A model generated the notes under the pieces. The model did no database searches and had not been told where the DNA came from. It was given only the letters and a program-made list of their open reading frames with translations. Shown here in pieces: positions 1 through 64,000 of a stretch of DNA of 64,000 bases (the stretch's first letter is position 1; each line of letters begins with the position of its first letter). Location of the stretch: positions 6,267,999-6,331,998 of the forward strand of contig OZ022578.1 in the NCBI GenBank assembly GCA_963669155.1. The letters are read 5' to 3'. The position numbers and the translations under genes are program-made. This DNA is from Arbacia lixula. Taxonomy: Eukaryota > Echinodermata > Echinoidea > Arbacioida > Arbaciidae.

Positions 1-84
1 ATGGAGCGCGCTCTCCTTTCAACTAGGTGTATGCCTAAAATTTCTTTGTAAAATTGAAATTACCCCAGAAAGCACTTTCACTAA
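1..84 (+). repeat. 3' part of a tRNA-derived retroposon family
   Basis: The motif GTATGCCTAAAATTTCTTTG at 30-49 matches the distal end of the elements at 4320-4545 and 7835-8150. The following ATTGAAATTACCCCAGAAAG (53-72) is the reverse complement of the left part of the 7835-8150 copy. This copy is cut by the window edge. Confidence 0.6.
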
Positions 85-988
85 AAAACGGGTTTAGTAA
101 TAAATGTATATAGAAATGGGAAAATCAAATGGGGTTTGTTTTTACATTTTGTGGGCAAACTTGCCCTGAGTCCCCATGTAGTTTTTTTTTTTTTCCACTG
201 ATGGTACATAATTTACAAAAATATTCTTTGGACTGCCTTTCCCCTTGCATGTATTTGGGTTCCAGATGTTACACATCAGTGGTGTGATTAGTGATCATGT
301 GTTTGTGAGTGTGAATGTGAACCTGTGAATAAATTGATTGAGAAATACCTGTGTTCAGCATTCAGAAACATGGGGTATAATTCACAATGTAGACTCTCTT
401 TGGAAGAGAAGTTGATGTTGGTCTCTGAAGAAGGACGCCAATTTTACACCTCTTTAATAACATATTGTTAGAGAGTGTATTATATTTTCTCCGCTGTCAA
501 CAATATTGTAATCCAATAATAAAATATCAAATAGTGTCCCGCTGTATGTTGTTTTAGAGAACATGAGCAGTCTTAAGTTTTAAAAATGTTAAGTCGGATA
601 ATACTGATGATACTGTGACAGACACAGACCACATTTATGGAAGGAATGCAATCGAATGTAATGGCATGCATTGATATCAAGAAAGAAAACATGAAACTTG
701 AATTTGCATACTAGAGAGAAATAAAAACCTCAAATGATTGTACATTGATTTAAGAAAAGCACCAGGAGAGAAAAAAGCAGAGAAACAGATTAGAGTATAT
801 ATGACGTAAACCACACCAATGATTTGCTTTATACCATTTCTAAAAAAATTGTGACATTGTATCTATAATCTATCAAATTGGCAATGCAACTCATGTGTTG
901 GTGTTATTTTGCAATGTGTCTTTGTGCCGCTGATTCAATCTGTCATCTTTTTGATTGTTTGTTTCTTTTCCCATTCTGTACTGACCAG
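1..988. other. Upstream intron (5' part outside the window)
   Basis: AT-rich sequence ending in a pyrimidine-rich stretch and the acceptor CTGACCAG at 981-988. Apart from the retroposon tail at 1-84 I see no exon here. The preceding PH-GRAM exon expected for this family was not recognised. Confidence 0.6.
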
Positions 989-1064
989 ATTGAGCTGGAC
1001 CACAGGAACCATCTATTCAAGGAGAATGACATTCCACTCACAGCAGTCAGCCAACTCTTTCACT
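989..1064 (+). CDS. MTMR10: Exon 1 of window: end of PH-GRAM domain
   Basis: Encodes residues 1-25 of the visible protein plus the first base of codon 26. The peptide includes LDHRNHLFKENDIPLTAVSQ, matching the PH-GRAM strand in MTMR10/12 where human proteins read similar HxRNLL and DxPLT motifs. The acceptor is CTGACCAG|ATT and the donor CACT|GTAAGT. It enters in phase 0 and leaves in phase 1, joining exon 2 in frame. PH-GRAM modules of myotubularins bind phosphoinositides; only the C-terminal part is seen here. Confidence 0.85.
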
Positions 1065-2146
1065 GTAAGTCTTTCTTTAGGATAAACCAGATCTTGCTTA
1101 GAATCACAATTCCAAACTGATATTCTTATTCTCATATTCTCTTTCCTGTGAGATGGAAGTTGAATGGGGGCTCCGTCTTATGAAGGATAGTGATTGATCA
1201 GAATTGATGACAAGTTCAATCCCCTATCTCTAATATACACAGATACAATTGATATCAGTCACAATTCTTTACCAGAGAGGGCCCTGATCAAATTGTGTTT
1301 TTAAACATGTTCTCAGTCGTTGCCAATCATAACTGATGGAAAAGGCTGTGCACTGTACAGAACACTTAAAAAAAAAAAGGTAATGGAAAGAAGTGCATAG
1401 CAACACATTTGTCTTGAGATCTTTATTATTTCATTCTACTTCCATTCAAACTACCAGCTTGTCACATGAAGGAATTGTCTAGACTTGATATACATGTATC
1501 AGTGGTAATAGTATAATCTAAAAGCATGACTGCAGCCTGTAATCAAGCACCCTAGAGAGGCTGATGTTTGAACACTAGCTGAAAATCGGTGATGCAATTG
1601 TCAACTTGAAAGTATAGTCCACTCTGAAACAAAGTTGATATAAATGAAACCAGAACAATGAAAGAAACATATTAGTGAAGGTTTGATGAAAATCCATCAA
1701 AGGATAAGAAAGTTATGATTTGTGACGTCATATTCAAGATGCTCTCCCATAATTATGTTGTATATTATTTTTTTTGAGAATATGTTGATTTTCTCGAGAG
1801 GATATAAATTTTACTCGGACATTTGAAACATCATTAGAAACATGTTTTTACACACATACCTCTATGAAAAGAAAAGATTCCTTCAAATACAGAAAAAAAG
1901 GCAATTCATGGAATCATACTGCACACAACATATGGGAGAGCACCTCGCACATGATGTCACAGAATCCAAAATTTAAAAGATCATAACTTTCTTATCCTAT
2001 GACAGACTTTCGTAAAACCTTAAAAACTAGTATGTTTCTTTCATGTTTCTGTTTTTATGGAAACCAACTTTACTTCAGGTTGGACCATCCCTTTGAATGT
2101 TTGTGTCTCTGAATGATGTGTTGATCTTCTCTTGTCTTGTGAGTAG
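1065..2146 (+). other. Intron between exons 1 and 2
   Basis: 1.1 kb intron starting GTAAGTC. Its second half is almost entirely a foldback element (1609-2097), which ends about 50 bases before the acceptor. The pyrimidine tract TTGATCTTCTCTTGTCTTGT lies at 2121-2140. Confidence 0.8.
1609..2097. mobile_element. Long-TIR foldback (MITE-like) element
   Basis: The left arm runs from TAGTCCACTCTGAAAC through AGGATAAGAAAGTTATGAT to GACGTCA and TCTCCCATA. The right arm is its diverged reverse complement: TATGGGAGAG, TGATGTCAC, GATCATAACTTTCTTATCCT, then AAGTTGGACC-like sequence near 2080. No transposase is encoded, as usual for such elements. The left boundary is uncertain by about 10 bases. Confidence 0.75.
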
Positions 2147-2283
2147 TAAGTTCTGGGAAACGCCGTCAGATGCTCCCTGGGATGGGCTCCACCAGCAGCG
2201 TCAAGCTGATCGAGATCCGCTCCAAGAACTTCAAGGTCCATATGTTCAGCTTCAAGTTTGCTCCCAAGAGCACCGTCAAATCG
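2147..2283 (+). CDS. MTMR10: Exon 2: PH-GRAM core
   Basis: Encodes residues 26-71, reading SSGKRRQMLPGMGSTSSVKL then IEIRSKNFKVHMFSFKF and APKSTVKS. It corresponds to the PH-GRAM strands in which human MTMR10 has the 'xxIYCKDFRIVRFRF' pattern. The donor is TCG|GTAGGT in phase 0. The acceptor is a tandem GAGTAG: using 2147 (after TAG) or 2144 (after GAG) both keep frame and differ by one Val codon. I chose 2147 because TAG acceptors are usually preferred to GAG. The ORF that overlaps on the other strand is a shadow. Confidence 0.88.
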
Positions 2284-3810
2284 GTAGGTACACCACACCG
2301 TGCATGCGCATGGCTTGTGTAACTTGACATGCATGAAGCAGCTACCACGATGGAGCTTCCAATCAGGCTGGTTTGTGCCTTTTTGGGTGCTTGTTTTAGG
2401 TCAGTTTTCTCAATCAAACACAGAGCGAAAATATTTAAATGATAATAACTTGATTGCTTGCATATGTTTTTGTCTATTGTTTTACATGTTGCAACTATCA
2501 TTTCAAATGGTCATATTTCATATGACTGTGTTACATTGTATATGTGGGACCAGTCAATTTCAAAATTCTATGGATTTGCAATCAGAAGATTCATCATCGC
2601 CTCACACACTGCCACTTCATGTCAATGAGAGCAACTTGACTTTCGTGGATGTGATATGCTTTTACATACCTCGGTCACTGCCTTCCTTCATGTGATGTGC
2701 ACCATCTCTCTTCTATGGGTAGCATTCTGTGCCTTACAGCTCACAATGATTAGGTGATGTAATAGATTCCTGACCCCTAAATCCCAGCTGCATTGCTAAT
2801 ACTAAAGTCTGCAGGGTTTCCGACCTCAGTTTATGAAAATTGATACTTCCTATTTCTTATCAAATTGTGCCACCCCCAGAAAACAAATAAAACTGGGGAT
2901 CCCCGTGTGGAGGATAACTCCTTTGGATGTTTTTTCTCACCATCAGTCACCAAAGTGACCCACAATCTCCCATCCAGTCTAGCCGAGACTACTGCTGACA
3001 AATCAAGAGTCATTTATATCAGACCCTGATGGGAGAGAGCTATTTTGGAGATGACCTCCTTCGTATTCTCGCTTGTCATGGTTCATCATCTTCTTTATCA
3101 GTCCATCTCTTGCTGAATATTTTCCTAGAAGAATGCCACCAGATTTGTTTGTACTCTTTGGCTCCAATATTTTGTCTGTATTGTACAATATTGACTAAAA
3201 CTTATTCGCTTCTAAATGACTTGTCATTTACGAAGAAAATCCCCCAGATAAATGTAGTCTGCTCTGTCTCTACTTTCAGAAGATTTTTTTTTTATACCCC
3301 CATCGTAGTAGATGCTGGTATATTGCAGATTAATATTTTCTCGTCAGCCATGATAACAGACATGGGCTATATATAATTCAATGATCTCAAGTATTACAAA
3401 GGCTATGCTTGCACTCTTCCTGAAAACATAAGGATAAGAAATGTCTCTCGCTCTATTAAAGCAAATATCAAAATTCTATTGTCATCACTTTCATGATTAT
3501 CAGTTTAATTTGACACTGCCTTGCACCCTGTCGTCACATAATCCCCATAACAGTCTGCCCTAATTACCAAGACTTAGCCCCTGACAATGGACTCCGGCCA
3601 AGCTCCCTTTTATCCCCTTTCCATAATTTGCTGTATTTTTCAACCATTGGCTCTTAAATTTGTGGCTGTATGATTCCTCTGGTGCTTTCACAATCTCAAA
3701 CAAAGTTGTTTCTCATCATGATGGTAAACATGATTATCATACGTTCTTTTGTGTGAAAGCAAACTATCATCACACCTGTAATCATTGTTTTGCAAATTGT
3801 TGTCCAGGGG

Positions 3811-4003
3811 CATGTTGCATATAGATTTTCAATGGTAACTACCATGGAAACAGCCAATGAGCTCTCATTATTGCACCTCTTGCATATAGATTTTCAATGG
3901 TAACTACCATGGAAACAGCCAATGAGCTCTCATTATTGCACCTGTTGCCACGGTAGTTACTATTGATGATAAGTTACAATAATTGAAAACCTTTATGCAA
4001 CAT
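3811..4003. mobile_element. Family A palindromic MITE with internal tandem duplication
   Basis: Ends CATGTTGCATATAGATTTTC and ATTGAAAACCTTTATGCAAC are inverted copies. The inner arms contain GGTAACTACCATGG and CCACGGTAGTTACTATTGAT. The left arm (65 bases) is duplicated head to tail at 3815-3879 and 3880-3944 with almost no divergence, so this copy is longer than the other family members (about 150 bases). Confidence 0.85.
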
Positions 4004-4015
4004 CAGATGTTTCCT

Positions 4016-4185
4016 GGGGAGCGTTTCATGAAAGTTGTCAGCACTGACGAGTCGTCTTTCTCCGACAGTTACCATAGTAACAGTCAGAGACTAGTGCCTA
4101 TCAGCCAATCAAAACCGAGGATTTCACTGAAATTGTTCACACTGACTATTTAGTCAATGCTGACAACTTTCATGAAACGCTGCCC
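4016..4185. mobile_element. TIR element with ends GCGTTTCATGAAAGTTGTCA
   Basis: The left end reads GCGTTTCATGAAAGTTGTCA (4021-4040). The right end at about 4160-4182 is its reverse complement TGACAACTTTCATGAAACGC. It is 170 bases long with no coding capacity, lying 13 bases downstream of the family A copy. Confidence 0.85.
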
Positions 4186-4319
4186 AGATCATTCTTGATT
4201 GGAATCTGGTACACATTGACCGTGTAAAGGGCAACAAGTAAGGTTAGAGAAGTGGAGCTAAGCTTGATCTGATCATCATTTCTGCTCATACATGGACAGC
4301 AGCACATGCACTGTCCTGT

Positions 4320-4545
4320 TAAATCTGACTCAATAAGACTCTTAAAATGTATTTGTGTCCGTGTTATCATGACTTAATCCATGGACTAGAAATAGCCTGA
4401 CAGTTAAAGTCGCTGTCCGGTACCCAGTAGATTGCAGGTTGAAATCCTTCTGGTTCCAAGATTTTTGTCTGATTCTTTTTTCATTCATGTACAGAATGGA
4501 GCATGCTGTCCTTACTTACTGGCTGTATGCCTAAAATTTATTTTC
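4320..4545 (+). repeat. Degraded tRNA-derived retroposon copy
   Basis: GACTAGAAATAGCC at 4384 and AGTAGATTGCAGGTTGAAAT at 4426-4445 match the better-preserved copy at 7835-8150. The box B-like GGTTGAAATCC carries one change from GGTTCAAATCC. The tail ends near TATGCCTAAAATTTA. Confidence 0.7.
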
Positions 4546-5154
4546 AAATTTGATTTCTGCTTGTAAAAATATTTTGTACAACTCTTCAGAAGTACGGTAT
4601 GAGGGGTGTGGCAAATGTTAGCATCTCTGTCATTGAGTTTGATCGCCATGCGTGTGTCACAGCTCAACCTTGAATCGCGACTGACACAGCAGTGGGCATC
4701 GAATCGCTGCACTCCAATCAAATCCATTGGCCGTCTGTCGGTGACAACAATGATTCTAAACAAGTTTTGAACGGGTGTGAAAAGGCCATGTGGATGATCC
4801 CTGCTCTAGTTGACCAGCTGTTGGTGAGGGATAGGGCTAGGGCGGGGAGACTCGGAGCCCAAACTTAGGCTGACCCCATTACTCTCCATTAAGCATGAAT
4901 CACAATGCCGTAGTATTTTCGGAAATTGGAACCTCTCTGTCAATAGCTTTCCAGTAGACCTCGAGACTTCCTCTATCCCTTCTTTTTTCAACTGGTAATT
5001 TGATTAATCCAGATTTATAGCTGTCCACTGCTCAAACTCAAAATGCTGACTGTTTGAATGTGGGACTGCTGAAATTTGAGTCGGAACTGCACAGATATTG
5101 TACATATTTGTACTTTCATGTCTATTCTGCATTGATCTATCTAAAAAATACACA

Positions 5155-5240
5155 GGGGCCCCTTGGTGATTCAGCCCCCGTAATGCAAAAAAAGAGCCCC
5201 CACAAATAGCAATAGGACCCTATGAAAAAATGTTTTTCCT
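5155..5240. repeat. Short 'GGGGGxxTGATTxxxCCCCC' dispersed repeat, copy 1
   Basis: GGGGCCCCTTGGTGATTCAG, CCCCCGTAATGC and AGAGCCCCCACAAATAGC are followed by TTTTTCCTCATTGG. The same order recurs at 13877-13985 and, shorter, at 29447-29530. Confidence 0.55.
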
Positions 5241-6067
5241 CATTGGACATGGTGCAAAATGTGTTTCAGGGTGTTTGGTTTATCTTATCAGGCATGTAAG
5301 TGACTACAGGAAATATATTTTCACCCTCGTACTGATTGTATTATGTGATAACATATGTATTGAATACTGTAAGAGATTTAATGTTTCCTTTTTCTTCTTT
5401 TGATACTGTATCTGAAAACTCTGCATGTACCACTGGCATATTTTTTGCACTGATAATGCAGACATGATCCTGCATGGAAAAACAGGATCAGAAACTACAG
5501 TGACCTTGTGGCATTATCAAATTGTCCGGGTGTGTATCTCTAGTGTCTACATAAGAGATATGTGGAATCAGTTTGTGGTGGAAAATGAAGCTAGTCTGCT
5601 GTAGAATATTGTACTTAAGCTCTGCAATGAGCAATTCTATAGGGATCTATCATACACTATATAGTGTAGTCTGCAGCCAGAGACTCAATTATGATGCTGA
5701 ATCAAAACTTTTCTGCTTAGCCTTACTCTCAGGCTGTTGAACATTTGTAGTCTGAACTGAAAGGAGAGTCTAGTACTCAGACTAGTCACATGATAATTTT
5801 CCACTTTTCACAGTCTGTCCCACACAAGCTTGAGAAGAAATCAAGAATGATTAGTTTGCTGTAGCCAGACCTTTTATCGAATAGATTGATTTAGAAATGC
5901 CCAACAGCCTTGAAACCAGCCTAGTACCCGGTAGAGTGGGCTGGAGCCTGACATTCCAGTCATGTCATGTACATTATGTAGCAGACTTAGTCTTCATGTA
6001 TCAGACTCATCGATTTTGCTGACCAGGGTTGGTGCCTGCAAAATAGTCCACAATGCTTGCACTTGAC

Positions 6068-6132
6068 ACCCCCCCCCCCCTGTACCTCACCTCACCCCCC
6101 CACCCCCCCCCCCCCCTCCCCCCCCCTCCTCC
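6068..6132. repeat. C-rich low-complexity tract
   Basis: Long C runs broken by single T or A bases. The complementary strand carries at least four G runs close together, so it could form G-quadruplexes. Confidence 0.9.
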
Positions 6133-6826
6133 ATATCCCTTCATGCCTTCTCTCCCATGTACATACATGTATAATCACCATAACAGGAATTCCGGCTGTT
6201 TGATTAATGCACTTTCCATTCCTCTCTACAATCATTCGGCATGATTAGACCAGGAGTGAAACCGTTTCCCATACTTCCCTGCATTGTGAGTGTCCGTTCG
6301 AGAGTGAAAGCTGCCAGCTAGGCTCAGTCCCCAATCTTCCTATAGATGATAAAGTGAATTTTAGAACCACATCCGAAATATGTGCGACACTTGTTGCCTA
6401 TTTTATTGTGTTACAATAACACTGATCCGTGTATGCCATGCTTTTAAAACAGAAACATGTCGTGTACATACATTTTTACCATTAAGCTACACAGAACAGT
6501 GAGAACATTTTTTACTTGCATTAACTTTATGGAAATGTCAACATGTTTTAGGACATTCTTCTGTCAGTCGATATATTATATCATATGACATTACATTTAT
6601 AGTTCCTCATTTGACACAAAGTCATTAATATATCATATCTACATCAATACACCTATCTTACCTATTGAGTATTTATTATAGATACTATCATTGTGTGTTT
6701 AGAAATTAAATGTAGTTCAATGATGAGATGGCAGTGAGGCTCAACTGATCGGGAGTTGGTCTATCATACATGTAGGCAAGGCCCTGGGATCAAATCCCAA
6801 CTTAGTCCTCGTGAAAGACTCCACCA

Positions 6827-6966
6827 GGGCCCTGTTGCATAAAACTTACCATTGATGGTAACATTACCACCGGAGTCAAATTCCTTGGAAACCTTTAATT
6901 TGATTGGCTGTTGAGCGATGTTACCATGGTAGTTACCATAATAGTAAGTTTTATGCAACGGGGCCC
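6827..6966. mobile_element. Family B palindromic MITE
   Basis: The ends GGGCCCTGTTGCATAAAACT and AGTTTTATGCAACGGGGCCC are near-perfect inverted repeats. The interior has TTACCATTGATGGTAACA, TTTGATTGGCTGTTG and GTTACCATGGTAGTTACCAT. 140 bases, non-coding. Confidence 0.9.
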
Positions 6967-7034
6967 AGATAGAGGTCCAGTGGATAGGACAGTCATATTC
7001 TATACGTGATAAAGAAAGTGCTGCTTCACCCCAT

Positions 7035-7192
7035 GGCCCTGTTGCATAAAACTTACCACTGACGGTAACTTTGCTATCAATGGCAACTTGTGTGGAAACC
7101 ATGAATTTGATTGGCTGTCGGATAGTGTCACCAGGGTAGTTGCCGTTGATGATAGAGTCAACATTTATGGTGAGTTTTATGCAATGTGGCCC
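7035..7192. mobile_element. Family B palindromic MITE
   Basis: GGCCCTGTTGCATAAAACTT at the left end and AGTTTTATGCAATGTGGCCC at the right. The central AATTTGATTGGCTGTCGG is shared with other family B copies. It lies 68 bases from the previous copy in the same orientation and is more diverged than it. Confidence 0.88.
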
Positions 7193-7834
7193 AGAAGGCC
7201 GTTTGGCCTACAAACAGTATACATGTACATTGTGTAGGCATCAACAATGAGAGAGCTGTACGTACGAAAGAAGAACACGACTGTAGCTGAAAATTGGCAG
7301 GCAATAAATGAGTTTGTGATGACTACGAGGTCTTAGGATAATTCCTCTGTTGACATATGTATAGTGGATATAATCCACCCTTCAAAGTGCGCTCTTCATA
7401 GGTGGCCAGATCGTCCTCGCTCGTATGACTTGTCACCGCAGACCCCTATAGACTCTCTTATCTCGTTTTGTGACAAGTTGATGATGCTTTGAAGAGATTA
7501 CAGTATAACAGCATTACAGCAGCATTCATTCAAATTCTTTGGTTTTGAAATACATTGATCGTTATATAATATACCAAGAAATGTTCTGCACAGTCATATT
7601 GATGCTATCACAGCTTTATATTGTTGCATGAAAGTGAGCTTTATATAAATGTTGGCTCTTTAAACTCATCTACTAATAATAATTTCTATATTTCTGAAAC
7701 AGGCATCTAGTTGTCTTGAATGGATTATTATTATATCGATGCAGGGCAAGGGAAAAACGGTCTAACTGGCTCAGACAACTTTGTTAGCTTTCACACATGT
7801 TAGCTTTTCTGGTTGTTGGTAACAAGTCTTGGTA

Positions 7835-8150
7835 TAGATTTTAGTAAGAGTGCTTTCTGGGGTAATTTCAATTTACAAAGAATTGTTTTTAGTCCCTATG
7901 GTGAACTACTCATGAATATTAATGAGTCAGATGAAATGAGACTCTCTCTGTATTTGTCTCCATTTGTCGTGTCTTAACCTGTGAACTAGAAATAGCTTGC
8001 GTGGTTAAGTCGCTGCGTGGTAAGCAGTAGATTGCAGGTTCAAATCCTGTCTGGTTCCAAGATATTTGTCTGACTTGTTTTTCATTCATTTACAGGATGG
8101 AGCACACTATCCTTACTCCTGGGTGTATACCTAAAAAAATTCTTTGTAAA
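7835..8150 (+). mobile_element. tRNA-derived retroposon (SINE-like) with 11-bp flanking repeats
   Basis: The direct repeat AAGTCTTGGTA occurs at 7824-7834 and 8151-8161, a plausible target duplication. At 7983-8060 the element contains a nearly complete cloverleaf: acceptor GAACTAG/CTGGTTC, D stem GCTT/AAGT, anticodon stem GCTGC/GCAGT with loop GTGGTAA, and T stem GCAGG/CCTGT with box B GGTTCAAATCC. Three extra A bases lie between the acceptor and position 8. The left part (7851-7892) and the distal end are related as inverted repeats to the sequence at 34-84. Confidence 0.7.
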
Positions 8151-8957
8151 AAGTCTTGGTACATCAAAGCATAGATCACAGATGTATACCTGTATGCCGG
8201 TAAAAAAAAAATGATTTAAATCTGAAATATTGCAGTATCAAACCTCAGATTCTAGAGATAAAACAATTTGAGTAACATCTCTCTTTCTTCAGATATTGCT
8301 TTGATCAAAGGTTAGATCCTAGAGATTTGATAAATGGAGAAACATCTCTTTCACTTTCCATCTTACTATATAAAAAGTTAGATCCAAGATATTTCAAACT
8401 TGGAACATCATTACTTTTAGACTTCATGTCTGGTGACGTGATCCTTCTAGATTTGTGATGACAAGTCACAAAATTCTCCTCCCTTTCCCAGAAAGGAACA
8501 AAATGAAAACAGAAATGTATTAAAAAGGCTCAGAAAAAAAAGTCCAGCCTTGCTGGTTTCTTTGGCTTCTACCAAATTGAATAAATGTCTAGCGGTCTAT
8601 GGTACCTGGTGGGTGCCTCTTCTGGGCTGATACGATCAGGGTGTCGGCTTTTGTCTGTGCATTACCAACTCTGATCTGGACGGTAATCAAATTTCCCAAT
8701 TCGAATGTCAGGTTTTGGCCGGAAGCCAAAGTTTAGGCTCATTACTCCCACTGACGTTTGTTGTCGCAAAATCTGAGTGACATATATCTGGGTGGAATCT
8801 CACATGTGTGCATTCATGTTCACCTATTGAGCTGCTTAGAAGAGTCACAGTATAGAGACAGCTTCGTTGGATCAATTTTGCGGAGTAATGTGCTGATTTC
8901 TCATGAAACAACCAGTTTGTGCTTTTTAATTGCACTATAGTTTCAAAGTCACATTAA

Positions 8958-9013
8958 TGGGGGTGGGGTTGGGTGGAGGAGGGGGGTGGGGGTGGGTGGA
9001 GGAGGGGGGGGGG
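8958..9013. repeat. G-rich low-complexity tract
   Basis: Repeated GGGGTGGG and GGAGGGGGG blocks on the + strand; a G-quadruplex-forming sequence is possible. Confidence 0.85.
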
Positions 9014-9367
9014 CGTCAGAATACTTTCCCTCAAAATCTTGGTCTAGTTCGTGAAGGGCTTGCTTATTCATTACACCAAACTCATTTCAGAAGATATTTT
9101 AAGCTTACCTTGTTCACATAGACTTGCAGACTTGGCACATTGCATTACCGCTGTGGGTTACCAAAATAGCAAGCTACTAGTATTTGTGTGTTTTGGCTAA
9201 TTCTGTCGCGATTTAAACTTTGGATTCATGCAAACTCACCTACATGTATCCAGTTATTTCAATCCTAACATAATCTAAATTTTTCTTTCATACATCTTGT
9301 TTAATGATCTTAAGGAAGAATAATCTTACGGAAGTTGGATTCCATCTTGAATCAGTGCCATGTTCAG

Positions 9368-9518
9368 TGTTGCTTATAGATTTTCAATCACTGTAACTTA
9401 CCCTCAGTGATAACTACCATGGTAACAGCCAGTGAGCTCTCATTATTGCACATGTTGCCATGGTAGTTACCATTGACGGTAAGTCACAATAATTGAAAAC
9501 CTATATGCAGCATGGCCC
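9368..9518. mobile_element. Family A palindromic MITE
   Basis: TGTTGCTTATAGATTTTCAA at the left, AATTGAAAACCTATATGCAG at the right. Interior ATAACTACCATGGTAACAGC pairs with TGCCATGGTAGTTACCATTG, and GAGCTCTCATTATTGCA sits at the centre. Confidence 0.88.
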
Positions 9519-9740
9519 AGTTGTTCACCTGCATGTCCAAACTCATACCATTTAGGTTAATGCCACCATCATGAAATCTCGCCCCATATGGGCCATCATA
9601 GGAGCAATGGTACTCTTAAAACATTAACCCTTAACCTGCCGCTGTCGCATTTTTGCGACCTACGTGTAGGGGTAACGTGCCACTTCCGCAAATTTGTGAC
9701 CAAACTGTAATAGAGAAAACTGTAATAGTTAAGACTTAAT

Positions 9741-9775
9741 GGGTGGGGGGGGGGGGGGGGAGGGGAGGGGGGAGG
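9741..9775. repeat. Poly-G/purine tract
   Basis: An uninterrupted run of 16 G (9745-9760) followed by AGGGGAGGGGGGAGG. Confidence 0.9.
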
Positions 9776-10035
9776 TGAGCTCCAAAGAGCCCCCTTCACT
9801 AGCTCGAATACTATGCTTTAATCATGTCAACATGTGCCTTTATTGGAGCACTGTGCTTGGAATAAGGGGACTGTATCCCCTGGAACCTTGAGCTGTTAAC
9901 CCTCTCAGTACCAAGCACTGACAGCCCCATATTAATACACACTGGGTTTCCTGCCTGTGAGACTGAAAATATTTGATATAGTCAAGTTAGTGTTCCGCAT
10001 GGTTTATGTGAATGCTATAAAATGTTTACGATCCT

Positions 10036-10217
10036 AGGGGGTGTTTCACCAAGCTGTTTGTAAGCTACAAACAACTTTACGAATGACTGGTGATCCCTTC
10101 TTGTGCTTTATGCGACACCACACTTTGTTCATTGAGAATCTGATTTAGCACAAGAATGGATCACCAGTCGTTTGTTAAGTCATTCTTAACTTATGAACAG
10201 CTTGGTGAAACACCTCC
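10036..10217. mobile_element. Family C palindromic MITE
   Basis: The left end GGTGTTTCACCAAGCTGTTT and right end AACAGCTTGGTGAAACACCT are inverted repeats. The inner arms ACTGGTGATCCCTTCTTGTG and TAGCACAAGAATGGATCACC also pair. About 182 bases, non-coding. Confidence 0.9.
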
Positions 10218-11032
10218 CTGTACATGTTGAGCATTAATTGGGCTTTGCAGCAGTGGACTAGCATCATACTTTCATACTGAGCATGGATTGGAAGGCTTTG
10301 CCAAGAAACTTGCAATACAGGAAACTAAAACTGTAATGCCAAGGAAAAATTTAATTTCCCACAAGGTCCTCGTGATGAGGTCCAGCGTGGGTCTCTGAAG
10401 TGTGATATGAAGACTTTACTGCTCTTTAAATTGTAAGAGGATGGAAGATATCTATTACTTCTTCTGCTTCTTTGCTATGTCTGCTTCCTTGAATCCTGAA
10501 GAGTCTTGCAGAAATTACCTTTATGTCGCACAAGCATACCACTTTTACCATCATTTCATCCTGTTCTTTTTCGATAAGTGAGATGCACTCTTTAAAGAGC
10601 ACTGGATGCGGCTTTCCAATACACAAAACCTCCATACACTGTCCTAACCAAAGGACAAAATGTTTTCTCAACATGGTTTGTTCATTTTAAAAAAAATGGT
10701 AGACTGTCTTGGCAGTCATGAATTGCTGCATAAACAATGTTTTTGCTTTTGGTTGGTGGGAGACATTTTTTAGCATGAAATAGTTTATGACATGTGACAG
10801 CTAACCGCTTCCGAGTAGACACCCCTATCCTTCTGCGATCTCTTATTTTAAATTCCATGTTGCAAAGTAATTATGTTAATGGTAAATCATGCAGTAAGCA
10901 GAAATATGCACACACGTGCAGATGCTTCCTTCAGGTGGGTTGCTACATGCAGATATGACATATTATCTTCACTCGCAGCTTCTACTTAGGAAAAATACCT
11001 GCTCATGTATGATTAACATTAAAGCCTTCTCC

Positions 11033-11040
<8 letters not shown>

Positions 11041-11095
<55 letters not shown>
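11041..11095. repeat. (GA)n microsatellite
   Basis: About 27 uninterrupted GA units. Arg-Glu or Ser-Leu repeat ORFs across it are artefacts of the dinucleotide. Confidence 0.97.
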
Positions 11096-11098
<3 letters not shown>

Positions 11099-12100
11099 TG
11101 TGCTCTACAATCTTTGCCAATCTTCCTCCTACCACATGTTTTTTTTTTCCTTCCCCCAAGGATGAACTGTTCCTTATAGAATAAAAAAATGAAGGAAAAC
11201 AGGAACAGAATTTGGAACATAGAGAAAGTCTGACTTCCACTCCCGTGCATTACTCATACTCAGCATCACTCCCGGTTCGGGGAATGGCAGACTTTAACCC
11301 TTAGCATCCCAGACTGAATGCTGCTCTATTATATAGTGTGTAGTACTGGTGCTGATATATAACAGTTGCACGTAACAAGTTAACCACTCCGATGCCAGAC
11401 AAAATGCTGCTCTATGGGATTTGCATGTGTAGCAGTCACAGATATGTGTAGGTGGTGCATGATGAGTATTCTGGGAACACAAAGCGACTTTGAGGATGAG
11501 GGAGTCAGGAAGCACAAGCCGAGTAATATAGCACCCGCCCTGTGGGGGCTATTATCTAAGGGACAAAGGATGAGAAGAAGGACAAATTTAACCCAATATC
11601 AGAGTAAAAATAGCCATGAGTTCCCTCGTGCCTACATGAGGACAAGTTTTTATAAAATGTGTATCATTACGGTAACCTGTTGCATGACATACGGTATGGT
11701 TTAGGGCTCGTACGTGAAGTGGCGTTGAGCGCTTGTCATATGGCAGCCGATGAGAGATTCTCCTTATTAGGGGTTGAAGATGGTGCACATATAGCTCATC
11801 AGCTTTACTGCATCGAGTGGTAATGATTATGAAGCTTTTTGTGTACTACTTTGACAATAAAAGCGCTCGCAAATCGGAAGCAGCAGCTGTCGTTATTATA
11901 TACTTTGGGTACCATCCTTGGTAACCATTCTGATTTTTAAGAAATTAAGTTTTCCTCTTCTTTTTGTCTATAAACCGCACCAGTGAAAAAAAGGATATTT
12001 TTGCCCCTTTGGAATATGTGACAATACACAAATAATCTAAACATACTAGAATTCTGAATATCCTTGGAACATTTGGCATATCGTGGTGTTTCTAGCTCAG

Positions 12101-12512
12101 GGGGGTGTTTCACCAAGCTGTTCTTAAGCTAAGGATGACTTTACACACGACGAGTGACCCTTTCTTGAGCTGAATGAGATACCACACTTTGTTCCTGTTT
12201 TAACATAGTGACAGTGAATTTCCAAGAATCCTAATCAAACTTGACAAATTATAACTTTCTGTTCAGACACTTGTTAACAAGAATTTTAATTTATAAGCAT
12301 CAGATTTGAACTTTGGCTGATGGGAATCAAAATCATTGAGAATCTCATTCAGCACCAGAAAGTGTTACCAGTCATGGGTAAATTCGTTCTTAGCTTAAGA
12401 ACAGCTTGCAGAAGAACAGCCATTGGCTGAAGCAAGTTGCCGTGTTGAAATAAAATAAACTCAAACTCAAACTCAAACTCAAACTCAGCTTGTTGAACCC
12501 CCCTTCCCCCCA
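12101..12512. mobile_element. Family C MITE, long form, with nested retroposon insertion
   Basis: The left end GGTGTTTCACCAAGCTGTTC pairs with GAACAGCTTG at 12400-12409. That right end is interrupted by a 76-base insertion and resumes as CAGCTTGTTGAACCCCCC. The interior GATTTGAACTTTGGCTGATG (12304-12323) is absent from the 10036 copy but present in inverted orientation in the 17095 copy, so this is a longer subfamily. Confidence 0.75.
12410..12485 (+). mobile_element. 5'-truncated retroposon with (CTCAAA)n tail
   Basis: 76 bases ending GAAATAAAATAAA then five AAACTC units, flanked by CAGCTTG at 12403-12409 and 12486-12492. This fits target-primed insertion of a truncated non-LTR retrotransposon 3' end. 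The same kind of tail closes the insertion at 48450-48992. Confidence 0.65.
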
Positions 12513-13477
12513 GTACACAGTACAAATTAAAACATTTATCTCATTAGGATATGCAAGCTATGTGAATCAAGGTTAGCTCTATTTTGATCACCTTACCTTT
12601 ACAATAGTATAAATAAGTCCACCTATGGGGTCAGAGAGGTCCGAATTTGGGACTTTTCAGCCCAGATTGTGCCCCTCATGAGTAGACAAGGGGATAATTG
12701 GTTTCCTGCAAAGGGGGGTGCATTCCCCCTCCTTGTTGCCTCAACTAGCAACATGTTGAGTGATTGAGTTGGTGACTAAGTAATGCCAAACTCAAATTCA
12801 AATGTACATACGTATAATGTACACAGGCTATTCCCGTACCCCCTACTTCTCATAAGATAGACTTTCACCTTTCTATAAATAGTTAATGTAGTTTACATGC
12901 ATTTCCTCATCCCACCTTTTGTCATAAGATTAATTAGATCTTATATTTTTAGAGAGTTCTATAATGGTATGTATTTCCTCCAACACTATTTTCCAATAAT
13001 GATTTCTGGAATTCATGCAATCTATTTGTGGATATAAAATGCACTGGATTCCATGGTTGCTGGAAGAAAATACAGCTTCAAATTTCTCTCCATTCATGAG
13101 TTTTACCTACTATTGACCACAGTCCCACAAACTTGTGTTGTTCTGGTGCCGAGGCACAATATTCAAGAATTTGCAATATACATGTAATTTCAGGCTGACC
13201 AGGCTTGAACTTGCCTTTCAATATAGGTTAAAGTACTTCACCTTCAAACAATGAGCTATAAAAATAGAAGAGTTTGTGGTTCCACTTCCGCTGTAAACTG
13301 TCAAATTGGGATAGTCTGTCAATCATGTTATTAATAACAAATTTACCCACCAAGTATCGGTACTACAGTGCTCACTTCGGTATTCTAATGAATATCAAAG
13401 TTAAAGACAATGTATCCCTTTTTTGCAGATTATGAAATGAAATTTTGTAAAAAAAAAAATACACAGAAAATGGAGGA

Positions 13478-13880
13478 AGATACTCTATTATATGAAGAAA
13501 CTCCCTCCCAATAATAGAACTGGAAACTGAATTTAAGCGAAAATTATAGCGATCGATAGATTTTGAGGAGGTTTTGGGCGGGTCATACAAAACTTATAGC
13601 CTAGAGACCAGAAACCCCTTCGCACTATGCTCCCCACTGGTCTGCTCAGCGGGAGCAATGCCCGCATTTCCGCAGTGAGAGGGACAATAAGATTACGAAA
13701 TGTAGACTTTGCTTCCTGCGCTTCAAACATACATGTAAACAAGGAATGTTCTTCACTTTGCCTGATAATTTTTGTGAAGCTACAACTGTTAAATTTAATA
13801 CACATTATCGTTAGGGTGTACCACTGATTCCTGCAGAGTTTCATGACTTTGGCAAATGGGCCACCCTGTCTTTTACAGGG
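13478..13880. repeat. ~400-base dispersed repeat, copy 1
   Basis: Landmarks AATAGAACTGGAAACTGAAT, TTTTGAGGAGGTTTTGGGC, TAGCCTAGAGACCAGAAACC, CACATTATCGTTAGGGT and CTGCAGAGTTTCATGACTT occur in the same order at 21391-21765. No TIR was recognised. Not coding on either strand as far as I can see. Confidence 0.8.
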
Positions 13881-13985
13881 GGCTCGGGGTGATTTTTTCC
13901 CCCGCAATTACTAAAAGAGCCCCCATAAATGTAAGCCTGTGAAGAAGATTTTTTTCTCATCGGGTTTCATGCACAATGTATTCAT
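13877..13985. repeat. Short 'GGGGGxxTGATTxxxCCCCC' dispersed repeat, copy 2
   Basis: GGGGGCTCGGGGTGATTT, CCCCCGCAATTAC and AGAGCCCCCATAAATG precede TTTTTTCTCATCGG, matching the copy at 5155. It abuts the preceding 400-base repeat. Confidence 0.55.
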
Positions 13986-14007
13986 GGTGTTTGTTTCATG
14001 ACATCAA

Positions 14008-14164
14008 GGCCATGTTGCATATATAGGTTTTCACTTATTGCAACTTACCATCAATGGTAATTACCGTGGCAACAGGTACAATAATGAGAGCTCAGTGGCT
14101 GTTGCCATGGTGGTTGCCATTGATGGGAAGTTACAATAATTGATAACGTATTTGCAAAATGGCC
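14008..14164. mobile_element. Family A palindromic MITE
   Basis: GGCCATGTTGCATATATAGG at the left; the right end reads ACAATAATTGATAACGTATT then GCAAAATGGCC. The central GAGAGCTCAGTGGCTGTTGC is in the opposite orientation to the centre of the 9368 copy. Confidence 0.85.
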
Positions 14165-15210
14165 GGCCAGGCTTGAGAAATTGCCCCTGCATATTCCCCC
14201 TGCCAAGCTTGTATATATATATTGCCCTCTAACCCTAGCCCATTGTCGTTTAAAACTAGATGCCCACATAGCGGTTGAGGGTGGAGGGGGGATACACCAA
14301 GTTACCCTTCTTCACATATTGTCACTAGCCAAGTCATATAGTTTATACAGCGGATTCCCACTTGCAAGAGTCAAACACAATGTGTACCATATTGTTCTTA
14401 TAAAGTCTAGATACGAGACAGACATGTACTAAGTTTCTATTATTTGACAAGCCCTTTGCTCTATGCTGTGATAGATTAATAGTGAAAGACAGCCCATTAT
14501 ATTTTGGGGAAAATTCCCATCACCATTTAAATACACAAACACAAAAATAGATTCCTCTCATATCAATGCCTGCAGCTGACAGATCATTGACAGAACTTAA
14601 GAGCGGAGGAAAAGACAATTATTGCTATCACACCCTTGTCTATGTTAGGCACGGACGTTCGTGGGTGATTAATCCGTACTCATTCACCGTCGGTAGGGCA
14701 GGTAATCCCATGTCACCATAGCCGGTCTGTACCGGTTAGTACGTGGCCAGTTAGGATCAGACTTGAATTGTGGGGGCCCAGAGTAATTAAAAGAGTGATT
14801 AATTATTTCTCATGATGTAGTTTTGCAGCGATTGATGTGGTCTGTCTCGTGTCCGTTGTCGTGAGGTCAACTACTGCACTGTGATTTCGTGAGAAAGTCT
14901 TGTAATGTGTGTTCTGTTGGATGGGCAGCTCCACCCCTACCTGATGACGTGCACACAGCTTACCCTCACACAGTACCCTCTCCTGCATCCTCTCATGTAC
15001 CGGGCACCAGAGTGCTATAAGTCATGTCGCTACAGCCCTGCTGGAAGAGACTTGAAGGTGTCCACCTCGTCTCCTGTGATATCCCATACAAAATATATAT
15101 GGGAAACTACCGGACATCTTTCCTACAGTCACCCTTGATGACATCTGCTTGAAATTCTTAGAATTTTGTCCTGTTAACTGGATTTTGTGAATTTCTCTAT
15201 TTTCCCTCAG

Positions 15211-15584
15211 ATGATAAACACCATCCTGCACCACGCATTCCCGACCAACCCACAACTCCTCTTTGCCTTCTTCTTCGAGCTTCCGTCGACGTCGCCCAAC
15301 TCACGGCCTCGCCGCACCAGCAACTCCCTCCCCAACGGCCACGAGGCCAAGAAGGCCCTCCCGGTGAGGAGCGGCAGTCGCATCAAGGGGCTGCTCAACC
15401 CCCAGCCCAAGTACACGCCGTACCGCGACCCCCCGCCCCTGCCGCCGACTAAACCAGACAGGGAGCGCCACGGGAGGACACCGCAGTTCAGGCGTATGGC
15501 GGACTGGGAACAGCAGATCAAGAGGACAGGAGCTAGGAACGTCCGGGTCACAGATGTCAACAAGGAGTTCAGGGTATCAGACAG
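15211..15584 (+). CDS. MTMR10: Exon 3: end of PH-GRAM, Pro/Arg-rich linker, start of phosphatase-like domain
   Basis: Encodes residues 72-195 and two bases of codon 196. MINTILHHAFPTNPQLLFAF closes the PH-GRAM domain. Residues 97-165 are a basic, Ser/Pro-rich linker rich in C-ending codons. It contains DPPPLPPTKP, whose PLPPTK (147-152) fits a class II SH3 ligand pattern. FRRMADWEQQIKRTGARN then starts the myotubularin domain, matching the 'SDWDREIKRTGA' block of human MTMR10. The acceptor is TTTCCCTCAG and the donor GACAG|GTGAGG. The linker is the variable part between family members. Confidence 0.95.
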
Positions 15585-15672
15585 GTGAGGCGCATACTGG
15601 GAAAATGGACAATGGAAAACATTGTATGGAAAATGTTGTTTGAAAACATTGTATGGTCCTTTTGAAACCACC

Positions 15673-15830
15673 AGGACCCTGTCGCTTGTATATTTTCAAT
15701 TATTGTAACTTACCATTAATGGTATTTATCATGGTAGCAGCCAATGGGCTTTCAGCTTTACAGCTGTTGCTATGGCAGTTACTATCAATGGTAAGTTACA
15801 ATAATTGACATCCTATATGCAACATGGCCC
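15673..15830. mobile_element. Family A palindromic MITE
   Basis: It starts 89 bases after exon 3. The left arm TTTTCAATTATTGTAACTTA and the right arm TAAGTTACAATAATTGACAT are inverted. The right end TATATGCAACATGGCCC is shared with the 9368 and 53791 copies. Confidence 0.87.
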
Positions 15831-17094
15831 AGTTGTGAATTGGTCAAAATTGAGTTGAGAAAAAGAGAGTTTAAGGGTATTGAAAATTGTTTCCATTGTA
15901 GGCAGTTGGTCATGCTTGGGGTCTACACAAGAATCTGAGCTTAATTTCATAACTTAGAATTTCATGTTCAGAGAGGTCAAGAAGGAGTTTGGGCTGTAAA
16001 ACAGGCAAGGGATGGAGGGTAACCTATAAAAGTAGACAACTGACATGGTGTCTGTTGAGAGTGGCTAGGTCACAGATGAGGCTTGGTAAACAAAGAATTA
16101 TGATCATGACTCAAGTAGGGATAAAGCTTAAGCAGTAGAACTTTTGTTTTCTGAGAAAATTTTCTGCTTGGATGGGATGGGGGGGGGGGGGATGGTTATA
16201 AGTTTGGATTGATGAGACCTTCCACTGTTGACTTGGGATAAAATCGCCAGGTGTGAATTCGTTGAGAAGGAGGTTGGGTTATCAGAGAGGTAAGGGGGTA
16301 AAACCAGAGAAAGAAATGTAGGATTGTGTCCACTGAGGGTGAGTTCTGGCATCTTTATGAACGAAATTTGCACTAGTGCAATGTATGATTGCATGTATAC
16401 TCTCAGATACATCACCGTGCTCAACACATTCTCAAATACTTGCAATTACATAAGTACACATTTGGAAACATACATCAGCAAACCCAAATGGAAGCGTACA
16501 ACTAGTGGCTCACCCACACCATTTTCTTGTAATTTTCACAGGTGCTAGCATGGCTTATCTCCTTTATATTAAAATATTCCCTCAGATGATTATTCACCTG
16601 ATAGCTTAAAATAAAAATGCCACTTAGGACTTACTCATTTTTACCAGAAGAAAGGAAGAAAGAAAGAAAGAAAGAAGAAAATTTCCTCGTGATCCAGGCT
16701 GCATGATCACCTTTTGCGAGTAGTCAGTCAAAGGGGGGAGGGAAAAACATTAGGGAAAAAAAAATATTCCCTCGTGAGTTCACTTGGCATTATCGCGGCT
16801 TCGCACGAAGCCAGGTACAAGCCAGTCACGGGAGATTTCAGCAAACCAGGTTAGGCACTTGGCAGTCTCACTGGAGCTTTTCCATTAATCAGCACTACCA
16901 CGTAACTACGTCGTACCCTCGCCAGCCCAATTTTCGGTGGGCAGACCTCTCACGAATTGATCCCTCCCATTTTGGTCGGGGCCGATATGACAACCCTAAT
17001 CACCCAGGGAGGGCAGGGGACGGTTGTGAGTGGTCAGCATGCTTACTGCTTGCTTGTGTTGGTCATCTTGGGATTCATATCCTTTTGCAGCTCT

Positions 17095-17373
17095 GTAAAC
17101 ACCCCCTTCCCCCTCCCATATTAACAGTTCGTCAGATTTTGTGGATATTACCACTTACAAGCAAGATATTCACCATTCTCATAAAACAAATTCTTCATGA
17201 TTTTGATTCCCATCAGCTCAAGTTGAAATCTGATCTTTGTAAAGTAAAATTCTTCATGTGAATGAGCGTCTGAACAAAGAGAACAAATTGGGGTATCTCA
17301 TTTAGCACAAGAACTGATCACCAGTCATGTGTAAAGTCGTTCCTGTCTTACAAACAACTTGGTGAAACACCCC
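17095..17373. mobile_element. Family C palindromic MITE, long form
   Basis: The right end AACAACTTGGTGAAACACCC and AGCACAAGAACTGATCACCA match family C. The left end is eroded to AAACACCCCCTTCC. The middle ATTCCCATCAGCTC is the reverse complement of the interior of the 12101 copy. Confidence 0.75.
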
Positions 17374-19066
17374 CAACCAAGTATCATTTAGGGGGTGCCT
17401 CGTCCAAGCACCTTGAACATTGGAAGGAGGGGGGAAATCTAATCAGGAACCCCTGACTGCTGTCTAATCATATGATGGCCATAAAGACTAGAAACCGACC
17501 ACAGAGGATTTGAAAGAGCGCTCACAGAACTCCCGAGGGTTTGTCTCATTGGTTTATTCTGAAATGATTGAGGTGGACATTCTTTTTATCTCTGAAGGGC
17601 AAGCATGAATTATAAATCAAAGTATCGTCATTGGCTGGTTTAATATTTCATTACGAAGACTTCACCTTAGGTCTAGGGAGTAGATATTACATATTTAAGG
17701 ATCATTTTTTTCATTCATGCAACCCATTATGAACCACACCCAATTGATACCTCTTTTCTCTAGTTAGTGGTTTGCAAAGAGGGAGTTTTGCACACCAGCG
17801 GCTATGTTTTGGGACAGTAAATGAAGAAAAACTAAATAGAACTGGAAAAGATTCACTTCCTATTTCTATTTCAACTTACATTGATTTTAAAAATAACTCA
17901 CGGGCGACAAGTGAGAAAGCATGAAACACGTATCATGACAGATTGAGCATGCAGATTAAACATAATCTCTTTGTTTTTCTTCTCAATTTGCCCTTTGAGA
18001 ATGTCAAACTGTTGATCCTGGTTTGGGGTTTCGGTTTTCACCAGATAATCGAAGCTCAGCTTGCATAGTGTGTCTATGGAAGGGTGAGCTCATTGCTGAA
18101 TTACTAGATGCATGTATATGTATATACTTAGAAATGCAAATGACAGATGGCATTATGCGTACTGACACACAGATAAAAATAGACGTTAAGAGAAGTTTAA
18201 TAATGGAAGAAATCTGAAACCTTTGTTTTCCAATTTTTTTAATTTAATCAACTTACCTCTCCATATTGCAAGATTGTTTATAGAGGATTGCTGAGTAGTA
18301 CTAAGAAGGTCAATCATCATAGATTATTTCTGATATTTTTTATAATATTTGTGATCTTGCAGTTGATTGATCGTAGTTGGGATCTTTTGGCACTTAGTAT
18401 TAAAATGTAGGCATACATGTAAATTGTTGCCCATGGGCCGTATTCATTAAATATTTTGGTCATGTGAAGGACATCGAACAAATGATTTGAAGGGTTTCAT
18501 GAATGCCATCATGGTATGCAGACACAGATAGGTTGGATCCATCTTCATTTTAAAAAGTTTCCTTTTCTGTACCAGGTTTACAGCCATATAGTCCAATTTA
18601 TTTGTTTACAAGTTACTAGCAGAGTTTTTCTATACTTTATCAATAGAAGCGTAGCCTGATCAAAGCACCAATTAAAAATCTGAAGTACAATTAATGACTG
18701 ATTACAAATAGTATACAAATAATGTATATTTTTTAACATTAAAGTATGGTAGAATTTGTTAGTGGGGGAAAATATCAAAAAGAAATATAATCTACCATGC
18801 ACAGTGTGAATAACTGGTTTCAGGAAGAAACAGCAGCAAAATTCATTGAGTAATTATTGTCAATTGTGATATTTATAATGTTATGATACAAAATTGTATG
18901 GATTAGAAAGTGAGAATAAGATGAATAATTATGGCCAGCCTGTACATAGGTGTAATTATAAATGAAAAATGAGAAACATCAATCAAATCTAATTTCCAAA
19001 GGGTTGTCGATTCAAGATTCAAGGACAGTATACAACAGTTAAATGCTCTTTGCCATTGCACAATTC

Positions 19067-19700
19067 TTTTTTTTTTAATGCCTCCGCCACGAAGTGGCCG
19101 AAGGCATTATGTTTTTGGGTTGTATGTCCGTCCGTCCATCATTCCCAAATCCGTTTAGGCAATATCTTGAGAACTGTCAACCAGATTTGCTTCAAACGTG
19201 GTACATGTGTGTATTGCATGAAACTAATGAAGTGTGTAAAATTGGGGTCAAATCTGATTGAGATCACAGGTCAAAGGTCAATGAAATTTGTGAAAAATTT
19301 CCCTAAATTGGCCTTTTTCACATCACATGCATGGTACAAAGATCGATCACTACTTGGGGTGAGACTGGTAACATTTTTGGGAAAATTCCTGAAAGGTCAG
19401 AGATCAAAGGTCAATGAACTTTGCCAAATTTTTCTCAGTTTAAACAAACTTGATACATGGATGAATTTAGACACACTGGTTAGATTGGAAGTCAAAGAAG
19501 TAAGAGGTCAAATTTCAATGAATATTCCCAAACTTGGCTAGGCATGGAAAAACAGAATGTTAAATTTTCATTTCACATAGGAATTCAATGGTACATTGCC
19601 TACCAAGCGTACACATTTTCTGAAAATAAATCTAAATAGAGCTAGCAAAGAGGTGGAGGCATATTTATCGACTCCATGGCAGTGGAATTGCTCTAGTTTA
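19067..19700. repeat. ~630-base dispersed repeat of the 'gaggcggaggcatt' type
   Basis: It begins TGCCTCCGCCACGAAGTGGC and GGCATTATGTTTTTGGGTTG followed by GTCCGTCCGTCC. The body repeatedly contains AGGTCAAAGGTCAATGAA-like blocks. It ends GAGGTGGAGGCATATTTATC, GACTCCATGGCAGTGG and TTGCTCTAGTTT. This layout is common in genomes of marine invertebrates. The 163-codon ORF across it (19050-19541) is not credible protein. Confidence 0.75.
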
Positions 19701-19763
19701 TTATTCATATGATTACCATTGCACGATTCTGGTGGGACTGCAAAAGTAGATTATCAGCGAATT

Positions 19764-20041
19764 ACAGTCTGTAAAATTGCAATCAATGTGTAGAAACACA
19801 TTGAGCTAATTGCATGTCACTGTAATCGTTTTATATATAGCACTATTTCTGGTATATGAAGTACCACTTAAAGTGCCTGATTATTAGCATTGAAAGCTAT
19901 TTGATGTACAATCTGTAATTGCAATCAATGTGTAGAAACACATGGAGCTAATTGCATGTCACTGTAATCGTTTTATATATAGCACTTTTTATGTACCACT
20001 TAAAGTGCCTGATTATTACCACTGAAAGCTATTTGATGTAA
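19764..20041. repeat. Two-unit tandem duplication, period 142
   Basis: ATTGCAATCAATGTGTAGAA occurs at 19776 and 19918, and GAAAGCTATTTGATGTA closes both units. The second unit lacks about 14 bases around CTGGTATATGAAG. Otherwise the units are nearly identical. Confidence 0.9.
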
Positions 20042-20239
20042 AAAGGAACCCATACATGATTTTGCACTTGGATTGAGAGTGGCAGTCATTAGCAAAACAC
20101 CGTGTCTGCTGGACTGGAATCAAAACCAGAATCTCTCTGCAAGAGTCAAGAGCACTCACCACCAAACTACAATCTTTTTTTAAAGCAATTTAAACCACAA
20201 TCATTGACTTGATCATCTGAGGCTCAGCACTTCCCTGTA

Positions 20240-20715
20240 ATGCGCTCAATACCGTTGGCGTACAGATGTGTAATAAGTCAGTGTTTTTTTTTTTTTTTCA
20301 GGCCTGGTAATGTACATGTAAGGGTTAACTCACTTATTACCATTGGCATGATGATGTGTAGGAAGTCAATGAGATTTTTAAGGCCTTAAAGGTAAGGGTT
20401 CACTCTCTCATTACCATTGGAATCAAGATGTGCTGGACGTCAATGGGGTTCTCAAGGCCTGATAATACATATAAGGTTTAAATTTGTCATTACCAATGGG
20501 CATAAAGAAAGTCAGTGGGTGTTCAAGGCCTGGTACGGGAAATGTAAGGGTTAACTCTCTCATTGCCATTGGCATAAAGATGTATAGAAAGCCAATGGGA
20601 TGTTCGAGGTCTGGTAATGCACAAACATGTAAGGGTTACCTCTCTTATTACCATTGGCTTAAAAATGTGTAGGAAGTCAATGGGATTTCCAAGTCCCGGT
20701 AATGTAAGGGTTAAA
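20240..20715. repeat. Degenerate minisatellite, unit ~80 bases
   Basis: About six units with the pattern CTCATTACCATTGGCAT, AAGATGTGTAGGAAGTCAAT, GGGATTTTCAAGGCCTGGTA, ATGTACATGTAAGGGTTAA. Units differ by point changes and small indels. A poly-T tract interrupts the first unit (20284-20299). Confidence 0.8.
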
Positions 20716-21390
20716 CCTGACATGTGTGATGATGGGCCATTAGGTTGATAGGTAGTCATGTCAGACATAGAAGCCCAATGTGATATGGCCATCAGGGAAT
20801 TGTTCCTCCGTCCAGACTCATAGGAAATGACCCCCTAATGTTGTTATGACGTGATGGAGTGTCAAGTCTCATTCATACACTTCCCCTGTCTGTCTCACAC
20901 GTAATAAATGGATGTCGGCTGCAAGTACATGTAATTGGATTGTTTCTGCAACCAAATATGTTCATGTCATGGCAGTCTCAATGTTGTGACCAAGCTTAAA
21001 TCAATCAGTGTGAACTTGAACTTGAACTTCAACTTTGAGGGGGGGAGGGGTATCCAGTGAACAAACAAAATGCATAAGAAAACATACAAATAAAAATGAT
21101 ATGATTAATTATAAGAAACTAAAAATTAATACATTTGTCTAATTTTTGAAAGGATGGTGTGTTGCTGTTATTGGTGGGTTGAACTCACACCTGTACATTA
21201 TGTAAATACTACAGGGGAAAAGATAACAGATAAGGCAGTCTTTATGGTGTAATCACCGAAGGGAGTCAAGACCAGTGGTGTTGACATACAGGTGGTCTTT
21301 ATAAATCATGGTCTTTCATGACAGGTTTGACTCTGCTTAGTATTGCCTGCTCATGTCATGTGCATGCAATCTAGACTCTGTGAAGAAGAA

Positions 21391-21765
21391 AATATGGAAG
21401 AAAATACTGTACAAGAACTTCCCTCCAAATTATAGAACTTGAAACTGAATAGCAATAGCTACATTTTGAGGAGGTTTTGAGCTGGTCGTCCGAAACCTCA
21501 CGGCTCTTGTAGCCTGGAGACCGGAAACCACTGTGTGCTATTGTCAGCACCACAGTGCATGCGTTCAATGGTAGCATGCCTGCATCACGCATTAACTGGG
21601 GCAATATGATTGTGAATGTAGCCCATGGGCGGTACGTTTCAAAAGTAAACTTTTCCTGAAAAGGTTTGTGATGCTATGACTGAGATTTCACACACATTAT
21701 CGTTAGGGTATACTGCTGATTTCTGCAGAGTTTCATGACTTCTGCCAATTTGATACCCTGTCTTT
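21391..21765. repeat. ~400-base dispersed repeat, copy 2
   Basis: Same landmarks in the same order as 13478-13880: TTGAGGAGGTTTTGAGC, TAGCCTGGAGACCGGAAACC, CACATTATCGTTAGGGT and CTGCAGAGTTTCATGACTT. A more diverged third copy is at 38281-38460. Confidence 0.8.
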
Positions 21766-22480
21766 GAAGAAAGTTACCCCCCTATGGAGGAGTTATTGTG
21801 TGGAGATTCCTGTCCATTACTTCGGAGTCTATTTCTCCCAGAGGTGAACGTTTTTTTTCTGGGGACAAGGACTTCTTTAATCAGCTCCAGGCTGATTACT
21901 GCTGCTCAGCCGATCCTGGGTAAATGGCCCATGAATGCTAGCAGGATGTGTGGGTCTGCAAAAGGAAATATGCCAATATTGCGCACTGCCAGTTGAATAC
22001 ATAAGCTCTAAATATAATCCTACATGCTTTTCAAAAGTTGAGTGGCTATTTTTTTTCTCTAAAAGGATGGGTGTTTGCTTGCCTACTAGAGGTTCTGTTG
22101 GGGGGTTGTAAAATAATGTGATGAATGATGGTCGTGGGCCATGTAGTGTCCACTTAAAACAACGAAAGTCAAAGAATTTTATTTTGATGCCTTCTTTTAA
22201 TATTTGTGCCTTTTCTTTGATTCTTTTCTCTCCAGTGAAAGTGGAAACTTCTTTACCATGTTTTTGCATTTTCTCATTTCTTCTTATCTTTTCAGTTTCT
22301 TTTCCCCCTTCTTTTTCTTTCCCCTCTCCTCCTACATCCCTTCCTCCATCTCTTCCATTCTGCTTCCCTTTTATTTCCCAGCATATATCTGATTGTTTTT
22401 TTTAGTTTTCAAAGAAATATGTGATGGTATCAAATGTCTTATGAATGTTGTTCTTCTCTTTCTCTCAAATTCTTTTGCAG

Positions 22481-22568
22481 CTTGCCAGAATATTTTGTAG
22501 TACCAGACCCCTGCTCTGATTATGAATTGAAGAAATTTGGAACAAATTTCGAGGATTGCAGAGTACCA
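22481..22568 (+). CDS. MTMR10: Exon 4: LPEYFVVP block of myotubularin domain
   Basis: Encodes residues 196-225: S-LPEYFVVPDPCSDYELKKF then GTNFEDCRVP. LPEY-VVP followed by a 'xxF...R-P' run is the hallmark at this point in MTMR10/12; active myotubularins have a related YP-xLxVP run. The acceptor is TTCTTTTGCAG and the donor GTACCA|GTAAGT. It enters in phase 2 and leaves in phase 0. GC content is near the intron level, unlike exons 3 and 10. Confidence 0.95.
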
Positions 22569-25500
22569 GTAAGTACAGTCATTACCTTGTAACGATGAAA
22601 CTAGGCTAGTACGGTTGCAGGAATATCGCTCTTGATGTACCAATATAGGCACAGTTTATGTTATACATGGTCAATGAAACAGCACAAGATTTTATTCAAG
22701 TTTCTCTGAATGCACTCACGTAGCAATATTTACCTCAGATTCCTCTTCACTCTATGTTTGATCACTGGAGCTTAAATCCAGGGATGAGTGACAGGCGTAT
22801 TTTGGATCAATACAGTGTTCATAGTTTGCCTGAGGTCTACACCTTTGGTGCTGTAGCTGTAAGGTGCACAGCTGTCTGGAGCTCATCGCTGGGGGAAGAT
22901 CACATTTGTCAGGAGTGACTCCCACAGCCCTGTCTCAGTTAAGGGTTGTTCACACTAAACTGCTTTGCTGCTTCCGCTTGCAATAGTGATAATCCTCCTG
23001 GACCCTTTCACACTATTTCTTCAGTCCGGTTTATAGATATTAAACCATCGTTTGGCATTTATTAATTGATGCATGTGGGAATATTCATGCTTTGTGGCTA
23101 TGGAAAATTACCAAATTAAGGGAGGGAAAAAGCAGCAAAACAAACATTTTCTGAGTTAACCTTCCCTTAATCTTTAATTATCCCCATCATGTGAACGTTT
23201 GCCTGGATTGATGAAACGCCCCTCGAGCTGCTCCAAATTATCAATCAGAGCTGCCCTGCTCTAGTTTTCTAAAGGCCCACCTGTGAAACAAGTCAAGTTT
23301 GCGCATCCAATCTAAGTTTAGGTGTCTGATACAGACTTTTAGATATACTCCCTTCATTTTTGCGAACGTGCTGTTTCTTGAGCTTTCCATTAGCAAGTGT
23401 GTCATATTGAGATTTGGAAGCAAAAATAGGTTAAGACGATAGGAGAGAGATATGAAGAAGTGGCAGGAGGGGGTACTCATTGAGTTTTCATTGCTGGATT
23501 CAATGGCTGTAAGGACACTCACCTTTCAGGAGAAGGAGGGATCGGTTTAATGACCTCAAACGCTGACTTTACAGTCTTCTCAAAGCAAAGCAAGCTCAAG
23601 TTTTAACTCCTTTAGCACCAGACAAAATGCTGCGCTCTTGGATTGCAATGCTTTACTAACAGTACAAAATCTGACTGGCACCTCACAAGTTTGTCAAGTC
23701 TTCACTTGGGATGCATAAACACCCCACAAGGTCCTCCTGTAATTGATATCCCCAGTCTTGAGCATATTTCAGGTAGTGGGTGCTATGTTTTTTTTTATAA
23801 ACTTAAGACGCTTAACAATATCACCAGATTTCCTCCTGTCTATTACTCGTACCTCGAGTTTAATGGCATCTAAAAATACAAGAAAACAAGTTTGGTGGTT
23901 TATAGTTTGCAACTTTAGAGGAAAGAGGAACTTGGATGGGAGCCCCAAAATGTTACACTTTCTCCTTGGCTCTCCATCCGCCTTGTCTCTTTGTCTCTCA
24001 GTTTTTCAGTTTCTCAGTCTGTCTGTTTGTCTGTCTATCTGTCTCGTATCCCCCATACATGGCTGTGTCTGTTCATACTTCCTGCTGTGTTGCGTGGGGT
24101 AGTATGTGACTTCCTTCTCCATATGTCAGTGCGTGGCTCTGACATTAGCCATGCATCGCGATGATCTTTCTTGCTCTTGGGGGTGAAGATACTGATAGTT
24201 TGAGGCTCTCTGTCGACATTTCCTGGTCGTTGTTTAAGCTTGTAAGGCTGGTTAACTCCCTCTGCCAGACAGAACGCTGCCCTATAGGGTTTGTGTGTAT
24301 TAACTGGAGCAACAATTAGGCAGTAGCACATCAAGAGTGAAGAATGTAAGTGTTTTATTGACAAAGGTCTGAATTTTCTGACTGATATGTTCCTATTTAA
24401 AGGGAATAAAAAAATGCCTGACCACATCCAATGTTGAATTTAATATAATTGGGTATGAAAGGAAAGGGAAATATAAATAAATAGGAAAATAATATTAAAA
24501 AAAAAAATCCCAGCAGCCTTAAAATCGGATTGTTGGTTTAAAGCTGACCACAAGGTGCAATTGAGATAATGATGATGTAATTACAAACAGATATAAAGAT
24601 AATCAAATTGAAACAATATGGCAAAACTAACACTTCGCATTACATTTTGAAAATTGAAAGATATAGCAGTGCTCTATCGTAAAAATTAATTTGTGATCTC
24701 CTTAATGCGGTCACTTCTCTTTTGTGAATGACGACACTGTCGTGAATAGAACCAAAACGATCATTAATTTGAAAAGAATGCTGTTGTAACATATTGCTTG
24801 ACCTGATTAATAACTGCATACAACCACTCCATATCAACAAGCTGTCCCTGTGTATTCACTGAGCTGATAGTTTATAATGTAGGCCAAAGCGTGCAGAAGT
24901 AAAAATGGAGTCCCTACCATAAGTGACAGAAGTGACATTTTTTGCGGAAATATGTATTCAGTAAAAGAAAAGTTCCTGAAAGAGGGCAGTGGGTACTTTA
25001 ACAACCCACCACATGGTATTTCTAATAAATACATAATTGGTTGTTATCTTTTCTTAAACTAATAAATGGAGTTATGTGTGCATACAGAGATGGTAGCTTA
25101 CCAAAACAAAGAATCATATCGGCATTATAAGAGTGCTTTTTTTTCATGCCTTGAGGTGGAATGTTGCTTTTTTAGTTAATATGTTAGGACATTATTATTA
25201 GTAAACAAAGTGGAATAAAATGCTTTCATCTTCAGGTTTATCCCAGGGTTGGTGCCACAAACATATAATAAAAAATATAAATATGCAATGTGCCCAATAT
25301 ACAATTTATTTTACCAATGCTCTTGCAGCTACATGTACATGAATTATAATGTTTTGTTCACCATAAAATGCTACCATACAAAAGACAAACAGGGCAAAAA
25401 GTAAGAATTTGAAACCTATTTTCTATATTTGGTCATGTTGCGCAAGGAGAACCCGGTCAGCAGCACATGGTAATCGCAGCGCCACATGGTCGGTACGGTG

Positions 25501-26332
25501 ACAAGCCAAGGTTCAGGCATGCTCTCTCACTCGCACTCAGGAAGGCTGCGTAATTATCACGTTTAGGCGCGTCACTGCCTTTCCCCGCCTAACGCAGGGG
25601 AACACATCAAGGTGAATAGGAGTGGAGAGTGTGTGCGGCACGCTGATATTTTTGTCCGTGGTGAAACATTTGCGTTTCCGCGGCCTTTCCACTTCAGTTC
25701 CTAAGGAGTTTTTCAAGAAGTATTTTGATTGTGATGCGGTGGAAAGAGAAACACCTTGGAGAGGTTGTGTCTAAATGGAAATGTGAGTGAAGTCCTATAT
25801 CATACTTTCAATATGGTTTATCCCTTTTGCTGGCCTAACAGATTTAAGTTGGTTCCGAAATACAACGTTATAGAGTTGAAAATCCTTTTCAAAATCATCC
25901 CACAGAATATAGAGGAACTCAGAAATAACCTATGGGTTAATATTAACATGATATGATGTTTTGTTTTGGTTCATGCAATATGTTATCCTGTTTTGTCTAC
26001 TAAAAGGGAAAATTACCTTTAAACAAACAAGTGAATGGCATAAACATTAAACCAGCTGGCCACAAGCCAACATCAGCATAGATCAAGCTTGTCCCGTGAA
26101 TTTTGATCTTTATTTGCTCAACTTACATTTTAATGTTTCCTTCCCTTTAAGTGATAACATACCATGCTAAATTTGTCAAGAGCAATACAGATGAATGATA
26201 CTGCAGTATACTAGAGTAATATTGTTCACATTTCCTGGACTGTTTATAGCACTTAAGAGTAACATTCACAGATACATTGCTTACAATCATTATTTAGATA
26301 TATTTACTTCTTTCGAGTAACATGTATGATTA

Positions 26333-26770
26333 TATTATGATACAAGATACAAGATACAAGATATTGTGTTCAGTCCAAAATCATGGAAATTTGCTTTCCA
26401 CCAGCACAATAACACAACAATATATAGCGATACTTGAGACACATATAAACGATAAACAATAAACAATGAACAATGAGTTAGAAAAACATATCTAAACGTG
26501 GTTGTAATTCGTCCGTGTAGATGTAAATTATGTACTGTATATGATATATTAATTAAAGACTGAAAAATCATTAACTGCGGAAATTGGGTTAATATTTTTA
26601 ATTTCCTTCTCGTTCTATTCCTGGTGTAATAAGATATATTATATTTACTTTGTTTATTCGCCAATTTTGATATATTGTCATATTAGAAAGAAACAAATCA
26701 AAATAATTGAATTCAGTGCAAAATGATAGAGATTTGCTTTTGACCAGCACAAATTTCGGGCACATATAAA
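26333..26770. repeat. Pair of related segments beginning (ATACAAG)n
   Basis: TTCAGTCCAAAATCATGGAA then ATTTGCTTTCCACCAGCACA at 26371-26407 recurs in diverged form as TTCAGTGCAAAATGATAGAG, ATTTGCTTTTGACCAGCACA at 26712-26751. The AGATACAAGATACAAGATA start at 26345 may be the tail of a retroposon inserted on the minus strand. Confidence 0.45.
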
Positions 26771-27139
26771 AAAAAATATGATGATATTGATGGCGTTATG
26801 ATGGCGTTAGATGTCTTCTTTTTTTTTTTTTTGAATGTGTAGACAATCTGGCCTTTTCTTCGCAGTCCGGAGACGGAATTGAGGGGAATGTTACTATTAA
26901 AGCCCTGGATGCTGGATACAAGAATGCTTTATGCACACATATGTGCACCATCTCCACTCCCTGGTACACAATTTCCAGATGCATGGTGAAATGGCACGTC
27001 AGTGGTTTAGAGATCAATTCAATCACTGGTCAGGAGAGTTGAAAACAATCCTACAATGAACAGTCTCCTGACAAACAAGAACTTCACCACACATACATGT
27101 ATGTACAAACTAAGAAACAGACAAATCCACTCATATAAA

Positions 27140-27290
27140 CAAACAAACAAACCCACTGCATAGCAACAACAAACAAACCCACTGCATAGCAACAACAAAC
27201 ACACCAACCACATTTAAAAATACATAAAAATAATGAAAATAAAACTCAGATATTATACCAAACCAACCAACCAACCAACCAACCACACAT
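27140..27290. repeat. A/C-rich short tandem repeats
   Basis: (AAAC)n is followed by two 26-base units with CCCACTGCATAGCAACAAC (27152 and 27178), then (AACC)n at 27258-27288. Confidence 0.85.
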
Positions 27291-27764
27291 TATAATAAAC
27301 ATACCCACCACTTACAAACAAACCAACATACAAAGCCAGAGATAGGGCAATGACTTTGTACTTTGAAGATTGACATAGTCTTGTGAAAGCTGAAAACAAA
27401 TAAGCAAACAATGAACGATCCACCAAATACATGATTTAAGAAACAGACAAATTAATAACAACGTTCATCTTTCTAAAACAATCCAATAAAATACACACTT
27501 ACACATGTAACAAATTAGCAATCTTTTGTATAAGTCAGCAACACAATAAGAAGAAATATATCAAGAAATACAATGTAAGCCTACCAATGTCTGAATAGTT
27601 TAGTTCCTCAGAAAAGCTCAATCCATGTTTTTTCATCACTGTTTTGAGGATTTTTCTCATTATATACAGAAATGAGATCAACACAAAATTGCTTGGAAAT
27701 ACAAAAACACATTTAATAATGTAACACTATGATAATCAAGAATTTCCTCATAAACAAGTCCATA

Positions 27765-27918
27765 ACTCTGTTGCATAAAACTTACCATTGATGGTAACCA
27801 ATGGCAAATCTTTTGGAAATCTTGAATTTGATTGGCTGTAGTGTCAAGTAGTGTTACCATGGTAGTTACCATTGATGGCAGAGTTACCATGAATGCTAAG
27901 TTATATGCAACAGGGCCC
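27765..27918. mobile_element. Family B palindromic MITE
   Basis: CTCTGTTGCATAAAACTTAC at the left, TAAGTTATATGCAACAGGGC at the right. Interior TTGAATTTGATTGGCTGTAG and GTTACCATGGTAGTTACCAT are as in other family B copies. Confidence 0.9.
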
Positions 27919-28120
27919 ATTCTATGACAATGTTCGTGTGTTATGCTGAGGAGGAAGAAGCTCATTTATACACATAGTGTTAATCCCAGGGATCATTCAT
28001 ACGACATGTACTCCAGTGCTGCTAATCCCAACACAGCTCTATTTATAAACACACTGGTATCGTTTTTCACTGAGGATGCGTGTAAACAGTGCCAATTCAG
28101 CTGTGTATGGGATCGGGTTG

Positions 28121-28494
28121 TCACGTTCGTAATACTTGCCATTCACATCTGACAGTGACTTGACTGTAGTGAGGAGAAGTGAATGTATTGATTTATTCAT
28201 ATATTTCTTTTTTACTAAAATCTATGTTGTGAAATGTGATGCTGATGTTATATATACTATATTCTTTAATCTATTGAGTTCCTCATGACATTATTTAACA
28301 TGAATTTGAATAATGAGCAAAAAAAAAAAATGAAAAGCTAGCATTGTTGAATAACAACTTGAATAATGAACAAAAATGAATGTAAAGTTTGAGAAAACTG
28401 AACATAATTTTCTTCTAAACTCAAAAGATAGCATTGTTGAGTAACAACTTGAATCATGAACAAGAAATAATGTAAAGCTGGAGAAAAGTTTATG
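28121..28494. repeat. Duplicated 0.4 kb block, copy 1, with internal tandem units
   Basis: TCACGTTCGTAATACTTGCC opens the block, followed by CATCTGACAGTGACTTGACT and GATGCTGATGTTATATA. From 28307 there are three tandem units of 55-90 bases (GAATAATGAACAAAAATG, AGATAGCATTGTTGAGTAAC). The same order is repeated at 30313-30702. Confidence 0.9.
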
Positions 28495-29446
28495 ATTTTC
28501 TTCTTAAAAGATAGCATTGTTCCATGCTCTAAAGGAGGTCTTGTGATGTAGAAATAAGGAGGAGCATGTTTCTCTTCCGTGTTTGCTACCTTTGGTTCAC
28601 TTCCTATTTAGCAGCAAGAACTATACAAACCAGATGTGCCTCCATGTACTGTTTCCTGTCTTTTTTGCACATAATAGGTGAAGCAATAGATACAAAACAA
28701 ATATCTCAAAGAACCATATTAAGCAAAAGAAAAGGTTTTTGTGTATGATTGTACAGTATGGAAAATGTTGTGGTTTGGGGGGCCCGGTTTTGGCAGAATT
28801 TGGCATGGATTCTTGCGATATTTGATGCTATCATGCGAGGTGTAAATACAAGTTTATTTGATAAGGATCAAGGGATAGGATATGCCCTGCTTCCTGTTAG
28901 GACAGTCTGTACTGGCTCATGTAATCACAGCTCTCTGTCTGCAGGAGTTAATTACATCTGCTAAATGATCAGGGGGGAAAAGGATTGAACTACTGCAATG
29001 ATGAGCATTGAGCACGGATTGTGCAGGTCTTTGGCCGGAAAAACAGGAACGAAGAGATTGCCATAAAGCCCTAGGATTAACCCAGAACCTGTCAAATAAT
29101 AATGTTTAAAACAACACTGAATGCATGTTGTGAACAAACATGTCACACACTTCTGTCAAGAGCTCCTTGACTTCATCTTGAAGAATCTGGTAACTGCATG
29201 CTTTGCAGCAATGTTGACATGTGGCCAGATTCCTATTCTATTAGTCCATTTGGCATATGCAAATTTTCTTTTGCGTAGAATCATGATACCTTTAACACAC
29301 CGTACAACAAAGACTATCAATTCCAAAGAAGCTTGTGTGTAGAATTACAGGCAGAATGGTACATTACAAGTCAAAGGTTCATAAAGACTGCTCAGAGATG
29401 CAGTCTTTATGGAAGCAGATAGTCATTGTGGCAGGAAAAAAATACA

Positions 29447-29530
29447 CGGGGGTTTGGGGGGATTTCGCCCCCAAAGTGCTTGAAAGAGCACTGGAAAGAG
29501 CCCCCAAAATTCCCATAGACACAATGTAAA
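29447..29530. repeat. Short 'GGGGGxxTGATTxxxCCCCC' repeat, copy 3 (partial)
   Basis: GGGGGGATTTCGCCCCC is followed by AAAGAGCACTGGAAAGAGCC and CCCATAGACACAATGTAAA. Similar in plan to 5155 and 13877 but more diverged. Confidence 0.45.
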
Positions 29531-30084
29531 ATTGTAGCCAAATCGGTCAGTGTGCTCAAAAAGTAGCTCCCCAAAGTTTTGAATTAATTTATTCCCTGGG
29601 GTTACTTGAACTCTTTGTGTGCTGCATGTGCATTTCTTTACGATCAAGACACACATTCTATAGACCAACATTTTATCTGGCACAGAAAGTGTTAAAATTC
29701 TGGTTTTTATGAGATATATTGCTCAAGGGAAACAAAACATGCAGCCTTTGTATGATAGTTTTCTATGCTTCTAGGTGAGAGTTCATACGCTTACCTTCAA
29801 GCTCAATGTTCCACAGTTTGTTAAGTATGACCTCTGGCAAAGATAAGTGAAGTACATCGAATCAGATACAGTATGAGAGGAAGTGAAGGTTTGCAAATTA
29901 CAGGAAGTATGACTGCAAAGGAATCACACCCTTTTATTCCCAAAGGGCCTACATTTTGTTTGAAGTAAATGTCATTCTTCTCTCTCTCTCTCTCTCTCTC
30001 ATTCTCTTTTTTCTTTATGTTATGGAATTGGTACCTTTGTTATGGTTTATAGTTGCATTTTGCAACTTGACGGTATTATTCTTT

Positions 30085-30165
30085 GTTAATAATAATAATA
30101 AATTCTGCTTATATAGCGCATTATATGTATAGTTACATCTCTATGCGCTTTACATCATCTAATAA
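30085..30165. repeat. (AAT)n plus 'cttatatagcgc' repeat fragment
   Basis: AATAATAATAATAAATTCTG, CTTATATAGCGCATTATATG and CTATGCGCTTTACATCATC. This combination is a widespread short retroposon-like repeat in marine invertebrates. Confidence 0.6.
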
Positions 30166-30312
30166 ATGTTAGTTAACAAATTGTATGGGCACAATAACTA
30201 GAGTCTTGACACAAAGTGTATGATACAAACATGTTCAGGTTTGTACTTAAACATAAATGTTATTTGTGTATTTCTTTCCTGCACCTCACCATGAGGTGTA
30301 AATATGATTATG

Positions 30313-30702
30313 TCACGTTCGTAATACTTTGCCATTCACATCTGACAGTGACTTGACTAGTGAGGGGAAATGAATGTATTGATTCATTCATATATTTCTT
30401 TCTTTCTAAAAATCTCTGTTGTGAAGTGTGATGCTGATGTAATATAGCCTATAGTCTATTGAGTTCATCATGACATTTTTTCAACATGAAATTGAATAAT
30501 GAGCAAAAGTAATGTGAAGTTGGAGAAAAGTGTATATAATGTTCTTCTAAAATTGAAAGCTAGCATTGTTGAATGACAACTTGAATAATGAACAAAAATG
30601 AATGTAAAGTTTGAGAAAACTATATAATTTTCTTCTCAACTCAAAAGATAGCATTGTTGAGTAACAACTTGAATAATAAACAAGAAATAATGTCAAGCTG
30701 GA
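30313..30702. repeat. Duplicated 0.4 kb block, copy 2
   Basis: Collinear with 28121-28494 at high similarity. It is enclosed by a 22-base direct repeat beginning ATGAGGTGTAAATATGATTA (30291-30312 and 30726-30747). ATGGTTTATAGTTGC is also repeated at 30041 and 30703. Confidence 0.9.
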
Positions 30703-30899
30703 ATGGTTTATAGTTGCTATACACTATGAGGTGTAAATATGATTATGAGACTCAGTCTGGCATGAGTCTACAATTGCCCCCTCTTCCTCTACCTCCACAT
30801 CTATTGTGTGTTTGTGTTTAACAATGAATTCAAATAAAACAAAAGTTTTTCTTCCATCCCTTTCTCCTTTTTAATATTGTGTTGATCTATTCCTCTGAA

Positions 30900-31304
30900 C
30901 CTTCCTGTCCAATCTATCTCCTCATATCTCTATCCACCTATCTTTCAATTTTTTCATTTCTACATCTCTCCATCTGTCAATCTAACTCTCTCACTATCTC
31001 TTAATCTCTTTATTTCCTCTTTTCCTCTCTTCCTCTCTTCCTCTTTTCCCCTCTTCCTCTCTTCTTTTCTCAATCTCTCCATCTCTTCATTGTCCATTTC
31101 TTCATCTTCTATCCTTCTTTCACTCCATCTATCCACCTATCTTTCCATTTTTTCATCTCTACATCTCTCCACCTGTCAATCTATCTCTCTCACTATCTCT
31201 TAATCTCTTTATCTCCTCTCATTCTCTCCATCTCTTCATTGTCCATCTCTTCATCTTCTATCCTTCTATCTCTCCATCTATCCATCCACCTCTCTGTCCA
31301 TCAG
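30900..31304. repeat. Pyrimidine-rich tandem duplication ending at the exon 5 acceptor
   Basis: TATCCACCTATCTTTC occurs at 30931 and 31130 (period 199), and TCTTCATTGTCCAT then TTCATCTTCTATCC at about 31085 and 31234. The second unit, with a ~50-base deletion, supplies the polypyrimidine tract of exon 5. Confidence 0.75.
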
Positions 31305-31393
31305 TTCTGGTGCTGGAGTCACCGGAATGGGAGCATGTTAATGAGAATGGCCGCCCTGACGGAAAACGAACTCGAGAGCGAGACAGAGAAATG
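31305..31393 (+). CDS. MTMR10: Exon 5: FWCWSH block of phosphatase-like domain
   Basis: Encodes residues 226-254 and two bases of 255: FWCWSHRNGSMLMRMAALTE then NELESETEK. The W-C/W-x-H-x-N-G-S-x-L-x-R pattern is diagnostic of the myotubularin fold (human MTMR10 reads LWCWSHSNGSALVRMA). The acceptor is TCTGTCCATCAG and the donor AAATG|GTGAGT. It enters in phase 0 and leaves in phase 2. Confidence 0.95.
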
Positions 31394-33386
31394 GTGAGTG
31401 CTGTCTGCATTTCCTTTAGTGATCAGTAGACCAGTTCATAGAGAGATAGCCTATTAGAAGGGCCTTTCATAAAATGTGCTCTGTTCACTTTTCCTGGGAG
31501 ATGATGTCAATCATTCAATCATACAGCAATCACAATCATGCTTGATCATAGACAAACGTGTGAATTGATTTTGCGGTATACATAACCACTTTTGATCATA
31601 CCAAGACATTATCAGCAGAGCGATTTGCTTTTTGTTGTCTTGCTGACTTCAATTCTTATTCTTATTCTTCTATTTACATACATTTTTTTTTTAATCTGTT
31701 GATTGTATGTTTACCATTGAATTATTCAATCAAAACACTTGATATTCCTCAGCCATTCATATATTCCTGCTTTTTCAAAAAGTTTTGATACAAAATGTCT
31801 GAAAATTTGTGCGAGTCTTAAAAGACAAGATATTGCGTAAAGAGATGGACACATAATTCCAAGCTGCAGTGGACTATTTTACCTTTCATTAGCGCACTTG
31901 ACAATGTCTCTTCATGCATGCAATGTACAAGTTACCACTAGTGTGCTACCATGGCAGCCTTTGGTTACGATTCCAAGCCAGTGAGTATTCCATGGAGACA
32001 CAGGGCGGTATATGAGTCACATCACCCTCAGCCAATCTCTGCACCTCGTCTGGGGAGGAGGGACAAGTCAAGAAAAGTTCAGATAGAAACTTCAGATGGA
32101 TGCTCTCTCTCTAGTCCTCTCAAAAATAGAAGCGTGAGCAGGGAGTGATGACACGAGGTGAAGCGAATAGATAGCCGATGTAAGGGAGATATCTCCTCTA
32201 TGTCCTGTGTGTTGCAGAATGGTGTCGAATTTGTTAGAACATTGCTCTGTTTCACAGCTCTAAACACATTCTTTACCGAGGAGGCATATTTGTACTTTTG
32301 CAACTCAGATACTCAGCAGCACGACTCTCACCATACAATCTGCTGTTCAGAGAATAGACAACAGGCTATTAATAAACTTCAAATACTTCATAGGACACGA
32401 TTACACACCTCTTTGGTTACTGCAGTTCCATGGCAAAGTTTGACATTTTTACAAACTAGGGTTCACAAAGCCAGAAAATCTAACCGTGAGTAACGGACTA
32501 ATAGTACCACAGGCTTGCATGAAACATGTATGTGTGATAGGTCAATGGGTTCAATAATTTTGCATCTAAATTGGATTGGAAAGCGACAAAATTGCGAGTG
32601 ACAAAGCAGTGAAGTCGCACTGGATTGGGGGTGATTTTTAGCTTTTACCTGACCCGATACATCTGCAGATACAACTGTCCTGTGTACTTTCAGTTGAGAC
32701 AATCTGTCAGTCCGGCAGGATTTGTCCACACAAGGGACCTTCATCAATGGCTCACGCGGTCTCACATGTGCTCTTTTTCACGTCACATAATAGCTTCAAT
32801 TCTTTTTTACAGGGTGGATTGTTGAGGGTAAGTCTTGTAGGATTTGAGTGCTTCTTGAGGAGCGACTTGCCAGGCTTGCATTAAACTCCCATTTCCCGTC
32901 ATACAGCCATGGTCTTGATACTAAAGTGGTTTTGTGTGTGATTGAAACAGAGTGCAATGGACTCTAGCTCAATCTAATATTTTTTTTTCTATTGTGAAAA
33001 TCCAATAACTTGTATGTATACTTCTTCACTTCCTCCCCTATCTCCTGTCTGTCTACTCTGTTGTATATCGTCCACTCTGCATAATTCTTCCTCCTTTTTC
33101 TACTGTCCCCTCTTTTTTCTGCTTCTGTCTTAAAACGTCTGTTATTCTCTCTCCTCTTTTATCCTCCATCTTTCCCCTTCTCCTCCCCATTCCTCCTCAT
33201 TCCTTGCCTGCCCCCACTTCTCACCTCCTCTCTCCCTCTCTTCTCTCGTATCTCTTTTTCTTTTTCTCCTTCTTGTCGCTCATTTCTTCCATCTATCCCT
33301 ACATTGTCTCACTCTCTCACCCTCTATCACTCTCCCTCTCCATTTCTTTGTATGTCCCTTTCTCTGTATTCTCCCACACCTTGTAG
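31394..33386 (+). other. Intron between exons 5 and 6 (2.0 kb)
   Basis: No repeat family recognised in the first 1.6 kb. The last ~370 bases are strongly pyrimidine-rich (33010-33380) and lead to the acceptor CCTTGTAG. Confidence 0.75.
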
Positions 33387-33517
33387 GTTTCTGGACAGTA
33401 TCACCCTGGTTCATCCGTCCAAGGTCCATCCGGACATCATAGACCTGGACAAGGACCTCCCTACCCTCCTGGAGCTACAGTCAGGCTACCTCAAGCTCCA
33501 ATCAATGTGCATGCCAG
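33387..33517 (+). CDS. MTMR10: Exon 6: phosphatase-like domain, whose 3' end seeds a tandem array
   Basis: Encodes residues 255-298 and one base of 299: FLDSITLVHPSKVHPDIIDL, DKDLPTLLELQSGYLKLQSM and CMP. It matches the segment of MTMR10 with 'DLDKTLPNIQEVQAAFVKLKQLC'. The acceptor is CACACCTTGTAG and the donor ATGCCAG|GTAGGT (phase 1). The last 34 bases of the exon and the first ~29 of the intron form the first unit of the array that follows. Exon 7 joins only from this first donor in the correct frame. Confidence 0.94.
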
Positions 33518-34772
33518 GTAGGTTCCAAAATGAACCATTACAGACATGTTGCTTCAAGCTCCAATCAATGCGCATGTCAGTTAGACCCAAAATGAACCAT
33601 TACAGACAGGCTACCTCAAGCTCCAAACAGTGTGCATGCCAGTTAGACCCAAAATGAACCATTACTGTCAGGCTTCCTCAAGCTCCAATCAATGTGCATG
33701 CCAGGTAGGTTCCAAAATGAACCATTACAGACAGGTTGCCTCAAGCCCCAATCAATGTGCATGCCAGGTAGGTTCCAAAATGAACCATTACAGACAGGTT
33801 GCCTCAAGCTCCAATCAATGTGCATGCCAGGTAGGTTCCAAAATGAACCATTACAGACAGGTTGCCTCAAGCTCCAAACAATGTGCATGCCAGTTAGACC
33901 CAAAATGAACCATTACAGACAGGTTGCCTCAAGCTCCAATCAATGTGCATGCCAGGTAGGTTCCAAAATGAACCATTACAGACATGTTGCCTCAAGCTCC
34001 AATCAATGTGCATGCCAGGTAGGTTCCAAAATGAACCATTACAGACATGTTGCCTCAAGCTCCAAACAATGTGCATGCCAGTTAGACCCAAAATGAACCA
34101 TTACAGACAGGCTACCTCAAGCTGCAGACAATGTGATTGCCAGGTAGGTTCCAAAATGAATCATTACAGACATGTTGCCTCAAGCTCCAAACAATGTGCA
34201 TGCCAGTTAGACCCAAAATGAACCGTTACAGTCAGGCTACCCCAAGCTCCAAACACTGTGCATGCCAGTTAGACCCAAAATGAACCATTACAGACAGGTT
34301 GCTTCAACCTCCAATGCGCATGCCAGATAGGTTCCAAAATGAACCATTATAGACAGATTGCCTCATGCTCCAATCACTGTGCATGCCAGTTAGACCCAAA
34401 ATGAACCATTACAGACAGGTTGCCTCAAGCTCCAATCAATGTGCATGCCAATTAGTCCCCAAATGAACCATACAGAGAGGTTGCCTCAAGCTCCAATCAA
34501 TGTGCATGCCAGATAGCTTCCAAAATGAACCATTACAGACAGCTTGCCTCAAGCTCCAATCAATGTGCATGCCAATTAGTCCCAAAATGAACCATTACAG
34601 ACAGGTTGCCTCAAGCTCCAATCAATGTGCATGCCAATTAGTCCCCAAATGAACCATACACAGAGGTTGCCTCAAGCTCCAATCAATGTGCATGCCAAAT
34701 AGCTTCCAAAATGAACCATTACAGACAGCTTGCCTCAAGTTTCAATCAATGTGCATGCCAGATAGGTTCCAA
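33484..34772 (+). repeat. Minisatellite of 62/63-base units containing the exon 6 end and its splice donor
   Basis: Twenty-one consecutive units, each with CCTCAAGCTCCAATCAATGT, GCATGCCAG and CCAAAATGAACCATTACAGA. The first unit overlaps exon 6 (33484-33517). Two main types occur. Type A has CAG|GTAGGTTCC with an intact GT donor, at 33518, 33705, 33768, 33831, 33956, 34019 and 34144. Type B is one base shorter with CAGTTAGACCC, where GT is lost. Distal units read CAGATAGGTT, CAATTAG or CAAATAG. ORFs of 60-134 codons across the array arise from it and are not separate genes. Confidence 0.97.
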
Positions 34773-35279
34773 CATGTATATAATCTTATAGATCTTATAG
34801 GCTTCCTTATGACATCCTAGTAGAAATTTAAAGTACCTGAAGATTAAGAACTCTTATGCAAGTTTTTCCACCTGTACATTTCCAGATGAAATCAGGTGTT
34901 TGATAAGGTCTGGACTTGCTTTGTTATATAGAGGGCTTTACAGAGTATTTGATCGTAGTAGGTGCATCAAAATAGAATGTCCAGTGACTCCATGCTGTGC
35001 CCTGTCCTGTGCCATCTATGCCTATAAGATGAAGAGGGAGAGACCTGAGAGTATGGCATTACCTTAAATCAGTGCTAGCTGTGGCCTGATTGATTCAACT
35101 CGGATATGGAGACAGGTCAGGGCTAGAGCATGTCATTGACTGGAAATGGAAAAATACCCCTTTTAGAAATTCCTTATTAGGGGTTTAGTGTTAGGCTATT
35201 AAGGCAGGGGAGGAAATAAGATGCACACAGTGAAGAACATGCCATATTTGTACCTCCAACACATGGGTCTCACGTTTCT

Positions 35280-35720
35280 GGATCCTCTTCTAGTTCTACT
35301 CTTCACCACTCTTCTTCCACTTTCTCTATTTTTCTTTTATTTCCTTGGCTGCCCTTTCATCTCCTTTCATTTGATTTCTTCTCTCCTCTTCTATCATCTT
35401 TTTTTCTGTAACCTTTCCTCTCTTCTCTACCTCTCTCTTTTCTTCTGTCATCTGCTTCCCCCCTCATGTATTCGTTTCTTTCTATCTCTCACAATTTTTT
35501 TAACTGTCCTCTCTTTTCTTCCTCTTCCTGTCTATTCTACCTGCTCTCTCACTACACTCTATTTCTCCTTATCTCTTTTCTATCTCTCTCTTTTGTCTAC
35601 CTGTCTCTCTTCTCATCCACCTCTTGTGCTCCCCCCCCCCCCCACCTCTCTTTCTCCACCCCATCTCTTAATGTGCCTCTCACCTTCTCTATCACTCATC
35701 CCTTCCTATCCTCTCCTCCA
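35280..35720. repeat. Pyrimidine-rich low-complexity stretch
   Basis: Irregular CT-rich sequence with a short C run at 35631-35642. Leu/Ser-rich ORFs here are composition artefacts. Confidence 0.8.
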
Positions 35721-36792
35721 ATTCTATGAAAGCAGAATGTCCCATTAAATAATTACTTCCACAAACACCCAATGTACCCTCAACAGCCTCAAGTTTATTT
35801 AGCAAAGGAGCTTCAACTTCCTCCTATGTCACAGCATATTTTGGTCTGTACACTACAGATAATAAGAAGGTTAAAAAACAAACTCCGATGATGGATAGGA
35901 TTAAAAAGAGCCCCTGTGTTTGAGGGACATGCATTGCTAAGGAACTTGCGTAATTGCAATCACAGGTTTGACCTTACCGTTGCTTACATGCATATGGCTT
36001 TGTCATGATGCAATTACTACAACAGGTTGATGTGGCATTGAGACACGCAATTACAAATACACATACAGACCAGGTGAATATCATAAATGACCTTCTAGAT
36101 TAGTTTAGGTGCAGACATGGGAATATTTTTTTGACTTCTTGAAAGTCCAAAGTGAGAGAGGAACCTGTAAATGACTGTACAAATGTGCATACATATAGGA
36201 TAGCTGTGCAACGATGGGTGTGATGTGTGATCCATCAGATCGAAACCCGCATAGACATTTGCAAATAGTGACATACAGAGTAGATTCAGATGGTCACTGA
36301 TTGCAGGTTTGACTGTGTCGCTCCTTGCATTACAGATATTCTTTTTTTGTGCGTAAAGTTCTTCATCCTTTGTGATTGAAGATACAAAAACTATCATCTA
36401 TGTTATGTATACAGGTGGTCACTGTGAAAATGGAGATGTACATGTAGCTTTGTCCCTCTGTGGAATCATATTGATAAGGTTCAACAACCCTCAGCCTCTT
36501 ATATATCAGAGCAAACTGACCCCTGAGTGATATCTATGGATACAGGAGGTTAATGCAAGGTTGAGCGCTAATCAAAATCTCTGTCATTCAACAAATTGCT
36601 CTCACTCTTGCCAAGCCCCGCTGGCAATCCACCTGATCAAAAATACTCCCAAAATGCGGTCATCAAATTAAGAATGTCTAGCAGCTTAATCCAGTGTCTA
36701 ATTCTGTATTTAATGATGGAAATTGGCGTGGCCTCAGTATGGAATGCCAAGTGGGTAGGAATATTGGAGCTTCAACCTCAATAGCACGATAA

Positions 36793-36816
36793 CCCCCCCC
36801 CCCCCCCCCCCCCCCC
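36793..36816. repeat. Homopolymer of 24 C
   Basis: Uninterrupted C run; length in the assembly may be unreliable. Confidence 0.95.
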
Positions 36817-37350
36817 ATGGCAAGGCTCCAAGAATGGCTTGGGTGCCAGGAAAACACATCACGGTTTTTGCCTGGCATAGCAGGCAGGCTGGCTGGCTGT
36901 CTGGCTTGGTGGCTAGGTCATGACAGCCATTATGTAATGATGCCCTTTCTAGTGTCACCTTTTCTATATTTAGTTCAATCATCTCCACTGTTATTGTAAT
37001 GGTTGATTCTACAAACTTTAAATTGATGGTCATAATTACAATGCACATCTAAGCCAAAGCTGTACTCTTGTACGTTCACTGTAGTTACGGTGTTATCAGA
37101 AATGAAAGGTGGGAGAAGGAGTTTCACTATTATGCTGTTAGCTTTATTCAGTACTCCCTCTATTTATTAGCTCATTATTAATGTGCTCATTTTTTTAAGT
37201 CTTGGTATTTGTAAATAGAAATATTATGTTATTTTCCTCAAAGTTATGATTGCAATGTGAGTTCTATGTTGTGAACTTTGGTAAATTTGGCTTAATGATT
37301 GTGCAAATGATTCCTCTTGAAGTAATAAGGGGTGAGTTGGTCAGTGTAGA

Positions 37351-37387
37351 GGGTGGGGATGGGGATGGGGGTGGGGGGGGGGGGAGG
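37351..37387. repeat. G-rich tract
   Basis: GGGTGGGGATGGGGATGGGG then a run of 12 or more G; G-quadruplex potential on the + strand. Confidence 0.9.
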
Positions 37388-38280
37388 TGATGGTGGTGTC
37401 TCGCTAGCTAGCCTGGTCATGAATGTCAGTCACAGAGCTGCCAAGTCTCCCTCATTTCACTGGAGACTCCCTGAAATAGACCGATATGACTGCATTGGAT
37501 GTCATCACATCACACAATCTACATGAAAATTGATAGATTATTGTCATTAGGGTGCATGCATTTGATTGACATCTCCCTGATTTCTGATGAAATTTCCCCA
37601 CATCTCCCTCATTGTTGAGTTTCAATGCTGGTTGCTCTGCAGTCATTATACAATGCCCGGATATCATAAACCATGTCTAGCATTTCTTGTTTGGATGAAC
37701 GGTAAAAAGAAGAAGGAGACAGTACTGCTCAGCCTTCTCATGACAGTCTTGAGTTAGTCACGCTGTCTCAAGGAAATCCCTGCGAATTAGGCCAAAAAGT
37801 GAGAGTGAAATTGTGGGTGGCTGAATCACAGGAGTGTAACTGATGGGTCCTTATAAGGAATGTTTGTCTATGTGCAAAGGATTGCCTGACAGCATTTCCC
37901 CAGCATGACGGTCGTAGGAAGCAGAATACAATTAAAGGCAGGGTGAGCCCTTTTGCAGGTCAGAAATGTGGTTAAATACACAGAAAATGGTAGAAAATGA
38001 TGGTTGTCAAGGCCCGGTTTAAAGCCGACAGTAAAATAAAAGAGGAAAAACTTGTTGACAAATAACACCACAAACCGACTATGACAAATCAATTAAACTT
38101 AACATTATTTTAATCAGTTACTGAAAACTCTGGATGTACATGGTATACCATTCGACATTCATGACAATCGGTATTGAGGTAAACACTCTAAACGGGAAAA
38201 AGTTCTGAAAATATCATTATGTGATTAAAAACAAATTATTTATATGGACCAGATAAACCACACACGGAAATCATACGGAA

Positions 38281-38460
38281 GAACTTTTCTCCCACCTTTA
38301 GAAGTGGACACTGTCTTTGAGCAGATTTATATTGATTGCTATATTTTGAGTGTGGTTTGGATGGGTCGTCACAAACTTATAATCTAGAGACAGGATATGT
38401 GCAATATTTATACACATCACAGCTTTTTGCAGTGCATAGTGGTGCGCTGAGACTTACAAC
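38281..38460. repeat. Diverged partial copy of the ~400-base dispersed repeat
   Basis: GAGTGTGGTTTGGATGGGTC, ACAAACTTATAATCTAGAGA and CAGTGCATAGTGG follow the order of the 13478 and 21391 copies but with more substitutions. Confidence 0.5.
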
Positions 38461-38525
38461 TATGCCTATGTAACTTACCAATGAATGCTGGCATCTGATT
38501 GGCTCTTTCAATGGTAGATACTTCT

Positions 38526-38668
38526 GGGCCCTGTTGCATACAACTTAATCATTGTGAGTAACTTTGCTACCAATGGCAATATCTATGGAAACCTTGAATC
38601 TGATCGGTTGTCAGGTGCTGTTATCGTGGTAATTACCATTAATAGCAGAGTTACAATGCAACGGAGCT
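38526..38668. mobile_element. Family B palindromic MITE
   Basis: GGGCCCTGTTGCATACAACT starts at about 38526. Interior AACTTTGCTACCAATGGCAA and TTGAATCTGATCGGTTGTCA match. The right end is eroded to TTACAATGCAACGGAGCTC. Confidence 0.85.
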
Positions 38669-40439
38669 CTGATTGTTAGCTTCAGAGACTACTGATCCTT
38701 ACACTATAAAATGGCTTCCAATTTCTTCATGGGGTCTGGTCAGGAAAGCTTGTGGTTCTTCACTTTGTGCTTGAATACTGCTGTTAGTGATGACAAGAAG
38801 CTGTTAGGGCAGATACCTTTAGAATTAAATGAATGTTTATTTTTCTTCCTGTAAACTGATTGACATGACCTTAATACATGTATTCCAATGTTGAGGATAA
38901 TACAGTGGAGCCTGAGATCAAATGCACAGTGATTGCAATCAAATGCAATGAGTTCCATACATTAACTGCAGTCTTACTGCAATAGATTACAATCAGCAGT
39001 GACGTTGCTCTCAGGCCCAACTGTACATGTACATGTATGTACATGACTGTACATCTGTGCTGCAAGACTTACTTAAGGTACATAGTGTACACATTGATAC
39101 ATTTCCTATAGAAAATTAGTCTGTGTTCATGCTCTTAATATGAAATACCACACAGTTCTCCATGATGTATACACTGGTCTCCTTGTGCCGTATTCACATC
39201 ACAAGCTATTTTTGCATTCATTAATGTGTTCATGTATGAAAGCACGCCAAACATCTCCAACCTTTCTAAATGACATGTGATGAACAGACAGACCATAAAT
39301 GGAAAAAGTGACCCAAGAACAGCATGCAAATGAAATCATTTTTCTCTTCATCTTCTTATTTTAAAGGTCTCAGTTTGTCACTATTTTGGGAAATGTGAAT
39401 GAAGATTCGCTGTAAATGGCAGGTGTGATCCACATGATGTAATCTATCTGAACTTTAGGAGTTTGGTTCCAGAAATACACAGCAAAATACGTTGTGCATG
39501 TTATCTCATGCTGTACATGTATGTCGCATTTTATGCAGAGTCATACACAGTCCAGACTTGAGAGAGAGCGTGTAGGGAGGGGAGGGGTTGTCTCTCTTTG
39601 TGGATGGGGGTTTGCTGGGGGTGGAAGGAAGGGGGAGGGGATTTGTGTTTACATTCGCCGTAATCTAATTACCCTGGTAACCTTCGTTTTTGATAATCTA
39701 CAAGCATGACTCAATCCTTTCGGGATCGTGATTATAATCTCAACGATACGTTACAGTATCCTTCATGTGCTGTGACTTAAGTCATTAACATTATTTGTCA
39801 TTGGAGGTGTCGGGTTTAAATCACCCCGTCTGCTTGTTATGACGCTTCTATATTATGACATTCACATTCTATACAGGAACAGCAGTTAACTCACATGAAA
39901 AACTAGAGTTCATTGTGATTGTGTGCCACTGACCCTGTCACTACAGTTATGTCACCCTCTTTCTGGGCTCATCTTTCATCTCCAACTTCTAACAGACATA
40001 TCAGCCGGTTAATCTATCGACAAGAGTACATCGATGCTAAAAAAAAAAAAAAGCAGCACCATCACGGACATATGCCAGAGACAGATTACACACTTGATAT
40101 AGAGACAGTTATGTAGAGTGTGGATTCAGTAATGTGATATACATGTATACACTGACAGAATTGTAGTTATATCAACTATGAAGGAAATCTAACCCAGTAA
40201 GAATTCATACTATTGTGCATACAAACAATGAATTTTTAATTGCATAAATGCATGTCATGCTATGTAAAGGATCTTGTTGATTGCTGTGTTCTACCTGGTT
40301 CAAGTTTACAGTCAGTTCCACATGCTACTGTAGATGTGTAGATCTTCATATATACCATTTCAGAACAATGTGCATTTACTAGACATGTCTAATGTTAAGC
40401 TGTGCTTTCTTATTTTCCATGCCCTGTTTTGCTCTGTAG

Positions 40440-40518
40440 AGAATATAAAGGACTTCTGGACGACAGATGAGAAGTGGTATTCAACCTTAGATAGCACCAA
40501 GTGGCTTCAAACGATAGG
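40440..40518 (+). CDS. MTMR10: Exon 7: phosphatase-like domain
   Basis: Encodes residues 299-324 and two bases of 325: ENIKDFWTTDEKWYSTLDST then KWLQTI. The EKW-xxSLxxTxWL pattern matches MTMR10 just upstream of the degenerate catalytic loop. The acceptor is TTTTGCTCTGTAG and the donor ATAGG|GTGAGT. It enters in phase 1 and leaves in phase 2. Confidence 0.94.
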
Positions 40519-40615
40519 GTGAGTATCTGCTTTTCCGTCCCTTTAGAATGGGGTATTGTATGAATGGTGTTTGATCATCTGATTTATTTCAACTTTCCTG
40601 AGCTCTCTCCCTTTG

Positions 40616-40629
40616 ATTTCTCTCTCTCA

Positions 40630-40671
<42 letters not shown>

Positions 40672-40731
40672 CGCTCTTTCTCTCTCTCTCTCTCACTCTC
40701 TCTCTCTCCCTCTCTCTCTCTCTCTCCCCCC

Positions 40732-40763
<32 letters not shown>

Positions 40764-40853
40764 TTTACTATTTCTTTCAGTGTCATTCTCTTTCTCTCTC
40801 TCCCTTTGTTTTATCTCTCTCCCACTCTCTCTCTCTCCCCTCTCTCTCCCCCA

Positions 40854-40894
<41 letters not shown>

Positions 40895-40966
40895 CCAATC
40901 TTACTATTTCTTTCAGTATCATTCTCTTTCTCTCTCTCCCTTTGTTTTATCTCTCTCCCACTCTCT

Positions 40967-41015
<49 letters not shown>

Positions 41016-41065
41016 AATCTTACTATTTCTTTCAGCACCATTCTCTTTCACTCTCTACCTTAGTT
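40616..41065. repeat. (CT)n array with three higher-order units carrying TTTCTTTCAG
   Basis: Between CT runs there are three copies of ACTATTTCTTTCAG followed by CATTCTCTTTC, with AG ending at 40780, 40916 and 41035. CTCCCTTTGTTTTATCTCTC is shared by two units. Each copy looks like a 3' splice site. Ser/Leu-rich ORFs over the array are not genes. Confidence 0.9.
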
Positions 41066-43080
41066 TCAGCTCACAATGCTCCCATTACCATCACGAACCA
41101 CACCTCCATCCCTACTTATTTCTCAAATCTTCTCCCCAACATGGGGAAGAGGGGGTGTTAGCAGCATGAGATGGATGTACATGTAGTATACCATGCCCTC
41201 CGTCAGACATAACCTTTCTTTCAGGCTGTTCAACATTTATATTCCAAACCTTACAATCACAGGTATATCAAAGATTACAATTAGGACTGGCAGAAGTAGA
41301 CTTATAGCTCTTCAGTTCTTCTCTAGACAGGGAGAAGAGAATTTATTTATTGATTTATTCCGTGTGCTTTTACTGGGCTGGCCCCGTCAGTGAGCAAAGC
41401 ACTGTTCTTCACGGGGGCCGTGGGCACATCAAACAACAAAGATAACATAGACAGTCATGTCAACAATATGATAATTAGATATAACATTTACATAATGTAA
41501 GGGTCACATTATCATTCCCGTAATGGTCTTGCCCTAATTTGTCTATTAAAGGAATCGTCCCGAAAAGATGACAAATTGATGACAAAGATGAGAATTATTG
41601 TTACTGTGAGTATTAGACCAGAATAGACCTGTGTGATAATTTGGGTGAGACATGTCCCACAGCCTGTGAGCAAGGCTATTCAGAGAACGTAACAGGTTGA
41701 GGGCGGATCAAGCCGGATGAGACGAGGTGTTTGAAGATATGACAGAGAGCATGGCAGCGGAAGCTGTCTTTTATCGATACAGTATATAAAGCTGGTCTTT
41801 GAAAATTGTGTTCCGTGTGTACTTGTAATGCTTTAATGCCTTGAGGCATCAAAACAATCCATTCCGTGCTAGCAGTCAGATCCAGAAAAAGTTTATGTGG
41901 ATAGGAAGACCAAGCGTCCTTTAAATACATTCTACTTTTTACCTAAACGGAACAACTACTTATTTTCTCTATCTAATCTAGATAATTTTTTTCTGTCCTG
42001 TGGGCCATTTTGGCACATTGCTGTTTTTGAAAATATTACACGTACATGTGCGATAATGTGTCCCTTTAACAAAATTCATGAAACCTGGCATGGATTAGCA
42101 ATTTACCCTACGATGACATGCATGAAATCTGACAGTCGAAGAGTCAGAAAAGTTGAAAAACACCCTGTTTTATAGCAAACATGATCTGCATTCATAGACC
42201 ACATTGTATCATTCGGTATATCATTCAGCAGTGCACTGTTCTCAATTCATCACTGTGGTGTCGTGAGCCGGGATGTGCGCCATTGTGGTCTCAGAGCTTT
42301 AGGCTACATGGAACGTTGAGTTAATGATCAACTTAATAATTCTGCTCAAAATCAGTTTCTAGTTCTGATATTGTGAGTGAAGCTCTTATACAGTATTGTC
42401 TTCCATTTTCTGTGGTATTCACATAATTTGATTATTTGACCTGCAAAATGGCTACTTTCCCTGTAATATACATAGATTCAAGTGTTAACAATAATCTCAT
42501 TTGGTTGTCATTTGGTGAGAAATTTAAGTCTAAAATGTGTGACAAATCAAACAGTATGTTATAAAATGATAGAATGTTGCTCAATGGATATTTATATCAT
42601 TCAGTTCATAATATTTTCTTTGATTGCCTCAGCAACTCACAGTATACGACACATTTTGAAAGTTGTATGTAATCTAGTATCTTTGTTTTTAACGTTGCTG
42701 GCACGTACAAGTTTGTGGGATGCTGTCCCTGAAGATGGCCCCCGATGAATTATATTTTGGGGTAAATTGAGAAGAACTCCCCGCTGGCTGCGAAGAGAGA
42801 GTGGTCTTGTCCTGTCGATTAGCTGTTTCCTGGACGGAGAGTTTGACATTTGGAGCAGACGTGCTTTCTGGTTTAAGGCAGGGCCATGTTTGGAATTATT
42901 TAAAAGATAATCCTTGACATTGCCCTGATCTGAGGATGTGTGTTGGTCAGATGAGCTCTTTGGGTATTCACTGTACTATTAAAAAAAAATTAATGTAATC
43001 ATTGGCTTGTGAACTATACTGTTATCCGAAGTACAAGAAATTGTACAATTAAGAAATTAATATATGAATATTACATGTAG

Positions 43081-43147
43081 TTAGTCAGATCTCTCCCCCC
43101 CCCCAACTGAACCTCCACCCCATCATACCTCTATGTTGCTCTCTCCC

Positions 43148-43198
<51 letters not shown>
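43081..43198. repeat. C run followed by (TC)n microsatellite
   Basis: Ten C at 43095-43104, then about 25 TC units at 43150-43196. Confidence 0.9.
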
Positions 43199-44286
43199 AC
43201 CTTGTTGTTTCTCCCCTCTTTCAAGATGTTTAAGCTTTGAAATTCATTTTGAATTAATACCTACAATCTGAACCATGATCTTTCCTTTTAGTACTATAAA
43301 ACTCGTAATCAATCACGAATTGAATATCACCACGAATGTAAAGCAAGCCTGCTGTCTCCAGCAGGGTAGATGCGCAGATCTATTTGGAATTCCGGAGTTA
43401 CTAGTCCTGGGATTCAACCCGTGCATGTGTTGCATGCTGTGATGCCTTGCACAGCCATCAGCTGTTTTGTAGCAATGCTTTGTTTAGGGCTTTGTTAATG
43501 ATTTAAATGGGTGGATATTTTTGTTGTGACAAGTATATAGCATCCCGTGAATATGTTGTAGGTGTGCTGTGCCACAAAATGTCCTAGCGCAAAAATTACT
43601 GGTTTTGGAGTACTGTATATTGACACAAGTATGTGCATTGCACAGCAGCTAGTCTGTGCTGCGCTAGTCAGTCTGCATTCCAGCTGATTCAATTATAAGT
43701 GAAATTCCATCGAAGAGTCTAAAATTGCATATTGATGATAGCGTCCTATGATTGATTTAATGAGAACTGTCTCTAAATAAATGGCTCTTTGCCAAAATGT
43801 TTGAAAGGAAAAGGCTGATGTTTAGATACCATGAAAGTACCTGCATAAATGATATATGATTTGCAATAAACATTGAGTTTGTTTTTTTAAAGGAAAACTT
43901 TTTTTTTTGCATTTTCATGTATATTGCTGATGAATATTATGACGCATGATTTATAGAATACATAAAAGAAGGTCATGTTGTTTTCATTAAGGTCTAGGGG
44001 GTGATGATTCTGCTTGTAAATATTTTCATCCGTTTTGTGCCAGGTGCAAAAATCATTCCTTGTCCAGAGGCGATGATGGCAAACCTCAATAAAAAGTGTG
44101 TGGTCAAATGAGAATTATGATGCAGCTGTTAATCCTCTTTAATGACCCATGGATTAGCAGGACAGCAAGCTTCATCTTCAGACTGGGCATGAATCTAAGC
44201 GTCTTCACTGGGAGTTGACTACTTGAGACATTGAGAGTTAACATGACCCTTCCTTCATGACCGTATGGAGGAGCGTCTCTGTCATT

Positions 44287-44843
44287 CTTAAAGGGTTACT
44301 AAATTAGAAAAATAAGTTCCCACTATAAATCTGTCTAAAATTATCCACTAAAAACAAATTTCACATTTGTTTGCCGCAATAAAGTCTCATTTTGACAAAA
44401 ATTTGAAAAAGCGCATGCCTCCAGTGACGTCAGAGAAGTCAAAATGCCATAAATGCCAACAGCTTGAATAAAATATTTTATTCATGCAGTTCAAACAATA
44501 CGTTACCAGTGGGAACCCCAAAGCTTTGTCTGAGTAGCAACAACTAATAGATTCAAAGTGCATTCCATCCATTGAATCTGAATGACAAGAAACAGGTGAA
44601 TGCAATAACGCGTTACTACGCAGTTCGGGGGAAAGTTGTGAATACATTACGAAAATGGTCTATTGTCGTCTTCCATACAATCTATGGCATTTTGACTTCT
44701 CTGGCATCACTGGAGGCATGCGTTTTTTCAAATTTTCGTCAAAGTGAGACTGTATTGCGGCAAACGAATGTGAAATTTGTTTTTAGTGGATAATTTTACA
44801 TAGATTAGTGGGAACTTATTTTTCTTATTTAGTAACCCTTTAA
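44287..44843. mobile_element. Large foldback element with ~130-base inverted ends
   Basis: The left arm reads GGGTTACTAAATTAGAAAAA, TAAGTTCCCACTA, ATTATCCACTAAAAACAAAT and TTCACATTTGTTTGCCGCAA. The right arm is its reverse complement, ending TTCTTATTTAGTAACCC. The inverted similarity continues inward past GCGCATGCCTCCAGTGA and AAGTCAAAATGCCATA. The 86-codon minus-strand ORF inside it probably reflects the repeat rather than a gene. Confidence 0.88.
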
Positions 44844-45420
44844 TTCTCTATGCAACATTGAGGCATGTCTGCCCCTATCAGACACACAGGTCATATGCAG
44901 AAGCAGTTTTGTCAGGCAAAGAAGGAGTTAACAATGGTGCTTTGTTTCCTTCTGGCTATTGTTCATTCGTCTAGCCATAGGATTAACCTCATTTCCAAAT
45001 TCATGATTTTTTGTTATTTTTTTTTTTTGGGGGGGGGGAGGGGGGAGGTTGTTTTTAAGAATATCTGCTACCTGTGGAGCTCATTCAGACAACTGTTTCA
45101 TGCAGACACAAGGCCGGGAAGTGATCAATTTCGAGGGTGATCCCGGTGGATTATAGACAGGTCAAGTGCCTGGACCGAAGTTTATGTTCTGATGAAGGAT
45201 TTTAATTCATGGGTTAAATTATGGGATGTTACGGTGATAAGTCCTGGTCACTCTGTACTGACTCGAACAATAGTGAATATGTGCGCACCGTACATGCGTC
45301 TTCGTGTGGAAGAATTTGTGATATGGCAATGCAGAATCAATACGTCCACTGTAAAGGTGTACAATAAATGGATTATAATGATTGTAAAAGAGACAGACAG
45401 AATAAGGGGAGAAGTGCATG

Positions 45421-45442
45421 TGAGAGAGAGAGAGAGATAGAT

Positions 45443-45504
<62 letters not shown>

Positions 45505-45652
45505 GGACACGGAGAACAAGGGAGAGAGCCAGATAGATAGCAAGCGGATGTGCGGGAGAGAGAAAGAGTGGGCGAGGGAGGGATAGCAAGAGAGAGAGAG
45601 AGAGATAGAGACAGAGACCTGGATATAGAGTGACAGAGAGAGAAAGAAAGAT
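45421..45652. repeat. (GA)n array with imperfect purine flank
   Basis: GA runs at 45423-45502 and 45588-45605, with GATA interruptions. Confidence 0.95.
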
Positions 45653-46334
45653 GTTCACAAATGTGTTAGAAACATACAAATATTCCTATGTGAGGTTGTA
45701 AAAGCTTTAAATACCAACAAAAAGGAGAGACAATAAAGCTTAATGAAAATTGTTGAATAAGATCACTATCATTCTGCCTTGTTGCAATGCCAGGCAAGCT
45801 TGCACGCTTCAACCATGCCAGACACGATATCTGTCATCCCCGTGCCGATCCCCTCACCTGAATTCTTGGATAAACACAGCTCATGCACATCCTGATGACT
45901 GTGCGGATGAATATATCTATGATTTGGAGAGCGTGTAGCCTGGAAGTAATCAATATTTTGGTATGAACACCCCTGTAGGGGAGGAACTAAGCACCTAAGC
46001 TGCTCTCATAATTCCTTGTTCCTGTTTTAGTTCCTCCCCAAACCCCATCATTTGCAGGGCTGATGTGTGTGTGTTTATATTGACTTGTGGCGTTTGTAGG
46101 AAGTCACCTCCTTACATAAATGAAAGATGATTTCAGTATTGCTCATGTCAATATTTTCTTATATCAAATTTCATATCCTTGCTCTGATATACTAGGAGTG
46201 CTATTTGCTGTCACCAACTATCATTGATACATACATTTGTGTGTGTGTGTTTTCTATGTATCATTTGGTACAAGGACTTAATTCAAATCTCCTCCATATT
46301 CCTCTTGTTTTCTTGTTTTACTCTATAACTCTAG

Positions 46335-46405
46335 AACATGCCTAGCTCTCGCCAAACAAGCAGCAGACCTCATCTACCTCGCAGAAAAGACAGTTGTCAT
46401 CAAAG
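46335..46405 (+). CDS. MTMR10: Exon 8: segment leading into the catalytic-loop position
   Basis: Encodes residues 325-348 and one base of 349: TCLALAKQAADLIYLAEKTV then VIK. It corresponds to the helix and beta strand (human 'FLKHSAELVYMLE..LSVVLQ') that precede the P-loop in active myotubularins. The acceptor is ATAACTCTAG and the donor ATCAAAG|GTGAGC. Codon 349, the position of the catalytic Cys in active enzymes, is split over this junction as G|AG (Glu). Confidence 0.93.
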
Positions 46406-47944
46406 GTGAGCTTCTCTCTTCCATTTTCCTTTTTTGATCCCATGCTTTTCTCAAGACCATAGATAAACATGCACAAATAGCTCATCTGAATAGAGCCAAA
46501 AGTACAAATATAAGAACTCTTTATGACTGCCCCATTACAAGGTAGTACACATAAGCTGTATTGCCTTGATAATGAAAACTATATCATTGCTGCTTTTTAG
46601 ATAATAATTTTCCCCACAGTATATCATTACATTTACAAATTCTGCTACAAAGAATCAATATAGTAAAAACAGGAAGTCAGTGTTTGTAGTTTTAACATGA
46701 AATGGAAATGTTACAACAAACATCTGTTTATTCAAACCCTGTAGTCATAATAATTTTATCCCATTTGTGTGTTGATGAAATGGAAGACAGAACTGAGCTC
46801 AGAATAAATATCTAATCCCTCAACTAAGGCTATGTATGCATTATAAAGCAGGCTTCATGAGATTTGTTAGTGCAAGTGAAATTGAAAACTGTCGTCTCTG
46901 TGTCATTGCCCTGTGATGAAAGCAGACAAAGAGGGCACATATTTCAGATGAAAAACTCTAGAAGTGCATCCCCTTCCATCAGTATGGCAGACGGTAATTG
47001 AAACTGTGTTATACGATCTTACAAACCCAAAGGAAATGGAAATTAGATCTTGTGTACTTTCCCTGGCAATGACGTCAATTTGACATGAATATTATTTAGA
47101 AAATTATAGAAAACTTGATTCATATCAAGTTACCTATGGTCTTGTGTCAGAATATGATTTAATAGATTATTGTTTCAGAATATAAATATATTATGGGGGA
47201 AGGCTGTAAAAAGGGACAGTATGCAAGGGGCCCTTAAATACTGACATGGTGGTAACCTTAGCAACGTACCTCTCCTAATAACAAGATGATTTGAAGGGGT
47301 TTTACTGTGGTCTAGCAGTGGAGCTAGCTGATACCAGTGTGTAAGACCTCTATCATCTCAGGGGCTTGTACATGTTCACGTATGCAGATTATCTGTATGC
47401 AACTTCAAATTGGTGATCTTCCCATGAAACAATAGAAGAGAGTTGAAGCAACGGGAATTGAGTTTTATCTTTAAACAAATCATGCCTTTGCATTTTATGT
47501 GTACAGATTCCAATTTTTATTCAAATTTAAATTTTAAAGTTGTTTAAATTCAAATTATACATAGTGAAATGTTCAAAATGAATGCTTTTTTATACTAAGT
47601 TTATATTTCTTCCTGAGCCTGTTTGCTGCTCAGTGGCAGCTGTATTATTAAGGGTTGATGTAGGCCAAGATTTGATGTAAATCTGGAAATAGATGGAAGG
47701 TTGCTGGCGAGGGAATCTGATGGACTGGACAGAAATAGGCAGGATCTAGGCTATGAAAACAGACATGGGGTTGGCTCATTCCTGCTCTTCTCCTCATGAT
47801 GGGGGCCGTTTTGTAAAGCTGAGCGAGATTTAGGCTGCTTTTAGGGCGAGGTTTCCCATTTATCCTGCTGTAGGAGTAAGGCCACGCTCTGGTCCGTATC
47901 ATGGTCATGGCTCTCAGGGCATTTCCTGATTCTGTGCCGATCGC

Positions 47945-48449
<505 letters not shown>

Positions 48450-48992
48450 CAAAGCACTTATATTTATATTTAATCACAAAATATATTTTATACTAGATGT
48501 AGAATAGCTACTATGTATTCAACATAGTATTTAGTGCATAGTATGTAGATAGTATGTAGATAGAACATAGCATGTATTCAGCATTTCTTCATTATATTGT
48601 ATTATCATTTGTCTCGTAAAACTCGATATGTTAAATGTTAGTGAAATTAATTGTTTTGAACTTTTAACCAAGGGTCTTGCCTTTCTTGTAAACATTGTGT
48701 TTGATAATCCTTAATCATTTTATTTAGTAACGATACCAAAGCTTTGTATGTAATCACAGAATATATTTTACACAATATGTTTAATAGCTAGTAGCGTAAG
48801 TACGTATTCAACATTTATTCATACTGTATTCTCAATCTTATGTGTATTAATGGTACCAGACCCGATTAGCATTTCATGCTATTTTCTGGTTCCATTTATC
48901 CTCTTAATACTTTTGTTAAACTTTCAGTTTCGCAATGTTTTGTAATATATACTTTTTATTTGGATAATAAAACATCAAACTCAAACTCAACT
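48450..48992 (+). mobile_element. Retroposon-like insertion with (CTCAAA)n tail
   Basis: AT-rich 543-base block interrupting a purine microsatellite. CAGACAC is present on both sides (48443-48449 and 48993-48999). It ends TTTGGATAATAAAACAT then CAAACTCAAACTCAACTC. The tail agrees with the insertion at 12410-12485. No reading frame of note, so this is a 5'-truncated 3' end. Confidence 0.65.
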
Positions 48993-49270
48993 CAGACACA
49001 GAGATGGGGGGAGATGAGGAGCTGGGAAGAGGAACAGAGAGAGAGAGAGAAATATGGGAACAACGGGACGGTGTTTACGGGTATTTAACAGCCATTTATG
49101 TACATTATGCTGTCTCAGCTCATACAAGACAGCCTCTACCGGAGTCTGATGTGCTGCCATAGGATTTCTCTCAAAAACAAACATTTAATCCCTCAGATTT
49201 GATACAAATGTCCCATTTTGATCATTGGTCTACTGTCCAACTCTCTTCCTACCACCTACCCCTCCTGTAG

Positions 49271-49443
49271 AGCATCAGGGTCGGGACTACTCCTGCGTGG
49301 TGTCATGTCTGGTGCAGATCATGCTGGACAGCCACTACCGCAGCCAACTGGGCTTTCAGAGCCTGATCCAGAAGGAGTGGGTGGTGGCTGGTCACCCCTT
49401 CCTTGACCGGTGCGGTCACTGTCAGCCCAGCAATGGCACCGAG
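49271..49443 (+). CDS. MTMR10: Exon 9: degenerate P-loop and GFQSLIQKEW block
   Basis: Encodes residues 349-406: EHQGRDYSCVVSCLVQIMLD, SHYRSQLGFQSLIQKEWVVA and GHPFLDRCGH. Active myotubularins have HCSDGWDRT at residues 348-356 in this frame. Here the loop is K-E-H-Q-G-R-D-Y-S, so Cys is Glu349 and the phosphate-binding Arg is Tyr355. Human MTMR10 is likewise substituted (Q-E-E-E-G-R-D-L-S). LDxxYR and GFxxLIxKEW confirm the register. The acceptor is CTCCTGTAG and the donor ACCGAG|GTATGT, phase 0. Confidence 0.97.
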
Positions 49444-51020
49444 GTATGTCTTCATCTACAAGTTCATTCAATTTCATTCATTTTGAGAAAATGACAAGAA
49501 CGCTTATAATACAAATGGCAAAATTCAGAGCTACCCAGTTATGACATTAAAAGATAGTTCCCGTCATTATTTACACTGGTAAGGTCACCAGCAATGGCGT
49601 CAGGGTACCTCTTGGATGTCTTCATCTTTAATTTCAGTCATTTCATTCATTATGAGAAAAATCAATTATTATTCTTGTAATAATCAATAAAATATTTTCA
49701 CCTTTGGACAAATTTGGACCCAAAAATGTGGTGTTTCAGATAACTTATTCAAAAGACAAGAATGACAATTGTGTATCACACCTGTCCACCCACTATGTGA
49801 TGCACAATGGCCATTGTTGTGTTCTGAATTAATCAAAAATTAAAAAAAAAAAAAAAATTAACACACAAACTTTGAGATCCAGATTTGTCTGAAAGTTAGA
49901 ATCTTGTGAAATTCCAAGGATCATTACAGGAAAAGTAATTGATGAAATGCCACAAAACCTGCTTCTAAATAATGTGACATTCCCTGACTTGTTGATGTGC
50001 CAATTTCAGCTTGATTCGAGTTGTAACTTGTGTTTAATTATTTTGTGCAAGTGTCAAAAGGTTTTTTTAACACGTAGTACAACATGTAAGGATATAATTC
50101 AGAGGTGATGACATTCAAAGTGAATGTCTTTCCTTTCTTGACTGGTGAGGTCACATACAGTGTAATCCTAGCAATGGGACTAAGATATGTCTTGGACATC
50201 TGGATTAGTGATAGCATAATTTTATGCGTGCAATCAACCGTCATGGAAACAATAAGAGTATAGCATTTACAAACTAGCATCCAAATGAAGATGATTCAGA
50301 GCAAAGTGCATTCCAACAGAATATTAGCAGTGTGCTGTAAAAAAAAATACTTGTATTATTGTGAAAGTAATGTTACACACCTTTAATTAAAACTTGCTTA
50401 CACCACAAGAAAACTTTTTTTTTATAAATGAAAAAGGCTTTGTATGCCATTCACTGTCTGTCCCAAGTCCCTGCTTGTGGAACATTGGACGCACCGTTGC
50501 AAACTGGTCGCAATACAAGACCTCTCTTGCAAGTTGTCCCGCTAAAGTCCCTGAGTAACCCCTGTACTTAGAAGGAGGGTGGTTGTTGATGAGTCAGCTC
50601 ACAAACACAGCTCCATCAAGGAGCTGTGAGCAGAGCTCTGCTGCTGATGGGGTGAGCTCTTACTTCCCGTGCTGGTTCTCGTCTGCATGTGCCATGAGTC
50701 AGCCTCATCTCAGTGATGACAGGGCGTCTCTACCCCGGCCATTACCCCCGCCTCAACACTACATATTGTATGACAAATTTCAATCGTGTATGAGCTGTTA
50801 TTTGCACAACTTATGCAAATCCCTGCACGGTTATACATTTTACAGCATTTTATGGTTCTAGAATATTCTCATTATTCTCCCTGTGCTCCTGTGTATGTTA
50901 TTGTACATGAAGCTTTGTACTGCACAGCAGTGGATATGTTCTCCCAGTTGTTGTAAAACAACAAATTCAAAGAAATGTAGGCTAGCTATCATAATAGGTA
51001 AGTTTGGACTTCAACTTGCC

Positions 51021-51094
<74 letters not shown>

Positions 51095-51294
51095 TTGGCT
51101 TAGTCTGTGTGTCCAGACCTACATGTTTATGAAATTTTGAGTTCAGTATAGAAGAAAGAAATAGCTTTATATAGCAGAAAACCTATCATGCTAATGCTGC
51201 ATTTCTGACATATAACTAAGATGTGCTAGACACCACCATTGACTGTATTCCTATAGCTCCCTGACATCACATTATTTCTCTTGCTCCCAAACAG
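49444..51294 (+). other. Intron between exons 9 and 10 (1.9 kb)
   Basis: AT-rich. It contains the (GA)n tract at 51019 and an A run (49841-49857). No mobile element recognised. Acceptor GCTCCCAAACAG. Confidence 0.8.
51019..51091. repeat. (GA)n microsatellite
   Basis: About 35 GA units with one break (GAGAAGAG). Confidence 0.97.
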
Positions 51295-52248
51295 GCGCCA
51301 GTATTCCTGCTGTTCCTCGACTGCGTACATCAACTCATCGAGCAGTTCCCGTCGGCCTTTGAGTTCACGGACACCTTCTTGATCGCCCTGTGGGACAGCA
51401 TGCACTCGGGCATCTTCGGAACCTTCCTGTTCAACAGCGAGCGTCACCGGACGCGGTCCTGCGTGAGCAGCAGCCAGGGACAGTACCAGACCATCCAGCT
51501 GGCCACAGTCTGGGCCTGGACGCTGCAGTTTACTAAAGATGACCAGGCCCTGTTCACCAACCCGCTCTACATCGCCAAGTCGGAGCTCAAGTTCAGCGAC
51601 AACCCGCTGGAGGACGAGCCCGACCTCATGCAGGGCTGCAACGCCGGGATATACCGCTCCATCCGCAGGCTCAACAATGGCAAGTCCTTCATCGGCTCTG
51701 ACTTCAAGGAGATGGACAGCTGGACCTTCAACGGCGGCAAGAGGAGAAAGAACCCTAATGTGAACGGGGCGAACTCTGCGAGCAGCACGTTTGCAAGCTG
51801 GGAGGAGGAAATCATTATCCCACTGCTACAGACGCCCACCATCTCCTTCTGGAACCTGTGCTTTCTGCGCTGGGTGCCCAGCGTGCACACTGTAGGTGGG
51901 GGTAGCCCAGCCATCTACCAGCAGCAATGCAAGCTGGTGGATGAGATCCAGCAGCTACGGGAGACGCTGGAGAACCTGCAGGTTGCTAGGGACAATGTGG
52001 TCGCCCCGCCAACCAAGCCCAAGAGGAAGAGCAGGCTGTTCTTCACCTCACAGGAGGACATGGTCAGGAACCGGGAGGTGCTGACGTCGGCGTTCCCGTT
52101 CTCCATCAGCGATCTGGAGTTTCTCGGTGGGGACCGGCGGTCGTTCCTGGCCACGCCCCTGGCCAGGTTTCTCGGGGGACAGAGCCTGCTAGAGCAGGAG
52201 GGGAGTGAGATCATGGAGAGCGATGCAGAAACACTAGAAGAGATGTGA
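51295..52248 (+). CDS. MTMR10: Exon 10: rest of phosphatase-like domain and C-terminal region, stop codon
   Basis: Encodes residues 407-723 and TGA. APVFLLFLDCVHQLIEQFPS, AFEFTDTFLIALWDSMHSG and IFGTFLFNSE complete the myotubularin fold. VWAWTLQF, LFTNPLYI and FWNLCFLRWVPSVH are conserved in MTMR10/12. Residues ~513-575 are a variable linker with a basic GGKRRK patch. QQCKLVDEIQQLRETLENLQ (about 615-640) suggests a short coiled coil, which in myotubularins mediates dimerisation. SAFPFSISDLEF and TPLARFLGG near the C-terminus match the MTMR10/12-specific tail. It is GC-rich with C/G-ending codons. The ORF's internal ATG at 51379 is not the start. Confidence 0.97.
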   Translation, partial: APVFLLFLDCVHQLIEQFPSAFEFTDTFLIALWDSMHSGIFGTFLFNSERHRTRSCVSSSQGQYQTIQLATVWAWTLQFTKDDQALFTNPLYIAKSELKFSDNPLEDEPDLMQGCNAGIYRSIRRLNNGKSFIGSDFKEMDSWTFNGGKRRKNPNVNGANSASSTFASWEEEIIIPLLQTPTISFWNLCFLRWVPSVHTVGGGSPAIYQQQCKLVDEIQQLRETLENLQVARDNVVAPPTKPKRKSRLFFTSQEDMVRNREVLTSAFPFSISDLEFLGGDRRSFLATPLARFLGGQSLLEQEGSEIMESDAETLEEM

Positions 52249-52364
52249 GGAGGTGGCTCCCACCCCGCCACCCCGCCGTCTCGTCTCAGAGCAGACTGGT
52301 CCACCTTCCTGCGTGCTTCCTTTTCCGCGTGATAGATGCAAGACCAGGTTCTTACAACCTTATC

Positions 52365-52468
52365 CATGTATTGTAACTACCATGGAAACTACCAATGAGC
52401 TCTGGGCATTGCAGCTGTTGATAGGGGTAGTCCCCATCAATGCTAGGTTACAATAGTAGCATGGTGCC
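52365..52468. mobile_element. Shortened family A MITE just after the stop codon
   Basis: ATTGTAACTACCATGGAAAC, AATGAGCTCTGGGCATTGCA, TAGTCCCCATCAATGCTAG and GTTACAATAGTAGCATGG follow the family A plan with eroded ends. It begins about 117 bases after the stop codon. Confidence 0.7.
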
Positions 52469-53684
52469 GGTCTGTAAGGCATAGAGTGCACAGCTAGGAT
52501 CCTCCAGGAAGACACTTCTAGGCATTATCATTGACGATGTGGAAGCCAGTATAGTTAGGGTGCCCAGACTCGCAAACTAAAGGGCTGTCTTTCAATGTCC
52601 ACCTGACGACAACGGTGGACCGTGCTGCTTTAAATCTCCTGCACGCATCTGACCAACAGAGTGCGCTCTCCATGGAACTTGCCACATCCTTTTCCGACTG
52701 GGAAGATATTCCTCCCTCTTTTTCAGCATAACTCTGTGAAGACTGCAAACTCAACCATTGTTCTTCCATGCCTGTTAGAAAGCATAGCATTACCGCTGAG
52801 GACCTCTCTCCATATGTAATGGTGCCTTCCTTCTTTGCAGGGAGTGATTGACTAGTAGCCATGTCATGTGATTTGTCATGTGATTTCATTTTTCCTTGTA
52901 CAGATATTTAAAGATTAGGAAATCTTGGTGGAGTTAATTTAATTTGTTTGTATCGTACCTAACAGGAGTGCAATAATAGAACAGTAGCTTGATTAATTTA
53001 TACAATTGAAGTACAGGCAAACTTGACTATATCATATTTTGTCATAGTTGGGGACAGTTGATCTTGTGGATATTGCATCAGCTCACTGAGCTTCAGAAAG
53101 GGAATGTATATTTCTTAAATTGATCTATGGAGCAGCTTTGGCTTTTGTAGAAGTATTATACTTTTAAATGTTGTATTTACCCTGGGAACATTTATAGTGT
53201 ACCTAAGCATAGCAATATTGAAAAAAAATGAATACTTTCAAAGGAACATATGAATTTTTTTCTTATTTCCTGCTTGTTGCTGAGTAAGGGGTTGATATTA
53301 TTCATTCCTCAAATTGGCATTCTTTAATTCTTTCGGCATTGTGTTTATCATCTGGGTTTGATCAATCTCTAAACAATATTTATCCCATGTACATACATCC
53401 TTGTGCTAGAAATCGAAAATTCTAACATAGTTAATAACTCTAAAATTTGACTTTTTGTCACCATTTTATATATTATTGGTCATTACTATGACCACTTGGC
53501 TTTAAATCAAATCACACTATGATTGACCTTTGCCTATTTGCTATTTAAATACTTAAAAATGCACTGAAATCATTTAAAATTTGTATTGTAGATATAATGT
53601 AAAATACTAACTATTTAAAGGGTAACGTGGTAGAAAATCTTGAAATTAAACTGCTGTAGAATTTTGTGTAATTTGCAGTAATGA

Positions 53685-53724
53685 CAAAGTTACCATCAAT
53701 GGTAAGTTTTATGCAACAGGGCCC
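53685..53724. mobile_element. Right half of a family B MITE
   Basis: AAGTTACCATCAATGGTAAG then TTTTATGCAACAGGGCCC. No matching left half is seen. Confidence 0.75.
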
Positions 53725-53790
53725 AGGAGTCCTTATCTTAAATCTGAAATCAAATGAGAATGAGTCCCATGATCAGAGCAGAACAGTTCT

Positions 53791-53948
53791 GGGCCATGTT
53801 GCAAATAGGTTTTCAATTATTGTAACTTACGATCAATGGTAACTACCATGGCAACAGCCAATGAACTCTCATCATTGCACCTGTTGCTAGGGTAGTTACC
53901 ATTGATAGTAAAGTTACAATAATTGAAAACATGTATGCAACATGGCCC
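53791..53948. mobile_element. Family A palindromic MITE, well preserved
   Basis: GGGCCATGTTGCAAATAGGT at the left, AACATGTATGCAACATGGCC at the right. Arms TTCAATTATTGTAACTTACG and AAGTTACAATAATTGAAAAC pair. The centre has GCCAATGAACTCTCATCATT. Confidence 0.92.
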
Positions 53949-54220
53949 TGCTTTTACTATGGTTACCAGCATCTTACAACTTTTGTGTAATCCAGACTTC
54001 AAATGGGAGAATCTTTACCACATTGCAACCCCATGGCAACAGCTCACGATGAACCAATCCATCCATTCTAAGGGGCTTTAAGTTAATTTGAGTTTTGGTG
54101 TTTTCAAATGTTCAGTTAGAGTTTTGTTCGCAATGACGGAAATTATATCATATGTATGATATTGTGTGAGTTGTACTGTTTGTGTGTCATGCTTACCATA
54201 TCAGGCAACTGTCATATCAG

Positions 54221-54360
54221 GGGCCCCTTACATAAAATTTACCATTGATGGTAACTTTGCTACCAATGGCAACCTCTATGGAATCCTTGAATTTGATTGG
54301 CTGTCAAGTGATGTTACCATGGTAGTTACCATTAATGATAAGTTGCATGTAACATGGCCC
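54221..54360. mobile_element. Family B palindromic MITE
   Basis: GGGCCCCTTACATAAAATTT, ACCATTGATGGTAACTTTGC, TTGAATTTGATTGGCTGTCA and ATGTTACCATGGTAGTTACC. The right end is TGCATGTAACATGGCCC. Confidence 0.92.
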
Positions 54361-54374
54361 TGATCAGCAAGGTA

Positions 54375-54690
54375 GTGCACAGTCACACACTATTCAGCAT
54401 TTCAGTGTCTGATTGTCCATTGAACTATAAAGCACTAGATAGCAAACACGCATTTGTTCACGAGGCCATTTTGGATGGTGCGTGTTTGAGTATTTCGCAT
54501 GTAGAACAGGTGCTCATGGGTGCAGAGTCACACACAATGTGGCATATCAGTATCTGATTGTCCACTGAACTACCAAAAAAGCACTAGATAGCAAACACGC
54601 ATTGTTCCTGAGGCCATGTTGGATAGTGTGTGTATGGGCATTTTGCATCTAGAACAGGTGATCATGGGTGAGTGTTATGGTGCAGAGAGT
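54375..54690. repeat. Two-unit tandem duplication, period ~145
   Basis: TCTGATTGTCCATTGAACTA (54408) and TCTGATTGTCCACTGAACTA (54553) start matching stretches that continue through GCACTAGATAGCAAACACGC and TAGAACAGGTG.TCATGGGTG. Confidence 0.88.
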
Positions 54691-54800
54691 TGGAAGGCAT
54701 GCATTGCTTCGGCAATATAGAGGTCATTAACCCTCTCAGTGCCATACAAACTATAGCTCTATGGGGATTGTGTATATTACTTGTGAAGGAATTTGGTTGC

Positions 54801-54962
54801 AGTTCGATATTCCGAAGGTTTGTTTATTCCGAATGTTTGTACTTCCGAAACACGTAAATTGCCTAAACCTCGATGCTTGTTAGTCCAAAAACGAAAAAAG
54901 GGTTCGTTAATCCGAGCATTTGTCGCGTAACATTAGGAATAAAGAACCTTCGGGATAACAAG
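54801..54962. repeat. 'TTCGTTATTCCGAAGG'-type degenerate repeat
   Basis: Variants TTCGATATTCCGAAGG, TTTATTCCGAATG, GGTTCGTTAATCCGAG and the inverted AACCTTCGGGATAACAAG lie within 160 bases. Confidence 0.6.
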
Positions 54963-57539
54963 TGCTTTCCAGGAATTCACATGTGGAAGATAGAAGGGTG
55001 AACACTTTCTTTCTCTCAGCACTTGTCAAGTGCCGGTTCACGTTTCTGCACAAACTCAGAACCTGTTATCACCAGTTGAAACATTTTAAAAGGTTTAGAC
55101 CCTTTTTATGATGTCGATATAAAAGTTCCCTTTTCAATAACTCTATGATGAGGGCCACCAATATTTGTGCTTTTCATTACTTGAATTATGTTACGCTTAG
55201 AATAAAGAAGGACTAATAACGATAACGTTACTCTGTAGTTTATGGCAATGAAATTCAGTTTTGTATGGATGGTTCTGAAATGATATTGAATTATTACCCC
55301 TTCACTATCGCTTTATATTTAATTTTGTATGTTTCTCATGTTTCTTACGTTAATCTCAATGTATCATTCATATAATTTTAGTCCTGGGTTCAGCACATTC
55401 TCCTTCAAGTAACTGCAGTCACTTTGAAGACTTGCCTGAAACCAGCATGGGATGAATGTCTTTCATTGATTTCAATCAAGTTTTCTGGATATTCAGGGGC
55501 TGGTTTCTATGTACACAATAGCGTAAAGTTCAATGCAACTTGTGAAATTTGTATATTTTGTTACATAAGTGTGATATATATTGGAAGAATGTACCTGTAA
55601 GTAGAGATGTGCCTTTTAATGTGCTGTTGGATCGATAAAATAATTAATTGTACTTAATTTATCTCCAGTTTTAGATTCTTCTTTTTCAAGAATCTAAAAA
55701 ATGTTGCCTTTATAGCTCATACTATTTTAAATGCAATGGCATGTTTTTAAAACATGTCGTCTGTGTTAATTGTGCATTTTTCTGGGACATGACTGGTTTT
55801 GTTAAATTGAATTACACTTCAGCCCATGAACACCAAATTACTGCTTACAGGACTTGGTACAAAATCTGCAAATTGGGAATGGCTCAACATAAATTGAAAT
55901 CTTTGTTTTCACACTTTGGTTATGATCATTACATGGTTCAATGACTAGTATGTATAATGTGTGTCTGATATAACATATCAGGTAAATTGAGGTTTGCTGT
56001 TCAAGTGAAAGAGTGCTGTTGCCAATTTGAGTAAAAAAAATACCAGACAAGTCATTTCCGTATTACTATAGAGTGAAGCCTCGTCTGTTATAACCTCTGC
56101 TGGATGCACAGCATGGATTCTCCAAACAATGATATTTTCTGTTTTCTCCATAACTTTTGCATAGCTCTGTGCTTTAGTGAATATTATTAATATTGCACTG
56201 TTCTGAAAAACATCACGAATGCATTATTGAAATAATCAGAGTGAAACAGATCATATGCTAATTACCTATTCAGGCGAATATAGACAATGCACAGGTTGTG
56301 AATGCAACGGATTCACATGCACCTGTTGGTGTGGGATTAGACTGTGTGCAAACAAGAAAGAAGATTATGTGAGCCCTGGGTGTATTATTTCGATTTGAAT
56401 GACCTTGATATGGTTTTAATGTTTGTTTGCTGACAGAATCTGGTTTTGAGAAACATGGACAGAAATTTATATTTCGTGGGTAAAGCTTGAAGCACTAGAT
56501 CAAACTCTGCAACAAGTGACAATGGAGAAAATGTTTTGTCATTTCCAATCACTTTACATCTCTTTAGCTATAGATGCACGTTTGCACAAGTAGTCTCCAC
56601 AAACTACATAGGGCAGCAGTTTCTGTCTACAGACTGGGTTCAAAAGTCCCTTTTTCACCCTCTTTGAAAAAAAATACCCTGCATGGTTTAAAGGAAAGAG
56701 ATAACAATGACAACCACTGATCAATGGGTAATGCTGTTTTTGTGTTTTGACATGGGATGGAAAAATGCCCCTTTATGATTTTCATGAAAAATGTGCGAGC
56801 TCACCTCAGACTTATTCTAAAGCTACCCTAAAATGCATTCTGTGGACAAGCTGTACCTTTGGCTCCACATTTTTGAATGGCACCCCTTCTCTAGAATGAT
56901 TAATGTATTATTGTGGACTTTGCAAGTTTGTCAACATGTTTATCATTTAGTGCACTTGTTCAAACATTGTAAAAGGGGGAATTTGTATTATAAGCCTAAA
57001 GATGAAGTTTCATAGGCGAAAGGCTTATCAATAAATTTGTTAGCACTTGGTCCCCGTTTCTTGTTAACATTAGATTATCTTGTTTCTTTTTAAAGCATGA
57101 CTCATAGTCGTATTACCATGTCGTGCGCCAATCAATTACTCTGTTATCATTAAAATGATATGTTATTATTTCAGAGGGGAATTCTGTATTATATAGTGCA
57201 AAAAAGATCTTCAAGTACGAGATTGTACACACATGGTTCCAAGTCTTAAAACTTGTTTGAGTAGTCATCTTCTGTTGGAATTCTGAGTACATGTAGTAGC
57301 TCAGCCTTTGATAAACAAAACATGATCCTTGCCTTTAATGTATACTTTTAAATTGCATTTTATGCATAAATTATTTACACTATGATCATGTAGATATTTT
57401 TCTCATGTGCAGATTGACTAAAGACAAATAACATGAATTCATGGTGAATTATTTAGGTTTGTTTCTGTGGATATTGCATGTTTGAACAATAAAAAAGAGA
57501 GTACATTTTAGCATATAATAGCATCCCTCTTGTTCGTTC

Positions 57540-57627
57540 CCTCTTTCTCAATCACCCCCTCTCTGTCTGTGTGCGTGTCTCTCTCTCTCATCCCCTGTAT
57601 TCCTCGCTCTCTTTTTTTTCTCTCTCT

Positions 57628-57688
<61 letters not shown>

Positions 57689-57830
57689 CCCTTTCCTTTT
57701 CTCTTTGCCTCCCATTTTCCCAACCCCCTTCTCTCATCCCTTCTCGCTCTTTCCCCACCCATACCTTCCCTCACCTTTTCTCTATCTTTTTTCTCTCCCC
57801 TATTCTCTCTCCACTATTTCATACACCGTC
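57540..57830. repeat. (TC)n microsatellite with pyrimidine flank
   Basis: About 28 TC units at 57626-57683 within a 290-base CT-rich region. Confidence 0.95.
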
Positions 57831-60820
57831 ACATGCTTGAAGAAACCCGCTTGCAAAACAAAGCGAGTCAACGTGCTGTAGTCTGAACACCAGGAGCATG
57901 GTACAACAGCTGCAGCACCCTCAATGCGAAATGCATCGTACAACAAAAAGTTGCTTTGCAAACGCAGCTGTAGATGGACCCCCTGCACAGTACAATTCCT
58001 ATTGTAGCTTCACTCCAATGCATTTTACAGGAGATTCTTCTCGTTATGAAAGGCCTCTTATCCATAAAAATGATTTCTGCATCCCCTAGTGTTTGATGAA
58101 CAGGTTTGAAAAGTGACAAACAAAAATCTCTGATTGGTGCAGAGCTTACAAACAATGTTGGCAGCACACACTATGGACATTCAATGCAAACTTTTGAGAA
58201 GACGGACCAAACCAAATTGATGAATAGTTTGAATAAAGTATGACAAGAAGGCGATTTCGCCTCAGATATAAATCTCTCACCAAAATATTACATATTACTG
58301 TGAATAAGTGTGCAGACTTTCAGATAGCTGTGATGGCGGTAACAAAAACAATTTGTCTGGTACTGGTCAGAGTTGGTCAAAGGAGTCATTTTTATTGTTT
58401 GCTTGTTAAATTTAGTTGCGCAACAGGTTGAGGAAGGGAAAAACGTGACGCTTTCGTGTTCACGTTAACATTAAATAAAAAAAAATCGGCCACTGGGCAT
58501 GAAGCCAAGTACATAAATAGTTTCGATCTTTTAATTGTTGATATATCTATTTATTTGATGTACAGTGCAGGCAGTGGGAAAACCCAGGGCAACCTTTGAA
58601 CAGGTTAAACGATTTCCGAAGACTCCCTGTTATTCACTTTGTGCATTTTTTTTTTCACAGACTTTCAACTCTTTAAAATGGTTTCTGGATTTCAAAGAAA
58701 GGGAGAATGGAGGGCCAATACCTCTATCAGACTATTCGTTTTCATTCTATCGCCAAAGTTATAACCCTTTGGTAATTATTTCTTGAAAGCTAAGTCGGGA
58801 GTTCTTCTTTCACATAAACTGTGTGTTTATTTGGGAAGAAAACAACATCTAGGGGGAACTCTCCCCACCCCAAATACCCCCCCCCCCCTCCGACATACAT
58901 GGCATATGACTTATAATGACAGAGAAGTTTACAACCCGCTTTCTCTTCGTTCTATGATGTGTATAGTTTCCTTTTGCCTAATGGTTGAAGCCAACATTGC
59001 TTGCTGGTAATTTATCTTTTCATTAAAGGTATTTAGCATTGTTTAGGTTGAAAGGATCAATCGGGGAAAGATATATACGTGGTCTGATGCAATTCGTGGA
59101 TGTGCTTTTATGTGGGACTTATACAATACGGTAGGATAGTTTCCGGTGAATGCGCAAAACGAAAGCTTCTGTCGGGCAAAATGATATTCATGTGAGAACA
59201 GAAGGAGAGTTCCCTTTTATTATTTAGTGTCAATGTTGAGCAGGTGTCATGTGAAGGGTGTCGTAAACAGAAGTTGGGATTCCCAATAACAAACTGGAGT
59301 ATTGTTCTGGTTTCTCCACCCTCACGCGATCTACTACAACAAATAAAAGTTTTCATGTTGTTCCGTTAGCAATGTGTCATAAGCATATTGTTATTAAAGA
59401 AATACATAAAATGTTTTTTTCTTCAATTATTAGGCATATGACGATAGAAGAGAAAACTATTTAAATCCAGTTTAAAAAGAAAAATGTGATTTAAATATCC
59501 AATTAATTTTTCAGTCATGGTTATTTTAGTCGTTTGTGGTACATCATTATATCTGTACAATGCAACTATGTTGTACGGTTGTTGTTTATGATTCGTTTGG
59601 ATATCACAGTGCTATGTTGAATTACATAAGTCGGAGTAGCCATTCATAAATGTCCACTCTTTGTATATACATGTACATGTATTATTATCTATAACGTGTA
59701 CAGAAAAGTACCTGGCAGCATGGGATCTTAACATGATGTCTGGTATATTTTGTATATTTGTATAGAGTCACTCTGGATTAAATAGTGATAAAGCAGAAAG
59801 CAATTGGTCACATGTATGTATGCTAGAGGATATGTAATGTAGAATTCAAAACCCTTTTTGTGTATATCATTGTGATTATTCGATATCAATTTCATAAATA
59901 AAATACATTTATTTTCATCACGGGAGTTTAGCTTCCCACGTTCTGGTTTCTTAATATGATGCTAATTTTTTTTAAATGGGTCTGTCTACAGTAAAGGGAT
60001 ATTTTCTGGCACAACTGAATCATTTGAAATTATGACCAATTTGCACCATCAAATATTGAATATTGAGTGTTGAATTTCATACAAAATAACTTCAGGTATA
60101 CAATCATGCTCTGAATGTTTATTATTACTTAGTTCTAAACTAAGCCTGTACATATTTGTCATATCACAGTCATGACAGTGGTAGCGAGACAGACGAGTGT
60201 ATTGCAAACTCGTCTGTCCCATTACCAATGTGCTGTGGCAAATTTGTACAGGGCAAATTTTCTGAAGCGTACAAAACCTTGTTAAGTGCAAATCAATACA
60301 TTTCTTTCATATTTTATTATTATTGTCTGGTTTATAGAAGAGAAAAATGGAATTTAAGAGATTTATACAAATGTTACAGTAAATGTAACAGAAATGTACT
60401 CATTACTGTGGACAGGCCCAAATGGATAGAGGACCAAACATCAGCTGACGAGAGGGAGAGAACAAGAAAGGGGCATACAAGGAGAGAAAGTAAATGAGTG
60501 AGATCGAAATCGAGAGAAAGAGAAAGAAAACAAGAGCTAGAATGAAAGAGGTAGGCGAGTTTACATCAGAAAGATAGGACGCGTTTCTGTGGGATTCCCC
60601 AAGTTTCTTGGAACAAGAAAGATTTGGGAAAACTATGAGATACGCGTCAGTGGTCATGGGAATACCATGGTTGTGTTGCATCACTTATCCAGTTTTTCCC
60701 CAGTCTGTTTTATCAATCTCCATTCATTAAATTATTTCTGAATATTTCAGTTTCATTTTCGATTGATTTTTCATTTTCGATTGATTCATTTTCGATTGAT
60801 CCTCCCACACACACTCTCTC

Positions 60821-60824
<4 letters not shown>

Positions 60825-60857
<33 letters not shown>

Positions 60858-60910
60858 CCTCCCTCTTTCTTTCTTTTTCTTTCTCCTCTCTTTCTCTCTT
60901 TCATTCTTTC
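60825..60910. repeat. (TC)n microsatellite
   Basis: CT runs followed by CTTTCTTTCTTTTT-like sequence. Just upstream, TTTTCGATTGATT is repeated three times (60756-60800). Confidence 0.9.
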
Positions 60911-62290
60911 CACGCCTGTGTTCTCCTCGATCTCTGTCTCCAATCATCTGTCCCTCTGTCTCGGGAACACACAAAAACACATGCACATGCATACACTTTA
61001 GTTTCCGTTCTTCTGCAAATTTTATTGCAATTATATATAAAAAACAAGAATACTCTAAACCTTCATTTTTGTCATGAAAATGATCATTAATTAAACACTA
61101 AAAAAGATACGTCTTTTTATTGCACATTATTTCGCGTATTACAGCATACAGTTACATATGGAAATATCTCTTAAACATGTTATATCTTTTTCAGTTTAAG
61201 ATCCTGGTTGTGATCAAGACGTTTGTTTGCTGCTGTCCACGAGTATTCGTGTTTTAAACCGAACCACATCATGTTGATAATAGGCGTATATGAACAATAA
61301 ATACAAGTTCAACACTTACTGTAAGTAGTTTAGGGAGATATTGGACATACAATAGTGGGGAGAGGGGTGAGAGGAAAAAAAATGGGATAGGGGTTGGTAG
61401 GGGAGGGGATACAAGAAAGAGAGAGGGAGAGAGTTGGGGGTGGGGGTATAATTCATTTAGTGCTACGTTCTCATAACAAGCTGCCGAAAGCAGTTTGGGT
61501 ATTCCCCATATCCCAATCGAGATCGTCAGTGCTAAAAATGTGCATAATGACGCACAGCCCCAAAGAACCATTGAGGGCGTCCTCTTGGTCAACCCTATTT
61601 GGAAAACATGGCCGAGGGGGAAAGGATGGGGTTGACAGAGTCTTACTGAAAGCTGTGTTTGAGAGTTGCAAAAGAGTATTTATAATTTGTATTATTTACA
61701 GCACAGAAATCTACCTGACTCACTAATCATTGATTACAATAGAATGCTACCTTAATCTATATGTATATACAAATATATATATACATGTTTATCATTTTGT
61801 AATTATTTTGTACACATTATTTTCAGATTACATGCACAAATTTCCTGCTTGGATAATATATGTACAACAGAATAATGATATTCTCTCTATGAAATAAAAA
61901 AAGGTTGTCATAAGCAAGTGAGCATAAGTCACATACATCACAGTTAGTTTGCCATGTTTGCCATAATTCATAACAAGGAGAAGAGAGAATGTGAGCCCCG
62001 TGTGCCAGCTGAGCCAGACTCGGCCATCCACCAAACTTATATAATATATCACATTTGTATGTAGCATATAAGCAGCGTAATAAGAGCGTGGCTTTTATAC
62101 CTGGCAAGATACTGGCAAGGTATAATATGAATACAACAGTTACAGTAATGAACATTTTCTTTTTGAAGTACATGTAGTGTAAACAAAATAATGCAATGAT
62201 CGTGATTTAGATAAATGATATAGAATACATTATGTGCAAGCACTTATATATACATATATTATACAAATATACCAAGCTGTGAGATTGTAT

Positions 62291-62418
62291 AGTGGAAATT
62301 ATATATCTGAGGAGGGAGTGGCATAGAACTATTTTTTCCGAGGGGCGAAGCCCCCGAGGAAAAAATAGTAACTTATGCCAGTCCCTCCGAAGATGGATAA
62401 TTTTCACTACACTTTCGA
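62291..62418. mobile_element. Foldback (MITE-like) element
   Basis: GTGGAAATTATATATCTGAG, GAGGGAGTGGCATAGAACTA and TTTTTTCCGAGGGGC pair with GCCCCCGAGGAAAAAATAGT, ATGCCAGTCCCTCC and GATAATTTTCACTACAC. The loop is only a few bases. Confidence 0.8.
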
Positions 62419-62799
62419 ACTCAATGCTTGGTATATTTGTTTTATATCCCTTTTGTAAAACAATAACTAATAAATACTATTTAGAAAATAGTAAAACTTT
62501 CAGTAACACCATGTGGTTGTATGTCGCCTTATTTTTTCTCTGTCTCGATATCGGTTCATCCCAGGTAAATGCGCAACACACCGCGCACTGCATTCATGCG
62601 CGCACTAATTTACGCCCGCTCAGGTAGAGAGCATGCGCAGTAGTCCCAAGGAAGAAAATAGTAAATAGAGCATGCGCAGTCCTCCCCATGAAAAAATAGT
62701 GAAAATTATATCCCTCATTAATATATTCCAGTTCGTTGATTGGTTGAAAGGGTGTCACATGACCACAAACTGAGATGAACTATTTGGAGGAAGAGAGCT

Positions 62800-62861
62800 C
62801 AGAGGGAAGAAAAGTACTATTTCGTGACGTCAGAGGGAAAAAAAGTACTATTTCGTGACGT
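62800..62861. repeat. 31-base tandem duplication, each unit with a TGACGTCA palindrome
   Basis: Two head-to-tail units with AAAGTACTATTTCGTGACGT; the CRE-type octamer TGACGTCA is at 62825-62832 and 62856-62863. Functional use as a CREB/ATF site is only inference. Confidence 0.85.
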
Positions 62862-63211
62862 CATGTCAAAACTAGTCTCTTTTTTCCCTCTGGACTATCG
62901 ATATCCGGGCTATTAGTGATCGATACAATTTGCATCAATTAATCCCAGGTAAATGCGCGACACGCAAAATCTGCGCGATACATTTCTTTCCAGCTGCCTT
63001 TTGACGCTTTAGCGGAAAATTATTGGGCGCGCTGCCAGAACTCCTGCGGTGTTGCGGCCGAGATGCAACTTGAATTTCCGTTGGTTTGCTCAAGCCGCAG
63101 GAAATAACAAAACATCTGAATCGGGCTCCTGCGTTCGGAGCTTAGAGCATGGGCACTATATTACAAGGTCCGTGGTAAGGATTAAATTAATGAGCAATGA
63201 ATATATAAATG

Positions 63212-63412
63212 AAGGATATAAAACAAATATTTCATGATCTTAATTCGGGAACTTTGTGGAATCTATTGGTCCCCTGGGTGAAGTGGAGGGCGTGCGGTAC
63301 CATTTTCCCTCGACCTGCGGTCTCGGGAAAATAGTACCGCACGCCCTCCACTTAACCTCGGTGCAAATAGATTCCACAAGATCCCTCATGGTCATGAAAT
63401 ATTTGTATAATA
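63212..63412. mobile_element. ~200-base near-perfect palindrome
   Basis: GGATAT, CAAATATTTCATGA, TGGAATCTATTGG and AAGTGGAGGGCGTGCGGTAC on the left are mirrored by GTACCGCACGCCCTCCACTT, AATAGATTCCA, TCATGAAATATTTG and ATATCC on the right. The loop is about 15 bases at CTCGACCTGCGGTCT. Confidence 0.88.
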
Positions 63413-63616
63413 TCCGGAGCTGAGGCAGATATAGTAAAATTATTTTGTAGTCTGCGATCATCAATTGACCAATCACGTCCCCAGAATACTCATGAATATT
63501 CATAGAAGGGATATAAATATAAATATATACAATTTGACCACGTAAACAATCAATTAATATTTATTTAGATAATAACATGTTTTGAAAGATATATCGTGTA
63601 CGTAATTAATTTATCC

Positions 63617-63660
63617 CACCCTCTCACTCTCACTCTCTCTCTCCCTCTCTCTCTCTCTTA
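63617..63660. repeat. (TC)n tract
   Basis: CTCTCACTCTCACTCTCTCT followed by further TC units. Confidence 0.9.
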
Positions 63661-64000
63661 ATTCTTCTACATACTTGCTCATACACACTTTGATTTCTCT
63701 TTTCGATTCAAACCATCAGCCATGATCCTTCAAGTTGCCACTTTACAGTACCCACAATAATCAATCTATATACGCATTCATCAAAATAATGTCTGTGTGC
63801 GTGGATATATTTGCGTGGATATACACGACAGATACTGTGCTCGAATCTCACTCTTCTTGCTATCTGTAACAAATCCCCGCCAACCAAAAGACTCATGTAT
63901 GACATGACGAATGGGGAATCCCCCGCGCAATGGCGATTACGATATACGGCTCTGTAGCCTGGTAGCGCACACAGTAAAGCGTATACACATAGAGGTATAT

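Follow-up and report, generated by a model that had tools for sequence, protein, structure and literature searches.

The locus analyzed here raises the question of what becomes of a gene when the end of one of its coding exons, together with the splice donor, is present in many tandem copies at the start of the following intron: whether the copied donors compete with the original one, whether they serve the gene, or whether they are simply carried along. Such an array was found in the window, by which we mean the whole stretch of 64,000 nucleotides of Arbacia lixula DNA that was analyzed. We consider it quite probable that the array is a "mirage" minisatellite that is largely a passenger and that the donor at 33517 is used in most transcripts.

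The repeated exon edge and its host gene

The array lies on the forward strand at 33476 to 34776, where Tandem Repeats Finder reports a minisatellite with a period of 63, 20.9 copies, a score of 1874, and 87% matches, and direct parsing at the conserved anchor GCATGCCA and two variants of it yielded 21 copies with 21 donor positions. The founding 63-bp unit (33476 to 33538, forward strand) spans the donor at 33517 and consists of 42 nt of exon and 21 nt of intron. A first-pass annotation had described the exon end and its donor as tandemly copied 21 times, which holds, but its composition of 34 exonic and 29 intronic bases does not, since the unit starts at 33476. The 21 copies have a mean pairwise identity of 86%, and in most of them TTACAG precedes the exon-like part. 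Outside the array, no other copy of the unit was found in the 64-kb window, where the best matches were 11 to 16 nt long (E 3.1). For this reason, and because the exonic part lies inside a conserved protein domain, a dispersed repeat that landed on the exon by chance was ruled out.

The exon concerned (33387 to 33517, forward strand, 131 nt, acceptor tgtag/G, donor CAG/GTAGGT) is the fifth recognized in the window, having earlier been numbered exon 6, and its frame is open with the flanking exons. From 33517, the frame continues (MCMP/ENIKDFWTTDEKW) into the next coding exon at 40440 to 40518 on the same strand, which lies inside a match to PF06602. The joined frame further includes exons at about 15275 to 15584 (5' end not fixed), 22481 to 22568, 31305 to 31393, 46335 to 46405, and 49271 to 49443 (forward strand), as well as a last exon that begins at 51295 and ends in a stop; an earlier exon lies near 2145 to 2283, with approximate edges. 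Joined from 15275 on, the eight exons encode 630 residues in one open frame whose single stop stands at its end, and the joins have GT-AG.

The last 560 residues of this protein match the Pfam families PF06602 (E 2.3e-65) and 3-PAP PF12578 (E 4.1e-12), a pairing that we take to be a mark of the MTMR10/11/12 group. The E of ELQSGYLKLQSMCMP, residue 121, opens the best PF06602 stretch and is the start of the repeated exonic part; the stretch continues through the next exons. The alignment of the joined protein with MTMR2 starts after the repeated part. In that alignment, the signature VVVH-S-SDGWDRT of MTMR2 corresponds to VVIK-E-HQGRDYS, with E at the place of the cysteine and Y at that of the arginine; the S in the MTMR2 crystal sequence is presumably a stand-in for the catalytic cysteine. 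The two Pfam matches and the replacement of the catalytic cysteine and arginine relative to MTMR2 bear out the earlier naming of the gene as a pseudophosphatase, and a myotubularin-family pseudophosphatase of the 3-PAP (MTMR10/11/12-like) group is supported as the predicted product. Searched alone, the exon at 33387 to 33517 matched 0 Pfam families, and its one PDB match, in the wrong frame, was set aside as chance. A tRNA scan found 0 genes, and a literature search on myotubularins in invertebrates gave nothing useful among the matches listed. Since the frame continues to 40440 and the PF06602 match crosses the junction, the exonic part is taken as real protein and 33517 as the real, working donor.

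The copies themselves carry a record of how the array may have grown. Similarity between copies peaks at a lag of three units, or about 188 bp (0.894, versus 0.860 over all pairs, with a permutation p of 0.0002). Each of copies 5, 6, and 7 is 98.4% identical to its counterpart three units on (copies 8, 9, and 10, respectively), and copy 16 is 100% identical to copy 19 and copy 17 96.8% identical to copy 20, with only 77.8% identity between copies 18 and 21. This block pattern and the lag-3 similarity lend support to the proposal of the first-pass annotation that unequal exchange spread the units, and duplication during growth involved blocks as long as about 188 bp. The pentamer TACAG opens the founding unit at 33476 and recurs right after its end (33539 to 33543), so the founding duplication may have exploited a 5-bp match. 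We envisage that a 63-bp segment straddling the exon donor was duplicated, possibly between the two TACAG pentamers, and that it would then have expanded to 21 copies through unequal exchange or slippage, with one to three units per block.

Tandem arrays are commonly misassembled, and one lancelet globin array had to be rebuilt from traces after its draft version had appeared aberrant, according to a figure legend in PMC3087553. That the array is an assembly artefact, or a collapsed or expanded repeat, is nevertheless most improbable here, as the many private differences among copies and the block pattern argue against it and an artefact would more likely yield identical copies; the exact copy number of the array is uncertain.

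Coding use of the copies as tandem exons was ruled out. Among copies, diversity peaks at the first codon position (0.168) and falls to its minimum at the third (0.068), so that coding constraint is not visible in them, and the donor-to-donor spacing of 58 to 63 nt shifts the frame from copy to copy. A related possibility is that the array marks the beginning of intron or exon gain, in which an exon-like copy with its own donor would be recruited as a new exon, following the model put forward for globin mirages in PMC3087553. The TTACAG ahead of the exon-like part and the GT kept in six downstream copies would fit this, but no pyrimidine tract precedes TTACAG, the copies are frame-shifted relative to each other, and nothing indicates that a copy is used; we therefore regard such recruitment as very improbable.

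Intact and broken donor copies

Within the 64-kb window, the sequence CAGGTAGGT occurs 7 times on the forward strand, each time inside the array, and 0 times on the reverse strand. Seven units with a perfect CAG/GTAGGT, one true donor and six downstream, had been proposed before, and parsing recovered the same number: copies 1, 4, 5, 6, 8, 9, and 11, with the +1 base at 33518, 33705, 33768, 33831, 33956, 34019, and 34144. The six intact decoy donors located by parsing thus lie, all on the forward strand, at 33702 to 33710 (copy 4), 33765 to 33773 (copy 5), 33828 to 33836 (copy 6), 33953 to 33961 (copy 8), 34016 to 34024 (copy 9), and 34141 to 34149 (copy 11), and GT is absent from all of copies 12 to 21. 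The +1 G is lost in 14 copies (14/20 of those downstream), by a G-to-T change in 10 and a G-to-A change in 4. The 10 copies of the TT (TTAG) class have a donor region that is one base shorter, while those of the AT (ATAG) class (copies 14, 17, 20, and 21) retain the longer intronic form, so that length class and donor class do not coincide. The earlier equation of a 62-nt type B unit with loss of the donor is therefore incomplete; it fits the 10 TT copies but not the 4 AT copies, and there are three classes, GT, TT, and AT.

Measured by U1 duplex energy, the true donor and all six intact decoys, which are identical over CAG/GTAGGTTC, are equal at -11.8 kcal/mol, and the 14 broken copies reach -5.1 kcal/mol or weaker. 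The intron has 399 other GT sites, the best of which reaches -10.4 and none of them -11.8. That six decoys match the true donor in sequence and U1 energy and exceed every other GT site of the intron points against a passenger array. In competition between identical donors, the choice often falls on the intron-proximal one, and on this basis decoy use would be favored. Evidence on the other side comes from the loss of GT from 14 of the 20 downstream copies and from lancelet arrays, which are described as leaving regular splicing undisturbed (PMC3087553, PMC3902484); these published statements concern other genes, and human boundary repeats sometimes change splicing (PMC2812944). We infer that the spliceosome mostly uses 33517, the array being for the most part a passenger. 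The true donor would stay because the protein needs it; the copies are noncoding intron sequence, and most of them are without a donor GT.

The consequences of decoy use can be computed. The donors at 33704, 33767, and 33830 would extend the exon by 187, 250, and 313 nt, none of which is a multiple of three, and in this our recomputation agrees with the first-pass annotation. The last three intact donors (33955, 34018, and 34143) would extend it by 438, 501, and 626 nt; although 438 and 501 are divisible by three, this is of no help, since a TGA is met first. This TGA, the first in-frame stop on computed read-through beyond 33517, lies on the forward strand at 33655 to 33657, upstream of all six decoys and where it had been placed approximately before. 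A decoy-extended exon would be 318 to 757 nt long, in each case with the TGA at 33655 to 33657, and use of any intact decoy would probably lead, by way of an mRNA with an early stop, to NMD.

It is thus conceivable that the array acts as a dosage rheostat, with poison exon extensions and NMD as the means by which its length or its number of intact decoys would set the amount of productive mRNA. The six full-strength decoys, every one of which gives the TGA at 33655, and the several later junctions of the gene, which could signal NMD, would suit such a role, and boundary repeats have altered splicing in some human paralogues (PMC2812944). Against it, the decoys show no sign of being retained, with 14/20 lacking GT and none left in copies 12 to 21, and the lancelet arrays are reported to splice normally (PMC3087553, PMC3902484). 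Tuning of dosage by array length is possible but unsupported, and we judge it distinctly improbable.

The same loss of GT could instead indicate that the decoys are mildly harmful and that selection removes them, with donor-killing mutations spreading through the array. Diversity within the unit peaks at the donor, with the three most diverse of 55 nine-base windows starting at 33516 to 33518; the two highest column entropies are those of +5 and +1; and two different bases replace the G at +1 (T in 10 copies, A in 4). We also ran a simple neutral growth simulation of 10,000 runs at five mutation rates, of which 2859 were kept as matching the overall diversity. GT was lost in at least 14 of 21 copies in 26 of these 2859 runs, and the observed diversity of the donor nine-mer was reached in 81, but in 234 of them the donor window ranked first in diversity. 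Further points weigh against selection: the 10 TT copies have linked changes in common and may stem from one event, and a hand count of distinct substitutions shows no excess at the donor, whose 9 columns have 6 and one deletion, versus 32 in 54 columns. Three exonic columns are also widely changed: of 20 copies, 18 depart from the exon copy at 33481, 16 at 33486, and 17 at 33488. With columns this variable across the array, the loss of GT from so many copies is unremarkable (about 0.12 by arithmetic). Selection against decoys is suggested, not shown, by these comparisons, the simulation favoring it and the linkage and spread of variable columns not doing so; we do not claim it as an established result and, as an explanation of the array, hold it to be rather doubtful.

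A second exon-edge duplication and other repeats in the window

A second, degenerate donor-edge duplication was found at the exon ending at 49443. It spans 49397 to 49491, 49575 to 49660, and 50132 to 50201. Copy 1 (49575 to 49660, forward strand) scores 60 over 49616 to 49660, the part before 49616 appearing in one alignment only, and copy 2 (50132 to 50201, forward strand) has a local score of 48; 0 of 959 random windows scored as high. GT is kept in copy 1, which has AGG/GTACCT for GAG/GTATGT (U1 energy -5.0 versus -6.9), and is replaced by AT in copy 2 (-0.2). The loss in one of the two copies agrees with selection against decoys, but the other retains its GT.

When 16 exon edges were compared (8 donor and 8 acceptor edges, those at 2145 and 2283 being approximate), a clear copy within about 2 kb was found at 2 of them, both donors. 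A match at the acceptor 31305 (score 69) was set aside, as it lies within a repetitive pyrimidine tract. For comparison, 857 random segments were drawn, and 257 were discarded because they were of low complexity or fell within the array; a match scoring at least 48 lay near 27 of the remaining 600, two of these at the 49443 edge itself. The edges at 22481 and 33387 would themselves not pass the complexity filter. Since local duplications are not rare in the window, exon edges show no more than a weak excess. One combined reading strikes us as unlikely: a mirage array located outside the lancelets, whose host gene has formed donor-edge duplications at least twice and whose decoys are being purged by selection. 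If true, it would be a natural record of a spliceosome tolerating up to seven identical competing donors.

Other repeats were noted in the window. One dispersed family occurs at 3858 to 4014, 9368 to 9524, 14015 to 14171, 15680 to 15836, and 53797 to 53953 and a second at 6825 to 6947, 7032 to 7154, 38525 to 38647, and 54218 to 54340; both are short, with TTACCATGGTAAC-like inverted motifs, and are probably MITE-like. An 87-nt unit with TGTAAGGGTTAACTC-like starts is present four times at 20300 to 20697, in the intron between the exons at 15584 and 22481, and a TC-rich block at 40619 to 41066, soon after the exon at 40440 to 40518, includes a 119-bp tandem duplication at 40830 to 41066. Tandem Repeats Finder also reported GA/TC runs, which together with the dispersed inverted repeats give the impression of a marine deuterostome; the two dispersed families may be marks of the host lineage.

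Relation to known boundary repeats

Tandem repeats of exon-intron boundaries have been described as mirages in the lancelet Adh3, troponin C, globin, and PGBD5 genes (PMC3087553, PMC3902484), with a published unit range of 10 to 160 bp and with the suggestion that copied splice signals could serve as cryptic sites (PMC3087553). Lancelets are reported to form such repeats often, and variation in length among haplotypes, or somatic instability, is a further mark of the class. The present array has four features of this class: it spans an exon-intron boundary, 7 of its 21 copies keep CAGGTAGGT, its unit is 63 bp, and neighboring copies are concerted (p 0.0002). As in the lancelet cases, as described, a boundary-spanning repeat with a copied splice site adjoins a real exon and its neighboring units are homogenized, and there too AG/GT is kept in many, not all, copies (PMC3087553, PMC3902484). 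It differs in size and host gene. Among the lancelet globins with mirages, BflGb6 and BflGb9, the BflGb6 haplotypes have 6 and 3 units of 150 to 160 bp, versus 21 units of 63 bp here; PGBD5 carries an imperfect triplication of a 108-bp unit, the gene here is a different one, and the hosts of the published cases called mirages are cephalochordates. The array is thus a real, large exon-edge minisatellite of a known class, mirages having already been described.

Two other kinds of event are related. Minisatellites at exon-intron boundaries, as here, have been reported in duplicated human genes, where they account for 27 intron modifications, some with alternative splicing (PMC2812944). Those lie in recent paralogues within segmental duplications, have an average unit of 30 bp in four copies, and were found by comparing paralogues, whereas the present array belongs to a single gene and lies in an existing intron. 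Intron gain through tandem genomic duplication of AGGT, as reviewed in PMC3443670, likewise involves a tandem duplicate with a splice signal, but there a new intron arises inside an exon; here, the copies lie between the exons 33387 to 33517 and 40440 to 40518, in an existing intron, and no new intron is formed.

A literature search on competing donors found nothing, and other work may be in print. Seven identical donors ahead of one acceptor amount to a natural version of the classic competing-donor experiment. Which of them are used, the first, the last, or all, would be a direct test of exon definition versus intron-proximal choice, and alleles of the array would provide a dose series. With one large and one degenerate example in a single gene, the locus enlarges a little-studied class of repeats from which new exons and introns have been proposed to arise.
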